A stretch of 64,000 bases of DNA, from the NCBI GenBank assembly GCA_019745075.1, contig JAIETR010000003.1:1-64000 (forward strand). The letters run 5' to 3'. The notes beneath the pieces were generated by a model. The model was given only the letters and a program-made list of their open reading frames with translations, ran no database searches and was not told the DNA's origin. The position numbers were made by a program, and so were the translations under genes. The DNA comes from Qipengyuania sp. GTDB lineage: Bacteria; Pseudomonadota; Alphaproteobacteria; Sphingomonadales; Sphingomonadaceae. Shown in pieces: positions 1-64,000 of the stretch (the stretch's first letter is position 1; every line of letters starts with the position of its first letter).

Positions 1-93
1 GAGATCGTCCAGACCGTTTATGCGCACCCGACCTTGAGCGAGATGATGCACGAAAGCGTGCTCGCGGCTTACGGGCGCGCGCTGCATATCTGA
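1..93 (+). CDS. lpd: C-terminal end of dihydrolipoyl dehydrogenase (probable), cut by the window edge
   Basis: The first 30 codons are open from base 1 and end in TGA at 91-93. They contain AHPTLSEMMHE followed by an ending in RALHI. The His-Pro-Thr-x-Ser-Glu signature near the C-terminus is characteristic of dihydrolipoyl dehydrogenase (E3 of the 2-oxo acid dehydrogenase complexes); the His and Glu form its catalytic base pair at the dimer interface. Only the tail is visible, so related class I pyridine-nucleotide disulfide oxidoreductases cannot be fully excluded. Confidence 0.7.
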   Translation, partial: EIVQTVYAHPTLSEMMHESVLAAYGRALHI

Positions 94-113
94 TTTGCGA
101 CTATTTGAGGAAA

Positions 114-127
114 GTATTACGTAATAC
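114..127. promoter_or_regulatory. Perfect 14-base palindrome, candidate operator of the toxin-antitoxin operon
   Basis: GTATTACGTAATAC reads identically on both strands and ends two bases before the antitoxin ATG at 130. It is much more AT-rich than its surroundings. AbrB/MazE antitoxins commonly repress their own operon by binding palindromes in the promoter. The position suggests it overlaps the promoter or the mRNA start. No Shine-Dalgarno sequence lies between the palindrome and the ATG, so a very short or absent leader is possible. Confidence 0.6.
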
Positions 128-129
128 CA

Positions 130-357
130 ATGGAGGTCACCAAGACTTCAAAGCATCAGGCCACGGTTCCGGCCGAGGTTCGTGCGGCGCTCGGGCTGCG
201 CGCGGGCGATGCCATCGAGTGGGTTGTGGGCGATGACGGTGTCGCGCGCGTTCGCAAGGCCAGCCGCATCGACTGGGCATGGATGAAGCTGTCCGAGGAG
301 AGCTTCGCCGAGGATTGGCTAAGCCCCGAAGATGAGGAGGCCTGGCGTGACCTTTGA
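130..357 (+). CDS. AbrB/MazE-like antitoxin
   Basis: This 75-residue protein has an N-terminal swapped-hairpin AbrB/SpoVT DNA-binding domain (about residues 1-45). Its signature is a Thr-Ser-Lys-x-Gln-Ala-Thr-Val-Pro run followed by AALGLRAGDAIEW. The acidic tail (residues 55-75, rich in Glu, Asp and Trp) is the kind of segment that wraps around and blocks a MazF/PemK toxin. The toxin gene follows directly and overlaps it by 11 bases. The product should neutralise the toxin and repress the operon through the palindrome just upstream. No clear ribosome-binding site precedes the ATG. Confidence 0.85.
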   Translation: MEVTKTSKHQATVPAEVRAALGLRAGDAIEWVVGDDGVARVRKASRIDWAWMKLSEESFAEDWLSPEDEEAWRDL

Positions 358-700
358 CGTCTTCGACGTCGTCGTCACGCATTTCCCCTTCGCCGACCGC
401 AGCGCCGAAAAGAAGCGTCCGGCTGTTGTTCTGTCGGGGTTTGACAACTTCGGATCGGCGACGGGCGTCGCGCTGGTCGCGATGATAACCACTGGACGTG
501 CTTCGCAATGGCCGCTCGACGTGCCCGTGGGCGATCTTGACGCCGCCGGGCTGAAGCACAATTGCGGGGTCAGGATGAAGCTGGCGACGCTCGATTTCCG
601 GCATATCGAGCGAAAGCTGGGGGGATTGGCGGAGGGCGACCGCAAGGCTGTATCGGAATCGCTTAAGCAGCTGCTGCCGTTCGAAATCGGGACAGCATGA
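347..700 (+). CDS. PemK/MazF-family endoribonuclease toxin
   Basis: This protein of about 117 residues belongs to the PemK/MazF family, whose members cut mRNA at short sequence motifs and halt growth when the antitoxin is lost. Visible family features are the N-terminal FDVFDVVVTHFPFAD strand, the KKRPAVVLSG strand and the later LDFRHIERKLGGL segment. I chose GTG at 347 because AGGAGG lies at 335-340, six bases upstream, and the protein then begins MTFDVFDVVV like its homologues; an in-frame ATG at 332 would add five residues. Its TGA (698-700) overlaps the ATG of the antiporter gene by four bases. Confidence 0.85.
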   Translation: MTFDVFDVVVTHFPFADRSAEKKRPAVVLSGFDNFGSATGVALVAMITTGRASQWPLDVPVGDLDAAGLKHNCGVRMKLATLDFRHIERKLGGLAEGDRKAVSESLKQLLPFEIGTA

Positions 701-2547
701 CCGGTATTCTGATCCTCGCCTTCCTGATCCTCGTCGCCGGGCTAGTGTCGGTCCCCATCGCGACGCGGTTCGGGCTCGGCTCGGTGCTCGGCTATCTGCT
801 CGCGGGCATGGCGATCGCGCCGGTGCTGGGCGCGCTCGACGTCGATGTCGAAGCGCTGCAGGTCTTCGCCGAATTCGGCGTGGTGATGATGCTGTTCATC
901 GTCGGACTCGAATTGGAGCCCAGGACGCTGTGGGCGATGCGCGGCAAGTTGATCGGGACGGGCGGTGGGCAAGTGGTACTGACCACGCTGGCGCTCGCGG
1001 CGGTGGCGCTGCTCGACGGCCGGCCGTGGCAGACCGCGCTTGCCATCGGCATGATCCTCGCGCTGTCCTCGACAGCGATCGTGGTCCAGTCGCTGACCGA
1101 GAAGGGCCTGCTCAAGAGCAGCGGCGGCGAGAGCGCGTTCTCGGTGCTGCTGTTCCAGGATGTCGCGGTGATCCCGATCCTCGCGCTCCTCCCGTTGCTG
1201 GCGCTGCCCGGCCTGGCGATGGCGGGCGGGGAGGCCGCGCATGGCCACGGCATCGACCTCACTTCCGGGCTGCCGGCGCTGCTCGCGGCGGTGGTGCGCA
1301 TCGCTGCGGTGGTGGCGGTGGTGCTGATCGGCAACTACCTCACCCGCCCGGTCTTCCGCTATATCGCCAGCGCCAACCTGCGCGAGCTGTTCACCGCTGC
1401 CGGCCTCGTCTTCGTGATCGGCATCGCGCTGCTGATGAGCATGGTCGGCTTGTCGCCCGCGCTCGGCACCTTCCTCGCCGGGGTGGTGCTCGCGAACAGC
1501 GAATACCGCCACGAGCTCGAAAGCGACATCGACCCCTTCAAGGGGCTGCTGCTCGGGCTGTTCTTCATCACCGTTGGCGCCAGCGTGAACTTCGGCCTGC
1601 TGGCGGCGAGTGCCGGCAAGGTGCTGTTCTGGGCGGCGGTGACAATCGCGGTGAAAGTGGCGGCGCTGCTGCTGGTCGGCCGCCTCTCGGCCCTCAGGCG
1701 CGAGGCGCTGTGGCTGTTCGCGCTCAGCCTGCCGCAGGCGGGCGAGTTCGCCTTCGTGCTGATCGCCTTCGCGCTCGGCAACGCCATCCTGCCGGGGCCG
1801 CTCGCCGATCTCTTGCTGCTGGTGGTGGCCGCGACCATGCTGGCGACGCCGTTGCTGTTCATCCTCTACGACAAGGTGATCGCGCACGCCTATTGCGGCG
1901 CGGCCGCGGCGCGCGAGGCCGATGTCATCGAGGAGGAGAACCCCATCATCGTCGCCGGGCGCGGCCGCGTGGGCGGTATCGTCGATCGCATGCTGGATGC
2001 CGCGGGGCATCGTGCCACGGTGATCGATTACGACAGCGAGCATATCGAGCAGTTGAAGCTGTTCGGCGTCCGCAGCTTCTTCGGCGACGCCACCCGCCCC
2101 GATTTGCTGGCGAGCGCCGGGATCGCGCGCGCCAAGCTGCTGATCGTGGCGCTCGACGAGCGCGAGCAGATCGACAAGCTGGTGCGCTATGCGGTCGCGA
2201 ACTTCCCGAACCTTCACGTCGTCGCCCGCGCCAAGGACCGCGACCACGTCTATCATCTGTGGGCGATGGGCTGCCGGGACGTGATCCGCGAGACCTATGA
2301 CAGCGCGCTGCGCATGGGCCGCTCGGCCTATGAGGCGCTGGGCGCCGACCGCCAGACCGCACAGGCTATGGCCGATGCCTTCGAAACCCGCGACCGCAGC
2401 TCGATGCGCGAGGTCGCCGACCTCTACCGCCTCGACGTGCCGAGCTGGGAGAATCCCGAGCTGATCGCCAAAATCCGCGAGCTGCGCGACGAATGGGACC
2501 CCAAGCTGCGCGAACAGATGGACGAGATCGTGTCGCGGGGGCGTTAG
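697..2547 (+). CDS. Kef-type monovalent cation:proton antiporter (CPA2 family) with TrkA-N domain
   Basis: This 616-residue inner-membrane protein is built like KefB/KefC. An N-terminal Na+/H+ exchanger domain of about 12 helices covers residues 1-385. A cytoplasmic RCK/TrkA-N nucleotide-binding domain from about residue 415 starts with GRGRVGG and contains FFGDATRPDLL. Such proteins exchange K+ or Na+ for H+, often gated by glutathione adducts or nucleotides. The ATG overlaps the stop of the upstream toxin gene in an ATGA arrangement, so the three genes are probably co-transcribed. The ion and gating ligand cannot be told from sequence alone, so no symbol is given. Confidence 0.9.
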   Translation: MTGILILAFLILVAGLVSVPIATRFGLGSVLGYLLAGMAIAPVLGALDVDVEALQVFAEFGVVMMLFIVGLELEPRTLWAMRGKLIGTGGGQVVLTTLALAAVALLDGRPWQTALAIGMILALSSTAIVVQSLTEKGLLKSSGGESAFSVLLFQDVAVIPILALLPLLALPGLAMAGGEAAHGHGIDLTSGLPALLAAVVRIAAVVAVVLIGNYLTRPVFRYIASANLRELFTAAGLVFVIGIALLMSMVGLSPALGTFLAGVVLANSEYRHELESDIDPFKGLLLGLFFITVGASVNFGLLAASAGKVLFWAAVTIAVKVAALLLVGRLSALRREALWLFALSLPQAGEFAFVLIAFALGNAILPGPLADLLLLVVAATMLATPLLFILYDKVIAHAYCGAAAAREADVIEEENPIIVAGRGRVGGIVDRMLDAAGHRATVIDYDSEHIEQLKLFGVRSFFGDATRPDLLASAGIARAKLLIVALDEREQIDKLVRYAVANFPNLHVVARAKDRDHVYHLWAMGCRDVIRETYDSALRMGRSAYEALGADRQTAQAMADAFETRDRSSMREVADLYRLDVPSWENPELIAKIRELRDEWDPKLREQMDEIVSRGR

Positions 2548-2598
2548 ACGTGGAACCGCGCGGGCCCGCGCGGATTGCTCTCCTCGAGGAGAGATGCG

Positions 2599-2778
2599 AT
2601 GGAATACGAGATCGGCGACGACCCGCAGGGTCTGCCCGACCGCCCCGAATGCGATCGCGACGGCGGCTTGGGCGAAGACCGAATCTTTTTCCGCCCCGCG
2701 CCGGCCAAGCTCGTCAACCGTCACGACGACGCGCGTGAGGAAAACGCCCCGCTCAAGCAGATGGGCGAAGCGGCGTAG
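2599..2778 (+). CDS. Small hypothetical protein, possible
   Basis: In the roughly 310-base gap between the antiporter and the MFS gene there is a 59-codon frame starting with ATG at 2599, five bases after AGGAGA (2588-2593). The product is highly charged and acidic (starts MEYEIGDDPQGLPDRPE, ends PLKQMGEAA), with no membrane segment or signal peptide. I do not recognise it. A second frame starting at 2594 overlaps it and looks like a shadow because it is Arg/Ser/Thr-rich. The rest of the gap holds nothing I can identify. Confidence 0.35.
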   Translation: MEYEIGDDPQGLPDRPECDRDGGLGEDRIFFRPAPAKLVNRHDDAREENAPLKQMGEAA

Positions 2779-2860
2779 CTGGCGGGCCACGCTCGACGTG
2801 GATGCGCACGGTGTCTACGCCAGGGCGCGATGACCGCGCTCATCCATCGCAACGAAGGCC

Positions 2861-4168
2861 TTACTTGATGGCGGCCAATTCCACGCCCTTTGTCTCGCGC
2901 GCCAGCAAAGCGCTGACGCCGCTGATCAGGCAGGCGGTGGCGACGTAGACGGCGATCGGAGTGGCCGATCCATATTCCCGGTACAGCCAGATCGCGACGA
3001 TCGGGGCCAGTGAGCCGGCGACGATCGAGGTGAGCTGCGTGGCGATCGATACGCCGGAATAGCGGGTACGGGTTGGGAACAGTTCAATGATGAAGGCAGC
3101 CTGCGGTCCGTACATCGCGCCGTGAAGGAAGAGGCCGACGACAAGCGCCACGTAGATCGAAAGCGTGTCGCCGCTGCCGAGCAGCGGAAACAGGAGAAAG
3201 CTGAATGCGGCCAGGCCGAAAGCGCCGAACGCATAGACGGGCCGTCTTCCGATCCGGTCCGAAAGCAGGGCGAAGCCGGGGATAGCGAAGAACTGAACTG
3301 CGGCACCGAGCACCAGCGCGTTCAGTGCGAGACCGCGACTCTCGCCGACCAATTCGACGAGGTAGGTCAGCGTGAACACGAACAGAATGTAACCCGATAT
3401 ATTTTCTCCGAACTTCAAACCCGCGCCGAGCAGCAGCGCCCTGGGCCGCTCGCGCAGCACGTCGATGGCGGGCAGATTCGGCGGCGGCTCGGTCGCCAAC
3501 GCCTGCTCGAACAGCGGGCTCTCGGTCACCCGGTTGCGGATGTACCAGCCGACCGCCACGAGCAGCGCGGACATCAGGAACGGCACGCGCCAGCCCCATT
3601 CCAGGAACTCGGCTTCGGTCTGGATGCCGGCCATCAGCGCCAGCAAGGCGGCGGCAAGCAGGTTTCCGGCCGGAACGCCCGCTTGCGGCCAGCTCGTCCA
3701 GAATCCCCGCCGTGCGTCGTCGCCATGCTCCGCGGCCATCAACACCGCCCCGCCCCATTCGCCGCCGATCGCGAAGCCTTGAATCAGTCGCAGGACGATC
3801 AGGCCGATCGGTGCCCAAACGCCGATTGCGGCATACGTCGGCAGCAGGCCGATCAGCACGGTCGCTACGCCCATCAACACAAGGCTCAGCATCAGCAGCC
3901 GCTTGCGCCCCATGCGATCACCATAATGGCCGAAGACGATGCCGCCGACAGGCCGGGCGAAGAAGCCGACGGCATAGGTGGCAAAAGCGAGCAAGGTGCC
4001 GGTGAGCGGATCATACTGCGGAAAAAACAGCCGATTGAAGACAAGCGCGGCCGCAGAGCCGTAGAGAAAGAAATCGTACCACTCGATTGTCGTGCCGATC
4101 AGGCTCGCCATAATGACGCGGCGTAACGGCGTCCGCTCACGATGCGCTGACAGTGCCCTCGACGCCAT
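2861..4168 (-). CDS. MFS transporter of the metabolite:H+ symporter (MHS) family
   Basis: A 435-residue, 12-helix major facilitator protein resembling ProP, ShiA and KgtP. The first helix carries SLIGTTIEWYDFFLYGSAAAL, typical of the MHS family. The loop between helices 2 and 3 has GHYGDRMGRKRLL, the MFS motif A, and the central loop carries the repeat SDRIGRRPVY. The substrate is probably a small organic acid or zwitterion taken up with protons, but it cannot be read from sequence. I placed the start at 4168, where a strong AAGGGGGAAG lies six bases upstream; GTG or ATG codons further upstream would add up to 31 residues but lack ribosome-binding sites. The gene stands alone on its strand. 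Confidence 0.88.
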   Translation of the reverse strand: MASRALSAHRERTPLRRVIMASLIGTTIEWYDFFLYGSAAALVFNRLFFPQYDPLTGTLLAFATYAVGFFARPVGGIVFGHYGDRMGRKRLLMLSLVLMGVATVLIGLLPTYAAIGVWAPIGLIVLRLIQGFAIGGEWGGAVLMAAEHGDDARRGFWTSWPQAGVPAGNLLAAALLALMAGIQTEAEFLEWGWRVPFLMSALLVAVGWYIRNRVTESPLFEQALATEPPPNLPAIDVLRERPRALLLGAGLKFGENISGYILFVFTLTYLVELVGESRGLALNALVLGAAVQFFAIPGFALLSDRIGRRPVYAFGAFGLAAFSFLLFPLLGSGDTLSIYVALVVGLFLHGAMYGPQAAFIIELFPTRTRYSGVSIATQLTSIVAGSLAPIVAIWLYREYGSATPIAVYVATACLISGVSALLARETKGVELAAIK

Positions 4169-4420
4169 GTCCACTTCCCCCTTGGCCAGTTCCTGGATGC
4201 TCGCGGACGAAATTTGTCGCGCGCGCTCATTCGATTCGGCCATCGTCTTGTATTGCGGCACGCGCGTCGAGCAAGACCGTCAGAACAATGGTGGGCTCCT
4301 CGGAAACTGGCCAAGAGCGTGCGATAGGCCTGCGACCATCTCCACGCTGCGCGCTCCGATTGAGAACCCGGACCATTCCTGATGACATTGGGGCCCGTGC
4401 CCGCTAGCCGCCAATCCTAA

Positions 4421-4510
4421 GGACAGGTGGCCGAGTGGTTTAAGGCAGCGGTCTTGAAAACCGCCGTGGGTTTACGCTCACCGTGGGTTCGAATCCCACC
4501 CTGTCCGCCA
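4421..4510 (+). tRNA. tRNA-Ser (anticodon TGA)
   Basis: The acceptor stem GGACAGG (4421-4427) pairs perfectly with CCTGTCC (4500-4506), followed by discriminator G and an encoded CCA (4508-4510). The anticodon loop contains CTTGAAA, giving anticodon TGA (serine, UCA codons). The long variable arm expected for tRNA-Ser lies between the anticodon stem and the T arm GGGTTCGAATCCC. Immediately downstream the last ten bases, CTGTCCGCCA, are repeated once (4511-4520). Confidence 0.95.
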
Positions 4511-4584
4511 CTGTCCGCCACGACGCGTGCCGATCGCGGGTCCAATTCACTTGCCCTACATGCTGGCATGGCGACAATGACCCC

Positions 4585-5601
4585 ATGCCCTTCAGACGCT
4601 TCCTCGTCGCCGCCGCCATCCTCGCCAGCGCCTGCACCGGGCCGCGGCTCGCCGCGCAGGAGATGTCGTTCGACGCCTACCTCCAGGTCCTCAAGGCGCG
4701 TGCGAGGGCGGAGGGCGTCAGCGAGGGCGCGATCGCCCGCATGACCGCCGGCCTCACGCCGGACCAGCGCGCGATCCAGCTCGACCGCGCGCAGCCGGGC
4801 GGGGCCTCGGGCAGCGGGTTCCCGCCGCTCGCGCCCTATATCGCGGACCATGTCGATGCCGCGCGCATCGCGGGCGGGCGGCGCGTCATGGCCGCCAGCG
4901 GCGACACGCTCCGTCGGGTCGAGGCGCGCTATGGCGTCCCGGCGGAGATCCTGGTCGCCATCTTCGGTCACGAGAGCGGCTATGGCGGGGTCAGGGGCAA
5001 TTTCGACCTCGCGCAGGCTCTCGCGACGCTGGCCTGGGAAGGGCGCCGCCGCGAGCTGTTCGCGGGCGAGTTCGTCGATCTGCTCAGGATCGCCGACCGC
5101 GGCTTTTCACGCCGCGAGCTCAGGGGCAGCTGGGCCGGCGCCTTCGGCAATCCGCAGTTCCTGCCCAGCGTCTATCTGCGCCTCGCCACCGACGGCGACG
5201 GCGACGGGCGCGCCGACATCGTGAACAATCGCGCCGACACCTTCGCCTCGATCGCGAACTATTTCCGCGACGCGGGCTGGCGGCGCGGGCAGCCCTGGGG
5301 CGTGCGCGCCTCGGTCCCCGCCGGCTTCGACGTAGACGCACTGGCGAACAAGCTGGTCGCGCCGCAGTGCCCGCGCGTCCACGTCCGCCACAGCCAGTTC
5401 AAGACCGTGCGCGAATGGCGCCAGCTCGGCATTCAGCCTCGGCGCGCCCTCGGCGACGACGTGCTGGTCTCGCTGTTCCGCCCCGACGGCCCCGGCACCC
5501 CCGCCTGGCTGCTGACCGGCAATTACCGCGTGATCCTCGAATACAATTGCTCGAACTACTACGCCATGAGCGTGGGACTGCTCGCCGACGCCATTCGCTA
5601 G
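4585..5601 (+). CDS. mltB: Lytic murein transglycosylase, MltB/SLT_2 family
   Basis: This 338-residue exported enzyme cleaves peptidoglycan glycan strands to 1,6-anhydro-muropeptides. The N-terminus MPFRRFLVAAAILASAC is a signal peptide with a possible lipobox ending at Cys17, so it may be an outer-membrane lipoprotein, although Ala rather than Leu at -3 makes this uncertain. The catalytic Glu is E130 in IFGHESGYG, and GAFGNPQFLPSVYL marks the SLT_2 fold. The DGDGDGRADI segment resembles the calcium-binding loop seen in MltB/Slt35. I took ATG at 4585 because it gives the signal peptide; an in-frame codon at 4483 would start inside the tRNA. It begins the co-directional run that continues with dacC. 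Confidence 0.88.
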   Translation: MPFRRFLVAAAILASACTGPRLAAQEMSFDAYLQVLKARARAEGVSEGAIARMTAGLTPDQRAIQLDRAQPGGASGSGFPPLAPYIADHVDAARIAGGRRVMAASGDTLRRVEARYGVPAEILVAIFGHESGYGGVRGNFDLAQALATLAWEGRRRELFAGEFVDLLRIADRGFSRRELRGSWAGAFGNPQFLPSVYLRLATDGDGDGRADIVNNRADTFASIANYFRDAGWRRGQPWGVRASVPAGFDVDALANKLVAPQCPRVHVRHSQFKTVREWRQLGIQPRRALGDDVLVSLFRPDGPGTPAWLLTGNYRVILEYNCSNYYAMSVGLLADAIR

Positions 5602-5668
5602 AGCTTGGCCGGTGATGATCGCCCGGCGTCCGCTCGCCAAGCGGCGGGCGGCGCGGTAGGGGCGGAGC

Positions 5669-6838
5669 ATGCCGATCCGGGCCAAGACCGCAATCCTCGC
5701 CGCCTTGCTGCTCGCCGTGCCCGCCGCGGCCGCGGCGCCGCCGATCGTGCCGGCGGTTCCCAGCGTCGAGGACGCGCCGATCGCGCTTCTGATCGACCTG
5801 TCGAGCGGACAGACACTCTATGCCCGCGAGGCGGACCGGCGCTTCATGCCGGCCTCGATCGCCAAGGCGATGACGACCTATGTCGCTTTCGAGCGCATGG
5901 CGCAGGGCAGGCTGTTCCCCGAGCAGGTCACCGCGATGCGGCCCGAGACCTTCCGGCTGTGGGGCCGTGTCGGCTCGACCATGTATCTCGCCGAGAACGC
6001 CCCGGTGACGATCGACGCGCTGCTGCATGGGGTGACCACCGTATCGGCCAATGATGCCGCCGTGGTCTTGGGCGAGGCGGCGCTCGGCTCGGTCTCCGCC
6101 TGGGTCGTCGAGATGAACCGCGCGGCGCGCGCGCTCGGAATGCGCGACAGCCATTTCGGCACTCCGAACGGGTGGATGGACGAAGGTCATACCTGGGTGA
6201 CCGCGCGCGACCTCGTCACGCTGGCGTCCGCGACGATCCAGCGGCATCCCGCCTATTACCGCCATTTCGTGGGCGCGCGGGCGTTTTCCTACAACGGTAT
6301 CGCGCAGCGCAACCACGATCCGATCACCGGCGTGGTGCCGGGCGCGGACGGGATCAAGAGCGGCTTCACCAACCAGGCCGGCTACGGCTTTCTCGGCAGC
6401 GCGCAGCGCGGCGGGAGGCGGCTGGCGATGGTGGTCGCCACGAGCCCCACCGGGCGCCAGCGCAACGCGGCTTCACGCGCCTTCATGGAATGGGGCTTCC
6501 AGGCTTTCGACAGCCGCATCCTGTTTCCCGTGGGCACGACTCTGGCGCGCGTGAAGGTTCAGAACGGTGGACTTCGCCATCTCGATGCGGTCGCGCCGCG
6601 CCCGATCCGGCTGGCGATGCCGGTGGGGGCGCATCCCAGGGTGTCGCTCAAGGTGCGTTACGATGGCCCGCTGCGCGCGCCGATCGTCGAGGGCGAGCGG
6701 GTCGCCGAGCTGGCGATCTTCTTCGACGGCCGGCAGGTCAGCACGCTGCCGCTTGTCGCCAAGCGCTCGGTCGCCAGCGCGACCCAGCTCCAGCGCGTGT
6801 TCAACGGCATCGCGGGGTGGCTGCCGTGGAATTGGTAG
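5669..6838 (+). CDS. dacC: D-alanyl-D-alanine carboxypeptidase, peptidase S11 family (PBP5/6 type)
   Basis: This 389-residue periplasmic enzyme removes the terminal D-Ala from peptidoglycan pentapeptides. It has a cleavable signal peptide (residues 1-23, Ala-rich) and the three penicillin-binding motifs of S11 enzymes: S63-I-A-K66, S126-A-N128 and K230-S-G232. The C-terminal PBP5_C domain (from about residue 280) is followed by an amphipathic tail ending in GWLPWNW that would anchor the protein to the inner membrane. The start follows GGGGCGGAG. Its last 13 bases overlap the tmk start, and with mltB upstream it forms a cell-wall pair. The paralogue (dacA, dacC or dacD) cannot be fixed exactly. 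Confidence 0.9.
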   Translation: MPIRAKTAILAALLLAVPAAAAAPPIVPAVPSVEDAPIALLIDLSSGQTLYAREADRRFMPASIAKAMTTYVAFERMAQGRLFPEQVTAMRPETFRLWGRVGSTMYLAENAPVTIDALLHGVTTVSANDAAVVLGEAALGSVSAWVVEMNRAARALGMRDSHFGTPNGWMDEGHTWVTARDLVTLASATIQRHPAYYRHFVGARAFSYNGIAQRNHDPITGVVPGADGIKSGFTNQAGYGFLGSAQRGGRRLAMVVATSPTGRQRNAASRAFMEWGFQAFDSRILFPVGTTLARVKVQNGGLRHLDAVAPRPIRLAMPVGAHPRVSLKVRYDGPLRAPIVEGERVAELAIFFDGRQVSTLPLVAKRSVASATQLQRVFNGIAGWLPWNW

Positions 6839-7467
6839 GGCGCTTCATCGCCTTCGAGGGCGGGGAGGGGGCGGGCAAGTCCACCCAGGCGCGATTGCTG
6901 GCCGAGGCGCTTGAAGCGCGCGGGACAAGCTGCGTGCTCACCCGCGAGCCGGGCGGAACGCCAGGGGCCGAGGCGATCCGCGCGCTGCTGCTTCATCCGC
7001 CCCTGGACAAAATGGGGAGCGAAGGCTGGGGCGCCGAGGCCGAGGCGCTGCTGTTCGCGGCCGCGCGCGCCGATCACGTCGCGAAGCTCATCCGCCCCGC
7101 GCTCGCGGACGGCAAATGGGTGATCTGCGACCGTTTCCTCGATTCGAGCCGCGCCTATCAGGGCGCCGCGGGCGCGCTCGGCGATGGCGAAGTGCGCGCG
7201 CTTCACGCCATCGGCAGCGGGGGGCTGCTGCCCGATCTCACGATCGCGATCGCGGCCTCGCCGAACCAAATCTCCGCTCGCCTCGCCGCGCGAGATCGGG
7301 GGCGGGCCGACGCGATCGGCGGGCGCGGCGCCGATTATCACGCCCGCGTCGCCGAAGCCTTCCGCGGCTTCGCCGCCGCCGAGCCCGATCGCTTCGCGCT
7401 CGTCGACGGCGAGGGTTCGGTCGCGGACGTCCACGCGCGCATCCTGGCCGCGGTTGCGGGGCTATGA
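6826..7467 (+). CDS. tmk: Thymidylate kinase
   Basis: A 213-residue kinase that phosphorylates dTMP to dTDP. The P-loop is FEGGEGAGKST (residues 10-20), TREPGGTPGAEAIR binds the nucleotide, and CDRFLDSSRAYQG (101-113) is the DR(Y/F) motif with the family-specific DSS. I chose GTG at 6826, which gives the normal length and the N-terminus MELVGRFIAFEG; another GTG at 6817 would add three residues. It overlaps dacC by 13 bases and holB by four (ATGA), so translation is probably coupled. Confidence 0.93.
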   Translation: MELVGRFIAFEGGEGAGKSTQARLLAEALEARGTSCVLTREPGGTPGAEAIRALLLHPPLDKMGSEGWGAEAEALLFAAARADHVAKLIRPALADGKWVICDRFLDSSRAYQGAAGALGDGEVRALHAIGSGGLLPDLTIAIAASPNQISARLAARDRGRADAIGGRGADYHARVAEAFRGFAAAEPDRFALVDGEGSVADVHARILAAVAGL

Positions 7468-8408
7468 TCGGGCACGACGAAGCCTGGCAGGCCTGGCGCT
7501 CGGCGCTGGCCGGCGAGCGGATGCACCATGCCTGGCTGCTCACCGGCAAGGCGGGGCTGGGGAAAAGCGCCTTCGCCTTCGCCGCCGCGCACGAGCTGGT
7601 GGGAGGCGGCCCCGATCCCGCGCAGCATCCCGATATCCTCGTCCTCACCCATGGCCCCAAGACCAAGGAGGACGAGAAGAAACGCGACGATGGCAAGCCT
7701 TGGGAGCGCGCACGCGGGATCAAGATCGACCAGATCCGCGAAATCCAGCGCCGGTTGACCACCCGGCCGACGCTGGGGGAACGGCGCGCGGTCATCGTCG
7801 ATCCCGCCGACGATCTCGAGCGCCCCGCCGCCAACGCGCTGCTCAAGAGCCTCGAGGAGCCGCCGGTCGGGACATATTTCCTCCTTGTCAGCCACAGCCC
7901 GGCCCGGCTGCTGCCGACGATCCGCTCGCGCTGCCGCACGCTGCGCTTCGCGGCGCTGAGCGACGAGGCGCTGAGCCGCTTCCTCGCGGAACAGACCGAT
8001 GCCCCGGCGGACGAGCGCGCCGCGGCAGTTGCGTGGGCGGCCGGATCGCCGGGTGCGGCGCTCGGCTTCGTCGCGATGGGGCTGGCGGCGAGTGCACGGA
8101 CGATGCGCCACATCCGCGACAGCGGCGATGCGGACTTTACCGCGCGCGGCGAACTGACCGCACTGATCGGGGCGCGGCCCGAGCGCGAACGGCTGCGCGC
8201 GGTGCTCGATCTCGCGCGCGCCACGGTGGCCGAGGATATCGAACGCCTTCCGCCGGGCCTCGCCACCCGCCGCATCGCCGCGCATGAGGGGCTGGTGCGG
8301 CTGACCGGCGAATATCCGACCTTCAACTACGACACCGGGCTGCTCGCGCTCGAGATCGGCAACTTGCTCGCGGGTTGCGCGGCGGCTAGCGCACGCGCCG
8401 ATGGCTGA
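7464..8408 (+). CDS. holB: DNA polymerase III subunit delta prime
   Basis: A 314-residue clamp-loader subunit. The Walker A-like loop is GKAGLGKS (28-35), the conserved PAANALLKSLEEPP follows at 122-135, and the SRC motif that supplies the arginine finger is at 156-158. The tmk-holB-metG-tatD order is common in alphaproteobacteria. Where E. coli delta prime has its zinc-binding cysteine cluster (after the Walker A helix), this protein has HELVGGGPDPAQHPDIL with no cysteine, so the zinc module is absent. It overlaps tmk by four bases and metG by eight. Confidence 0.92.
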   Translation: MIGHDEAWQAWRSALAGERMHHAWLLTGKAGLGKSAFAFAAAHELVGGGPDPAQHPDILVLTHGPKTKEDEKKRDDGKPWERARGIKIDQIREIQRRLTTRPTLGERRAVIVDPADDLERPAANALLKSLEEPPVGTYFLLVSHSPARLLPTIRSRCRTLRFAALSDEALSRFLAEQTDAPADERAAAVAWAAGSPGAALGFVAMGLAASARTMRHIRDSGDADFTARGELTALIGARPERERLRAVLDLARATVAEDIERLPPGLATRRIAAHEGLVRLTGEYPTFNYDTGLLALEIGNLLAGCAAASARADG

Positions 8409-9984
8409 CCCTTTCTACCTCACCACCGCGATCAACTACCCCAACGGCCGCCCGCACATCGGCCACGCCTACGAGGCGATTGCGGCCGACGTGATCGCGC
8501 GCTTTCAGCGCTGGATGGGCCGCGAGGTGCGGTTCCAGACCGGCACCGACGAGCACGGCCTCAAAATGGCGCGCAAGGCGGCGGAGCAGGGCGTCGCGCC
8601 GCGCGCGCTCGCCGACGAGATGTCGGGCTATTTCCGCGCGATGGACGATGCGCTCAACATCGGCTTCGACCGCTTCATCCGCACCGTCGAGCCCGAGCAT
8701 CACCGCGCCAGCCAGGCGCTGTGGGAGGCGATGGCTGCGGCGGGCGATCTCTATCTCGACCGCTACGAAGGCTGGTATTCGGTCCGCGACGAAGCCTACT
8801 ACGACGAGACCGAGCTGTCAGGGGAGGGGGAAGCTCGCCTTTCGCCGCAGGGCACGCCGGTCGAGTGGACGGTCGAGGAAAGCTGGTTCTTCCGGCTCTC
8901 GAAGTATCAGGGCAGGCTGCTGGAATTGCTGCGCTCACCGGGCTTTTGCGAGCCCGAAAGCCGCCGCAACGAAATGATCGCCTTCGTTTCGGGCGGGCTC
9001 AAGGATTTGTCGGTCAGCCGCACCAGCTTCGACTGGGGCGTGAAGGTGCCCGGGGCCGAGGGCCATGTGATGTATGTGTGGGTCGATGCGCTCACCAACT
9101 ACCTCACCGGGCTCGGCTACCCCGACGACACGCCCGAATGGCGCAAATTTTGGCCCGCCAGCCTGCATCTGGTGGGCAAGGACATCGTGCGCTTCCACAC
9201 GGTCTATTGGCCCGCCTTTCTGATGAGCGCGGGACTACCAGTACCGAAGCAGGTGTTCGGCCACGGCTTCATCCTCAATCGCGGTAGGAAGGAGTCAAAG
9301 ACGGAAGGCAATGTCACCGATCCGATGGAACTCGCCGAACGGTTCGGAGTGGACAATCTGCGCTATTTCCTGATGCGCGAAGTCGCCTTCGGGCAGGACG
9401 GCAGCTACTCCGCCGAGGCGATCGTCAACCGCTGCAACGCCGAGCTGGCGAACAGTTTCGGCAATCTTGTGCAGCGCGTCGCCGGGTTCATCGCAAAAAA
9501 TCTCGACGGCGAACTGCCGCTCGTTTCGAGCGACGCCGAAATGCCAAAGGTGGATCGAGAATTCTTGGGCGCAGTTGAGATGCATCTCGGCCAGTATCTT
9601 ATCGAGATGGATCTGCTGAACCTTGATCGCGGCCTTCAGGAATGGATGCGCGGCGTATTTGCTGCCAACGCGTATGTTGATGCACAAGCTCCTTGGACCT
9701 TGAGGAAGACCAATCCAGATAGAATGCGAGAAGTCTTGAGCGTCCTTTGCGGTGCCATTCACGACCTCGCTCTAGCAATTTATCCGGTCACTCCAGGAAG
9801 TTCTGAGCGTGTCTTAAATCTTTTTGGAGATCGCGAGGAAAGGTCGTTCCGGCTCAACAGCAATAGGCTATGGCACATTTGGAGCCTGCGTTGGCTGGCG
9901 GATGCGCACGCACGTGGACACCGGATCGAGCCCCCCACGCCCGTCTTCCCGCGCCTGGAATTGCCGGAAACGGAAGAAGCGTGA
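8401..9984 (+). CDS. metG: Methionyl-tRNA synthetase
   Basis: A 527-residue class I synthetase charging tRNA-Met. The HIGH motif is exact (H19-I-G-H22) and the anticodon-binding helical domain is recognisable (ANSFGNLVQRV, APWTLRK). The length matches the short form without zinc cysteines in the connective peptide and without a C-terminal tRNA-binding domain. The KMSKS loop deviates: residues 297-301 read KESKT, followed by EGNVTDP, so both lysines remain but Met is Glu. From about 9540 to 9890 codon choice shifts to many A/T-ending codons, unlike the genes around it. The frame is intact. It overlaps holB by eight bases and tatD by one. Confidence 0.92.
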   Translation: MADPFYLTTAINYPNGRPHIGHAYEAIAADVIARFQRWMGREVRFQTGTDEHGLKMARKAAEQGVAPRALADEMSGYFRAMDDALNIGFDRFIRTVEPEHHRASQALWEAMAAAGDLYLDRYEGWYSVRDEAYYDETELSGEGEARLSPQGTPVEWTVEESWFFRLSKYQGRLLELLRSPGFCEPESRRNEMIAFVSGGLKDLSVSRTSFDWGVKVPGAEGHVMYVWVDALTNYLTGLGYPDDTPEWRKFWPASLHLVGKDIVRFHTVYWPAFLMSAGLPVPKQVFGHGFILNRGRKESKTEGNVTDPMELAERFGVDNLRYFLMREVAFGQDGSYSAEAIVNRCNAELANSFGNLVQRVAGFIAKNLDGELPLVSSDAEMPKVDREFLGAVEMHLGQYLIEMDLLNLDRGLQEWMRGVFAANAYVDAQAPWTLRKTNPDRMREVLSVLCGAIHDLALAIYPVTPGSSERVLNLFGDREERSFRLNSNRLWHIWSLRWLADAHARGHRIEPPTPVFPRLELPETEEA

Positions 9985-10760
9985 TGCTGGTCGATAGCCA
10001 CTGCCATCTCGAATACGAAGGGCTGGTCGACGATCGGCCCGGCGTGCTCGCGCGGGCGAGGGCGGCGGGGGTGGGGGCCTTCCTCAACATCTCGACCAAG
10101 CGCGGCGAATGGGACCGGGTCGTCGCCACCGCGGAACGCGAGCCCGATGTCTATGCCAGCATCGGCATCCATCCGCACCATGCGGACGAGCATCGGGATT
10201 TAGCCGAGGACGACCTCCTCGCCGCGGTCCGGCATCCGCGCGTCGTCGCGCTCGGCGAGACCGGGCTCGACTACTACTACGACCGGTCCGACCGCGGGGT
10301 GCAGCAGCAGCTGTTCCGGCGGCACATCGCAGTGGCGCGGGAAACCGGGCTTCCGGTGGTCATTCACACCCGCGACGCCGAGGACGACACCGCCGCAATT
10401 CTCGCCGATGAAATGCACAAGGGTGCTTTTCCCGCGCTGATCCATTGCTTCACGGCGTCGCCGGCGTTCGGCGAGCGGGTGCTCGATCTCGGCCTGTCGA
10501 TCTCGATTTCGGGCATCGTCACCTTCAAGAACGCCCGCGACCTCGCGGATTTCGCGTCGCAAATCCCCGGGGACCGCTTGCTGATCGAAACCGACAGCCC
10601 GTTCCTTGCGCCGGTCCCGCACCGCGGCCGCCCGTGCGAGCCGGCCTTCGTGGTCGACACCGCGCGCTTTCTCGCCGAACGCCGGGGCGTGACGCTGGAA
10701 GAGCTCGGCGCCATCACAACAACCAACTTCAACCGCTTGTTTACCAAGGTTGGGGCGTGA
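9984..10760 (+). CDS. tatD: TatD-family metal-dependent hydrolase (DNase)
   Basis: A 258-residue TIM-barrel hydrolase. The N-terminal metal ligands are H6 and H8 in VDSHCHLEYEG. Other ligands lie in GETGLDYYYDR, VIHTRDAEDD and the C-terminal ETDSPFLAPVPHRGRPCEP segment, which is diagnostic for TatD/YcfH. Family members have 3'-5' exonuclease activity on DNA and may act in repair or quality control. The ATG at 9984 overlaps the metG stop codon by one base, and the TGA overlaps the next gene's GTG by four. Confidence 0.92.
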   Translation: MLVDSHCHLEYEGLVDDRPGVLARARAAGVGAFLNISTKRGEWDRVVATAEREPDVYASIGIHPHHADEHRDLAEDDLLAAVRHPRVVALGETGLDYYYDRSDRGVQQQLFRRHIAVARETGLPVVIHTRDAEDDTAAILADEMHKGAFPALIHCFTASPAFGERVLDLGLSISISGIVTFKNARDLADFASQIPGDRLLIETDSPFLAPVPHRGRPCEPAFVVDTARFLAERRGVTLEELGAITTTNFNRLFTKVGA

Positions 10761-11521
10761 GGATGCTGATGCTCGGTTCGGGCACCTCGACCGGGGTGCC
10801 GCGGGTCGGCGGCGACTGGGGCGCCTGCGATCCGGCCGAGCCCAGGAACCGCCGCACCCGCGTCTCGATCCTCGTCGAGAACGACGCCGGCCAGCGCGTG
10901 CTGGTGGACACCTCGCCCGACCTGCGCGAACAGCTGCTCAGGCACGAGATCGACAGGCTCGATGCGGTGTTGTGGACTCACGATCACGCCGATCACTGCC
11001 ACGGCATCGACGATCTGCGCGTGATGCGCTACGGCCGCAGCAACCCAGTACCGGGATTTGCCAGCCAATCTACGGTATCGCGTCTAAAGCTCCGATTCGA
11101 CTATATTTTCGACGGTCAGCATGGCTATCCGACGGTCGTCGAAATCAAGCCGTTGGCGATGCGCCTTTTGGCCGGTTTCGCGCTCGACTGGGTCGAAATG
11201 CCGCATGGACCGACCATGAGCACCGGGTTCCGCTTCGAGGCCGATGGCGCCGCGATGGTGTACGCCACCGACTTCAGCGAGATCACCGGGGAAATGGTCG
11301 AGTGCTTTTCCGGCGCCGATCTGCTGGTGTGCGATTGCCTCAAGCGCGAGCCGCATCCGACGCATGCGCATCTGGCCCTGGCGCTCGAACTCAAGGCCCG
11401 CAGCGGCGCGCGGCGCATGGTGCTGACGCATCTCGACAAGACGATGGATTACAGGACCTTGTCGGAAGAGCTGCCCAAAGGCGTGACAGTCGGATACGAC
11501 GGGCTGGAGTGGCGCTCGTGA
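10757..11521 (+). CDS. Metallo-beta-lactamase-fold hydrolase, PhnP/RNase Z-like
   Basis: A 254-residue MBL-fold protein. The start MRMLMLGSGTSTGVPRVGG is typical of PhnP-like phosphodiesterases. The HxHxDH motif appears as WTHDHADHCHGIDDL, and further ligands are in MPHGPTMSTGF, YATDFSEI and VLTHLDKTMDY. The CDPAEPRNRRTR insertion resembles the PhnP loop. It usually follows tatD in alphaproteobacteria with no link to phosphonate use, so the substrate is probably a cyclic or linear phosphodiester but is not known. The GTG at 10757 makes a four-base overlap with tatD; an ATG at 10763 is possible. Confidence 0.85.
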   Translation: MRMLMLGSGTSTGVPRVGGDWGACDPAEPRNRRTRVSILVENDAGQRVLVDTSPDLREQLLRHEIDRLDAVLWTHDHADHCHGIDDLRVMRYGRSNPVPGFASQSTVSRLKLRFDYIFDGQHGYPTVVEIKPLAMRLLAGFALDWVEMPHGPTMSTGFRFEADGAAMVYATDFSEITGEMVECFSGADLLVCDCLKREPHPTHAHLALALELKARSGARRMVLTHLDKTMDYRTLSEELPKGVTVGYDGLEWRS

Positions 11522-11691
11522 GCGGCGACAAGCTGGTCCAGCTCATCGCGATCTTCGCTTCGCTGGTGCTGGTCACGTCCGGACTGGCCGCGCACCGGCT
11601 ATCCTGGTCCAAGGGCGTTCGAATGGCGCTGATATGGGCGGGAATATTCACGATCGTCACCTTGTTCATATCGGTGGTGACGGGTCCATGA
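11518..11691 (+). CDS. Small two-helix membrane protein of unknown function
   Basis: A 57-residue protein starting with GTG at 11518, overlapping the previous stop codon by four bases (GTGA), so it is probably translated by coupling. Two hydrophobic helices are evident: LVQLIAIFASLVLVTSGLAA (about residues 6-25) and MALIWAGIFTIVTLFISVV (about 36-54). The linker HRLSWSKGVR is positively charged, so it probably faces the cytoplasm. I do not recognise a family. Tight packing behind the MBL-fold hydrolase and clean codon usage argue that it is real. Confidence 0.7.
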   Translation: MSGDKLVQLIAIFASLVLVTSGLAAHRLSWSKGVRMALIWAGIFTIVTLFISVVTGP

Positions 11692-11742
11692 TTATCCTCG
11701 CATCCCCCCGCTATTTTACATAATACATATTATCAGTCCACA

Positions 11743-12507
11743 ATGGCCGACGCGACCGATCAGCTTGCCCGCCTCCTCTCGATCATGGTTCGCCTACGCG
11801 ATCCCGAGCACGGCTGCGACTGGGACCGCGCGCAACGTTTCGAAACCATCGTCCCGCACACCATCGAGGAAGCCTATGAAGTCGCCGATGCGGTCGCGCG
11901 CGGCGACCTGCCGGATCTCCGCGACGAGCTCGGCGACCTGCTGTTCCAGGTCGTCTTCCAGGCCCGCATCGCCGAAGAAAGCGGTGCGTTCGATTTCCAG
12001 GACGTCGCGCGCTCGATCGCGGACAAGCTGGAAGCGCGGCATCCGCACATCTTTGGCGACGAACGCAGGCCTGGCGGAGAGCGGGATGCGCGCTGGGAGG
12101 CCCTGAAGGCCGCCGAGCGCGCGGCCAAGGGCGCGGGCAGCGCGATGGACGGCGTCGCGCTGGCGCTGCCGGCGCTGCTTCGCGCCCAGAAACTCCAGAA
12201 GCGCGCCGCGCGCGATGGCTTCGACTGGCCCGACCGGAGCGGTCCAGAGGCGAAGATTGTCGAGGAAATCGAGGAACTAAGAGCCGCTACTTCGCACCAG
12301 ATCGCGGAAGAGGCCGGCGACTTCCTGTTCGCGGCGGTCAATCTCGTCCGCTCCTACGGCGTCGATGCCGAAGACGCGCTGCGCCGCGGCAACGCCAAAT
12401 TCGAACGGCGCTATCGCGCGATGGAAGCCCGCGCGCGGGGCCGCTTTGCCGATCTCTCGCTCGAGGAACAGGAAGCCCACTGGCAGGCGATCAAGGCCGC
12501 CGAATGA
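11743..12507 (+). CDS. mazG: Nucleoside triphosphate pyrophosphohydrolase MazG
   Basis: A 254-residue all-alpha NTP pyrophosphatase that converts (d)NTPs to NMPs and helps remove non-canonical or excess nucleotides. It contains two MazG domains. The first carries CDWDRAQRFETIVPHTIEEAYEV and ELGDLLFQVVFQARIAEE, the EExxE and ExxD metal-binding helices. The second has EEIEELRA and EEAGDFLFAAVNLVR. A short, strikingly AT-rich stretch (about 11700-11740) precedes the ATG and probably holds the promoter. Its end lies directly against hflX on the opposite strand, the standard alphaproteobacterial arrangement. Confidence 0.93.
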   Translation: MADATDQLARLLSIMVRLRDPEHGCDWDRAQRFETIVPHTIEEAYEVADAVARGDLPDLRDELGDLLFQVVFQARIAEESGAFDFQDVARSIADKLEARHPHIFGDERRPGGERDARWEALKAAERAAKGAGSAMDGVALALPALLRAQKLQKRAARDGFDWPDRSGPEAKIVEEIEELRAATSHQIAEEAGDFLFAAVNLVRSYGVDAEDALRRGNAKFERRYRAMEARARGRFADLSLEEQEAHWQAIKAAE

Positions 12508-13800
12508 TCACAGGCTGTCGAAACGGCCCAACTCCCTGGTGCCGAGCCGCACCCGCACCCGGCGCTCGCCGTCATCCGCCTCGCTGTCCTCGAGCACCTC
12601 GCCATGCGCGTGGAGCCAGGCCAGACGGCGTCCGTCGCTCGCGGGGACAACCAACTCGACGACCCTCGCTTCGCCGGTCAGCATTTCGCCCAGACGGACG
12701 AGCAGTGCTTCGATACCCTCTCCGGTCAGTGCGGAAATCGCAATCATATCCTCGCCCTGGGCCGCGAGCGGCTCGAGCTCGGCCCGGCGCTCCTCGCTCA
12801 GAGCGTCCCACTTGTTCCACACCTCGAGGATCGGCACGCAGCCCGAACCGGTTTTCCGCCCCCCTTCCCCGCTCACCACTCCAAGATCTTCGAGGATTGC
12901 CAGGACCTGGGACTTCTGCGGCCCCGCGGCTTCAGTCGCCATGTCGCGCACGTGGCAGATCGCGTCGGCAGCGATCACCTCCTCCAGCGTTGCCCGGAAA
13001 GCCGCCACCAGCTGCGTCGGCAGGTCGGAGATGAAGCCCACCGTGTCCGACAGGATCGCCTTCTCGATCCCCGGGAGCGAGATCGCGCGCATGGTCGGGT
13101 CGAGCGTGGCGAACAGCAGATCCTCGGCCATGACCTCGGCGCCGGTGAGGTGGTTGAACAGCGTGGACTTGCCGGCGTTGGTGTAGCCGACCAGCGCGAT
13201 TACCGGCCACGGCGCGCGGCCGCGGCGTTCGCGGTGGAGCGCGCGCGTGCGGCGCACCTGTTCGAGCTCGCGGCGCAGCCGGCCCATCCGCTGGCGGATC
13301 ATCCGCCGGTCGGCTTCGATCTGGGTTTCGCCCGGGCCGCCGAGGAAGCCGAAGCCGCCGCGCTGACGCTCGAGGTGGGTCCAGCTGCGCACCAGCCGGC
13401 TTTGCTGATAGTCCAGATGCGCGAGCTCGACCTGCAACCGGCCCTCGGCCGTCGCGGCCCGCTCGCCGAAAATCTCGAGGATCAGCCCGGTGCGGTCGAT
13501 CACCTTGCGCTTGAGCCGGTCTTCGAGATTGCGCTGCTGGATCGGCGTGAGCGCGCCATCGACGATGACCAGCTCGGCCTCGTGCTGCTCGCAGGCCACG
13601 GCGATGTTGTCGACCTGGCCCGAGCCGAACAGCAGGTTCGGCCGCGCGTCGCGGACCGGCAGGACGAAGGAATCGGCCACCACCAGACCGATCGCGAGCG
13701 CGAGCCCCCTCGCCTCCGCGAGCCGTTCCTCGGCCGCGAGGTCGTGGCGCCGGCCGCGCACGTCGGGGCACACGACCAGCGCGCGCGCGCCGCGCGTCAC
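12508..13800 (-). CDS. hflX: GTPase HflX
   Basis: A 430-residue ribosome-associated GTPase that splits or rescues stalled 70S ribosomes. An N-terminal HflX domain contains NLLFGSGQVDNIA and the GGxGFxGGPGETQIEADRR linker. It is followed by a G domain with G1 GYTNAGKSTLF, G2/G3 ATLDPTMRAI and DTVGFISDLP, and G4 WNKWD. I chose GTG at 13800 (VTRGARALVVCPDV) because the frame continues upstream into the end of hfq without another start; the ribosome-binding site GAAGGCGAG is weak. It follows hfq by 26 bases, as usual. Confidence 0.9.
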   Translation of the reverse strand: MTRGARALVVCPDVRGRRHDLAAEERLAEARGLALAIGLVVADSFVLPVRDARPNLLFGSGQVDNIAVACEQHEAELVIVDGALTPIQQRNLEDRLKRKVIDRTGLILEIFGERAATAEGRLQVELAHLDYQQSRLVRSWTHLERQRGGFGFLGGPGETQIEADRRMIRQRMGRLRRELEQVRRTRALHRERRGRAPWPVIALVGYTNAGKSTLFNHLTGAEVMAEDLLFATLDPTMRAISLPGIEKAILSDTVGFISDLPTQLVAAFRATLEEVIAADAICHVRDMATEAAGPQKSQVLAILEDLGVVSGEGGRKTGSGCVPILEVWNKWDALSEERRAELEPLAAQGEDMIAISALTGEGIEALLVRLGEMLTGEARVVELVVPASDGRRLAWLHAHGEVLEDSEADDGERRVRVRLGTRELGRFDSL

Positions 13801-13826
13801 CTCGCCTTCGCGCTCGTCGCCGAAAT

Positions 13827-14411
13827 TCAGCTTTCGTCGCCCTCGAATTCCTCGGTCAGATCGACAGCCGTCGCGGGCTGGATCGTCGAAACCGCATGCT
13901 TGTAGGCAAGCTGCACATAGCCCTCGCGCTCGAGCAGCATGCAGAACAGGTCGTAAGCGGCGATCCTCCCCTGGAGCATCACCCCGTTGACCAGGAACAT
14001 GGTCACCTGCGCCTCCGCCTCGCTCACCCGGCTCAGGAACACATCCTGCAACAGCCGCTGCTTGCCGGTCTGGCCCTGACTCTCGAATTGCGCGGCGTCC
14101 ATCGGCGCGCCCGGCATGATGGTCGAGATCGCGTGCTTGTAGACGAGCTGCGACTGCCCGTCGCGGCGCAACAGAATCGAGAAATTGTCGAACCAGGTCA
14201 CGATGCCCTGGAGCTTGACGCCCTTGACGAGGAACATGGTGACCGGCGCCTTGGACTTGCGCAGGAGGTTGAGAAACGAGTCCTGGAGGCTCTGGCCCTT
14301 TGGATTGGGGCCTTTGGCCCCGGTCTTGGGAGCCGCTTTGGCTTTGGCCGGAACTTCGGGTTCCGCCTTCGCCTGCCTCGGCCGCGCGCTCAAGGTTCTC
14401 TCCGACGCCAT
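13827..14411 (-). CDS. hfq: RNA chaperone Hfq with two fused Sm domains
   Basis: A 194-residue Hfq that binds small RNAs and mRNAs. After a Lys/Pro/Ala-rich N-terminal extension (1-38) there are two complete Hfq domains in one chain. Domain 1 (about 39-103) has [20 protein letters not shown] and YKHAISTI; domain 2 (about 117-182) has [22 protein letters not shown] and YKHAVSTI. Each keeps the KH signature of the proximal RNA face (K92-H93, K171-H172). A short acidic tail follows. A ring of three such chains would mimic the usual hexamer. ATG at 14411 is preceded by AAGGAAAGG. It lies between ntrX and hflX. Confidence 0.92.
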
Positions 14412-14578
14412 CGCCAGCCTTTCCTTCTTGTTGGCGGGCGCCCACCGCGGCCCCGCAATCTGGAAATCCGCATCACGCGCGTGACGCGAGGTTCCGCGTA
14501 GGCCGCCCTTATGCGGCTGTGCGCCCAATTCGCCAACGGTCTTTTTTCACGACCGTTCCGGGGCCCGTCATGGCGCTT

Positions 14579-15967
14579 TCAATCGAGTTCGGCGCCGTTG
14601 CTCTTGCGGTCCACCATGCCGAGCAGCTTGAGCTTGCGGTGCAGCGCCGAGCGTTCCATCCCGATGAAGCTCGCCGTCTTGGAGATATTGCCCGAGAAGC
14701 GCCGGATCTGGACCGCGAGATATTCGCGCTCGAAGCTCTCTCGCGCCTCGCGCAAGGGCGCCCCCATCAGCGAGGTCATCGCATTGCTGGTTCCCGCGCG
14801 GCCCTCGGTGATTTCGGTGCCGAGCATTTCGGTCTCGATCACGTCGAGCTTGTCGCGAGGGGTCAGAATGATCGCGCGCTCCACGACATTGCGCAGCTGG
14901 CGGACGTTGCCCGGCCAGTCGTAGGCCTGGAGCGCGGCCATCGCCTCCTCGCCGATGCGCGGCGCCGGGAGCCCCTGCTCGGAAGCGTAGCGGGTGAAGA
15001 AATGCTCGGCGAGCGCCGGAATGTCGGCGCGTCGCTCGGCGAGCGAAGGAATCGCCACCGGCACGACGTTGAGACGGTAGAACAGATCCTCGCGGAAGCG
15101 CTTCTCCTCCATCTCCCTGGCCAGATCGCGGGCGGTGGAAGAGACCACACGGACATCGACGCCGATCTGGCGGCCGCCGCCGACACGCACGAAGCTCTGT
15201 TCGGTCAGCACGCGCAGGATGCGCGCCTGGGTGGACAGCGGCATGTCGGCCACCTCGTCGAGGTAGAGCGTCCCGCCGTCGGCCATTTCGAGCATTCCGG
15301 CGCGCAGCAGACGGCCGTCCTGCTCCTCGCCGAACAGCTCGTGCTCGAACCGCTCGGGCGTGATGCGCGCCGAGTTGACGGTGACGAAGGGCTTGTCGGC
15401 GCGCGGGCTCCAGGCGTGGAGCAGCCGCGCGGCGACCTCCTTGCCCGCCCCGCCCGGCCCGCTGATCAGGACGCGGCTGCCGGTGCCCGCCACGCGCTTC
15501 AGCGTCGCGCGCACGGCGTTGATGGCGACGCTGTTGCCGGTGAACTCCTCGCCGGTCGGGACCGCGCTCTTGAGACGGATGTTCTCGCGCCGCAGCCGCT
15601 CGGTCTCGGTGGCTCGCCCGACGAGATGGAGCAGCTTCCCGGCCTCGAACGGCTTCTCGATGAAATCCATCGCGCCGCGGCTGACCGCGGAGACCGCGGT
15701 GTCGATGCTGCCATGGCCGGAGAAGATGATGACCGGCAAGTCGGGCTCGCGGCTCTTGATCGCGTCGAGCACCTCGAGCCCGTCCATCGGGCTGCCGTGC
15801 AGCCAGACGTCGAGCAGGACGAGGCTCGGGCGCTTGCGGTCGATCTCCTCGAGCGCGCCGGCGCTGTCGCCCGAAGTGCGACAAGCATAGCCCTCATCGC
15901 TGAGCACACCCGCGACCAGTTCGCGGATGTCGCGTTCGTCGTCTACCACGAGGATTTCGAGCGTCAT
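14579..15967 (-). CDS. ntrX: Nitrogen assimilation response regulator NtrX
   Basis: A 462-residue response regulator: receiver domain with D53 in LVLLDVW, AAA+ ATPase domain (Walker A-like GPGGAGKE, Walker B GGTLYLDEVADMP) and a C-terminal Fis-type helix-turn-helix (FSGNISKTASFIGMERSALHRKL). It pairs with NtrY, encoded 10 bases upstream, and affects nitrogen metabolism and envelope or redox responses in alphaproteobacteria. The GAFTGA loop that contacts sigma-54 is absent: where NtrC has [10 protein letters not shown], NtrX has GEEQDGRLLRAG. This is usual for the alphaproteobacterial NtrX branch and implies it does not activate sigma-54 polymerase in the normal way. Confidence 0.92.
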   Translation of the reverse strand: MTLEILVVDDERDIRELVAGVLSDEGYACRTSGDSAGALEEIDRKRPSLVLLDVWLHGSPMDGLEVLDAIKSREPDLPVIIFSGHGSIDTAVSAVSRGAMDFIEKPFEAGKLLHLVGRATETERLRRENIRLKSAVPTGEEFTGNSVAINAVRATLKRVAGTGSRVLISGPGGAGKEVAARLLHAWSPRADKPFVTVNSARITPERFEHELFGEEQDGRLLRAGMLEMADGGTLYLDEVADMPLSTQARILRVLTEQSFVRVGGGRQIGVDVRVVSSTARDLAREMEEKRFREDLFYRLNVVPVAIPSLAERRADIPALAEHFFTRYASEQGLPAPRIGEEAMAALQAYDWPGNVRQLRNVVERAIILTPRDKLDVIETEMLGTEITEGRAGTSNAMTSLMGAPLREARESFEREYLAVQIRRFSGNISKTASFIGMERSALHRKLKLLGMVDRKSNGAELD

Positions 15968-15977
15968 GCGTATCCCA

Positions 15978-18197
15978 TTATAATGGCTCTACCTTGTTCG
16001 AATCGGCGGCGCTTCGGTGAGGGTCGCGCGCGAAGCGCAGCTCGACGCGAGTGCCACCGTCGGGGCGCGGAGCGAAGATCATCTCGCCGCCGTGCTCCTC
16101 CACGATCTTGTTGACGATCGCGAGGCCGAGCCCGGTGCCCTTTTCGCGCGTGGTGACATAGGGCTCGACGATCCGCTCGCGGTCCTGGGGCAGGCCGATG
16201 CCGTTGTCCTCGATCGCCACGGCGAGCGCGTCCTCTCCGACGTCGAGCGTCACCGCGATGCGTCCGCGGTAGTCCGGCTCGGCGTCCCGAAGACGCGTAT
16301 CGATCGCTTCGGCAGCGTTCTTGAGCACATTGGTCATCGCCTGGCCGAACTGGTGACGATCGACCGCGAGCATCGCCGGGGCATCGACATCGCCCCCCAG
16401 CTCGTACGCGATCTCTGGATGCGCCACCTCCTGCAGAAACAGCGCCTGACGCACCAGATCGAGCGCATCCTCGGGTCTGAACACCGGCTTGGGCAGCCGC
16501 GCGAAAGACGAGAACTCGTCCACCATCTTGCGCAGATCGCCGACCTGGCGAACAATGGTGGCGGTGAGTTCGTCGAACAGCTCGCCGTCCTGCTCGATCT
16601 GCTCGCGATAGCGGCGGCGCAGCCGCTCGGTGGCGAGCTGGATCGGCGTCAGCGGGTTCTTGATCTCGTGCGCGATGCGGCGGGCGACGTCGGACCAGGC
16701 GGCCTGGCGCTGATCGAGCAACTGACGGGTGATGTCCTCGAAAGTGACCACGTGGCCATCCTTCTCGGGCGCGATCTTGACCGCCAGCGTGAGGAGCTCG
16801 CCCGACTTGGAATGGCTGATCACGCCCTGGCGCAGCCCGGCGGCGACCATCGCCGCGATCTGCGGCGCGACCTCGTCGATGTGCAGCTGCTCGCTGTCCC
16901 CCGCCCCCAGCAAGGCCCGCGCCGGCGCGTTCATGAGCTGGATCCCGCCCGCGGCGTCGAGCGAGAGCACGCCCGCGCTGACCGACTGGATCACCGCCTC
17001 GATGAAGCCGCGGCGCTCCTCGAGCTGGCGGTTGGCGCCCACCAGGGCGTCGGTCTGCTTCTCCAGCTGCGCGGTCATGCGGTTGAAGGCGCGGTTGAGC
17101 AGTCCGATCTCGTCGCCGCCCTGGCGGCCCTCCATCCGCAGGCTGAAATTGCCCGCGCCGACCTTGCGCGCCGCCAGCACGAGGTCGGTGAGCGGCTCGA
17201 CCTGGCGATCGGCGAAGCGCAGCGCGAACCACACCGCGAAGCCGACCAGCGCCAGGCTGACGAAGAACAGCGCGAGGTTGAAGCGCAGCTGCAGCGCCCG
17301 CGCACGCCCGATGAGGACGTCATAGGCCGAGGCGATCGATTTCGCCGCCTCCCAGCTGCGGAACGAATCGGCCTCGGCGTTGCGCGCGGTGTAAAGATAG
17401 ATGCCGCTGCCGCGGTCGATCGGCGCGACCGACTCGATCCGCACCGGCCCGCCCCGCACCGCCACCAGCTGGCCGCCGGTCAGCGTCGGCAGCGCGCCAG
17501 CGACGAATTTGGCGGGATCGTTGTCGTGGCCCAGCCCGTAGACGAATGCGGTGCGCAAGCTGCCGTCGCGCTGCTGCTGGAGAATCGCGCTTTCGGTGAT
17601 GTCGCGGTTTTCGGCCTGGTAGCGGAACAGCGTCGGCCAGTTCTCGCTGACCAGCGAGACCCGCTCCAGGTAATAGCGCAAGTCGCTGGCCATCGCGATC
17701 GTGTGGTTGGCCACATCCTCCTGATTCTGCGCATAATAGCTTTCGGCGAGCTTGTTGGCGTTGGCCATCAGCCCGCGCGAATCGTCCGAAAACCAGAAAT
17801 CGACGCCCGACTGGAACAGCACCGCCGCGAACCCCGCCACCAGCAGGGTCGGGACCGCCGCGATCAGCGAGAACAGAAACACCAGGCGCACGTGCAGCCG
17901 GGCGGTGCTGCCCGCCGCACGCCGCAGCGCGAGCCGGCGCCCGAGCAGCACGAGCAGCCCGATCGCCGGAATCAACGCCCCCATCAGCAGCAACGCGACC
18001 TGCCGGGTGGGCAGGAGCGCGCCCTCCCCCGGCGAGGTGCTGAAGGCGACATAGGCGCTCCACCCCATCGCCAGCAGCCAGACCACGCACAGGCCCTCGA
18101 TCAAGGGGAACACATTCGACCGGCGCGAAGTGACGATGATCCGGCGCAACCAGCGCGGTGTCGGCCAGGCCGTCGAAGTCCGTGCATGCGTCGCCAT
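15978..18197 (-). CDS. ntrY: Sensor histidine kinase NtrY
   Basis: A 739-residue membrane kinase. The N-terminal part has several membrane helices (for example LIEGLCVVWLLAMGW and VALLLMGALIPAIGLLVLL) and a periplasmic loop. A HAMP domain then leads to a PAS domain, the HisKA box [19 protein letters not shown] and a HATPase_c domain (NGIGLPQDRERI, TGLGLAIV). It phosphorylates NtrX. I placed the start at ATG 18197, since residues encoded further upstream run into the end of ntrC and are low-complexity shadow sequence. The ribosome-binding site is weak. A 61-base gap separates it from ntrC. Confidence 0.92.
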   Translation of the reverse strand: MATHARTSTAWPTPRWLRRIIVTSRRSNVFPLIEGLCVVWLLAMGWSAYVAFSTSPGEGALLPTRQVALLLMGALIPAIGLLVLLGRRLALRRAAGSTARLHVRLVFLFSLIAAVPTLLVAGFAAVLFQSGVDFWFSDDSRGLMANANKLAESYYAQNQEDVANHTIAMASDLRYYLERVSLVSENWPTLFRYQAENRDITESAILQQQRDGSLRTAFVYGLGHDNDPAKFVAGALPTLTGGQLVAVRGGPVRIESVAPIDRGSGIYLYTARNAEADSFRSWEAAKSIASAYDVLIGRARALQLRFNLALFFVSLALVGFAVWFALRFADRQVEPLTDLVLAARKVGAGNFSLRMEGRQGGDEIGLLNRAFNRMTAQLEKQTDALVGANRQLEERRGFIEAVIQSVSAGVLSLDAAGGIQLMNAPARALLGAGDSEQLHIDEVAPQIAAMVAAGLRQGVISHSKSGELLTLAVKIAPEKDGHVVTFEDITRQLLDQRQAAWSDVARRIAHEIKNPLTPIQLATERLRRRYREQIEQDGELFDELTATIVRQVGDLRKMVDEFSSFARLPKPVFRPEDALDLVRQALFLQEVAHPEIAYELGGDVDAPAMLAVDRHQFGQAMTNVLKNAAEAIDTRLRDAEPDYRGRIAVTLDVGEDALAVAIEDNGIGLPQDRERIVEPYVTTREKGTGLGLAIVNKIVEEHGGEMIFAPRPDGGTRVELRFARDPHRSAADSNKVEPL

Positions 18198-18258
18198 CGT
18201 TGCGCGAATACAACGGCGGTGTGGCATTTTGGCAAGAACTAATTCGCCCAGCGGACGA

Positions 18259-19658
<1,400 letters not shown>

Positions 19659-19662
<4 letters not shown>

Positions 19663-20792
19663 GCCGCCGCGCCCGGCGCCGAGGCTGGCGCGACCGCGAG
19701 ATTGATGCGGAACGAGGTCAGCCCGGCCTTGTCGTCGCGCTCGTGCGCGATCCGGCCGCCCATGTCGCGAACCAGCTTGCGCACCAGCGCGAGGCCGAGC
19801 CCCTGGCCGTGCGCCTTGCCGGTGACGAAGGGCTCGAAGACATGGTCGCGCAGCTCGGGCGCGATGCCGGGGCCGTTGTCGGCGACCACGATCTCCACCG
19901 GCAGCCGCGTGGCCTTGCCGAAGCGGATGACGTTGTAGACGAGTCCGCTCACGAAACGCGTGCGGACCACGACGCGGGGATCCGCCGCGCCGGCGCAAGC
20001 GTCGCAGCCATTGCTTACCAGATTGATGAGCACCTGCTCGAGGGCTGCGACCTCCGCGGCCACGGGGGGCAGCGAAGGGTCGAACTCCTCGATCAGCTCG
20101 ACCCGGTCGCCGCGCGCGGCGCGCACGCTGGCGAGCGCGCTGCGGATGGCTTCGTGGAGGTTGCAACCACAGCCCCGATCGACCTTCGGCGCGCTGCCGA
20201 GCTGCTGCATGCGGTCGATTAGCCCCGCGATGCGGTCGACCTCGGCGGCGATGATTCCGGCGAGCGGCTTGTCCCGGGCCTCGAGCCGGCGGGCGAGCAG
20301 CTGGCCGGCGCCCCGGATCGCGGCGAGCGGATTCTTGATCTCATGCGCCAGGATCGCCGGCGCGCGCAGCTCCATGCCCTCGCCCTGCTCCTCGCCGCCC
20401 AGCCCGGCCTCGCTGATTGTCACCATGCGCCAGCCCGGATGGCCGTGGAGCGGCGAGCTGGTGAGATTGACGCGGCGCGTCAGCGTGCCGGTGGCGAGCG
20501 GGACATCGCGCGCCACCAGCGGGGCATCTGGCTCGGCCAGCCCCGCCTCGACCCGCGGATCGCCGATCGAGGCGATGTCCGTCAAACGCGCTCCGATCAG
20601 CCGGGTCGCGCTGCGGCCGAGCAAGTCCTCCGCGGCGGGATTGGCCTCGATGACACGGCCATCGGGGTCGAGCAGCAGCACCGCGAACACGAAGCCGGCA
20701 AGTTGGCTGGCCGCGTCGGGCCGGGAGTGCCGGGCATCGGGCGCGACCGGCGCGTCTTCCTGGCTTGCCGCGGAGGGCGCGGCCGGGCTCAC
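19659..20792 (-). CDS. ntrB: Nitrogen regulation sensor kinase NtrB
   Basis: A 377-residue soluble histidine kinase with an N-terminal PAS domain (about 35-105), a HisKA box with H150 in [15 protein letters not shown] and a HATPase_c domain ([40 protein letters not shown]). It phosphorylates NtrC under nitrogen limitation and is normally controlled by PII. A Cys-rich GCGCN segment follows the HisKA helices. It overlaps both neighbours by four bases, making dusB-ntrB-ntrC one translation-coupled unit. Confidence 0.93.
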
Positions 20793-21805
20793 GCCGCGCG
20801 CCGCAGCAGGAAGGGTTCGTAGAAGCGTTCGAGTTCACTCAGGACTCGAGAGGCTTGCGCAATGAAGTTCACACGGTTTCTGAACTCTGCCGAACCCGGC
20901 AGCCCCTTGGTGTACCAGCCCAGATGCTTGCGCGCGATCTTGACCCCGACATCCTCGCCATAGTGGTCGAGCATGGCGCGGTAGTGCTCCATAAGCACCC
21001 CATATTGCTCGGCGATGCCGGGATCGGCGCGGCGCTCGCCGGTGCGCCACCAGTGCATGACCTGGCCGAGCAGCCAGGGCTTGCCATAGGCGCCGCGCCC
21101 GATCATCAGCCCGTCCGCGCCCGACTGCTCGAGCGCTGTGGCCGCGTCCGCGATCGTGCAGATGTCGCCGTTGACGATCACCGGGATGCGCACGGCGTCC
21201 TTGACCTTGCGGACGAAGGCCCAGTCGGCGCTGCCCGAATACATCTGGTTGCGCGTGCGGCCGTGGACGGTGATCATCTGGATGCCGAGGCCCTCGGCGA
21301 TCTTCGCCAGTTCGGGTGCGTTGAGGCTGGCGTGGTCCCAGCCCATCCGCATCTTGACCGTGACCGGCACCGAGACCGCCTTGACGGTGGCTTCCATCAG
21401 CCTGGTCGCCAGCGGCACCTCGCGCATCAGCGCGCTGCCGGCGAGCGTGCCCACGACCTTCCTCACCGGGCAGCCGAAGTTGATGTCGATGATCGCCGCG
21501 CCATTGCCCTCCTGGAGCCTCGCGGCTTCGGCCATCGACGCGGGATCGCAGCCGACGAGCTGCATCGAGACCGGCTCCTCGACCGGATCCCAGGCGGCCT
21601 TCCGCAGCGACTGGCGCGTCTCGCGGATCGCCGCCTCGCTGGCGATCATCTCGGTGACGTTGAGCCCCGAACCATAGCGCCGCACCAGGCGGCGGAACGG
21701 CAGATCGGTCACGCCCGTCATCGGCGCCAGCACCACTGGCGTGGCGATCGGCACAGGGCCGACGCGCAGGGGCGCCAACGGAGGCGGAGGGGGCAGACTG
21801 GTCAT
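20789..21805 (-). CDS. dusB: tRNA dihydrouridine synthase DusB
   Basis: A 338-residue FMN enzyme that reduces uridines in the tRNA D-loop. Features are [13 protein letters not shown] at the start of the barrel, the active-site cysteine C112 in INFGCPVRK, and [26 protein letters not shown] and [11 protein letters not shown], which mark the Dus TIM-barrel and FMN site. As in most proteobacteria it heads the ntr operon. ATG at 21805 is used; 79 bases separate it from the divergent ispDF. Confidence 0.94.
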
Positions 21806-21884
21806 GAAAGCGGCAATGCCTAAATATTGGGCAGCCGATAGTGCATTGCAGCATGAAGGGCAAGCGAGTACCGCGCGCCCCGCG

Positions 21885-23045
21885 ATGCCGCTCGCCCCCG
21901 CCCCACCCCCCGCCGCCTCGAGCTTCGCCGCCATCGTCGTCGCCGCCGGCGAAGGGCTGCGCGCCGGGCAGCCGGTGCCCAAGCAATTCGCACACTGGCG
22001 CGGCAAGCCGGTCGTGCGCCATTCGGTCGAGGCGCTGCTGGCCGCGGGCGCCGATCCCGTCGCGGTCGCCATTCCCGAGGGTGCGGACGAGCTCGCCGCC
22101 CAGGCGCTCCGCGGCCTCGCTGGCGTCCTCCTGATCCCCGGCGGCGAAACGCGCCAGCGGTCGGTGGCACGGGGCCTCGAGGCGCTCGCCGCCGACGGGC
22201 CCGCGCGGGTGCTGATCCACGATGCGGCGCGGCCCGATCTGCCTGCCGCGGTCATCGCCCGCCTGCTTGATGCGCTCGACGAGAGCCCTGGCGCGATTCC
22301 GGTGCTCCCGGTGGTCGACAGCATGGTTCACGCCGAGGGTGAGGTGATGGGCGATGCCGGCGCGCGCGACATGCTGCGCCGCGTCCAGACCCCGCAGGCG
22401 TTCCGCTTCCCCGCGATCCTCGCCGCGCACCGCGCCTGGCCCGGCGAGCCGAGCGCGGGCGACGATGCCCAGGTGCTTCATGTGGCCGGGGGCCAGGTCG
22501 CGCTGGTCGAAGGAGACACCCGGCTCGCCAAGCTGACCTACGCCGAAGACTTCGCCACCCCGCTCCCGCAGATGCGCGTCGGCATGGGCTACGACGTTCA
22601 CCGCCTCGCGGCGGGCGAGGAGCTGTGGCTTGGCGGTGTGCCGATTCCGCACGACAAGGGACTCGCGGGGCACAGCGATGCCGACGTGGCGCTCCACGCG
22701 CTGGTCGACGCGATCCTGGGCGCGCTTGGCGAAGGCGATATCGGCACGCATTTCCCGCCCTCGGACGCGCGCTGGAAGGGCGCGGCGTCCTCGGTGTTCG
22801 TCCAGCACGCCGTCGCCCTCGCCTGGACCGCGGGCTACACCATCGCCAACGCCGACCTGACGATCGTCTGCGAAGCGCCCAGGATCGGCCCGCACCGCGA
22901 GGCTATGCGCGCGCGGATCGCGGATCTGCTGGGGGTCGCGACTGGCGCGGTCAGCGTCAAGGCGACCACCACCGAGGGTCTCGGCTTCGCGGGTCGCGGC
23001 GAAGGGATCGCCGCGCAGGCGCTGGTGACACTTCAGCGCGTATGA
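21885..23045 (+). CDS. ispDF: Bifunctional IspD/IspF enzyme of the MEP isoprenoid pathway
   Basis: A 386-residue fusion of two non-consecutive MEP pathway enzymes. The N-terminal IspD domain (about 1-225, 2-C-methylerythritol 4-phosphate cytidylyltransferase) has [21 protein letters not shown] and [10 protein letters not shown]. The C-terminal IspF domain (about 230-386, 2,4-cyclodiphosphate synthase) begins [11 protein letters not shown] and has the zinc-site segment [20 protein letters not shown]. The fusion is common in alphaproteobacteria. The start at 21885 puts the IspD glycine-rich loop near the N-terminus. It overlaps cinA by four bases. Confidence 0.95.
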
Positions 23046-23590
23046 TGGCCGCGATGGACGATGATTCGCTTCTCCCGGGCCACCTCGTCGCGCTGGCCCG
23101 CCGCGTGGTCGAGGAGAACCGCGCGCGCGGGCGCACCGTCGCGCTGGCGGAGAGCTGCACCGGCGGCCTCGTCGCCGCCGCGCTGACCGAGATTCCCGGC
23201 TCCTCGGCGGTGCTCGACCGGGCCTATGTCACCTATTCCAACGAGGCCAAGGCCGAATGCCTGGGCGTTTCGGAGGACATCATCGATACGTTCGGCGCGG
23301 TCTCGATCGCCTGCGCCTGGGCGATGGCGAGGGGCGCGCTGGCGAAGAGCCGGGCCGATGTCGCGGTGGCGGTGAGCGGAGTCGCGGGGCCGGATGGCGG
23401 CACCGCGCTCAAGCCGGTTGGCACGGTGGTGTTCGCGCGGGCATTGCGCGATGGCGACGGCGCCCCGGAGGGGGAACTGGTCTATTTCGACGGCGCGAAC
23501 CGCTCGGCGATCCGGATCCAGGCGGCCTTGGCCGCGCTCGAGCTGCTCTTGCCGGTTCAGCCGGCGGCGGAGACCGGCGGCGCGCCGTAA
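23042..23590 (+). CDS. pncC: CinA C-terminal domain protein, nicotinamide-nucleotide amidase
   Basis: A 182-residue stand-alone CinA C-terminal domain (PncC type), which deamidates nicotinamide mononucleotide to nicotinate mononucleotide for NAD salvage. The signature [20 protein letters not shown] is at about residues 36-55, and [17 protein letters not shown] follows. There is no N-terminal MocF-like domain, so it is not full-length CinA. ATG at 23042 overlaps the ispDF stop; ATG codons at 23045 and 23054 are alternatives. Its 3' end overlaps the convergent ratA gene by 34 bases. Confidence 0.9.
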
Positions 23591-24012
23591 AGCTGCGCCG
23601 CGCGCGTCTCGAACGCCTCGACCATGCGGCGGAAGGCGCGGTCGAAATACTGCCCCGCCAGCGCCTCGAACACCGGGTTGCGGAAGGTGAAATCGACGCG
23701 GAAATCGACTTCGCAGCCGCCGTCCGCCAACGGGCGGAAATCCCAGCTGTTGTCGAGATCGCGCAGCGGCCCGTCGATGTAATGGACGTTGATGTGGTCG
23801 GGCCGGTGCTTCTGGACGCGCGAGGTGAACTTCTCGCGGATCGCCTTGAAGCCCACCAGCAGGTCGGCGATCATCTCGCTGTCGCTGTCGGACCTGACGC
23901 GCACCGCCACCACCCAGGGCAGGAACTCGTCATAGCGGCCAACGTCCGCCACCAGATCGAACATCTGCTCGCAGCTATAGGGTATGCGCCGCGTTTCGCG
24001 GATACCGGGCAT
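23557..24012 (-). CDS. ratA: RatA/COQ10-family SRPBCC protein
   Basis: A 151-residue START-like (SRPBCC) protein of the Coq10/RatA family. The opening RRIPYSCEQMFDLVADVGRYDEFLPW is characteristic. Family members bind lipids such as ubiquinone to support respiration; the E. coli homologue RatA was reported to inhibit ribosome subunit association. No antitoxin gene is next to it, and a housekeeping quinone-chaperone role seems more likely in alphaproteobacteria. Its last 34 bases overlap the end of the CinA-domain gene in antisense. lipA lies upstream on the same strand. Confidence 0.85.
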   Translation of the reverse strand: MPGIRETRRIPYSCEQMFDLVADVGRYDEFLPWVVAVRVRSDSDSEMIADLLVGFKAIREKFTSRVQKHRPDHINVHYIDGPLRDLDNSWDFRPLADGGCEVDFRVDFTFRNPVFEALAGQYFDRAFRRMVEAFETRAAQLYGAPPVSAAG

Positions 24013-24032
24013 CAGTCCAAAGCCCCAAGCTG

Positions 24033-24107
24033 TCCGTTCGTGTCGAGCGTAGTCGAGACACGCAAGCGCGGCGACATCGTATCTCGACTACGCTCGATAC
24101 GAACGGA
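24033..24107. repeat. Dispersed palindromic repeat (inverted arms of 29 bases)
   Basis: Bases 24033-24061 and 24079-24107 are inverted copies with two mismatches, separated by 17 bases. The core is CCGTTCGTGTCGAGCG paired with CGCTCGATACGAACGG. It fills the gap between lipA and ratA, both on the minus strand. Hairpins with this TCGAGCG-AGTCGAGA core are frequent in sphingomonad intergenic regions (family knowledge). The arms would form a strong stem in RNA and may modulate read-through from lipA into ratA. Confidence 0.85.
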
Positions 24108-24130
24108 GGCGGCAACGGCGGTCAAAGTGC

Positions 24131-25081
24131 CTAAACCGCCCGCGCCACCTTGGCCTCTCGGGCCGCCCGCATCGCGGCGAAATCGTCGCCGGCGTGGTAG
24201 CTCGAGCGCGTCAGGGGGCTCGCCGCGACCTGCAGGAACCCCTTGGCCCGCGCGATCGCGCCATAGGCGGCGAACGCCCTGGGGGTGACGAACTCCTCGA
24301 CATTGGTATGGCGCGGGGTGGGCTGGAGGTATTGCCCCATGGTGATGAAATCGACGTCGGCGCTGCGCATGTCGTCCATCACCTGGTGGACCTCGAGTCG
24401 TTGCTCGCCCAGCCCGAGCATGATCCCGCTCTTGGTGAAGATCAGCGGATCGTGCGCCTTCACTTCCTCGAGCAGGCGGAGCGACGCATAGTAACGCGCG
24501 CCCGGCCGGATCGTGGGGTACAATCCTGGCACCGTTTCGAGGTTATGGTTGTAAACGTCTGGTCCCGCTTCGCAAATCGCTTCGACAGCGGGCCGCATCT
24601 TGCCACGGAAATCGGGTGTCAGGATCTCGATGGTGGTGTCCGGCGTCTCGCGCCGCAGCGCCTTTATCACCTTGACGAACTGCCCCGCCCCGCCGTCGGG
24701 CAAATCGTCGCGATCGACGCTCGTGACGACGATGTGCGAGAGACCCATCTTGCCCGCCGCGATGGCGACGTTCTCGGGCTCGAACGGATCGACCGTGCGC
24801 GGCATCCCGGTCTTGACGTTGCAGAAGGCGCAAGCGCGCGTGCACACGTCGCCCAGGATCATCACCGTCGCATGCTTCCTGGTCCAGCATTCGCCGATGT
24901 TCGGGCAGGCCGCTTCCTCGCACACGGTGTTGAGGCCCAGATCGCGCATCAGCCGGCGCGTCTCGTGATAGCCCTCGCTCACCGGGGCCTTGACGCGAAT
25001 CCAGTCGGGCTTGCGTAGGCGCCCTGTGCGTTCCTGGGGCCGCTCTCCAGGAGGCTGCGGGGCGGTGGACATGTCGTTCAT
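24131..25081 (-). CDS. lipA: Lipoyl synthase
   Basis: A radical-SAM enzyme of about 316 residues that inserts two sulfurs into octanoyl groups on lipoyl domains. Both [4Fe-4S] clusters are visible: the auxiliary cluster CX4CX5C at C54, C59 and C65 and the radical-SAM CX3CX2C at C80, C84 and C87. The C-terminal SSYHAGDDF supplies the conserved serine ligand. I used ATG at 25081; a GTG three codons upstream and an ATG at 25072 are alternatives. ratA follows after the palindromic repeat. Confidence 0.95.
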
Positions 25082-25140
25082 GCGGCGCACTTAAGCCCGG
25101 GACTTGTCAGGCGCAATGGCGCGCGCCATCAGCCCCTCGC

Positions 25141-25794
25141 ATGACAACTCCACCCTCGCTCGAGCTCGCCGGCCTCATCGAAGGCTACCGCCGCTTCCGC
25201 GAGCATAGCTGGAACCCGCGCCGCGAGCGCTGGGCGGCGCTGCGCGAGGGGCAGGAGCCGCGCGTGATGGTGATCGCCTGTTCGGACAGCCGCGTCGATC
25301 CGGCGCAGGTGTTCGACGTCGATCCGGGCGAAATCTTCGTGGTCCGCAACGTCGCCGCGCTGGTCCCGCCATTCGAGACCACGCCCGGCCATCACGGTGT
25401 CTCCGCGGCGCTCGAATTCGCCGTCCAGTTCCTGAAGGTGCGCGAGATCGTGGTGATGGGGCACGGGTTGTGCGGCGGCTGCAAGGCGGCGCTCACCCAG
25501 TCGATGCGCGGCGAGGAGCCCGGTCGCGGCGGGTTCATCGCCGACTGGATCGAGATGCTCGACGACGCGCGCGAGAAGGTTGTCGCCGAGCATGGCCCCG
25601 AGGGCCGCCTTGCCGAACGCGCGATGGAGCAGGAAGCCGTCAAGGTCAGCCTCGCCAATCTGCGCAGCTTCCCCTGTGTCGCCGAGCTGGAGGCGCAAGG
25701 GCGGCTGCGGCTTCGCGGCGCCTTCTTCGCCATTTCGGACGGGGCGCTGCACCTGCTGGAGGAGGCCCGCGGGACCTTCGCCCCGGTTGAGTAA
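25141..25794 (+). CDS. Beta-class carbonic anhydrase
   Basis: A 217-residue zinc enzyme interconverting CO2 and bicarbonate. Zinc ligands are C47 (in ACSDSRVDP, with the D49-R51 dyad), H108 and C111 (in VVMGHGLCGGC). FVVRNVAALVPP and GVSAALEFAVQFLKV are typical of the plant/bacterial beta class. No signal peptide is present. It is divergent from lipA and followed after 18 bases by the NYN gene. It can be called by either the can or cynT symbol, so none is assigned. Confidence 0.93.
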   Translation: MTTPPSLELAGLIEGYRRFREHSWNPRRERWAALREGQEPRVMVIACSDSRVDPAQVFDVDPGEIFVVRNVAALVPPFETTPGHHGVSAALEFAVQFLKVREIVVMGHGLCGGCKAALTQSMRGEEPGRGGFIADWIEMLDDAREKVVAEHGPEGRLAERAMEQEAVKVSLANLRSFPCVAELEAQGRLRLRGAFFAISDGALHLLEEARGTFAPVE

Positions 25795-25812
25795 CCGGCG
25801 CGGCGCCCCCAT

Positions 25813-26553
25813 GTGAGCGAGATGGAAACCAGCCACGAAACCCTCAGCAACATCGCGCTCCTGATCGACGCCGACAACACGCAGCCCAAGGCGATCGACG
25901 CGGTGCTGACCGTCATGGCCGAGCTCGGCCAGGTCAACATCCGCCGCGCCTATGGCAATTTCGCCAAGGGAAATCTGTCCAAATGGGACAGCATCACCAA
26001 CAAATACGGCATCCGCCCGCACCAGCAATTCGACGTCTCGAAGGGCAAGAACGCCACCGACATGGCGATGACCATCGACGCCATCGACCTGCTCTATCAG
26101 GGCAAGGTCGATGGGTTCGGCATCATGAGCAGCGACAGCGACTTCACGCCGCTGGTCATGCGCCTGCGGCAGGACGGGATCCTGGTGTACGGATTCGGCA
26201 GCACCAAGACACCGCAGGCGTTCAAGGCCGCCTGCACCCGCTTCATCGACATCGACCAGCTGATCAAGGCCGCGGCCGCCGCCGACGATCAGCCCCCGCC
26301 CGCCTCCTCGGCCGCCTCCGTCGCCGCCGATACCGAGCTCGTCGAGCTGATCGGCGCGGCCTACAAGGAGGCCAAGCGCGACGAGCAGGGCTGGGCGCGG
26401 CTCCAGCAGGTCGGACAGATCGCTGGCAACCGCTCCAGCTTCGACGTCCGCAACTACGGCTTCACGACCCTGTCCGACCTGTTCCGCAGCCTTGGCAACT
26501 TCAAGGTCGAGCCGCGCGATGGCGGGCAGTTGTGGGTCAAACGGCTGCGTTAG
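25813..26553 (+). CDS. NYN-domain RNase-like protein with C-terminal LOTUS/OST-HTH domain
   Basis: A 246-residue protein. The N-terminal NYN (PIN-like) domain covers about residues 12-155; its acidic metal-binding residues lie in ALLIDADNTQPKAID, GKNATDMAMTIDA and SSDSDFTPLVMRLR. After an Ala/Pro linker, residues 175-246 form a LOTUS/OST-HTH RNA-binding module (LIGAAYKEAKRDEQGWARL ending in LWVKRLR). This LabA/DUF88 architecture suggests an RNA-processing or RNA-decay enzyme, but the substrate is unknown. GTG at 25813 is the longest start; ATG at 25822 is equally possible. Confidence 0.85.
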   Translation: MSEMETSHETLSNIALLIDADNTQPKAIDAVLTVMAELGQVNIRRAYGNFAKGNLSKWDSITNKYGIRPHQQFDVSKGKNATDMAMTIDAIDLLYQGKVDGFGIMSSDSDFTPLVMRLRQDGILVYGFGSTKTPQAFKAACTRFIDIDQLIKAAAAADDQPPPASSAASVAADTELVELIGAAYKEAKRDEQGWARLQQVGQIAGNRSSFDVRNYGFTTLSDLFRSLGNFKVEPRDGGQLWVKRLR

Positions 26554-26627
26554 ACCCTAGAACCCTGGAGCGACGAGCAAGGGCGCCGGATCGCTCCGAC
26601 GCCCCAAATTCCTCGCATGGCTGGCGC

Positions 26628-27938
26628 TCAGCCGGTGGTCGCCGCGGCGCCCGCTGAGGGAGACGCCTTCTGCGCCGCGTAGAGCGCCCACAGATTGGCG
26701 ATCGTCCGACGCGGGCCCTGGACCTTGGCGAAATTGGCCTGCGCCTCGGCGTGTTTGCCCTGATCGAGCTGGGCGATACCGAGGCGCGTGAGCACGAGGG
26801 CGGTGTTGACCCCCGGCATCGTCAGCGCCCTGGTATAGAGCGTTTCCGCTTCGGCCGCCTTGCCATAGCTCAGCAGCGTGTCCGCCGCGGCCATCACCGT
26901 CACCAGCTTGGCGCCGGCCGCCCCGGCGTCGCGCTGCAGCGCGGGCAGCTCTGTCTTGTCGGCGGCGAGCCGGGCTTGCGCCGAAGCCCTCGCCTCCTTC
27001 ACCGCCTGGAGGCTCGGGTCCACCAGCTTGGCCGCCGTGCCGGCCTCGATCGCCTCCATCACCTCGTTCGGGAGCTTCCGCGGATCGGCCGAGTCGATGT
27101 ATTCGAGGTATTGACCCCTGCTGCGCATGGTTTTGGTGCGGCGCGCGAGCCGAAGCAGATCGAGCATTTCGGGGGCGGCGTAATTGCCGTTGTTGATCGC
27201 GATCGAGATCGCATCGCCCCAGCTCGATTCGCTCGGGAAGTCGCGCGCGTACACCACCGCCCACTGGTTGGCCTCGGCGTCGAGCTGGTTGTTGTAGGCG
27301 GTGGCGAGGCCCCGTTTCACCCAGGCCTCGGGCACCGGCTGGCCGGCGGCCTTGCGAGCGGCGATGGTGTCGGCCAGGTATTTGAGGCCGGGCGCGTACT
27401 GGTCCTGCGCGAAATAGCTTTCCGCCACAAGAAGTTCGGGATCGTTCTGGGTGTATCCGGCCTTGATCGCCGTCTCGGCATAGGTGCGGGCCTTGGCGTA
27501 ATCCTTGAGGTTAAAGGCGAGCTGCGCGGCGACCATATTGAACTGCCCCGAGGCGGCCGCATCGACCTTGCCGCTCGCGATGACCATTTCGGCGCCTTGC
27601 AGGGCAGTTGCATGGTCGTTGCTCTTCTGTCCCACGGTGAACACCAGGCGGCCGGTAGCCGCCCGGTCGTCGGGGGTTTGGGAGGCGGCGATCAGCCCGG
27701 GCAAGGCGGCTTTGATGGCGGCGTAGTCGGGAGCCGGCGCGTTCACCTGCGCCTCGAGCGGCTTGTAGGCGGCGACGAAGCCCTTGGAGTAGTTGGCCTT
27801 GGGCTGGGCGGCGGCCTTCTTTTCTCCCTTCGGCGCTCTTTGCGCCGCGGCGGGTGCCTGCCAGGCGGCCGAGGCGACGGCGGCGAGGAGGATGGGCGAA
27901 AGGATGCGCCGGACGGCGGCGTTACGGCTGAAGGTCAT
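26628..27938 (-). CDS. Exported tetratricopeptide-repeat-like protein of unknown function
   Basis: A 436-residue secreted protein. The N-terminus MTFSRNAAVRRILSP followed by an Ala-rich hydrophobic stretch ending APAAAQR is a Sec signal peptide. The rest is helical, with TPR-like units, for example FNLKDYAKARTYAETAIKAGY, ELLVAESYFAQDQYAPGLKYL and TALVLTRLGIAQLDQGKHAEAQANF. TPR proteins scaffold complexes; I cannot name a partner. ATG at 27938 is preceded by GGAGAGAGAG. The 284 bases between this gene and the divergent gyrA hold no recognisable gene and presumably both promoters. Confidence 0.75.
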   Translation of the reverse strand: MTFSRNAAVRRILSPILLAAVASAAWQAPAAAQRAPKGEKKAAAQPKANYSKGFVAAYKPLEAQVNAPAPDYAAIKAALPGLIAASQTPDDRAATGRLVFTVGQKSNDHATALQGAEMVIASGKVDAAASGQFNMVAAQLAFNLKDYAKARTYAETAIKAGYTQNDPELLVAESYFAQDQYAPGLKYLADTIAARKAAGQPVPEAWVKRGLATAYNNQLDAEANQWAVVYARDFPSESSWGDAISIAINNGNYAAPEMLDLLRLARRTKTMRSRGQYLEYIDSADPRKLPNEVMEAIEAGTAAKLVDPSLQAVKEARASAQARLAADKTELPALQRDAGAAGAKLVTVMAAADTLLSYGKAAEAETLYTRALTMPGVNTALVLTRLGIAQLDQGKHAEAQANFAKVQGPRRTIANLWALYAAQKASPSAGAAATTG

Positions 27939-28222
27939 GATCTCTCTCTCCACAGAGATGGCAAGTTTTGCGCGCCAGCGGAGGCTGGCAATCGAATGGC
28001 CGATGGAATGCCCCGCTTGCTTTCGCAATGCAACGCTTGTGGGGGATTTGGCGTGAACGCGCATTGAATGCCCCACCTTCCCCTCGTTCAGGCGCCGCGA
28101 GTGTGGAAAACGGGGTGCGCGGGGCCTCGATGGCGCCGCGGCGAGTCGCAATTTCGCGCGGCCGCGCCTAGCTATGGGCCATTCCGGGGCTCTGAGCCCG
28201 CTGCAGCCGAAACACCCGAAAA

Positions 28223-31024
<2,802 letters not shown>

Positions 31025-31033
31025 GGGACGCGT

Positions 31034-31690
31034 TCAGGCCCGCCCGCGGTGCTGCGCGCGGACCACGCCGGTCGCGATCAGCAACTGGCCGGCGTAATAG
31101 AGCGGCCAGACCAGCCACCAGCCGATCGCTTCGGGAAGCTGGCCGCTCTCGCGGGCGAAGATCAGCAGGTCGCTGACCACGAACAGCACCGCGCCCAGGC
31201 CGACGCGGTAACGGGGAAAGCGGCTGACCCAAGCGCTCGCCGCCATCGCGCCGACAATGGCGGCATAGCCGGCGGCCATCGGCCAGCGCGGATCCGGCAG
31301 AGCCATCAGCGCGGCCACCAAGGGTGTGCCGAGCAGCAGGGCGATCGCCAACAGCCATTGGCTTCCGGTCCGCCGCTCGCGCGGGTTGCGCAGGAACAGC
31401 GCGATCGCCACCAGATGCGCGAGCGCGAACAGCGCACCGCCCGCGACCAGGTCGAGCTCGAGCACCATATCGCCGAGCGCGCCGAGCGCCAGGGCCGCGG
31501 TCAGCAGCCAGCCATCGGGGCTTTTCGCGCGCCGCGCGGCATAGACCGCCAGCAGGCCGACCGCCGCGCCTTTCCAGGCGATGAGGTAGAGCCCCGGCAC
31601 CGGGTTGTCGCGGGCGAAGAAATAGCTGACCGAGGCGGCGAGACTGGCGAGCAGCCAGGGCCGGTGGTCGATCAGGGCACGGCGCGGCAT
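31034..31690 (-). CDS. YhhN/TMEM86-family lysoplasmalogenase-like membrane protein
   Basis: A 218-residue protein with about eight membrane helices. Conserved family segments are LGALGDMVLELDLVAGGALFA, GAVLFVVSDLLIFARE and WWLVWPLYYAGQLLIATG. The aspartates in GDMVLE and VSDLLIF are the presumed catalytic residues of eukaryotic TMEM86 lysoplasmalogenases, which hydrolyse vinyl-ether lysolipids. The bacterial substrate is uncertain. It converges on gyrA, with nine bases between the stops, and is divergent from trmFO. Confidence 0.85.
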   Translation of the reverse strand: MPRRALIDHRPWLLASLAASVSYFFARDNPVPGLYLIAWKGAAVGLLAVYAARRAKSPDGWLLTAALALGALGDMVLELDLVAGGALFALAHLVAIALFLRNPRERRTGSQWLLAIALLLGTPLVAALMALPDPRWPMAAGYAAIVGAMAASAWVSRFPRYRVGLGAVLFVVSDLLIFARESGQLPEAIGWWLVWPLYYAGQLLIATGVVRAQHRGRA

Positions 31691-31809
31691 ATGTCCGCTC
31701 TACGGTGTGCATGACCCGCGAGGCAAGGGCCACGAGCCGCCCCTCTGCCCGCGCCCTAGCACACCATAAACTCCTCGTCAGGCGGCGATCCGCGCTTTAA
31801 CGCGCGGCC

Positions 31810-33183
31810 ATGACGCAGGTTCACATCATCGGCGGCGGGCTCGCCGGCAGCGAGGCGGCGTGGCAGCTCGGTCGGCGCGGCTTTCGGGTGCGGTTGTCGG
31901 AGATGCGGGGCGCCAACGCTTCCGGGGCGAACACCACGCCCGCGCACCAGACCGACGGCCTCGCCGAGCTGGTGTGCTCGAACAGCTTCCGCTCCGACGA
32001 TCACGAACACAACGCCGTCGGCCTGCTCCACCACGAGATGCGCGGTCTCGACAGCCTGGTGATGCACGCGGGCGCGGAGGCGCGGGTTCCCGCTGGCAGC
32101 GCACTGGCGGTCGATCGCGAGGTGTTCTCCGCCGCGGTCGAGCGCGAATTGCGCGCGCTTCCGAATGTCGAGATTGTGCGCGAGCGCATCGACGCCCTCC
32201 CGGCCTCCGGCCCGACCATCGTCGCCACCGGTCCGCTCACCGCGCAGGCGCTCGCCGAGAGCATCGTCGCCGCTACCGGCTCCGACCGGCTCGCGTTCTT
32301 CGACGCGATCGCCCCGATCGTTCACCGCGACAGCATCGACATGGGCGTCTGCTGGATGGCGGCCAGGTGGGACCGTGGTTCAGCTCCGGGGGGCGGCAAG
32401 GACTACATCAATTGCCCGATGACGAGGGAGCAGTATCTCGCCTTCCACCAGGGCCTGCTCGATGGCGAGAAGACCGAGTTCCGCGAATGGGAAGCGAACA
32501 CGCCTTACTTCGAAGGCTGCATGCCGATCGAGGTGATGGCGGCGCGCGGAGTCGATACGCTGCGGTATGGGCCGATGAAGCCGGTCGGCCTCGACAACCC
32601 GCACTGGGCGACCGAGGAGTTTCCGCAGGGGCGCTGGCCCCATGCGGTGGTGCAACTTCGCCAGGACAACGCGCTCGGCACCCTGTGGAACATGGTCGGT
32701 TTCCAGACCAAGCTGAAACATGCCGAGCAGGTGCGGCTGTTCCGGACCATTCCCGGACTGGCCAACGCCGAGTTCGCGCGGCTCGGCGGGCTGCACCGCA
32801 ACACCTTCCTCAACTCCCCGCTGGTGCTCGACCGCCAGCTGCGTCTCAAGGCGGCGCCGCACATCCGCTTCGCGGGCCAGGTCACGGGCTGCGAAGGCTA
32901 TGTCGAGAGCGCGGCGGTGGGGCTGATGGCGGGGCTGATGACGGTTGCCGAGCTAATCGGGCGCGAATGGACGCCCCCGCCGCGCACCAGCGCGATGGGC
33001 GCGCTGCTGGCGCATGTCACCGGCGATGCCGAGGCGGAGACCTATCAGCCGATGAACGTCAATTTCGGGCTGTTCCCGCCGCTGCCCGATATCCACAAGA
33101 AGTCTCGCAAGCTGGCCTATACCGAGCGCGCCAAGGCCGACTTCGCCGCCTGGCGCGCTGTGGCCGAGGCCGTGCCCGCCTAA
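31810..33183 (+). CDS. trmFO: Folate/FAD-dependent tRNA (uracil-54-C5)-methyltransferase TrmFO
   Basis: A 457-residue flavoprotein that methylates U54 of tRNA using methylenetetrahydrofolate. The N-terminal FAD site is [58 protein letters not shown] and [17 protein letters not shown] match the family, including the catalytic cysteine region. The presence of TrmFO (rather than TrmA) fits alphaproteobacteria. It ends five bases before the convergent AHH-like gene. Confidence 0.94.
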
Positions 33184-33187
33184 GCGA

Positions 33188-33724
33188 TCACTCCCCAGAC
33201 GCCGCCCACAACGCCTCGGCGAGGCGATCGAGCAGGGCGAAGTCCCGCCCGTGCCCGAGCGGATCGGCGCGATTGAAGCGAACCGGCTTGCTGTGGTCGA
33301 GAATCCGCTTGCGCAAGGCGGCTTGCAAGAGGCCGATCCGCATCAGCGCGGTGGCTCGCGCCGCGGCATCGTCACGAGGGCGTTGCCGCGACCAGCCGGC
33401 CTCGATCGTGCCGAGCCGTTCGATCACCATATGGTTGTAGTCGCGATGCGGCCCGAGGTGGAGCGGCAGCCCGAGGCGCAGCACCGCGCTTTCGTGCGCG
33501 GGCAGCAGCATGCCGTTGCGGCGGAAATCGTCGAATCCGATTCGCTCGCGGCCGAGCGCGTCGAACAACCGCTGCAGCGCAGGCCAGGCGATCGCCTGGC
33601 GCGGCACCAGGTAATGGCGCTGAAGGTCGCGGACGTGACCTGGCCGGCCTGGGCGATTGACCGCGCCGAACGGGAGGCAGCCGCCACGCCGCCGGCTCCG
33701 GCTTTGCCGCTCCGCTTCTCTCAC
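33188..33724 (-). CDS. AHH-like (HNH/Endo VII superfamily) putative nuclease-fold protein
   Basis: A 178-residue protein that I match, from memory of the family, to stand-alone AHH-type proteins of sphingomonads. Recognisable segments are LQRHYLVPRQ (residues 35-43), FDDFRRNGMLLPA and GPHRDYNHMVIERL (91-104), in the order expected for a beta-beta-alpha metal nuclease. The second histidine of the His-His motif is Tyr here (H37-Y38), so it may be inactive. It lacks a signal peptide or toxin-delivery domain. The GTG start overlaps the stop of the upstream gene by four bases; the two genes form an operon. Confidence 0.5.
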   Translation of the reverse strand: MREAERQSRSRRRGGCLPFGAVNRPGRPGHVRDLQRHYLVPRQAIAWPALQRLFDALGRERIGFDDFRRNGMLLPAHESAVLRLGLPLHLGPHRDYNHMVIERLGTIEAGWSRQRPRDDAAARATALMRIGLLQAALRKRILDHSKPVRFNRADPLGHGRDFALLDRLAEALWAASGE

Positions 33725-34455
33725 ATCCCGCCCGGCGTCACGGCGATGTCCGATCCCGAAGGCTCGAGACGAAGGCTATGGCCGTTCTCCAGCCGGACCG
33801 TGCGTTCACCCGCGAGCGGCGGTTCTTCGACCAGATGGTCGATCAGCCGGACCAGCAATCGCGTGGCGGCGAGCCTGTCGGTGCTGAGCGCGGGGTCGAG
33901 CACCAGCTCCTGGCCGGTAAAGAACGCCAGCCCGTCGCTCGCGAGCATGCCGCCGCGGCGCTGCGTTACGGCCGCCAAGCCAAGCGCGGGAAAGGGCCCG
34001 CCAGCGAGCCACGCATCGATCGCGCTGACGAACAGGTCGCGCCGCATCGCGCTCTCGGCGGGCAGCCACAGGGCACCGAGCGCCGTCTCCCATTGCGACG
34101 CCAGCGAGGCGGCGAGGCGCAACAGCGTGCGCACCACGGGCATCGCACTGGCCGCGCCTGCGAGATGAGGACCGGGCGCCAGCCCGATCGCTTCGCAGCC
34201 CGCGAGCGACTCCGCGGAAACCCCAAAGCAATGGCGCGGCGCGGGCGGCCTTAGGCTGGGCCCAGACGCAAGTCCGAGCAGATCGAAGGTCAGCCCATCG
34301 ACCACGACCTCCAGCCAATCGCTCGAGACGCCCCCTTCGCGCGGGGCGGGGTCGTGGCTGATTTGGCCGGTCGCGCCCCGCGCCAGCGCCGCCCGGATGG
34401 CCGACGCCGACGGGCGCGCGCCCGCGGGAAACAGCACGAACAGGCAAGGTTGCAA
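33721..34455 (-). CDS. Conserved-looking protein of unknown function
   Basis: A 244-residue soluble protein that I do not recognise. The N-terminus LFVLFPAGARPSASAIRAAL and the middle MPVVRTLLRLAASLASQWETAL suggest an alpha/beta fold. There is no signal peptide or membrane helix. The first plausible start is TTG at 34455 (MQPCLFVLFPAG); the frame is open back to 34564, and a GTG at 34518 would add 21 residues. The inverted-repeat element at 34600-34853 lies immediately upstream and may have replaced its native promoter region. It overlaps the AHH-like gene by four bases, so the products may act together. Confidence 0.6.
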   Translation of the reverse strand: MQPCLFVLFPAGARPSASAIRAALARGATGQISHDPAPREGGVSSDWLEVVVDGLTFDLLGLASGPSLRPPAPRHCFGVSAESLAGCEAIGLAPGPHLAGAASAMPVVRTLLRLAASLASQWETALGALWLPAESAMRRDLFVSAIDAWLAGGPFPALGLAAVTQRRGGMLASDGLAFFTGQELVLDPALSTDRLAATRLLVRLIDHLVEEPPLAGERTVRLENGHSLRLEPSGSDIAVTPGGM

Positions 34456-34599
34456 CGCCGGCCCGTCGTGTCCGCCGCCTGTCGTATCGCGCCCAGAGTT
34501 GATGGCCGGCCCCTCCCACCGATGCCCCTGGTTCTGGCCGCAAACGGACCGGAGGTCGAGTCAAACTCCAATGGGGAAAGCACCGATTCCGAGGTGCCC

Positions 34600-34853
34600 A
34601 GAGCCAGATGACACCAGGTAGCACCACCGTGATTGCCCGGAGCGGCTTCGTGGCGAGGCGCGGCGCCCCTCGGCTGGCTGCTTGCAGCAGCCGCTCGGGA
34701 TAAACTGGCCCCTTGGGCCAGCGGCGGGCCGATTTTGGCTCAGCGCCGCGTGGCTCGTCGGTCACCATGCTTCGGCATGGCTCCCTCCTCGCGCCTTGCG
34801 CCGGGCCAAAATCGACTCCGTCACGGCGGTGCTACCTGGCGTCATCTGGCTCT
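34600..34853. repeat. 254-base inverted-repeat element with nested hairpins (MITE-like)
   Basis: Arms 34600-34632 and 34821-34853 are inverted copies, 31 of 33 bases matching, starting AGAGCCAGATGAC. Inside are further stems: GAGCGGCT 34640-34647 with AGCCGCTC 34689-34696; CTGGCCC-CTT-GGGCCAG 34705-34721; GATTTTGGC 34731-34739 with GCCAAAATC 34805-34813; and CCATGC-TTCG-GCATGG 34765-34780 with a stable TTCG loop. No convincing reading frame is present. The right arm runs over the stop codon of the flavodoxin gene (34852-34854). No clear target duplication is visible. Confidence 0.8.
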
Positions 34854-35337
34854 AGAACAGCCCTTGGGCGAGCCCTTCGGCCAGCGCCGCGCCCAGGTCG
34901 CGGCAGCGTGCGAGCGAATCGGAAGGTACGGTCTTGGCGGCGAGGATCGCCTCGGGCGTCTGCGCTCCGAAGTTCACGATCATGGGCTCCGCGACCCGCC
35001 GCAGCCGCCAACCGGTGGCGATGCGATCGAGCTGGCGCTGCGCTCCGCTGCCGTCCGACCCCGCGGCGACGATGCTGGCATAGGCGCGCCCCTCGAGGCG
35101 CTTGAGCAGCGGGTAGTAAAGCCGGTCGAACATCTCCTTCATCGCCCCGCTCAGCGACGCGAGGTTCTCCGGCCCGCAGAACAGGAATCCCTGGGCGGAG
35201 AGCAGATCCGCCGCCTCGGCCGCCTCGCAGCGCAGCAGCCGCCCGCCCTCGCCCGCCCCCGCGGCGGCGGCGCGCGCCATTGCCTCGCTCGCGCCGGTGC
35301 GGCTGTGCCAGACGATGAGCAGCGGTGCATCGGTCAT
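34852..35337 (-). CDS. Flavodoxin-like NAD(P)H-dependent reductase family protein
   Basis: A 161-residue flavodoxin-fold protein. The FMN phosphate loop is WHSRTGASEAMARA (about 10-23), and GFLFCGPENLASLSGAMKEMFDRLYYPLL is typical of small FMN-dependent reductases of the flavodoxin/WrbA group. The electron partner and substrate are unknown. The gene is divergent from recJ (81-base gap), and its last codons lie at the edge of the inverted-repeat element. Confidence 0.8.
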   Translation of the reverse strand: MTDAPLLIVWHSRTGASEAMARAAAAGAGEGGRLLRCEAAEAADLLSAQGFLFCGPENLASLSGAMKEMFDRLYYPLLKRLEGRAYASIVAAGSDGSGAQRQLDRIATGWRLRRVAEPMIVNFGAQTPEAILAAKTVPSDSLARCRDLGAALAEGLAQGLF

Positions 35338-35418
35338 GGCGCGAGGAGCCGCGCGGCGCTGTCGATTGTCAAGGCGTGCCGCTTGCGGCCCGGCGATACC
35401 GGGAGCTAAACCGGCGCA

Positions 35419-37197
35419 ATGCAGACCGCTCCCCCCGCGCTCGCGCTCGGCGTCGAGCGCTCCCTTTCCGGGAAGCGCTGGCGCTGGCGGGGCGGCAACA
35501 TGGCGCTGGGCGGCGGGGCGACGCTCGAGCACGACATAGTCACCCAATTGCTGCTGGCGCGCGGCGTGGCGCCGGACGATCTCGAACGGCAGCGCGCTCC
35601 GACGCTGCGCGGCTTCCTCCCCGATCCCTCCATCTTCGCGGACATGGATATTGCCGCCGACCGGCTGGCCCAGGCGGTCATCGCGGGCGAACGGATCACG
35701 GTCTACGGCGACTACGACGTCGATGGCGCGACCAGCGCGGCGTTGCTGATCCGCGCGCTGCGGATGTTGGGCGTGGCGGCGGATTACTACATCCCCGACC
35801 GCCTGCTCGAGGGCTACGGGCCGTCGGGAGAGGCACTGGTGGAGCTGGGCCGGCGCGGCAGCAGCCTGGTGGTGACGGTCGATTGCGGCGCGATGGCGCA
35901 TGAGGCGCTGGCGCAGGCGCACGACGCCGGGATCGACGTGATCGTCGTCGATCACCACAAATGCAGCCCCGAGCTGCCGCGCGCGGTGGCGCTGGTCAAT
36001 CCCAACCGGCTCGACGAGTGCGACGAGGGCGCCGCGCACGGTCACCTGGCGGCGGTCGGCGTCGCCTTCCTGCTCGCGGTGGCGCTGGTGCGGACCCTGC
36101 GCGGGCGGGGCTTCTTCGCGGGCCGCGCCGAGCCCGATCTGATTGCGCTTCTCGATCTGGTGGCGCTGGGCACGGTTGCGGACGTCGCCGCGCTGCACGG
36201 CCTCAACCGCGCCTTCGTGGCGCAGGGTCTCAAGGTAATGGCCCGGCGCGCCAATATCGGGATGGCGGCGTTGATCGATGCCAGCCGGTTGACCCGCAGC
36301 CCGCAATGCCACGACCTCGGCTTCGCGCTCGGCCCGCGCATCAACGCCGGCGGGCGCGTGGGCGAGGCCACGCTGGGCGTTCGCCTCCTTACTACCGAGG
36401 ATCCCGACGAAGCGCGCGGCATCGCCGCGCAGCTCTCGACGCTCAACGAGGAGCGGCGCGCGATCGAGGCCGCGGTGCAGGAGGCGGCCGAGGCGCAGCT
36501 CGCCGCGCAGCATAACCGCAGCGTGCTGTTGCTTTCGGGCGAGGGCTGGCACCCCGGCGTGATCGGCATCGTGGCGGGGCGCATCAAGGAGAAGACCGGC
36601 AAGCCCGCGCTGGTGGTCGCGCTCGACGGCGGGACGGGCAAAGGCTCGGGCCGTTCGATCGCGGGCGTCGATCTCGGCGCCGCGATCATCGCCGCGCGCG
36701 ACGCCGGGCTGCTGGTCGCCGGCGGCGGGCACGCGATGGCGGCGGGGCTGACGGTGGAGAGGGCGCAGATCGATGAGTTGGCGGACTGGCTCGACGAGCG
36801 GCTCGGGGGCCAGGTGGCGCGCGCCTCGGCCGAGCAGGAGGTGCTGCTCGACGTCGGCCTCGCGCCCGGCGGACTCACCACCGATCTTGTCGCCAGCCTC
36901 GATCTGGCCGGACCCTATGGCATGGGCTGGCCCGGCCCCCGCGTCGCGGTGGGACCGGTGCGGCTCGTCAATGCGGATGTCGTCGGGACCGACCACCTGC
37001 GCGTGATCGCCGCCGGCAAGGACGGACGCAGCTTCAAGGCGATCGCCTTCCGCGCCGCCGAAAGCGCGCTCGGCCAGGCGCTGCTTCATGGCGCCAGGGG
37101 CCGCCGGCTGTGGCTCGCCGGGCGCGCCAAGATCGACGACTGGGGCAGCACGCCCAAGGTCGAGCTTCATCTCGAGGACGCGGCCTTTGTCGATTGA
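35419..37197 (+). CDS. recJ: Single-stranded-DNA-specific exonuclease RecJ
   Basis: A 592-residue DHH-superfamily 5'-3' exonuclease used in recombination and mismatch repair. The metal-binding motifs are GDYDVDG (D98, D100, D102), DCG at about 155-157 and the DHH triad 178-180 in VIVVDHHKC. The DHHA1 domain contains GEGWHPGVIGIVAGRIKEKTGKP and GGGHAMAAGLTV, and the C-terminal OB domain ends in WGSTPKVELHLEDAAF. ATG at 35419 matches the family's N-terminal extension. Confidence 0.95.
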   Translation: MQTAPPALALGVERSLSGKRWRWRGGNMALGGGATLEHDIVTQLLLARGVAPDDLERQRAPTLRGFLPDPSIFADMDIAADRLAQAVIAGERITVYGDYDVDGATSAALLIRALRMLGVAADYYIPDRLLEGYGPSGEALVELGRRGSSLVVTVDCGAMAHEALAQAHDAGIDVIVVDHHKCSPELPRAVALVNPNRLDECDEGAAHGHLAAVGVAFLLAVALVRTLRGRGFFAGRAEPDLIALLDLVALGTVADVAALHGLNRAFVAQGLKVMARRANIGMAALIDASRLTRSPQCHDLGFALGPRINAGGRVGEATLGVRLLTTEDPDEARGIAAQLSTLNEERRAIEAAVQEAAEAQLAAQHNRSVLLLSGEGWHPGVIGIVAGRIKEKTGKPALVVALDGGTGKGSGRSIAGVDLGAAIIAARDAGLLVAGGGHAMAAGLTVERAQIDELADWLDERLGGQVARASAEQEVLLDVGLAPGGLTTDLVASLDLAGPYGMGWPGPRVAVGPVRLVNADVVGTDHLRVIAAGKDGRSFKAIAFRAAESALGQALLHGARGRRLWLAGRAKIDDWGSTPKVELHLEDAAFVD

Positions 37198-37289
37198 GGG
37201 CAGGGGCCGAGAGTCCCCGCCACGCCCGCTTGACGCCCGCCCCGCCCGCGCCTAGAGCGCGCGCCTTGCCACCGGCCCGGCAACGGGAA

Positions 37290-37364
37290 GGCCCCTTCGT
37301 CTAGCGGTCAGGACGCGGCCCTTTCACGGCTGAAACACGGGTTCGATTCCCGTAGGGGTCACCA
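37290..37364 (+). tRNA. tRNA-Glu (anticodon TTC)
   Basis: A 75-base tRNA. Acceptor GGCCCCT (37290-37296) pairs with AGGGGTC (37354-37360) with one G-T wobble, followed by discriminator A and encoded CCA. The D loop has TAGCGGTCAGGAC, the anticodon loop CTTTCAC gives TTC, and the T arm is CGGGTTCGATTCCCG. A second copy 64 bases downstream differs only at the wobble position. Confidence 0.96.
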
Positions 37365-37428
37365 ACGGGAGTTCTCGGGGGCATGACCGGCCAGTTACCG
37401 GCCCAGTTGAGGCGTCAAGCCGATCTGT

Positions 37429-37503
37429 GGCCCCTTCGTCTAGCGGTCAGGACGCGGCCCTCTCACGGCTGAAACACGGGTTCGATTCCCGTAGGGGTCA
37501 CCA
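37429..37503 (+). tRNA. tRNA-Glu (anticodon CTC)
   Basis: A 75-base tRNA identical to the gene at 37290-37364 except that the anticodon reads CTC instead of TTC, so it decodes GAG only. Acceptor stem, D arm, T arm, discriminator A and encoded CCA are unchanged. It lies 42 bases upstream of the phoR start codon. In a GC-rich genome where GAG is the main Glu codon, a dedicated CTC isoacceptor makes sense. Confidence 0.96.
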
Positions 37504-37544
37504 TCGGCGGTTGCACCGGTCCGAAGCGCGGCTACTAGGCCCGC

Positions 37545-38726
37545 ATGCTCTCCGGACGACGCTTTCCCCTCGGGCCCGCTCTCCTCGCGGCGCTGGCCTG
37601 CGTGCTGGCGGTGTTCACCGGCGTTTCGCCTGCTCCCGCCGCCGCGCTGTTCCTTGTGTGGTGCCTGACGCTATGGCTGGCGGCCGTGGAGCCGCCGCGC
37701 GGCGACGGCACGCCCAAGCCCGCTCCGCTGGACGAGACCCAGATGGGCGATCTGTTCGAATTGTCCGAGGTGCCGATCGTGATCACGCGGCGCGACCGCG
37801 TGACGGTGGCCAATGCCGCCGCGCGCGCGCTGTTCGGTGGCCACATTCTCGAGCAGGACGTCCGCATGATGCTGCGCAATCCCGACGCGCTCGAACTGAT
37901 CGAGAGCGGCGAGAGCGGCGGGGTGACCGTGTCCGGCCTGGTCCGGCGGCGCGACGTATGGCGGATCAACCGCAAGGCCCTGCCCGGCGGGGTGGGCGTG
38001 CTGGAATTCCTCGATCGCACCGCCGAGGCCGACATCGGCCGCGCGCACACCGATTTCGTCGCCAACGCCAGCCACGAGCTGCGCACTCCGCTCGCCTCCA
38101 TAATCGGCTATGTCGAAACGCTGCGCGAGGAAGGCGCGGAGCTCGATCGGGCGACGTCCGAGCGCTTTCTCTCGACCATCCAGCGCGAAGCAAAGCGCCT
38201 CCAGTCCCTGGTCGGAGATCTCATGTCGCTCTCGCGCATCGAGGCCGAAAAGCACGAGATCCCGACCGAACGGATCGACTTCTCGGCGCTGGTCGAGCGC
38301 GCCGCGCGCGACGCGGCCGGCTCGGAGCGCGGCAATCGCCTGGCCTTCGCCATCGCACCGGGACTGGCGGTCGAGGGCGATGCCCAGCAGCTCGAGCAGC
38401 TTGTCCGCAATCTGGTCGACAACGCGCTCAAATACGGCGATCCCGGCGAAGCGGTCGAGGTCTCCGCCAGCGAAGCACAAGGGGGGGAGGCCGTGCTGAC
38501 GGTCGCCGACCGCGGCGAAGGCATCGCCCCCGAGCACCTGCCGCATTTGACCCGGCGCTTTTATCGGACCGATCCCGGGCGCAGCCGCGCCTCGGGCGGC
38601 ACAGGTCTGGGCCTCGCGATCGTCAAGCATGTGGTCGAGCGGCACCGCGGCAAGCTCGACATCGCCAGCCGGCGAGGCGAGGGAACCGTGGTTACCGTTC
38701 GCCTCGCCGCCGCGGCGGACGCATAA
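37545..38726 (+). CDS. phoR: Phosphate regulon sensor histidine kinase PhoR
   Basis: A 393-residue membrane kinase. Two N-terminal hydrophobic helices (about 9-27 and 29-48) are followed by a PAS-like domain (70-160), the HisKA box with H177 in FVANASHELRTPLASIIGY, and a HATPase_c domain (NLVDNALKYGDPG, DRGEGIAPEHLPHLTRRFYR, GGTGLGLAIVKHV). It phosphorylates PhoB when phosphate is scarce. It starts the phosphate block but is separated from phoB by the transporter genes. Confidence 0.92.
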   Translation: MLSGRRFPLGPALLAALACVLAVFTGVSPAPAAALFLVWCLTLWLAAVEPPRGDGTPKPAPLDETQMGDLFELSEVPIVITRRDRVTVANAAARALFGGHILEQDVRMMLRNPDALELIESGESGGVTVSGLVRRRDVWRINRKALPGGVGVLEFLDRTAEADIGRAHTDFVANASHELRTPLASIIGYVETLREEGAELDRATSERFLSTIQREAKRLQSLVGDLMSLSRIEAEKHEIPTERIDFSALVERAARDAAGSERGNRLAFAIAPGLAVEGDAQQLEQLVRNLVDNALKYGDPGEAVEVSASEAQGGEAVLTVADRGEGIAPEHLPHLTRRFYRTDPGRSRASGGTGLGLAIVKHVVERHRGKLDIASRRGEGTVVTVRLAAAADA

Positions 38727-38755
38727 TCCACAGTTCGAAGCGGAAATGTGACAGC

Positions 38756-38784
38756 TGTCACACAACCGTCATGAAACCGTCGCA
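38756..38784 (+). promoter_or_regulatory. Pho box with three half-sites upstream of the DUF2490 gene
   Basis: Three 7-base half-sites with four-base spacers, an 11-base period: CTGTCAC (38756-38762), CCGTCAT (38767-38773) and CCGTCGC (38778-38784). This fits the PhoB consensus CTGTCAT-N4-CTGTCAT. The first half-site is also part of a perfect 16-base palindrome, TGTGACAGCTGTCACA (38748-38763). The box ends directly at a possible start codon (38785), so the true translation start is probably later or the transcript is leaderless. Confidence 0.75.
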
Positions 38785-38796
38785 ATGGCGCGCCGC

Positions 38797-39486
38797 ATGA
38801 ACCCTTACCGCACTCCGGCGCTTGCCGCGCTTGTCGCCTTCGCCCTTCCCGCCGCAGCGCCGGCGCTCGCCCAGGACGATTTCCAGCAGTGGCTGACACA
38901 GTCGGCCAAGGCCGATCTATCGGAAAAGCTCGCCGTCCATAACGAGCTGTGGGTTCGCTTCAGCGACAACCGCGATGGCCTCTACGAAATCGAGAATTCG
39001 CTGCTGATCGGTTACAAGCTTTCTCGCAAGGTCGCGGCCTGGGCGGGCTACGTGCACAATCCCAACTACGCCGCCGGCGATTTCACGGTGATGGAACGGC
39101 GCGCGCGCGAGCAGGTTACGATCGACAATTTCGCCAAGCTCGGCGGCGCCTCGCTCAGCGCCCGCCTGCGATTCGAGCAGCGCTGGCGGGACGGGATCGA
39201 CGGCACGGGCTGGCGGTTTCGGCCCTATGTAAAGCTTGCGATTCCGCTGGGTGGCAAGACGGCGCCGACGCTGAATCTCAGCACCGAGCCGTTCATCAAT
39301 TTCAACAACACCGCCTTCCAGACCAGCGACGGGCTGGAGCGGGCCCGCAGCGCGATCGCGCTGAGCTTTCCCGTCAGCAAAGCGGTCAAGCTCGAAGCCG
39401 GCTACCTCAACCAGCGCCGTTTCGTGCGTGGCGGACGCGATACAAACGATCACGCGCTGACCGCCTCGCTCGCGGTCTCGTTTTGA
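38797..39486 (+). CDS. DUF2490 family outer-membrane-type protein
   Basis: A protein of about 229 residues with a signal peptide (MNPYRTPALAALVAFALP and an Ala-rich run, cleavage near ALAQDD). The rest is alternating beta-strands ending in SLAVSF, a C-terminal aromatic typical of outer-membrane beta-barrels. The RLRFEQRWRDG segment is characteristic of DUF2490. Expression is probably controlled by PhoB through the three-half-site box just upstream, and pstS follows with its own Pho box. A role in passing phosphate compounds through the outer membrane is inference from context. ATG at 38785 is an alternative start but abuts the Pho box. Confidence 0.78.
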   Translation: MNPYRTPALAALVAFALPAAAPALAQDDFQQWLTQSAKADLSEKLAVHNELWVRFSDNRDGLYEIENSLLIGYKLSRKVAAWAGYVHNPNYAAGDFTVMERRAREQVTIDNFAKLGGASLSARLRFEQRWRDGIDGTGWRFRPYVKLAIPLGGKTAPTLNLSTEPFINFNNTAFQTSDGLERARSAIALSFPVSKAVKLEAGYLNQRRFVRGGRDTNDHALTASLAVSF

Positions 39487-39494
39487 CCTAAGGG

Positions 39495-39512
39495 CGGTCA
39501 TCAAACCGTCAT
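39495..39512 (+). promoter_or_regulatory. Pho box upstream of pstS
   Basis: CGGTCAT (39495-39501), spacer CAAA, CCGTCAT (39506-39512): two half-sites with the exact 7-4-7 geometry for PhoB, 43 bases before the pstS ATG. A weaker third unit, GCATCAC (39517-39523), keeps the 11-base period. This gives the pst operon its phosphate-starvation promoter. Confidence 0.82.
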
Positions 39513-39555
39513 ACCCGCATCACATGGCCTCGGCCCAAATCCAGGGGAACTTTCC

Positions 39556-40599
39556 ATGACCACCAAGCTCGCCACCCTCGCCGTGACCGCCGCCACGCTC
39601 GCGCTCGCCGCATGCGGATCGCAGGGCGGTTCCCAGACGCGCGATTCGATCCGCGCGGTCGGTTCCTCCACCGTGTTCCCCTTCGCCAAGGCGGTGGCGG
39701 AATCGCTCACCCGCTCGAACCCGCGGGTCAAGGCGCCGATCATCGAATCGACCGGCACCGGCGGCGGCATCAAGCTGTTCTGCTCGGGCGTCGGCGCCGC
39801 CACCCCGGACATCGCCAATGCCTCGCGGCGCATGAAGGCCAGCGAGTTCGCGGACTGCCAGGCCAATGGCGTGACCGAGATCGTCGAGATCCAGGTCGGT
39901 CTCGACGGCCTGGCCTTCGCCGCCGCGAAGGGTGGGATCATGATGAATCTCACGCCGGCCACGGTATACAAGGCGCTCGCCGCCAATCCTTATGGCAAAC
40001 CGCAGACCGCCAAGACCTGGAAGGATGTCGATCCGGCGCTGCCGGCCGAGCGGATCCTGGTCTATGGCCCGCCCTCGACCTCGGGCACGCGCGACGCGCT
40101 CAAGGAGCTGGTGCTCGAGAAGGGGTGCCAGACCGACGCCGCGATCAAGGCGATGAAGGACACCAGGAAGGACGATTACGAGAAGGTCTGCACCGAGCTG
40201 CGCACCGACGGCGCATATGTCGACCAGGGTGAGCAGGACAACCTCATCGTCCAGAAGATCGAGAACAATCCGAAGGCCGTGGGCGTGTTCGGCTACTCCT
40301 ATCTCGAGGAGAACGCCGACAAGCTCCAGGCAATGACGATGGACGGCGTGGCTCCCACTTACGAGAACATCTCGACTTTCAAATATCCCGACGCCCGCCC
40401 GCTCTTCATCTATGTGAAGAAGGCGCATCTCGACGCCATTCCCGGCCTCAGGGACTACATCGCCGAATGGGCGAAGCTGTGGGTCGCGGGTGGAGCGCTC
40501 TCCAAGATCGGGCTGATTCCCTCCCCCACCGACGCGATGGCGGCCAACGGCAAGATCGCGAGCGAGTTCACGCTTCTCGACGGCGCGCAGCTCAAGTAA
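39556..40599 (+). CDS. pstS: Phosphate-binding protein PstS of the high-affinity ABC transporter
   Basis: A 347-residue periplasmic phosphate-binding protein. The N-terminus has a lipobox LALAAC with the modified Cys at position 20, so it is probably a lipoprotein anchored on the periplasmic face. Ligand-binding motifs are VGSSTVFPFAKAVAE, STGTGGGIKLFCSGVG and PPSTSGTRDALKELV, matching the PstS/SphX fold. The ribosome-binding site is CAGGGGAA. It begins pstSCAB-phoU and is preceded by a Pho box. Confidence 0.95.
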   Translation: MTTKLATLAVTAATLALAACGSQGGSQTRDSIRAVGSSTVFPFAKAVAESLTRSNPRVKAPIIESTGTGGGIKLFCSGVGAATPDIANASRRMKASEFADCQANGVTEIVEIQVGLDGLAFAAAKGGIMMNLTPATVYKALAANPYGKPQTAKTWKDVDPALPAERILVYGPPSTSGTRDALKELVLEKGCQTDAAIKAMKDTRKDDYEKVCTELRTDGAYVDQGEQDNLIVQKIENNPKAVGVFGYSYLEENADKLQAMTMDGVAPTYENISTFKYPDARPLFIYVKKAHLDAIPGLRDYIAEWAKLWVAGGALSKIGLIPSPTDAMAANGKIASEFTLLDGAQLK

Positions 40600-40609
40600 G
40601 CGCCCCCGG

Positions 40610-41992
40610 GTGTCGATCGCGCTCCTGTTCCTGCTCGCGCTCGGATTCGGGCTGGCGGGCTGGCTGGCGGCGCGCGCCAAGGCGTGGAGCTTCCGTAAGG
40701 CCGGGACCGCGCGCCTTGCCGCGCTGCCCAGCTACCATGGCTGGTATCTGGCGCTGTGGGTGGCCGTGCCGATGGTGCTGTTCATCGCGCTGTGGGGAAC
40801 GATCGCGCCGGGGCTGATCGCGCAGTCGGTACTCGCGGACCCGGCGGCCGCGCAATTGCCGGCCTTCGGGTTCGAGCGTCAATCGCTCCTGTCCGAAGCC
40901 CATGCGGTGGCGAACGGCAGCGCGCGAGCCGTATTCAACCCCGCAGCCGCGCCGCTGGTCGAACCCTATCGCGCGGCGATCGTCCGCTACGAGACGATCG
41001 GCCTGGTCGTCGCGGTGATGATCGCGTTTGCCGCGGGCTCGTTCGCCTGGTTGCGGCTCAAGCCCGGATTCCCCGCGCGCACACGGGTGGAGCGCGCGGT
41101 GATGGCCTTGTTGATCCTCGCCTCGCTCGCCGCGATCCTCACCACGCTTGGCATCTTCGTCAGCCTGGTGTTCGAAACGGTTCGCTTCTTCGGCATGGTC
41201 GGGCCACTCGATTTCCTGTTCGGAACCTTCTGGGGTCCCGACCCGATGAGCGATGCGGCGGCCCCCGACGCGAGCCGTTACGGCGCGATCCCGCTGTTCT
41301 GGGGCACGCTCTATATCGGCGCCGTCATCGCGATGATCGTGGCCATTCCGCTCGGGCTGATGAGCGCGATCTACCTGACTCAATACGCGCCCGCGCGGCT
41401 GCGGACCTGGATCAAGCCCGCACTGGAGATTCTCGCGGGCGTGCCAACGGTGGTTTACGGATATTTCGCGGCGCTGACCGTGGCGCCGGCGATCCGCGAC
41501 CTCGCGGTTTCGCTGGGCGCCAGCAACGCCTCCAGCGAAAGCGCGCTCGCCGCCGGCTTGGTGATGGGGGTGATGATCATCCCCTTCGTCTCCTCGATGG
41601 CCGACGACAGCATCGCCGCGGTGCCCGCCGCGATGCGCGACGGCAGCCTGGCGCTGGGCGCGACGCGCTCCGAAACCATCCGCCGCGTGCTCGTCCCCGC
41701 CGCGCTGCCCGGCATCGTCGCGGGTGTCATGCTGGCGGTCAGCCGCGCGATCGGCGAGACCATGATCGTGGTCATGGCCGCCTCCACCGCCGCCAGCCTG
41801 ACCGCCAATCCGCTCGAGGCCATGACCACCGTCACAGTGCAGATCGTGGCCATGCTGACCGGCGAGGGCAGCTTCGACCACCCCGCCACGCTGAGCGCCT
41901 TCGCGCTGGGTTTCGTGCTGTTCCTGGTGACGCTGGCGCTCAACTTCGTCGCCTTGCGGGTGGTCAAGAGGTTCCGCGAAGCCTATGAATGA
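40610..41992 (+). CDS. pstC: Phosphate ABC transporter permease PstC
   Basis: A 460-residue inner-membrane permease. Residues 1-180 are the long N-terminal extension (PstC_N type) with extra membrane helices. The BPD_transp_1 domain follows, with the coupling-helix region GSLALGATRSETIRRVLVPAALPGI (written here over more than one turn of the EAA loop) and VSRAIGETMIVVM. It uses GTG at 40610, eleven bases after the pstS stop, and overlaps pstA by eight bases. Confidence 0.93.
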   Translation: MSIALLFLLALGFGLAGWLAARAKAWSFRKAGTARLAALPSYHGWYLALWVAVPMVLFIALWGTIAPGLIAQSVLADPAAAQLPAFGFERQSLLSEAHAVANGSARAVFNPAAAPLVEPYRAAIVRYETIGLVVAVMIAFAAGSFAWLRLKPGFPARTRVERAVMALLILASLAAILTTLGIFVSLVFETVRFFGMVGPLDFLFGTFWGPDPMSDAAAPDASRYGAIPLFWGTLYIGAVIAMIVAIPLGLMSAIYLTQYAPARLRTWIKPALEILAGVPTVVYGYFAALTVAPAIRDLAVSLGASNASSESALAAGLVMGVMIIPFVSSMADDSIAAVPAAMRDGSLALGATRSETIRRVLVPAALPGIVAGVMLAVSRAIGETMIVVMAASTAASLTANPLEAMTTVTVQIVAMLTGEGSFDHPATLSAFALGFVLFLVTLALNFVALRVVKRFREAYE

Positions 41993-43259
41993 GCCCGCCA
42001 CCCTGCCGGATGCCGAGGCCGTGAGCGGCACCCGCGGCGACGCCTTCGCGCGCCGGCTGAGAAAGCGCTATGCCGCCGAGAAGCGCTTCAAGGCGCTGGG
42101 CCTGTCCGCCGTCCTGTTCTCGGTCGCGGTGCTGGTGTTCCTGCTGGCGACGATGCTGTGGAACGGGATTGGAGGCTTTCAGCGCGCGGAAGTGGCGGTG
42201 CCCATCGACTTGACAGCTTCGGGCCTGTCCGCCGATCCGACGGTTCTGGCGCAGGCCAACGCGGTGCAGAATCTCGAAATGCAGGGCCTGCCGCAAATCG
42301 TTGCCGCGGCCGCGGAGGGATCGCTCGGCCCCGCCGCCGAAGACGCCGTCGATGCGAACGCCTGGCGCGTCGTAGCCAAGCAGATCATCGCCAATCCCGA
42401 GCTTGCCGGCGCCTCTTCCGTTTTCCATCTGCCCGCCGCGCCCGGGCTGGCCGCCGGCTCCGCGGGCGAAGGCTCCGCCGAAATGCGCGCACTGGCGGAG
42501 CGGCTGTCGCGCGAGGGCAAGCTGGCCGAGAACTTCGACGCCGGCTTCCTCACCCGCTCCGACGCCACCAGCGCGCAGCATGCCGGAGTATGGGGCGCGC
42601 TCAAGGGCTCGGCGTTGACGATGTTCGTGACCTTGCTGCTGGCCTTTCCGATCGGCGTGCTGGCGGCGCTCTACCTCGAGGAATACGCGCCGCGAAACCG
42701 CTGGACCGATCTGATCGAGGTTTCGATCAACAACCTCGCCGCGGTGCCATCGATCATCTTCGGCCTGCTCGGCCTGGCGGTGTTTCTGGCGATCTTTCCC
42801 AATATGCGCTCGGCCCCGCTGATCGGCGGGATGACTCTGGCGCTGATGACCATGCCGGTGATCGTGATCTCGGGCCGCAACGCGATCAAGGCGGTGCCGC
42901 CCTCGATCCGTGACGGCGCGCTCGCGATTGGCGCCTCGCCGGTGCAGGTGGTGTTCCACCATGTCCTCCCGCTCGCGCTGCCCGGCATTCTCACCGGCAC
43001 CATCATCGGCATGGCGCGCGCGCTTGGCGAAACCGCGCCGCTGCTGATGATCGGCATGCGCGCCTTTATCTCCGCCCCGCCCGACGGGTTCACTTCGCCC
43101 GCCAGCGTGCTGCCGGTGCAGATCTTCCTGTGGTCCGACGAGGTCGATCGCGGCTTTGTCGAACGCACCAGCGCCGCCATCGTGGTATTGCTCCTGTTCC
43201 TCCTCGCGATGAATGGGCTTGCCATTTATCTGCGCAATCGTTTCGAGAAGAAGTGGTGA
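41985..43259 (+). CDS. pstA: Phosphate ABC transporter permease PstA
   Basis: A 424-residue permease with a DUF3333-type N-terminal region: cytoplasmic head, one helix (about 39-62) and a periplasmic domain to about residue 200. The BPD_transp_1 domain follows, with [33 protein letters not shown] and the coupling loop [20 protein letters not shown]. It pairs with PstC to form the channel. It overlaps pstC by eight bases and pstB by four. Confidence 0.94.
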
Positions 43260-44044
43260 CCGTCTATCATTCCGGCCTGGACGCCGCGGACGCCAAGATG
43301 CGTACCCGCGACGTCAACATCTATTACGGCGCCAAGCAGGCGATCGACGACGTGTCGATCGACATCCCGGCGCAATATGTCACCGCATTCATCGGCCCGT
43401 CGGGCTGCGGGAAGTCGACCTTCCTGCGCGCGCTCAACCGCATGAACGACACCATCCCCACGGCGCGGGTGGAGGGCCGCATCGAGCTCGACGGCGAAGA
43501 CATCCATGCCTCGGGCATGGACGTGGTCCAGCTGCGCGCGCGGGTGGGCATGGTATTCCAGAAGCCCAACCCGTTCCCCAAATCGATCTACGAGAATATC
43601 GCCTACGGCCCGCGCATCCACGGCCTGGCCGAGACCAAACCCGACATGGACGCGATCGTCGAACGCTCGCTGACGCGCGCCGGCTTGTGGAACGAGGTCA
43701 AGGACCGGCTGTCGGACAGCGGCACCGCGCTATCGGGCGGGCAGCAGCAGCGACTGTGCATCGCGCGCGCCATCGCGGTCGATCCCGAGGTGATCCTGAT
43801 GGACGAGCCCTGCTCCGCGCTCGACCCGATCGCCACCGCGCGGATCGAGGAGCTGATCGACGAATTGCGCGGCAATTACGCGATCGTGATCGTCACCCAC
43901 TCGATGCAGCAGGCCGCGCGCGTCAGCCAGCGCACCGCCTTTTTCCATCTTGGGAAAATGGTGGAATATGGCCGCACCTCGGATATCTTCACCAATCCGA
44001 TCGAAACGCGGACCAAGGACTACATCACCGGAAGGTATGGCTGA
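43256..44044 (+). CDS. pstB: Phosphate ABC transporter ATP-binding protein PstB
   Basis: A 262-residue ATPase. Walker A is GPSGCGKST, the Q-loop [19 protein letters not shown] is diagnostic for PstB, the signature is [14 protein letters not shown], and Walker B is [17 protein letters not shown]. The C-terminus [16 protein letters not shown] is typical. GTG at 43256 overlaps the pstA stop by four bases after GAGAAGAAG. phoU begins immediately after its stop codon. Confidence 0.95.
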
Positions 44045-44045
44045 C

Positions 44046-44717
44046 ATGGAACAGCACACCGTCAAGGCCTTCGACGAGGACATCACCCGGCTGCGCGGCC
44101 TGATCGCCGAGATGGGCGGGCTGGCCGAGGCCGCGGTCCAGAACGCGATGGACGCGCTGATCCAGGGCGACGACGCGCTGGCCGAGCGGATCATCGCAGA
44201 CGACAAGAAGATCGACGCGCTCGAGGCCGAGGTGGACCGTCTCGCGGTGCGCATCATCGCCTTGCGCGCGCCCATGGCGGACGATCTGCGCGAGGTGATC
44301 GCGGCGCTCAAGATCGCCGGTGTGGTCGAGCGCATCGGCGATTATTCCAAGGCCATCGCCAAGGCGAGCCGCGAGATCGATACCCAGCGCAAGAAGTTCG
44401 AGCCGCTGACGCTGCTGCCGGCGATGGCCGAGATCGCCGGCGAGATGGTCCACGACGTGCTGACCGCATATGCCGCGCGCGATGCCGCCATCGCGCTCGA
44501 GGTGATCCGCACCGACAAGCGCGTCGATGCGTTCTACAATTCGATCTTCCGCAATCTCGTCAGCCACATGGTGGAGAACCCTTCCACGATCACCAGCGCG
44601 GCGCAGCTGCTGTTCGTCGCGCGCAACCTCGAGCGGATCGGCGATCACGCCACCAACGTCGCGGAAATGGTGCATTTCGCCGCGACCGGTCACTATCCCT
44701 CGGACGAGGAACGTTGA
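44046..44717 (+). CDS. phoU: Phosphate signalling protein PhoU
   Basis: A 223-residue protein of two three-helix PhoU bundles. The repeated signatures are DALIQGDDALAERIIADDKKIDALE with LKIAGVVERIGDYSKAIA, and later LEVIRTDKRVDAFYN with LLFVARNLERIGDHATNVAEMV. It links PstB activity to PhoR and keeps the regulon off in high phosphate. I used ATG 44046 because GGAAGG (44030-44035) is correctly spaced for it; ATG 44037 is too close. A Pho box for phoB begins eight bases after its stop. Confidence 0.93.
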   Translation: MEQHTVKAFDEDITRLRGLIAEMGGLAEAAVQNAMDALIQGDDALAERIIADDKKIDALEAEVDRLAVRIIALRAPMADDLREVIAALKIAGVVERIGDYSKAIAKASREIDTQRKKFEPLTLLPAMAEIAGEMVHDVLTAYAARDAAIALEVIRTDKRVDAFYNSIFRNLVSHMVENPSTITSAAQLLFVARNLERIGDHATNVAEMVHFAATGHYPSDEER

Positions 44718-44724
44718 CACAAAA

Positions 44725-44742
44725 CGGTAGCCAAGCGGTCAT
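44725..44742 (+). promoter_or_regulatory. Pho box between phoU and phoB
   Basis: CGGTAGC (44725-44731), spacer CAAG, CGGTCAT (44736-44742). The geometry is 7-4-7; the first half-site is degenerate, the second good. TTGACAC (44714-44720), overlapping the phoU stop codon, keeps the 11-base period and also resembles a -35 hexamer. phoB starts 36 bases downstream, so the regulator probably has its own PhoB-activated promoter. Confidence 0.65.
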
Positions 44743-44778
44743 ATCGACACCCTTGCCCTCGGGGCGTTAGACAGGGGT

Positions 44779-45471
44779 ATGGATTTGGGCGCGGCGAAAC
44801 TGCTTTTGGTCGAGGACGATCCGGCGCTGCTGGAGCTGCTCGAGTACCGCTTCCGCAACGAAGGCTACAATGTGCGCGCCACGCCCGACGGCGACGAGGC
44901 GCTGATGCTGGCCGCCGAGGACGCGCCCGATCTCGTGATCCTCGACTGGATGATCGAGGGCACCAGCGGCATCGAGGTCTGCCGCCGCCTCCGCCGCGAC
45001 AAGGCCACCGCGCATGTGCCGATCATCATGCTGACCGCGCGCGAGGCCGAGGACGATCGCATTCGCGGGCTCGACACCGGTGCCGACGATTACCTCACCA
45101 AGCCCTTCTCCCCACGCGAGCTGATGGCGCGTGTCGCCGCGGTGATGCGCCGCATCCGCCCCGCTCTGGCCGGAGAGACGGTCGAAGTCGGTGACATCGT
45201 GCTCGATCCGGTCGCCCACCGCATCACCCGGCGCGGCCAGACGCTCCAACTCGGCCCGACCGAATACCGGCTCCTCAAGTTCTTCATGGAGAGCCCGGGC
45301 CGCGTGTTCAGCCGCACCCAATTGCTCGACGGGGTGTGGGGCACCGGCAGCGAGATCGAGCTGCGCACGGTCGATGTCCACATCCGCCGCCTGCGCATGG
45401 CGCTGGCCATACCCGGTGCCAAGGACCCGGTGCGCACGGTTCGCTCGGCGGGTTATTCGTTCGAGGCTTGA
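44779..45471 (+). CDS. phoB: Phosphate regulon response regulator PhoB
   Basis: A 230-residue OmpR-family regulator. The receiver domain has acidic residues E12-D13-D14, D56 in LVILDWMIEGTSG and K105 in YLTKPFSPREL. The C-terminal winged helix has LGPTEYRLLKFFMESPGRVFSR and ELRTVDVHIRRLR, then VRTVRSAGYSFE. It binds the Pho boxes upstream of the DUF2490 gene, pstS and itself. It ends seven bases before the convergent extensin-like gene. Confidence 0.95.
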   Translation: MDLGAAKLLLVEDDPALLELLEYRFRNEGYNVRATPDGDEALMLAAEDAPDLVILDWMIEGTSGIEVCRRLRRDKATAHVPIIMLTAREAEDDRIRGLDTGADDYLTKPFSPRELMARVAAVMRRIRPALAGETVEVGDIVLDPVAHRITRRGQTLQLGPTEYRLLKFFMESPGRVFSRTQLLDGVWGTGSEIELRTVDVHIRRLRMALAIPGAKDPVRTVRSAGYSFEA

Positions 45472-45477
45472 GCGGCG

Positions 45478-46215
45478 CTAGCGACACACCCCGCCCCATC
45501 GCCCCGCCATGTCGAGATGCAGGTGGTCGCGGTGGGCGGCGTTGTAGTCGGGGCTGAGCACGGTCGCGAAGCTGCGGCAGGCGCCGTCGCGCACGCGGCG
45601 CAGGAACAGCGCCTTGTCGGGATCGTCCGCGGTCCAGTCGGCCAGCACCGAAATGCGCGTCCCGTCGTCGAGCACCAGCGCCGCGATGTCCACGGCATTA
45701 CCGGTGGCGTGCTCGCTCCACGGCCCTTCGTCGCGGCCGTCGAGCCGCCGGCAGGAAAATGCGCCGAGATGCTCGATCCGGGCGAGGCCCGTGCCGAAGA
45801 TGGCCTGGGCTTCGGCCTCGATGGTGTCGCGCCGCCACAGCTCGAGCGCGATCGCCACCGCGCAGGTCGTGGGCGGCGGCGCTGGCGCGAAGGGGTAGCG
45901 GTCGAGCCGGGTCCGGTCGGGGCGCGCGCACTCCCCGGCACCGGCGGCGGGCAGCACCGAATGGGCGATTTCGGAGCGCGCCAGCACCGCGCGGCATTCG
46001 CCGACATCGCTCTTGAGCGCCTGAAGCTTGCGCGCGGTCGCCCAGCCCGGCGGATCGTTGAGGTCGAGCGGAGCCCAGGGATCGTGCTCGGGATGCTCGG
46101 CCAGCCAGGCGCGCCCCGCCACGAACAGCGCCGCGAGCAGCAGCAGCGCGAGGAAGCGCCGGTCGAGAGTGAAGCGGCCGATGCGCCGCGAGATCGACAG
46201 GTTCCAACGCTTCAT
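45478..46215 (-). CDS. Extensin-like C-terminal domain protein
   Basis: A 245-residue protein with one N-terminal membrane anchor (RRFLALLLLAALFVAGRAWL, about 19-38) and a periplasmic extensin-like domain. Typical segments are CAVAIALELWRRDTIEAEA, LGAFSCRRLDGRDEG, SEHATGNAVDIAALVLDDG and NAAHRDHLHLDM. The His/Asp pattern (HATGNAVDI, HRDHLHLD) is that of LAS-type zinc peptidases such as VanY, so cell-wall hydrolysis is plausible but unproven. It follows dnaE2 by two bases on the same strand. Confidence 0.85.
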   Translation of the reverse strand: MKRWNLSISRRIGRFTLDRRFLALLLLAALFVAGRAWLAEHPEHDPWAPLDLNDPPGWATARKLQALKSDVGECRAVLARSEIAHSVLPAAGAGECARPDRTRLDRYPFAPAPPPTTCAVAIALELWRRDTIEAEAQAIFGTGLARIEHLGAFSCRRLDGRDEGPWSEHATGNAVDIAALVLDDGTRISVLADWTADDPDKALFLRRVRDGACRSFATVLSPDYNAAHRDHLHLDMAGRWGGVCR

Positions 46216-46217
46216 CG

Positions 46218-49200
46218 TCAATGGAAGTCGCGGGATTTGGGAATGATCCGCACATCGCGCGGATGGCCCCGCTGGGGATAGCCGCAATCGCGGTTCCCCG
46301 GGCCCGGCGGTTGCCAATCGGGCGTTTTCGGACCCTCGTCGCCCCTCCCCTCCGCCGCCAACACGCCATGCGGGCCCCAGCGGCTCGGCAGCGGGTTGTT
46401 GCAATGATCGGCGCGGGCGATGGTGGTCGGCATGAGATCGTCCGACAGGCGATGAAGATCGTGCGTGGCGTCGGCAAGATGCGTGGCGATCACGTGGATC
46501 ACCTCGTCGTCGTATTCCACCCGGCCGCGCACTTCCATCAGCCGCGACCCCATGATGACCTTGCGGTATCTTTCCATCGTGTCGGGCCAGATCACCAGGT
46601 TGACGATCCCGGTCTCGTCCTCGAGCGTGATGAAGCACACGCCCTTGGCGCTGCCGGGGCGCTGGCGGATCAGCACCACCCCCGCGATCTGGACCGCAGA
46701 GCGGAATTTGCGGGCCCTGAGCTCGGCGGCGGGGACGAAGCCACGCTCGGCCAGCGCGGGACGCAGGAAGCTCAAGGGATGCGCCTTCAGGCTGAGCCGC
46801 TGGGTCTGGTAATCGGCGACGACCTCTTCGGACAAAGGCATTGCGGGCAGATTGGTGAGGGCTTTCTCCGCCCCTTCTTCACGCTCGCGCGCCGCGGCGA
46901 ACAGCGGCAGCTCGGGCGTGGAGACCAGCGCGCGCGCATCCCACAGCGCCTGCCGCCGCTTGAGCTGCAGCGAGCCGAAGCAGTCGGCCGCGGCAAGCCG
47001 CTCGATCTGGTGGCCCGGCGGGCGGGCGCGGTCGCGCAGCGCGATCACATCGGTGAAAGCGCCACCCTCGGCGCGTGACGCGACGAGCTGCGCGGCTACC
47101 GCCTCCGGCAGCCCGTCGACCTGCCGAAGACCAAGGCGCAGCGCCCAGCCCTTGTCCAGGCGCCAGCGGTCGCGCGGGGCCTTCGACAGGCTCAGGCCGA
47201 GCGGGAGTGGGGATGAAATTTCAGAAGAAGGTCCGCTCATGCTGAGCTTGTCGAAGCACACGCGCCGATCGTCCGACATTTTCTCCAGCGTGCAATCCCA
47301 GTCCGAATAATTGACGTCGACCGGCAGCACCGTCACGCCGTGCTCCTCGGCATCGCGGACGATCTGCGCGGGCGCATAGAAGCCCATCGGCTGCGAGTTC
47401 AGCAGCGCCGCGGCGAAGGCGGCGGGGTAATGGCATTTGAGCCAGCTCGAGACATAGACCAGCAGCGCGAAGCTGGCGGCATGGCTCTCGGGAAAGCCGT
47501 ATTCGCCGAAACCCTTGATCTGGTTGAAGCAGCGCTGCGCGAACTCGGGATCGTATCCGCGCGCGACCATGCGGCTGACCATCTTCTCCTGGTGCAAATC
47601 CATCATCCCGCGCGAGCGGAAGGTGGCCATCGCCTTGCGCAGCTGATTGGCCTCCGCCGGCGAAAACCTGGCGGCATCGATGGCGATCTTCATCGCCTGC
47701 TCCTGGAAGATCGGCACACCGTAGGTGCGACCGAGGATCGCGGACAACTCGTCGCGGGGACCGTGCTCGGGCGATGGGCCAGGCAGATCGAACACCGCCC
47801 TCCCCTCGCGGTCCGCCCGGCGCTGCTTCAGATAGGGATGGACCATGTCGCCCTGGATCGGCCCCGGCCGCACGATCGCCACCTGAACCGTCAGATCGTA
47901 CATCTTGCGGGGTTTGAGGCGCGGCAGCATGTTCATCTGCGCCCGGCTCTCGACCTGGAACACGCCGAGCGAATCCCCCTCGCACAGCATGTCGTACACC
48001 GCCGGGTCCTCCGTCGGAACGGTGGCGAGATCGTAGCTCTCGCCGTGATGATCCTCGATCAGCCGGAAAGTCTTGCGGACGCAGGTCAGCATCCCGAGCG
48101 CGAGGATATCGAGCTTCATGATGCCGAGATCGTCGATATCGTCCTTGTCCCACTCGATGAAGCTGCGCTCGGGCATGGCGCCATTGCCGATCGGCACCGT
48201 CTCGGTCAGCGGCCCGTCGGTGAGGATGAAGCCGCCGACGTGCTGGCTGAGGTGGCGCGGCATGTCGATCATCTGCTCGGTCAGCTTCATGACTCGCTTC
48301 AGGTGCGGATCGGTGAGGTCGAGCCCGGTTTCCTTGCGGGCATGCTCGGGATCGATCGCGCGCCCGTGGCCGCCCCACACGGTGCGCGCGAGCGCCGCGG
48401 TCACGTCCTCGGTCAGCCCCATCGCCTTGCCGACCTCGCGGATCGCCATGCGGGGGCGATAGTGGATCACCGTGGCGCACAGCCCGGCCCTGTCGCGCCC
48501 GTATTTCTGGTAGATGTGCTGGATCACCTCCTCGCGCCGCTCATGCTCGAAATCGACATCGATGTCGGGTGGCTCGCTGCCGCGCTCGGTCGAGATGAAG
48601 CGGTCGAATAGCAGCTCGTTCTCGGCCGGATCGACCGAGGTGATGCCGAGACAGAAGCACACCGCCGAATTGGCCGCCGAGCCGCGCCCCTGGCACAGGA
48701 TCGGCGGCTCGCGGCTGCGTGCGAACTCGACGATGCTCTGGATCGTGAGGAAATAGCGCGCGAGATCGAGTTGCTGGACGATGTCGAGCTCGTATTTCAG
48801 CGCCTTCTCAACTTTCTCCGGCAGGCCCTTGGGAAACCGCCATTTTATGCCCTCTCGAACTTGGTGCTCGAGCCATTGCTGCGGCGTCATCCCATCGGGA
48901 TAATGCTCCTCCGGATACTCGTACTTCAGCTCGTCGAGGCTGAAACGGCAGCCATCGGCCACCCCGCGCGCCGCCGCGATCGCATGGGGCCAGCGGGCGA
49001 AGAGCTCGATCATCTCTGCGGGTGACTTGAGATGCCGCTCGGCATTGGCGGCGAGTAGATAGCCGGCCTTCGCAACGGTGGTCTTGTGCCGGATCGCGGT
49101 CATCACGTCATGCAGCGGCCGCCGCTCGGGCGCGTGGTAGTGCACGTCATTGGTGGCTAGCAGCGTCAGCCCGTTCGCCCTCGCCAGCGCATCGAGCCGC

Positions 49201-50063
49201 TCGATCCGCGCAATGTCGTCGCCTGTATGGAGGAAGCTCGCCGCAAGATGGCGAAGGGTGGGGAGTTGAGCGGTCAGCTGGGGGAAGATTTCATGCAGAG
49301 TGCCCCTCAGCGGGTTTTTTTCGCGCAGAGCCGCTGAGAGCGCGGAGGAAGAGTGGGCGCTCGCAAAGGCGCGAAGGCGCGAAGATGCACCGCCGCCGTC
49401 AGGCGGCAGTCCAACAGATTCATTGATTGCAGAAGATGATATGCGGCTTCGCCGCGAGACAGAATCCTTTGCGCCTTTGCGCCTTTGCGAGCGCGAAATA
49501 CCACCATCCTCCGCGCTTTCCGCGTCTCTTCGCGAAACCGGAAAAAACACCACATTGCTTGGCACCTCGATCGTGAACGTCTGCTCCAGATCGCGCGGCG
49601 GCAGCAGGATCAGCTGCACATCCTCGCTATGCTCGGCCAGCATCGCCAGGCCGATGTCGCAGGCGCCCTTGGCCTGCCATTCGTCGTCGAGCGTCGCCAT
49701 CCGCCCGGCGCTGACGAGGCGGCAGAGGCGGCCATAGGCGGCGCGGTCCCTGGGGTAGGCGAGGAAAGCGAGCCCCTCGATCGTCTCGATCCTGCAGCCG
49801 ATCGCCGGTTTCAGCTTGAGCCTCTTGGCCTCGGTATGCAGGCGCACCACCCCGGCCATGGAATTCGCATCCGCGATGCCGATGGCGTCATAGCCGAGCC
49901 GCCAGGCGGTCATCACCAGATCGGTCGGCAGCGAGGCGCCGCGCAGGAACGAGAAGCAGCTGACCAGACCCAGCTCGACGAAGGGCGCGCGCGGCGGGGG
50001 CGCTATCTCGTCGGGATCGACCTCGGCTGTGCGGCGCGGGATGAGAAGATCGTTCTCGGGCAT
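46218..50063 (-). CDS. dnaE2: Error-prone DNA polymerase DnaE2 with in-frame repeat insertions
   Basis: A 1281-residue C-family polymerase, clearly longer than the roughly 1050-1150 usual for DnaE2. It has a PHP domain (ELGLVSCFSFLRGASLP), palm acidic residues in PPDIDVDFEHERR (about residue 500), IMKLDILALGML, the thumb/fingers region (GVPIFQEQAMKIAIDAA, GFGEYGFPESHAASFALLVY) and an OB domain (GVVLIRQRPGSAKGVCFITLEDETG); it ends RIIPKSRDFH. It performs SOS lesion bypass with ImuA and ImuB. The extra length comes from a block at about residues 167-260 and another at about 930-970, each coding through a palindromic repeat. A LexA box lies 120 bases upstream. Confidence 0.95.
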   Translation of the reverse strand: MPENDLLIPRRTAEVDPDEIAPPPRAPFVELGLVSCFSFLRGASLPTDLVMTAWRLGYDAIGIADANSMAGVVRLHTEAKRLKLKPAIGCRIETIEGLAFLAYPRDRAAYGRLCRLVSAGRMATLDDEWQAKGACDIGLAMLAEHSEDVQLILLPPRDLEQTFTIEVPSNVVFFPVSRRDAESAEDGGISRSQRRKGAKDSVSRRSRISSSAINESVGLPPDGGGASSRLRAFASAHSSSALSAALREKNPLRGTLHEIFPQLTAQLPTLRHLAASFLHTGDDIARIERLDALARANGLTLLATNDVHYHAPERRPLHDVMTAIRHKTTVAKAGYLLAANAERHLKSPAEMIELFARWPHAIAAARGVADGCRFSLDELKYEYPEEHYPDGMTPQQWLEHQVREGIKWRFPKGLPEKVEKALKYELDIVQQLDLARYFLTIQSIVEFARSREPPILCQGRGSAANSAVCFCLGITSVDPAENELLFDRFISTERGSEPPDIDVDFEHERREEVIQHIYQKYGRDRAGLCATVIHYRPRMAIREVGKAMGLTEDVTAALARTVWGGHGRAIDPEHARKETGLDLTDPHLKRVMKLTEQMIDMPRHLSQHVGGFILTDGPLTETVPIGNGAMPERSFIEWDKDDIDDLGIMKLDILALGMLTCVRKTFRLIEDHHGESYDLATVPTEDPAVYDMLCEGDSLGVFQVESRAQMNMLPRLKPRKMYDLTVQVAIVRPGPIQGDMVHPYLKQRRADREGRAVFDLPGPSPEHGPRDELSAILGRTYGVPIFQEQAMKIAIDAARFSPAEANQLRKAMATFRSRGMMDLHQEKMVSRMVARGYDPEFAQRCFNQIKGFGEYGFPESHAASFALLVYVSSWLKCHYPAAFAAALLNSQPMGFYAPAQIVRDAEEHGVTVLPVDVNYSDWDCTLEKMSDDRRVCFDKLSMSGPSSEISSPLPLGLSLSKAPRDRWRLDKGWALRLGLRQVDGLPEAVAAQLVASRAEGGAFTDVIALRDRARPPGHQIERLAAADCFGSLQLKRRQALWDARALVSTPELPLFAAAREREEGAEKALTNLPAMPLSEEVVADYQTQRLSLKAHPLSFLRPALAERGFVPAAELRARKFRSAVQIAGVVLIRQRPGSAKGVCFITLEDETGIVNLVIWPDTMERYRKVIMGSRLMEVRGRVEYDDEVIHVIATHLADATHDLHRLSDDLMPTTIARADHCNNPLPSRWGPHGVLAAEGRGDEGPKTPDWQPPGPGNRDCGYPQRGHPRDVRIIPKSRDFH
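47181..47256. repeat. Palindromic repeat inside dnaE2 coding sequence (FDKL-LSLSK type)
   Basis: Arms 47181-47204 (CTTCGACAGGCTCAGG...) and 47233-47256 (ending GAGCTTGTCGAAG) are inverted, with four mismatches in 24. The same family occurs in intergenic DNA at 58997-59066. In the dnaE2 frame it reads CFDKLSMSGP on one arm and LSLSKAPRD on the other, the peptide such elements give in this frame. It interrupts the segment between DWDCTLE and the ALRLGLRQV motif without breaking the frame. Confidence 0.8.
49314..49548. repeat. Large inverted-repeat element inside dnaE2 coding sequence
   Basis: Arms of about 71 and 82 bases (49314-49384 and 49467-49548) are imperfect inverted copies. They share GCGCGGAGGA and CGCTCGCAAAGGCGC followed by a repeated AAGGCGC unit, with poly-T and poly-A tracts at the outer ends. 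The roughly 80-base centre contains a small GCCGCC/GGCGGC hairpin. Translated, it gives a Ser/Arg-rich stretch (about residues 172-249 of DnaE2) with no resemblance to other C-family polymerases. The frame stays open. Confidence 0.8.
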
Positions 50064-50067
50064 GGCA

Positions 50068-50181
50068 TCACGCCAACTCCTCCAGCCGCTTCTTCATCTG
50101 CGTCGATTGTCCCGCGGGCGCGAAGCGTGGGGCGTTCTTGAAGCGAATTTCGAGCTTTTGGAGGATGGTGTGCGACGTCAT
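50068..50181 (-). CDS. 37-residue leader reading frame between the SOS box and dnaE2
   Basis: A short frame from ATG 50181 to TGA 50068, starting three bases from the LexA box and ending four bases before the dnaE2 ATG. The product, beginning MTSHTILQKLEIRFKN and ending MKKRLEELA, is basic. Its last codons contain GGAGGAG, the likely ribosome-binding site of dnaE2. It could be a leader peptide coupling translation to dnaE2 or simply the 5' untranslated region. Because the SOS promoter predicts a start at about its ATG, it may be translated from a leaderless mRNA. I do not recognise the peptide. Confidence 0.4.
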   Translation of the reverse strand: MTSHTILQKLEIRFKNAPRFAPAGQSTQMKKRLEELA

Positions 50182-50183
50182 TC

Positions 50184-50216
50184 GTTCCTTATATGTTCCG
50201 ATGAAGGATTCGCCAA
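50184..50216 (-). promoter_or_regulatory. SOS promoter with LexA box for dnaE2
   Basis: The LexA box GTTCCTTATATGTTC (50184-50198) is an exact GTTC-N7-GTTC match to the alphaproteobacterial consensus. On the minus strand, -35 TTGGCG (50211-50216) and -10 TATAAG (50188-50193) are 17 bases apart, with the -10 inside the LexA box. The predicted start lies at about 50181-50183. LexA binding would block the -10; DNA damage should relieve it. The promoter of imuA has nearly the same design. Confidence 0.85.
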
Positions 50217-50350
50217 GAGCCATTGTCGCAGCACGGGCGCTTGCGCGCGAAGCGAGGCGCGTGAGCGGAATGGTAAATGCCCTGCCCACCCTGTTTCGCG
50301 AGGCGGCCTTAACCACCCTTTGGCACTCATGCGCGCAACGGGAGCATCGC

Positions 50351-50743
50351 TTGGCCTTCTTCAACGTCAGAACCGCCGAGGTCCAGCCGGACCGCCGCGT
50401 CGCGCGCCGCTATGTCGTGGACTGCCCTGCGCGGCTGACGATGTCCGGCGGGGATCGCGACGGACGGTTGACGGACCTTTCCGAACACGGCGCCAGATTC
50501 GAAACAGCCTCGCCACCTGTTGCGGGCACCACCGGCTTCCTGCGCTGGGAAGGCGAGGAGCATTACTGCACCGTCATCTGGAGCGCCGAAGGTCGTTGCG
50601 GGCTGAAATTCGACCGTGCGATCCGGACCGGCCTGGTCGAGAAGACTTGCAGCCATGTCGAAGTGACGCTCAAGCCCGTGGCGGCCGTGGGCCGCATTCC
50701 GCTCGGCCAGCGCCGCTCGGGCCGCGTGGCGATCGTCGACTAG
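50351..50743 (+). CDS. PilZ-domain protein
   Basis: A protein of about 130 residues dominated by one PilZ domain, the c-di-GMP receptor fold. The Arg-rich RRVARRYVVDCPARL start and the DLSEHGARFE motif (D/N-x-S-x-x-G) are the ligand-binding signatures, and WSAEGRCGLKFDRAI closes the barrel. The start is uncertain: TTG at 50351 has GGGAG six bases upstream and gives the usual short N-terminus MAFFNVRTAEVQPDRR. In-frame ATG codons at 50201 and 50270 would add 50 or 27 residues. The stop overlaps the convergent regulator gene by four bases. Confidence 0.8.
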   Translation: MAFFNVRTAEVQPDRRVARRYVVDCPARLTMSGGDRDGRLTDLSEHGARFETASPPVAGTTGFLRWEGEEHYCTVIWSAEGRCGLKFDRAIRTGLVEKTCSHVEVTLKPVAAVGRIPLGQRRSGRVAIVD

Positions 50744-51765
50744 GCCCCCGGTTGGGCCGTCCGGGCGCGAATCATCCCGGCGACAACCAGCGCGGTGAAC
50801 AGCGCCCCTTCGAACCCACCGGCCACAGCCAGCCAGCGGCTGTCCTCTGCCCAACTCAACGACAGGCCGGCGGCGGGGAAGCGCGCGACGAGCGCGGCGA
50901 GGCTGCCCGCCATCAGCGTGCCGCCCAGCAAACTGATCGCGAACCCGCCAAGGCCACCGAGCAGCGCTGCCGGGCCGAACCGCGCCACTGCGCGAGGACC
51001 GGGCCGCGAGGCCAGCCAATAGGACAGCCCGACCGCCAATCCTATCACCAGCCCCTCCCCCGCGCCGGCGATCCGGTCGGGCGCGCTGCCCGTCAGCAGG
51101 CGCAGCGTGTCGAGCCCGAGCAGGCGCGCGAATCCACCGACCACCACGCCGCCGAGGGCTCCACCCGCGACCGGGCGCCACCATTCGGAGCGCCCTGGGG
51201 CGGTTTGCCATCCGATCCCGCCCGCGATTCCGAGGCTCGAGACCAGCGCCGCGAGCACGGAGACGCAGACCAGCACCAGCACCAGCGACAGCGCGTTGCC
51301 TGGGCCCGAACCGGCGGCGAGGGTTCCGTAAACGAGACCGACCAGCAGCCCCGCTGCGGCCGCTCCGCTGACTCCGCCGGCGACGACGCGCAGCCGTTCG
51401 TCGGCCGCCACGGCCGTTGCGGTGGGGCTTTCCTGCAAGGGAATTCCCGCCACTTCGCCGACGAAACGGTAGCCATGGCGCGGCACGGTCTCGATGAAGC
51501 GCGGGCGCGCGGCGTCGTCGCCGAGCGCGCGGCGCAGCGCCATGATCGCCTGCGACAGCGCCTCGTCGGTCACCGGCACGCCGCGCCAGACCTCCTCGTG
51601 CAGCCGATCCTTGGAGATGAGCTGACCGCGCTCGCGGACCAGCATGACCAGCGCGTCGAAATAGCGTCCGCCGAGCTCGACCGGCGTGCCGGCGCGAAGG
51701 AGCAGGCGATTGGCCGGGTCGAGCGTGAATTCGGCGAAGCGGACGATCCGGTCAGACGATTTCAC
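50740..51765 (-). CDS. Membrane-integrated winged-helix regulator (CadC/ToxR-like N-terminus, multi-helix C-terminus)
   Basis: A 341-residue protein with an OmpR-type winged-helix domain at residues 8-105 (FTLDPANRLLLRAG, LHEEVWRGVPVTDEALSQAI, FIETVPRHGYRFVGEV). Unlike CadC, which has one membrane helix and a periplasmic sensor, residues 125-335 form about six or seven hydrophobic, Gly/Ala-rich helices with short loops. It would regulate transcription from the membrane, possibly sensing membrane state. GTG at 51765 is used. A small membrane protein gene is divergent from it and is a candidate target. Confidence 0.75.
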   Translation of the reverse strand: MKSSDRIVRFAEFTLDPANRLLLRAGTPVELGGRYFDALVMLVRERGQLISKDRLHEEVWRGVPVTDEALSQAIMALRRALGDDAARPRFIETVPRHGYRFVGEVAGIPLQESPTATAVAADERLRVVAGGVSGAAAAGLLVGLVYGTLAAGSGPGNALSLVLVLVCVSVLAALVSSLGIAGGIGWQTAPGRSEWWRPVAGGALGGVVVGGFARLLGLDTLRLLTGSAPDRIAGAGEGLVIGLAVGLSYWLASRPGPRAVARFGPAALLGGLGGFAISLLGGTLMAGSLAALVARFPAAGLSLSWAEDSRWLAVAGGFEGALFTALVVAGMIRARTAQPGA

Positions 51766-51845
51766 GGCCTACTCACCCGTCCCTCATGGCACTCATCGCG
51801 TGGTCCGGCAGGACGGTGGCCTCTTTTCGCAATGGAGGCAACACG

Positions 51846-52163
51846 ATGGACCGGACTTTGAACCAGGCTCGCGGCGCCAGGGTGGCGTGGCGTGCGATCC
51901 TGTGGGGCGGGCTCGGCCTGCTGCTGTCGCTCCCCGCGCTGGCGATGTCGCTGGGGGCCGAGGGCATCGATTGGTCGGCATCCGATTTCATCATAATGGG
52001 CGTGCTGCTGGCCGCGCTGGGAGTCGGGATCGAAGCCGCGGTGCGTATGCTGGCGGGCTGGCGGAGCCGGCTGATCGCGATCGGCGCGGTACTGATCGTG
52101 TTCCTGACGATCTGGATCGAGCTGGCGGTCGGCGTGTTCGGTACGCCCTTCGCCGGCAGCTAG
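51846..52163 (+). CDS. Small three-helix membrane protein of unknown function
   Basis: A 105-residue protein with about three hydrophobic helices (AILWGGLGLLLSLPALAMSL, FIIMGVLLAALGVGIEAAV and LIAIGAVLIVFLTIWIELAV). I chose ATG at 51846 because GGAGG lies nine bases upstream; an in-frame ATG at 51786 has no ribosome-binding site. It is divergent from the membrane-integrated regulator (80-base gap) and overlaps the imuB stop by four bases on the other strand. I do not recognise a family. Confidence 0.65.
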   Translation: MDRTLNQARGARVAWRAILWGGLGLLLSLPALAMSLGAEGIDWSASDFIIMGVLLAALGVGIEAAVRMLAGWRSRLIAIGAVLIVFLTIWIELAVGVFGTPFAGS

Positions 52164-53872
52164 GCGCACAGCCCTTGCAGGTACCAGTCGGGCACGCCGC
52201 CGCGCCCGTCGCCGATCAGCCCGGCGCGATAAATCCAGTAGCGGCGCCCGGCATCGTCCTCGATCCGGTAATAGTCGCGCAGCCGGGTGCCGCCCTTCTC
52301 GCGCCACCATTCCGGCGCGATGCGCTCGGGACCTTCGACGCACACGACATCGTGCACCGCGCCGCGCCAGCGGAAGCGCTGCGGATAGCCATCGGGCGTC
52401 GCGTAGAGCACCGCGATCTGCTCCGGTTTATCGAGCAATTTGAGCGGTCTGTGGTGGAAGGCTAAGAGTTCTTGCGAAGTCGGCTCGGGGGCCAGCGGTT
52501 TCTGCCAGCGCTGCGCGCGCTCGGGCAGATGGCTGGCGAAGGGGACCGGGCGGCTCACCGCCCTCTCGCCCAGCCTTACCGTAAGCCGGTCGATGCAGGC
52601 GGCCAGCGTGGTGCCGGGCTTCTCCGCCGCTGCCTCCAGCCCCACCTGGGCCAGCGCCAGCGGCTCGGTCCAGCTGGCGCGCAGCCGCACCATCTCGATC
52701 CCGAACCCGGCATCGATGTCGTCGAGCTTGCCCGCGAACAGGCGGCCGATATGCGCCGCCTCGCGCGTGGCGACCGCCATTTCGAGGCGCTTGACCGTCA
52801 CCGCGCCGTCGATCCGCCACAGCCCCAGCTCGAGCCGCCGCGCCCCCTCGCCCCTACGCTCCAGCTCGCGCGCCATGTCCGAGGCGAGATTGGCGAGTAC
52901 GCGGTCGAGCAGTTCGCGGTGGCGGATCGGCTCCATCGGCCGGCGCTGGACCAGCGGCGGCACGGCGGGCGCCACCGGCAGCAGCGGCTCGGGAATGCGG
53001 CCGAGGAGCTGGTCGAGCCGGAGCAGCGGATTGGCGGCGGGCGAGCGGCGGTTGCGGAAGCGGCGCTGGATCGCGTCGCGCCCGCTTGCAGCGTCCTCCA
53101 CGCCCGAAAGCTGCCCGATCCGCTTGATGCCCAGCCGCCGCAGCACCGTCAGCACCGCGCTCTCGAGCCGCAGCGCCGCGACCGGCAGATCGGCAAGTTG
53201 CAAGGGCAGCTCATAGAAAGAAGAAAAGTTGGGGCGCTCACAGAGGCGCAGAGGCACAGAGGGGTTTGGCCGCGAAGCGGCCTTTTCGCCTCCAGGACAA
53301 GGCTCCGCAGTATCGAGCGGCTGCGCCGCAAGCGCCTCCTCTCCGTGCCTCTGTGCCTCTGTGAGCGCATATTCTCCCTCGAGTATCGCGCCCCCGGACC
53401 CGAAATGCGCCAGCGCCCAGGCCGCGCCGGCGGTGGGGGCGATCGCGGCGCGCACGGCCAGCCCGCGGCGCGCGAAAGCCGCATGGACGTCGCCGATCAG
53501 CTCGGCCTCGCCGCCGAAGAGGTGCGCGACGGCGGTGACATCGACCAGCAGCCCGTCGGGCGGGTCGAGCGCGACCCACGGGCCCCAGCGGCCCGACCAG
53601 ACGGCGAGCTGCTCGAGCAAGGCGAGATCGCCTGCCTGATCACGCGGCGCGGCGGCGATCCGGGGGCAGAGCGCGCGCGCATCGGCGAGCATCATGCCGA
53701 CGCGCGCGCCCGCTTCCGCGGCGGGCCGGCCCAGCGCCGCGATCCGTGGCCCATGCGCGGTATTGGCGATCAGGACGCGTGGGCGGCCCGGCTCCTCCTC
53801 GCCGTGCGCGAGGCGATGCCGGTCCATGGCCAGCGCCGGCAGCCACAGCGAAAGGATACGGCGGGGCGGCAT
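52160..53872 (-). CDS. imuB: ImuB, catalytically dead Y-family polymerase homologue of the SOS mutasome
   Basis: A 570-residue protein with a Y-family polymerase-like core. It links ImuA, DnaE2 and the beta clamp for lesion bypass. The catalytic acidic residues of active Y-family enzymes are missing: the N-terminus reads LWLPALAMDRHRL instead of a DxD motif, and VALDPPDGLLVDVTAVAHLFGG replaces SIDEAYLD. The start LSLWLPALAMDR and the C-terminal WRGAVHDVVCVEGPERIAPEWW and DYYRIEDDAGRRYWIYR are typical of ImuB. Residues of about 165-219 are encoded by a palindromic repeat and are absent from ordinary ImuB. It starts two bases after the imuA stop. Confidence 0.92.
   Translation of the reverse strand: MPPRRILSLWLPALAMDRHRLAHGEEEPGRPRVLIANTAHGPRIAALGRPAAEAGARVGMMLADARALCPRIAAAPRDQAGDLALLEQLAVWSGRWGPWVALDPPDGLLVDVTAVAHLFGGEAELIGDVHAAFARRGLAVRAAIAPTAGAAWALAHFGSGGAILEGEYALTEAQRHGEEALAAQPLDTAEPCPGGEKAASRPNPSVPLRLCERPNFSSFYELPLQLADLPVAALRLESAVLTVLRRLGIKRIGQLSGVEDAASGRDAIQRRFRNRRSPAANPLLRLDQLLGRIPEPLLPVAPAVPPLVQRRPMEPIRHRELLDRVLANLASDMARELERRGEGARRLELGLWRIDGAVTVKRLEMAVATREAAHIGRLFAGKLDDIDAGFGIEMVRLRASWTEPLALAQVGLEAAAEKPGTTLAACIDRLTVRLGERAVSRPVPFASHLPERAQRWQKPLAPEPTSQELLAFHHRPLKLLDKPEQIAVLYATPDGYPQRFRWRGAVHDVVCVEGPERIAPEWWREKGGTRLRDYYRIEDDAGRRYWIYRAGLIGDGRGGVPDWYLQGLCA
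53234..53368. repeat. Palindromic repeat inside imuB coding sequence (CAGAGGC type)
   Basis: Arms begin at 53234 and end at 53368 on opposite strands; the outer 28 bases match with two mismatches (GCGCTCACAGAGGCGCAGAG on one side). Each arm repeats the unit CAGAGGC(A/G). A central region includes GGCCGCGAAGCGGCC, a perfect short palindrome. The insert is 135 bases, an exact multiple of three, and gives EAQRHGEEALAAQPLD... and VPLRLCERP within ImuB. It belongs to the same CAGAG/CGAGCG-rich style as the larger dnaE2 element. Confidence 0.8.
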
Positions 53873-53874
53873 GG

Positions 53875-54699
53875 TCAGTTGAGGATGGAAACCCTTCGAG
53901 ACGGGCGCTCAGACTGCGTCTTCGCCCCCTCCTCAGGGCGAACGGATACTGAGAAACCCCGTTCGTCCTGAGGAGCCGAGGACGCAGTCCGAGGTGTCTG
54001 GAAGGGCCGGTCAGCCACTAGCCCCCTCCCCTCCTCGCGCAACACCCACTTCCCCGGCGCATGGGCGCGGGCGCGGAACAGCTCGGCATGCCAGGCGGGG
54101 GCGCCGGGGGCCTGCGCGTTCCATTCGGACGGCGCGGAGGCGGCAGATGCCACCTCCCACCGCATCCGCGCCGAGGACAGGTCGCGCGCGGCGTCGAGGC
54201 GGACGAGGTAGAGCGGCACGCCGTGGCGCTCGGCCGCCAGCGTCAACCGGCGCGAGGCGGTGAAATCCAAGGCGCGCGGATTGCCCGTCACCTCGCCCAG
54301 CACGAAGGCCACCTCGCGGCAGCGCACCCCCTCCTCGAGCGCGAACAGCGCATCCTCGGGCTTGTCGGCCAGCACGTGAATGAGCCGAGGGCGCAGCTCG
54401 GCGGGAAGGCCGGGGCGGTAGGGCCGGCCGGTCAGCCGCGCCGCCTCGCGCGTCTGCACCCACAGCACCGCGCGGCGGTCCTCCGCCTGGGAGCCTTCGA
54501 TGGACTGGGCATGACGCCGGTCGTCGAGCGCCAGCGCCAGTGCTGCCGCCGCCCCGCCTGCCTCGCGCGAGCAGGCGAAGATTTCGCTGTGGCAGGCGCC
54601 GCCAAGCCCCGGGCGCCAGCGTTCGCTGCGCCGGGCGGTAAGCGCGGCGAGGTCGCATTGGCTGGCAAGGTTGTCGAAAGGCATGGCGGAACGACTCAT
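53875..54699 (-). CDS. imuA: ImuA-like SOS mutasome protein
   Basis: A 274-residue RecA/SulA-fold relative without a Walker A ATPase loop; it interacts with ImuB and RecA in lesion bypass. Typical segments are ACHSEIFACSREAGGAAAALALAL, VLWVQTREAARLTGRPYRPGL, RLIHVLADKPEDALFALEEGVRC and WHAELFRARAHAPGKWVLR. The natural end was probably near VADRPFQTP; the last roughly 38 residues are encoded by a palindromic repeat. ATG 54699 is chosen because the LexA box begins three bases upstream; ATG 54684 is an alternative. It is transcribed with imuB. Confidence 0.88.
   Translation of the reverse strand: MSRSAMPFDNLASQCDLAALTARRSERWRPGLGGACHSEIFACSREAGGAAAALALALDDRRHAQSIEGSQAEDRRAVLWVQTREAARLTGRPYRPGLPAELRPRLIHVLADKPEDALFALEEGVRCREVAFVLGEVTGNPRALDFTASRRLTLAAERHGVPLYLVRLDAARDLSSARMRWEVASAASAPSEWNAQAPGAPAWHAELFRARAHAPGKWVLREEGRGLVADRPFQTPRTASSAPQDERGFSVSVRPEEGAKTQSERPSRRVSILN
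53893..54005. repeat. Palindromic repeat forming the 3' end of imuA
   Basis: Arms of about 50 bases (53893-53945 and 53957-54005) are inverted copies. The best-paired cores are GACTGCGTC with GACGCAGTC and CTCCTCAGGGCGAACGG with CCGTTCGTCCTGAGGAG (one mismatch). This type, with a GTTCGTCCTGAGGAG core, is common between genes in sphingomonads (family knowledge). Here it supplies the final codons of imuA, giving RTASSAPQDERGFSVSV and following residues, just before imuB. Confidence 0.82.
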
Positions 54700-54701
54700 A
54701 C

Positions 54702-54736
54702 GTTCCACTTATGTTCCATTCCTGAAGAAATCGCAA
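54702..54736 (-). promoter_or_regulatory. SOS promoter with LexA box for imuA-imuB
   Basis: The LexA box GTTCCACTTATGTTC (54702-54716) is an exact GTTC-N7-GTTC match. On the minus strand, -35 TTGCGA (54731-54736) and -10 CATAAG (54708-54713) are 17 bases apart, with the -10 inside the box. The predicted start is within a few bases of ATG 54699. The layout repeats that of the dnaE2 promoter, so both units should be induced together. Confidence 0.85.
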
Positions 54737-54798
54737 TCGCGGGAGCGAACGCCGCCTTTGCTCATTGGGTACGTATATCCAGCCGAAAGGACCCAACC

Positions 54799-55284
54799 AT
54801 GAGGCATGCCCAAGGCAATCCCGAAGAGCTCAAGCAGAAGTTCTGGAGGGCGCTCGCCGATTCGCCCTATCTGTTCCTCGAGTTGAGCGGGCAGAGCGAC
54901 ACCGCGGTGCCGATGAGCCCGCAGCTCGACCCGGACGCCGACAGCGCGATCTGGTTCTTCACCCACACCAGGAGCAAGTTCGCCGCGCTCGGACCGGTCA
55001 CCGCCACCTTCCAGGACAAGGGGCACGACATGTTCGCCCGCTTCGACGGGACGCTGGTCAAGGAGACCAACCAGAAGCGCTTCGACCGCTTCTGGAACAG
55101 CTTCGTCGAGGCCTGGTACGACGAAGGCAGGACCGATCCCGACCTGCTGTTCGTCCGCATGGACCTGGGCAATGCGGAGATCTGGAACGGCGACATCGGC
55201 CTGCTCAACACCGCCAAGATGGCGCTGGGCATGACGGTCCAGGGCGAAGCCGAAGAGCGCCATGTGAAGGAAACCAGCCTCTAA
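54799..55284 (+). CDS. Pyridoxamine 5'-phosphate oxidase-like general stress protein
   Basis: A 161-residue split-barrel flavin-binding-type protein of the general stress protein 26 group. Matching segments are KFWRALADSPYLFLEL, IWFFTHTRSKFAAL and FVEAWYDEGRTDPDLLFVRMDLGNAEIWNG. Relatives bind FMN or FAD but their substrates are mostly unknown. AAAGGA precedes ATG 54799. The gene is divergent from imuA (about 100 bases) and ends at a strong terminator. Confidence 0.85.
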   Translation: MRHAQGNPEELKQKFWRALADSPYLFLELSGQSDTAVPMSPQLDPDADSAIWFFTHTRSKFAALGPVTATFQDKGHDMFARFDGTLVKETNQKRFDRFWNSFVEAWYDEGRTDPDLLFVRMDLGNAEIWNGDIGLLNTAKMALGMTVQGEAEERHVKETSL

Positions 55285-55297
55285 CAGAGCGCAAGAG

Positions 55298-55336
55298 AAA
55301 GGGCCGCTCCTCTCGCGAGGGGCGGCCCTTTCGTTT
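55298..55336. terminator. Intrinsic terminator between convergent genes
   Basis: A GC-rich hairpin, AAAGGGCCGCTCCTC-TCGC-GAGGGGCGGCCCTTT, with one internal mismatch is followed by TCGTTT on the plus strand and flanked by A tracts on the other. It sits 13 bases after the stop of the stress protein gene and 13 bases before the stop of the convergent permease gene, so it can serve both strands. Confidence 0.85.
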
Positions 55337-55349
55337 GCCGCCGGCCGGA

Positions 55350-56900
55350 TCAGGCGTCCTGGCCGCCCGGCGTAGGTGCACCTGGCAACGGTGGCACCGG
55401 CTGCGGCGGAATACCCGCATCGTCTTCATGCACATCGACCATACCTTGCCCGACATGGCTGCGGCGGCGGCTGTAGGCGAAATAGACGACCAGTCCGATC
55501 ACCGCCCAGATCGCGAACAGCAACTGGCTCTTCGGATCGAGCTTGTAGAACAGATACAGGCACCCGGCGATCGCCAGCGGCGCGGTAACGAACAGCGCCG
55601 GGGTGCGGAACGGCCGGGCCCGGCCCGGATCGGTCCGCCGGATGACCATCACCGCGATCGAAACCGCCGCGAAGGCGAACAGCGTGCCCGAGTTCGAGAT
55701 ATTCGCGAGCTGGCCGACCGGGAAGAAGGCCGCGAACAGCGCCACGAACAGCCCCGTGATCATCGTGATCACATGCGGGGTGTTGTAGCGGGGGTGAATC
55801 TTCGAGAAGGCGGCCGGCAGGAGGCCGTCCCGGCTCATGACGAAGAAAATCCGCGTCTGACCGAACATCATCATCAGAATGACCGACGGAAGCGCCAAAC
55901 CGGCGGCCAGACCGAGCAGATTGCCGATCTGCGGCCAACCGATCTCGCGCAGGGTCCAGGCCAGCGCCTCCTTGGAGCACACCACCGCCTGATCGCCCAT
56001 CGCGGCGCATTGGGCGGCCAGCTCGCGGCTGCCCGGCTCGAGCCCCGTTCCGTTCGCCATCATCGGTTGCGCGCCGACGGTGCCGATCACCCCTGCGGCG
56101 ACAAGCAGGTAGAAGATCGTGCAGATCGCCAGGCTGCCGATCAGGCCGATCGGCATGTTGCGTTGCGGGTTCTTGGTTTCCTCCGCCGCGGTCGAAACAG
56201 CATCGAAGCCGACATAGGCAAAGAAGATCGAGGCGGCGGCCGCTCCGATGCCCGAGATGCCGAGTGGCGCGAACGGCTCGAAATTGGCCATGTTCATCAC
56301 CGGCACGGCCAGCACGATGAACAGCGTCAGCGCGCTGACCTTGATAGCGACCAGGATGGCGTTGACGGTCGCCGATTCCCTGGTGCCGATGATCAGCAGC
56401 CAGGTGACCAACCCGGCAATCAGCATCGCCGGCAGATTGATGCTGCCACCGTCGAAGGGGCCGCGCACGAGGGCATTGGGTATGTCGATCGCGAAGGCGT
56501 TCTCGATCAGCCCCACGACATAGCCCGACCATCCGACGCTGACCGCGCCCGCCGCGACCGCGTATTCGAGGATCAGCGCCCACCCGACCATCCACGCGAT
56601 CAATTCGCCCATCACCGCGTAGCTGTAAGTGTAGGCCGAGCCGGAAACCGGAACCATCGCCGCCATCTCGGCATAGCACAGCGCGGCGACCGCGCAGACC
56701 AATCCGGCAATGACGAAGCTGAGCATCATGCCCGGCCCGGCCTTTTGCGCGGCTTCCGCGGTGAGCACGAAAATACCCGTGCCGATCACCGCGCCGATAC
56801 CCAGCATGGTTAACTGGAACGCACCGAGCGTTCGCTTGAGCGACTTCTTCTCCGCGGTCGCCAGAATGGCGTCGAGCGGCTTGACCCGGTCCAGGAACAT
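55350..56900 (-). CDS. APC-superfamily amino-acid permease (CAT-type)
   Basis: A 516-residue inner-membrane transporter with about 12-14 helices. Features of the cationic amino-acid transporter group are KSLKRTLGAFQLTMLGIGAV, IGTGIFVLTAEAA (unwound helix 1 binding the substrate), CYAEMAAMVPVSGSAYTYSY, FFAYVGFDAVSTAAEE and the cytosolic tail DVHEDDAGIPPQPVPPLP. The substrate is not defined. I took ATG 56900 with GGAGGGG upstream; a GTG at 56927 would add nine residues. It is divergent from panB. Confidence 0.9.
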   Translation of the reverse strand: MFLDRVKPLDAILATAEKKSLKRTLGAFQLTMLGIGAVIGTGIFVLTAEAAQKAGPGMMLSFVIAGLVCAVAALCYAEMAAMVPVSGSAYTYSYAVMGELIAWMVGWALILEYAVAAGAVSVGWSGYVVGLIENAFAIDIPNALVRGPFDGGSINLPAMLIAGLVTWLLIIGTRESATVNAILVAIKVSALTLFIVLAVPVMNMANFEPFAPLGISGIGAAAASIFFAYVGFDAVSTAAEETKNPQRNMPIGLIGSLAICTIFYLLVAAGVIGTVGAQPMMANGTGLEPGSRELAAQCAAMGDQAVVCSKEALAWTLREIGWPQIGNLLGLAAGLALPSVILMMMFGQTRIFFVMSRDGLLPAAFSKIHPRYNTPHVITMITGLFVALFAAFFPVGQLANISNSGTLFAFAAVSIAVMVIRRTDPGRARPFRTPALFVTAPLAIAGCLYLFYKLDPKSQLLFAIWAVIGLVVYFAYSRRRSHVGQGMVDVHEDDAGIPPQPVPPLPGAPTPGGQDA

Positions 56901-57040
56901 GAAAGCGAAACCCCTCCACTGCGACACGGCTCTCGCGGCTGTGTCCGGAATGGGCGGGGAAGCTAGCGGATGACAGCCGCTTTACAAGGCGAATGTCCCA
57001 GCTTTCCCCCGCCCCGCCCGCTGTGTAGAGGCGGCCTGAC

Positions 57041-57913
57041 ATGTCCACGACGTTTCAGCTCGATACCGCGACCAGCCGCGCCAATCCCACGCCGCGGCCG
57101 AGGAAGCGGCTCACCGTTCCCGCGATCCGCGATCACAAGCAGGGCGGCGTCACGAATGAGCCGCTGGTGATGCTGACCGCCTACACCGCGCGGCAGGCGC
57201 AGCTGCTCGATGCGCATTGCGACATGCTGCTGGTGGGGGATTCGCTCGGCCAGGTGATCTACGGCCTGCCCTCGACGCTGTCGGTCACGTCCGAAATGAT
57301 GATCGCCCACGGCGCCGCGGTGGTGCGCGGCAGCTATCGTGCGCTGGTGATCGTCGACATGCCGTTCGGCAGCTATGAGGGATCGAAGGAGCAGGCCTTC
57401 GCCTCCGCCAGCCGGATCATGGCCGAGACCGGCTGCGCCGCGGTCAAGCTCGAGGGCGGCCAGGCGATGGCGGAGACGATCGCGTTCCTCTCGGGCCGCG
57501 GCATCCCGGTGATGGCGCATGTCGGGCTGACGCCCCAGGCGGTCAATGTGCTCGGCGGCTATGGCGCGCGCGGCCGCAGCCAGCGCGAGCACGAGAAGAT
57601 CGTCGCCGACGGACAGGCGGTGGCCGAGGCCGGGGCCTTCGCCGTGGTGGCCGAGGGCATCCTCGAACCGATCGCAATCGCGCTCACCAAGTCTCTGGAA
57701 ATACCAGTGATCGGTATCGGGGCCAGCGCTGAATGCGACGGCCAGGTGCTGGTGACGGAAGACATGCTCGGCATGTTCGAGCGTGTGCCGCGTTTCGTGA
57801 AGCGCTACGAGAACCTGGCCGAGGTCGTCTCCAGGGCCGCCGAAAGCTATGCGGCCGAAGTGCGCGCCCGCGCTTTCCCGTCCGCCGACCACACCTACCA
57901 GCCGAAAGACTGA
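57041..57913 (+). CDS. panB: 3-methyl-2-oxobutanoate hydroxymethyltransferase (ketopantoate hydroxymethyltransferase)
   Basis: A 290-residue enzyme that adds a hydroxymethyl group from methylenetetrahydrofolate to alpha-ketoisovalerate, the first step to pantothenate and CoA. The metal and substrate loop [55 protein letters not shown] and [17 protein letters not shown], which holds the active-site aspartate region, are all present. panC is not in the window. The DUF475 gene follows after eight bases. Confidence 0.95.
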
Positions 57914-57921
57914 CACTCGCG

Positions 57922-59010
57922 ATGCGCGAAGCCCTCCAGCATTATACATTCTCGTTTCTTTTCATGGCCGCGTGCCTGGCGCTCGCGGCGTGGTACGGGC
58001 TGGTAAGCACCGGCACGCTGAGCGGGATGGCACAGGTGCTGTGGATCGTCTTCGTGCTCTCGATCCTCGAAATCTCATTGAGCTTCGACAATGCGGTGGT
58101 CAACGCCTCGGTGCTCAGGGAGATGGACGAGGTGTGGCAGAAGCGCTTCCTCACCTGGGGCATCGCTTTCGCGGTGTTCGGTATGCGGATCGTGTTCCCG
58201 CTCGCCATCGTCGCCATCGCCGCGGGCATAGGACCCATGCAGGCGATCCGATTGTCACTCGAAAACCCAGCCGAGTATGAACGGATCGTCAGTAGCGCGC
58301 ATGTCGGCATCGCGGGCTTCGGCGGCGCTTTCCTGGCGATGGTGGGCCTGAAATTCTTCTTCGACCGCGACAAGGACATTCACTGGATCCGGTGGATCGA
58401 GGAGCAGCTGACCAAGTTCGCGGCGCTCCCGGCGGCCGAGATCGCGCTGCTGCTGCTGGTGCTGTGGGGCATCTCCAGCCTGCTCGAACCGGCCGAGGCG
58501 CTGACCTTCCTCATCGCCGGCATCCTCGGCCTGGTGACCTTCATCGCGGTCGAGGGGCTCAACACCATCCTCGAGATCGGCGAGGAGAAGAAGCGCCTCG
58601 CCGGGGCGGCGGTGCGCGGCGGGCTCGGCGGGTTCCTCTACCTCAATGTCCTCGACGCCAGCTTCAGCTTCGACGGCGTGATCGGCGCCTTCGCGCTGTC
58701 GAACAACATGGTCATCATCGCGCTCGGGCTGTCGATCGGGGCGATGTTCGTGCGCTCGATGACGATCCATCTGGTGCGCCAGGGCACGCTGGCGCAGTAT
58801 CGCTTCCTCGAGCACGGCGCCTTCTGGGCGATCATCGCATTGGGCGCGATCATGCTCGCCTCGGCGCGCTGGCACATTCCCGAAACCATCACCGGGGTGA
58901 TCGGCGCGGTGCTGATCGGACTGTCGCTATGGTGGTCGGTGCGCTTCAACCGTCGCCATCCCGAAGCTGCCGAGGCAATGTCACACCTTGACCCGGCCCG
59001 CTCATCCTGA
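57922..59010 (+). CDS. DUF475/TerC-related integral membrane protein
   Basis: A 362-residue protein with about nine membrane helices. LEISLSFDNAVVNASVLREM near the N-terminus and LDASFSFDGVIGAFALSNN near the C-terminus are the paired acidic SFDN/SFDG motifs of the TerC/DUF475 family, thought to bind or move metal ions. ATG 57922 lies eight bases after the panB stop. The last four codons and the TGA are formed by the left arm of the palindromic repeat at 58997-59066. Confidence 0.88.
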   Translation: MREALQHYTFSFLFMAACLALAAWYGLVSTGTLSGMAQVLWIVFVLSILEISLSFDNAVVNASVLREMDEVWQKRFLTWGIAFAVFGMRIVFPLAIVAIAAGIGPMQAIRLSLENPAEYERIVSSAHVGIAGFGGAFLAMVGLKFFFDRDKDIHWIRWIEEQLTKFAALPAAEIALLLLVLWGISSLLEPAEALTFLIAGILGLVTFIAVEGLNTILEIGEEKKRLAGAAVRGGLGGFLYLNVLDASFSFDGVIGAFALSNNMVIIALGLSIGAMFVRSMTIHLVRQGTLAQYRFLEHGAFWAIIALGAIMLASARWHIPETITGVIGAVLIGLSLWWSVRFNRRHPEAAEAMSHLDPARSS

Positions 59011-59066
59011 GCTTGTCGAAGGATGTTGCGCCGCGCTCGTGCTTCGACAGGCTCAGCATGAGCGGG
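58997..59066. repeat. Palindromic repeat between convergent genes (LSLSK type)
   Basis: Arms 58997-59021 and 59042-59066 are inverted with two mismatches in 25; the core is CATCCTGAGCTTGTCGAAG paired with CTTCGACAGGCTCAG. Its left arm contributes the stop codon of the DUF475 gene, and prsR ends 16 bases further on. It is related to the repeat inside dnaE2 (47181-47256). It could act as a bidirectional terminator although it lacks a T tract. Confidence 0.85.
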
Positions 59067-59082
59067 ATAGGGTGGACACGGA

Positions 59083-60446
<1,364 letters not shown>

Positions 60447-60450
<4 letters not shown>

Positions 60451-62537
60451 GCGGCTCTCCCCTGGCTTGTGAGATCGGAGTTCCGCCGCTGCCTTGCGAG
60501 CAGGCGCGAAGCTTCGGCGACGGGGAGGCTGATCGTGAAGCGCGAGCCCAGCCCCTCGCGCGATTCGGCGTCGAGCCGCCCGCCCATCGCGCGCACCAGC
60601 TCGCGCGCCTCGCAGGCGCCGATGCCGAAGCCGTTGTCCTTGGTCGAGACGAAGGGCCGGAACAGGCTCTGGCGCAGGAACTCCGCCGACATGCCGCCGC
60701 CGCTGTCGATCACGGCGATTTCGCCGCGCAAGCCGGCGAGGCGCAGCTCGAGAATGACCGGCGCACCCTCGCTGCTCGCCTCGATCGCGTTCTGGACCAG
60801 ATGCACCACCGCCTGTTCGAGCGTTTCGCGATTGCCCAGTACCTCGCAGCCGCTCTCGCCCACGATGTCGATCGGATGCGAGGCGCTCAGGCGCCGGGCC
60901 ACGTGCTGGGCGATATCGGCGAGGTCGATGGCCTCGACCGTATCCGAGCGCCCGCTGCCGTAGCGCCCGAGCCGCGTCACCAGCGCATCGAGCTTGTCGG
61001 CGCTGTTGCGCAGGGTGACCAGCATGTCGCCGCGGAACGCCGGGTTGTCGGCATGCCGCTCGGCGTTACGCGCCAGCAGGCCGAGCTGGCTGGACAGATT
61101 CTTGATGTCGTGCATCACGAAGGCCATGCGACGATTGAACTCGTCGAACCGCGCCGCATCCTGCAAGGCTTCCTGGCCGGCCTGCTCGGACAGATAGCTG
61201 GCAACCTGCCGCCCCGCGATCGCGAGCAGGTCGAAATCCTCCCAGTCGAGCCGGCGCGCGACCTGCGGCCGGGCGAGGATTACGATTCCGACCAGGCGCT
61301 CGCCATGCAGCAGCGGCACGCCCGCCCACGCGAGCTGCTCCTCGCGCAGCCAGTCGGGCACCAGCGCCGCTTCGCCGGCGCGATCGACACCGGCGCGCAC
61401 CTCGTCGAAATCGAGGATGAAGATCCCGCGCTCGAAGAAACGCGCCAGCGCCGACGGCAGCGCCTCGGACGGCACTTCGAGCGTGGGCCAGCGCCAGCGC
61501 GCCGCCAGCGCGAACGCGCCGTCGTCATGCGGGGTGAGCAGCAGGCCCGCTGTGGAGTCGGTGATGTCGGCGAGCGACTGGATCGCGCGCTCATGCAGGC
61601 TCGCCCCCTGTCGGGCCGCGCTCCCGATGGTGTGCGTGAACCGCAGCCATTCCGCGCGATAGTCGTAACGGTGCTTGAAGAGGTGCTTGAGCGCCAGAAC
61701 GCGCGCCAGCTTGCGCAGTCTTTGCGAAGGAAGCCACAGCAGCGAGACCGTCGCCGCGGCGAGCAGGAAGCCGACCTGCGTCACTCGCGCCAGATCGCCG
61801 GCCAGCCGCGAGACGCCGTTCGCGAGCCCGATCATCGCGAGGAAATAGACCGCCAGCACGACCAGCGAGAGCGTGCTGAAGGTCACCGCGCGCGAAGGGC
61901 GGAAGGCGAGGCCGGCGCCGGCCTGGACGCTCCCCACGGCGAAGCCGGCCGCCATGCCCGCCATCACGAGGGCGCGCAGAACCTCGAGCCCGTTCGCCGC
62001 GCTGGCGGTGAGATAGGCGATGGTGAACAGGTTGAGCTCGAACAGCCAGAACAGCGCCATGGCGAAGCTGTTCCAGCCGAGCAGCGCGCGCGAGCTCTGC
62101 GAGGCGCCGCCGAACAGATTGTGCGCCAGCACCAGGGCGCCGACGGCGACCAGCATCCGCAGCAGCGCCGAGACCTCGACCGCGTGCTCGGAAGGCGCGG
62201 CGACCAGCAGGACCAGCTGAAGGCCCTCCACCGACACCAGCGTGGCGATGACCGGGCGGACCACCCGCAGGCTCTCGTCGCGCCCGTCGTTGGCGAAGTG
62301 CCGGAACAAGGCGTAGATCCAGGCGATGTTCCGGGCGATCTCGAGCAGCCGAGTGGGGGTGGCATCGGCCCCGATCGCCGCCGTGACACCGCACCAGGCG
62401 GCGCTCAGCGCCAGCGCGGCGGCGACCGCGCCGCGATCCCGACGGGTCGCCCGGCCCGGTCGCACCACGACGATCGCCGCGACCGCGCAGGCGACGGCCG
62501 CGAGACCGTAGAGCCCCAGGGCGATCATGCCGGGCAT
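60447..62537 (-). CDS. prsK: PEP-CTERM-type sensor histidine kinase PrsK
   Basis: A 696-residue kinase. The first 280 residues hold about eight membrane helices. A GAF-like domain follows (about 300-460, with EQLAWAGVPLLHGERLVGIVILARP), then an atypical HisKA region MAFVMHDIKNLSSQLGLLARN and a HATPase_c domain (IDSGGGMSAEFLRQSLFRPFVST, NGFGIGACEARELV). This order is diagnostic of PrsK, partner of PrsR. The exopolysaccharide and exosortase genes expected with it are not in the window. Confidence 0.92.
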
Positions 62538-62721
62538 GGCGCGATTGGCCTGGCCGCGGCCCGCGAACCGGCGCCGAGTCCGGCAGGAGAAGCGGGAGGA
62601 CGAAGCGGGAGCACACCTCCGCCTTAATTGGAGGAGGTGAAATGTCGGTAAACTTGACAGCCGCTGCTATGCGGCGGGCGGCGCCGCCAATCCCGCCCTC
62701 GCCGGCGGGGGACGGCTCAGC

Positions 62722-62997
62722 TCATTTGCCGTCGACGGCGTCCCTGGCCGCTTCGCCGACGTTCTGCGCCGCGTCCCCGACCTGGCCCGCCGCCTCCGCG
62801 ACCGCGTTGTCCCTGGCGATCTCGGAATCGCTTTGCCGCGACAACAGGTAGAAGCCGACGATGGCCACAACGATCAAAACCAGCGCAATGAGCCAGCCCG
62901 AGCCGCCTTTGCGCGCGCCCTCGTCTGTCACGACGGTATGCGTGGTGTGGACATTGCCCGTGGGCGTTTCGGTCTCGGTGATGCGTTCTTCGGTCAC
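62722..62997 (-). CDS. Small single-helix membrane protein of unknown function
   Basis: A 91-residue protein. Residues 1-30 are polar and Thr-rich (TEERITETETPTGNVHTTH), 31-52 form one helix (GSGWLIALVLIVVAIVGFYLLS), and the tail is an Ala/Val heptad-like amphipathic helix (NAVAEAAGQVGDAAQNVGEAA) that could form a coiled coil. Such proteins are common and unnamed in sphingomonads. The region between it and prsK (62538-62721) contains a short hairpin CACCTCC...GGAGGTG and nothing else I can identify. Confidence 0.75.
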   Translation of the reverse strand: MTEERITETETPTGNVHTTHTVVTDEGARKGGSGWLIALVLIVVAIVGFYLLSRQSDSEIARDNAVAEAAGQVGDAAQNVGEAARDAVDGK

Positions 62998-63037
62998 GGG
63001 ATGTCTCGCTCTTGTTGCCGATCCTGTTCCCAGAACG

Positions 63038-64000
63038 TCACGCAGGAGGGCTTGTTCCGATGCCCCCCGCGCCGCCTTCGAAAGCGAAGGGCGCGAGCGC
63101 TCGCGCGGCGGGGTCGAAAATCAGCTTGCCGCCCACGGGCGGTAGCGAGCGCTGCGGGCACCCGCCGACATGGCACAGGCGGCAACCCGGGCCGATCGGA
63201 GTGGCGGCTTCGCGCGCGAGCGAAATCCCGCGGGCCTGGGCAAGCGATCCGGCGAGGCCGGCGTCGATGCCCAGCACCACCGCGAAGCGCGCTCCCTCGC
63301 CGACACCCGTCGTCAGCGCCAGGCAGAGCCAGTGCGAAGCGGCGGCGCCGGTCTCGGCCAGGGCGACGGCCTGGACCAGCAGCTCGCCCGGACGCTCGAA
63401 AGCGCGCGAGGCGCACCACAACGGACAAACGCGCTCGGATTCGAGGAACACCGCGCCGCTCGCCCCGACGTAGCGCTTCGAGAGCTGACCGGCGCGGTCG
63501 ATGCGCGCCATGAAGAACGGCAGCCCGCGTTGCCCGACCCGTTGCAGCGTGGTGAGGCGGTGGGCGAGCTGCTCGAAGCCGACCCCGAACCGGCGCTGCA
63601 GGACGGGCAGGTCATAGCCGGTCGCTTCGCAGGCGCGCAGCAAGCGGCCGTAGGGCATCATCAACGCGGCGGCAAAATAGCCCTCGAGGTGGCGCGCGAA
63701 GAACTCGCGCGCGGCCGCATCTTCGAGCCGGGCGCCGGCGACGAGCCGACCGATCGCCTCGCGCTGCTCGAGCGCCGCGAGCTGCATGCCGAGCTCGAAG
63801 GCGCGCGCCTCGGGCGCGAGCATCTCGGCGAGCTGGACCTGACGGGCGTGGAGGTCGAGCCGGCGGCGCGCCGCGGGCATGACCTCGCGCGGGAGGATGC
63901 GGACCGAGAGCTGGTGCTTCTCGCGCAGCCGCTCGCTCAGCGCCACCGCGAGATCGCCGCGCGACAGCCGCATCTCGTCGGCCAGCGCCTCCGCCGCGTG
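63038..64000 (-). CDS. ScfR/short-chain-fatty-acyl-type transcriptional regulator, N-terminus beyond the window
   Basis: The visible 320 codons run off the right edge. The first visible residues, LADEMRLSRGDLAVALSERL, lie before an IrrE-type peptidase-like middle domain. The C-terminal half is the short-chain fatty acid regulator domain: RVCPLWCASRAFERPGELLVQ and CRLCHVGGCPQRSLPP carry its conserved cysteines. Full-length relatives start with an Xre-type helix-turn-helix and control acyl-CoA or glyoxylate/propionate metabolism, or development. The specific target is unknown. Confidence 0.85.
   Translation of the reverse strand, partial: HAAEALADEMRLSRGDLAVALSERLREKHQLSVRILPREVMPAARRRLDLHARQVQLAEMLAPEARAFELGMQLAALEQREAIGRLVAGARLEDAAAREFFARHLEGYFAAALMMPYGRLLRACEATGYDLPVLQRRFGVGFEQLAHRLTTLQRVGQRGLPFFMARIDRAGQLSKRYVGASGAVFLESERVCPLWCASRAFERPGELLVQAVALAETGAAASHWLCLALTTGVGEGARFAVVLGIDAGLAGSLAQARGISLAREAATPIGPGCRLCHVGGCPQRSLPPVGGKLIFDPAARALAPFAFEGGAGGIGTSPPA

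Follow-up and report, generated by a model that had tools for sequence, protein, structure and literature searches.

The three mutasome genes of this Qipengyuania genome, imuA, imuB and dnaE2, carry palindromic repeat elements inside their open reading frames, and among related proteins two loops of the error-prone polymerase DnaE2 have been entered repeatedly by unrelated families of such elements. The genes lie in the window, the 64,000 nt stretch of contig JAIETR010000003.1 that was analysed here; their frames are open and they are under purifying selection. Our best reading, to which we give a probability of roughly two in three, is that mobile palindromes are retained wherever a loop can accommodate them; DnaE2 is occupied unusually often.

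Palindromic elements within the mutasome genes

The dnaE2 gene (46218..50063, minus strand) encodes a 1281 aa protein that matches the error-prone DNA polymerase model NF004225 of NCBIfam with 1344.6 bits, and imuB (52160..53872, minus strand) encodes a 570 aa Y-family polymerase homologue with a Pfam IMS match of 29.2 bits against a cut-off of 23.2. The 277 aa product of imuA (53875..54708, minus strand), the stop of which lies just before the imuB start, matched no NCBIfam model at E values up to 1e-10 and no Pfam model up to 0.01, and is named on the basis of gene order and homologues. Its start was taken as the GTG at 54708, and a later ATG may be the true start. Mapping of the repeat arms bore out the initial annotation, which had placed in-frame palindromic elements in all three genes and had the proteins stay open, with DnaE2 at 1281 residues. 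The dN/dS relative to the close relative L136 is about 0.19-0.22 for the three genes, and the PDIDVDF motif of DnaE2 is invariant in a 14-row alignment.

DnaE2 holds two of the elements. At site 1, a composite family A element (49319..49537, minus strand) covers about residues 176-249, with outer arms at 49319-49349 and 49507-49537 (31 nt, 87%) and inner arms at 49357-49384 and 49467-49494 (28 nt, 93%); it is absent in L031 and L136. Since several intergenic family A copies have, by eye, the same outer-plus-inner layout, the concentric arms need not be a second insertion, and a nested event is not required. At site 2, a family C doublet (47181..47256, minus strand; about residues 936-961; absent in L136) forms a two-armed CTTCGACARGCTCAG element in the HhH region, within the Pfam HHH_6 match at residues 909-1039. 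The family A element of ImuB (53234..53368, minus strand; about residues 168-213; also absent in L136) lies between the IMS and IMS_C matches, with arms at 53234-53264 and 53338-53368 (31 nt, 90%). Finally, a family D element with CCGTTCGYCCTGAGGAG arms (53908..53993, minus strand) sits at the 3′ end of imuA and provides the C-terminal tail of the protein, its arms lying at 53908-53931 and 53970-53993 (24 nt, 83%).

The best inverted-repeat scores were 22 for DnaE2 site 1, 12 for site 2 and 22 for ImuB, against maxima of 11, 11 and 12 in 60 shuffles, and the ImuA tail scored 14 against a shuffle maximum of 9. Site 2 is a weak palindrome when taken alone, and the case for it is its family identity, there being 96 family C arms genome-wide. 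The window elements have terminal inverted repeats of 15-30 bp and lengths of 70-300 bp, as in the definition of MITEs. The insert peptides are predicted to be disordered: in models built from shallow alignments, pLDDT falls below 50 at DnaE2 residues 167-249 and 920-973 and at ImuB residues 168-219, as it likewise does at other places of both models.

Recurrent insertion in related genomes

The initial annotation had likened the elements to those of Rickettsia, inserted into pre-existing genes, and the comparison with relatives agrees with this. None of the four inserts is present in L136, and in alignments the homologues that lack the repeat DNA have shorter segments at these places. DnaE2 site 1 follows the PHP strand ending in SNVVPF, and site 2 lies in the HhH region after WDCTLE. 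Among the 60 DnaE2 rows placed on a tree (7 of 67 being left out as partial, duplicate or other DnaE2-like sequences), site 1 is occupied in 20 and site 2 in 12, one of which (L161) is cut by a contig end; 38 rows have no insert at all. With family labels assigned by eye, the tree needs at least 17 state changes for site 1 and 11 for site 2, or 13 and 10 if presence only is scored. Palindromy exceeded all 60 shuffles in 17 of the 20 site-1 inserts and in 9 of the 11 site-2 inserts tested, as compared with none of 19 insert-free stretches of the two sites. The partial protein L189, which is outside the tree, has an insert-like site 2 with palindromy not above that of its shuffles.

The two loops hold unrelated palindrome families among these 60 proteins, and the sequence, length and family of the insert vary freely from one relative to the next. 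In an examination of five genomes picked because their DnaE2 holds an element, family B was found within the DnaE2 of G004, G005, G018 and G032; one weak family B arm was listed for G021, and L143 has what looks like the leftover of a deleted family B element. A single shared insertion base can be set aside, as the entry points of different families are spread over roughly 20 nt. Supply does not always lead to occupancy: G028 and G000 contain 10 family A arms and 24 family B arms, respectively, and in each case that family is absent from DnaE2. A near-empty site is seen in a sister pair: in L184 a family A element of 201 nt occupies site 2 of DnaE2, and the 97%-identical L149 lacks it. The junction of this pair is ambiguous as to target-site duplication, and no such duplication was established. 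ImuB and the ImuA tail have each been hit more than once.

Elements and control genes across the genome

The element families recur throughout the genome, mostly between genes. Intergenic copies had about as many open frames out of six as resampled sequence (3.10 versus 2.62 for family A, 2.88 versus 3.60 for family C and 3.47 versus 3.43 for family D), so that no coding adaptation is required, and a reading of the elements as coding-adapted, with unusually open frames, is not supported. REPINs and BIMEs, which go together with RAYT transposases, consist of a pair of inverted arms separated by a short spacer and occur in tens of copies per genome. The elements described here share this architecture and abundance, but the genome yielded no RAYT gene with families A-H clearly at its flanks, and no cognate RAYT was found. 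The two RAYT-like genes, L354 and L355, match families A-H only loosely, at a chance-like level. None of the four Y1 transposase (Y1_Tnp) matches is clearly flanked by families A-D, and among these matches no transposase could be assigned to family A, C or D. About 0.7 kb from the IS200-like gene L352 lies one arm, which belongs to another family.

Within the window, 54 genes were called, and among those of at least 300 bp a strong palindrome was found solely in imuA, imuB and dnaE2, as the initial annotation had claimed. The refuting conditions set by the initial annotation had a mixed outcome: insert-free homologues are shorter, as noted above, and other genes of the genome do contain such repeats. 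The rate in the sample is low, with 12 of 351 called genes bearing an in-frame palindrome, three of them mutasome genes; the islands of this genome (416 kb including the window) were picked around families A, C and D. The mutasome is not alone in this respect, as outside the window dnaE1, uvrA, mutS, pheT, glcB, pdhC, sucB, a third E2 gene and a ubiG-like gene of the same genome are palindrome-bearing. In addition, recN has one family C arm and glyS is also hit. The three E2 acyltransferases, the third of which scores below the NCBIfam cut-offs, are about 420-460 residues long and have their palindromes between residues 105 and 205, the region of E2 linkers; further frames of this genome are putatively lpd-like, pntB-like and ybaK-like. 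The proposal that rare use makes genes tolerant of insertions does not hold generally, since palindromes also occur in pheT and in dnaE1, the gene of the replicative polymerase.

Several control genes have also been struck repeatedly. One DnaE1 loop needs 4 changes over 30 rows, at least 3 of them forced by well-supported branches, and the sister pair L237/L247 differ, which argues against a single old insertion inherited by one clade. One loop of UvrA has palindromes in G000, G028 and G041 (clear) and in G047 and G038 (weak), and one loop of MutS is hit in several genomes. Element-bearing rows of the genus numbered 17 of 53 for DnaE2, versus 2 of 34 for MutS, 2 of 35 for PheT and 5 of 38 for UvrA, control rates that are inflated by extra loci partly picked for long spans (3 of 11 extra UvrA loci, L358, L365 and L370, were left out for unusable frames). 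The Fisher p values for this excess (0.004, 0.003 and 0.048, respectively) are too strong because the rows are related, and the difference from DnaE1 (6 of 30) is not significant (p 0.31).

Proposed loop tolerance and the alternatives

Our data are consistent with a model in which the inserts would be short, non-autonomous palindromic repeats (REP- or MITE-like), drawn from multiple unrelated families and spreading in these sphingomonad genomes, with Altererythrobacter among the named relatives. Most copies sit between genes, and a copy within a gene would be kept only where it leaves the frame uninterrupted and adds its peptide to a tolerant surface loop or tail. DnaE2 would offer two such loops, ImuB one between IMS and IMS_C, and ImuA its C-terminus, and the same places would be struck repeatedly by whichever family is active in a lineage, the copies later decaying or shrinking. 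The insert peptides would then be near-neutral, and loop tolerance probably accounts for most of the pattern. Loop tolerance alone does not predict the excess in DnaE2.

An unlikely alternative, the idea that Di Nocera et al. raise for repair genes in the main text of PMC3733652, is that the inserts were selected to tune or dampen the activity of DnaE2 and ImuB, and thus the mutation rate. Hits in replication and repair genes, here dnaE1, dnaE2, imuA, imuB, uvrA and mutS and also reported in that text, would fit, as would the position of two inserts in or beside functional regions (PHP and HhH). Modulation is hard to square with the free variation of the inserts and their absence from 38 of 60 rows, and the inspection was directed at repair genes.

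It is also rather improbable that landing is coupled to the SOS response, with elements mobilized during DNA damage, when single-stranded DNA is abundant, and preferring SOS genes then transcribed (imuA-imuB, dnaE2, uvrA and recN). Two perfect matches to GTTCN7GTTC, which we take to be the LexA-type SOS operator, are the only ones in the window and lie at the imuA start (54702..54716, plus strand) and about 120 bp upstream of dnaE2 (50184..50198, plus strand); the hits in UvrA, taken as a control, the recN arm and the Y1 transposase matches point the same way. It is the placement of the boxes that stands out and not their number, which could arise by chance; matches with up to one mismatch number 37, against 36.5 expected. 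Moreover, glcB, pheT, glyS, mutS, pdhC, sucB and ubiG, which to our knowledge are not SOS genes, are hit, the RAYT-like genes show only the chance-like matches noted above, and a second imuA-imuB-dnaE2 cassette in the same genome has no palindrome scoring at least 14. The repeated hits in the DnaE1 loop slightly lower the odds of SOS-coupled landing and slightly raise those of a loop filter. The bolder form of this idea is a long shot: SOS genes, especially dnaE2, might serve as landing pads, single-strand elements entering the most-transcribed genes during damage. In that case unrelated repeat families would rewrite, time and again, the loops of a mutator polymerase belonging to the cell itself, with consequences for the activity of this enzyme.

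The initial annotation had further suggested that mutasome activity at stalled forks captures hairpins, which is very improbable: it is favoured only by the coincidence of genes, a polymerase that works in trans would not obviously favour the genes encoding it, and G040 (95% complete), a genome in which DnaE2 was not detected, perhaps through a recent loss of the gene, still contains 14 arms of family B, 15 of family C and a pheT palindrome. Decay of the genes or assembly artefacts, conceivable for a draft of 82 contigs that is 93.8% complete, are scarcely credible given the open frames, the invariant PDIDVDF motif, the dN/dS of about 0.2 and similar inserts in relatives whose assemblies consist of one or two contigs (e.g. 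G005, G029 and a remnant in G043).

The insertions extend a published pattern and are not a new kind of element. The main text of PMC3733652 (Di Nocera, De Gregorio and Rocco, 2013) describes palindromic CGTC/GTAG REPs inside the open frames of DnaE2 and other replication and repair genes, as here, in hosts including S. wittichii, S. alaskensis and E. litoralis; tRNA synthetases are also hit, and insertion is at the same site for recB, whereas the other genes in its category are entered at differing positions. By eye, the family B and G inserts of relatives match the CGTC layout (terminal CGTC tag, 8-bp stem within the defined 8-9 bp, loop of 4-5 nt), whereas the window families A, C and D carry no CGTC tag and fall outside the definition. 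Rickettsia and Wolbachia palindromic elements, as described in passages of PMC10969869 and PMC3767692, are in-frame, about 100-150 bp long, of several families and solvent-exposed, and for one gene Rickettsia and Wolbachia have insertions in the same region. Palindromes in-frame in a pre-existing gene are found here as well, but our elements are mostly intergenic and are not enriched for open frames. What is new is the occurrence in three mutasome genes of one genome, further families, near-empty sites, and repeated same-loop hits with controls; imuA, imuB and mutS do not appear in the main text of PMC3733652, nor do a tree, empty sites or per-gene controls.

Coding palindromic repeats are usually treated as rare oddities, and DnaE2 offers many apparently independent insertions at two loops. 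Together with near-empty sister alleles, these make it testable whether insertion is targeted or only filtered by selection, and whether the inserts alter induced mutagenesis. Length variation in DnaE2, DnaE1, UvrA and MutS can be repeat DNA, rather than domain evolution.

Palindromic insertions in the mutasome genes

The initial annotation had placed four inverted-repeat elements within imuA, imuB and dnaE2, the genes of the DNA-damage-induced mutasome, and a check of the sequence confirmed all four at their positions, with the frames open. The elements belong to three families: family A, with GCGCTCRCARAGGCRCARAG arms, at DnaE2 site 1 (49319-49537, about residues 176-249) and in ImuB (53234-53368); family C, a CTTCGACARGCTCAG doublet, at DnaE2 site 2 (47181-47256, about residues 936-961, in the HhH region); and family D, CCGTTCGYCCTGAGGAG, at the end of ImuA (53908-53993). 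Across the whole genome there are 96 family C and 34 family D arms, against none for either reversed-pattern control, and 34 family A arms at up to three mismatches, a loose setting at which the reversed pattern gave 7. A further inverted repeat lies outside called genes at 34600-34853; its 33-nt arms match at 94% and enclose 188 nt. On contig C3 of the same genome, near 44263, a RAYT-like gene (L354) is flanked on both sides by TTAGGGACAGTCCCTAATT-type inverted repeats, with which it may form a REPtron of a family unrelated to the others.

All four inserts are absent from the closest relative, an Altererythrobacter MAG (L031/L136) whose DnaE2 is ~83% identical to that of the window. In another pair of loci, which are 97% identical, L184 carries a family A insert of 201 nt at site 2 of DnaE2 that L149 lacks. 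The genome of L184, G021, in which just nine family A elements were classified, has one ~1.6 kb upstream of dnaE2 (C1:858657-858779), besides the one within the gene. Purifying selection acts on all three mutasome genes (dN/dS 0.19 to 0.22 against L136).

AlphaFold models built from shallow alignments (DnaE2, 14 sequences, mean pLDDT 66.7; ImuB, 10 sequences, mean pLDDT 75.0) gave predicted pLDDT below 50 at DnaE2 residues 167-249 and 920-973 and ImuB residues 168-219, other segments being as low too. By sequence alignment, the site-2 loop is just a few residues long in the solved polymerase chain 3e0d. Two perfect GTTCN7GTTC boxes were found, one at imuA and one upstream of dnaE2; when a single mismatch was tolerated, the count in the window was not above chance, so that box placement alone is informative.

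Recurrence at the same places

DnaE2 of the window was aligned with that of 58 loci from its GTDB genus and of eight named loci. This yielded 60 usable rows, with inserts in 20 at site 1, in 12 at site 2 and in 22 at one site at least (17 of 53 genus rows and five of the seven other named loci). The labels assigned by eye distinguish six states for site 1 and six or seven for site 2. The DnaE2 gene tree needs a minimum of 17 and 11 changes, respectively (13 and 10 for presence only), figures that count changes, not gains, on a quick tree with 23 of its 57 inner branches weak. Seventeen of the 20 site 1 inserts, and nine of the 11 tested at site 2, were more palindromic than all 60 of their shuffles; the five misses (L142, L163 and L170 at site 1; L141 and L140 at site 2) were labelled via sequence likeness, and look decayed or tie their shuffles. 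At one codon of site 1, a family B element lies in opposite orientation in L138 and L182 compared with their close relatives L164 and L178, which suggests inversion in place between the element arms.

At one place in ImuB, the window carries family A and the sister pair L041 and L032 a different family, and insertion there must therefore have occurred at least twice; the L032 insert is no better than its shuffles. Among ImuA tails, those of the window (family D) and of L174 and L178 (family C) are more palindromic than their shuffles; those of L163 and L170, alike by eye, are not.

Distribution beyond the mutasome

The stretches analysed in the window's own genome take in all 164 arms of families A, C and D. 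These arms group into 94 clusters, of which 67 are two-armed. Ten of these 67 lie within called genes: four in the three mutasome genes, and six, all of family C, in the genes for malate synthase G, pheT, dnaE1, pyruvate dehydrogenase E2, sucB and UbiG. In the window, 54 genes were called and those 300 bp or longer were scanned; the mutasome genes were indeed alone in carrying strong palindromes, in line with the initial annotation. A biased sample of 351 called genes of that size (328 kb) held strong palindromes of any kind in 12, the three mutasome genes and a third E2-like gene among them, with 24 inverted repeats scoring at least 14 vs 3 after codon shuffling. Longer genes were more often affected (4/14 at 2 kb or more, 5/77 at 1.2-2 kb and 3/260 below). 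MutS and UvrA of this genome, picked as controls before their palindrome state was known, both proved to contain clean palindromes (scores 22 and 20 vs shuffle maxima of 10). A second, diverged imuA-imuB-dnaE2 cassette (contig C8, L192), whose 1108-residue DnaE2 is 47% identical to that of L031, has no insert at either DnaE2 site and no palindrome scoring 14 or more.

In the control alignments, palindromic inserts occur at a single loop in MutS (2/34 rows) and in UvrA (5/38 rows, of which G047 ties its shuffles and G038 is of no recognized family). PheT has two-armed inserts in 2/35 rows, and G004 and G029 show single arms there as well. DnaE1 carries a family C-like segment at a single loop (about residues 305-340) in 6/30 rows (L232-L237); the six genomes are not one clade, the tree needs four changes, and L247, a near-identical sister of L237, lacks the segment. 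Of four segments tested for palindromy, that of L235 is not palindromic; the palindrome has decayed with its length retained, as if domesticated. Same-loop repetition is thus general among affected proteins. DnaE2 is the most often insert-bearing of the proteins examined; its frequency exceeds those of MutS, PheT and, barely, UvrA, with no excess over DnaE1, in tests that row kinship makes optimistic.

Five relatives selected for element-bearing DnaE2 (G004, G005, G018, G021 and G032) gave 51 classified family A or B elements, 41 intergenic, three at gene edges and seven gene-internal. Five of these seven are in DnaE2, one is in glyS and one lies where a pntB-like frame begins, which may be a gene-calling error; excluding DnaE2, the gene-internal share is 2/46.

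Insertion and filtering

REPs within DnaE2, uvrA, recB, polymerase I and tRNA synthetase genes have been described previously, in a report (PMC3733652) that doubts that intragenic REPs are fortuitous and suggests mutators. Rickettsia elements are described in two further reports (PMC10969869, PMC3767692), with one gene struck at a shared region in two genera. Among titles and the beginnings of abstracts, with subscription journals and supplements outside this scope, we found neither ImuA or ImuB inserts of this kind nor repeated same-loop insertion in DnaE2.

The proposal that the mutasome itself captures hairpins at stalled forks is without support, and the suggestion that these genes tolerate inserts by being rarely used is too narrow. 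The excess in DnaE2 seen in this sample may be due to tolerant loops, SOS-response targeting or selection on mutagenesis. Overall, our data lend good support to a model where the repeat families insert, and the reading frame and the loop act as the filter.
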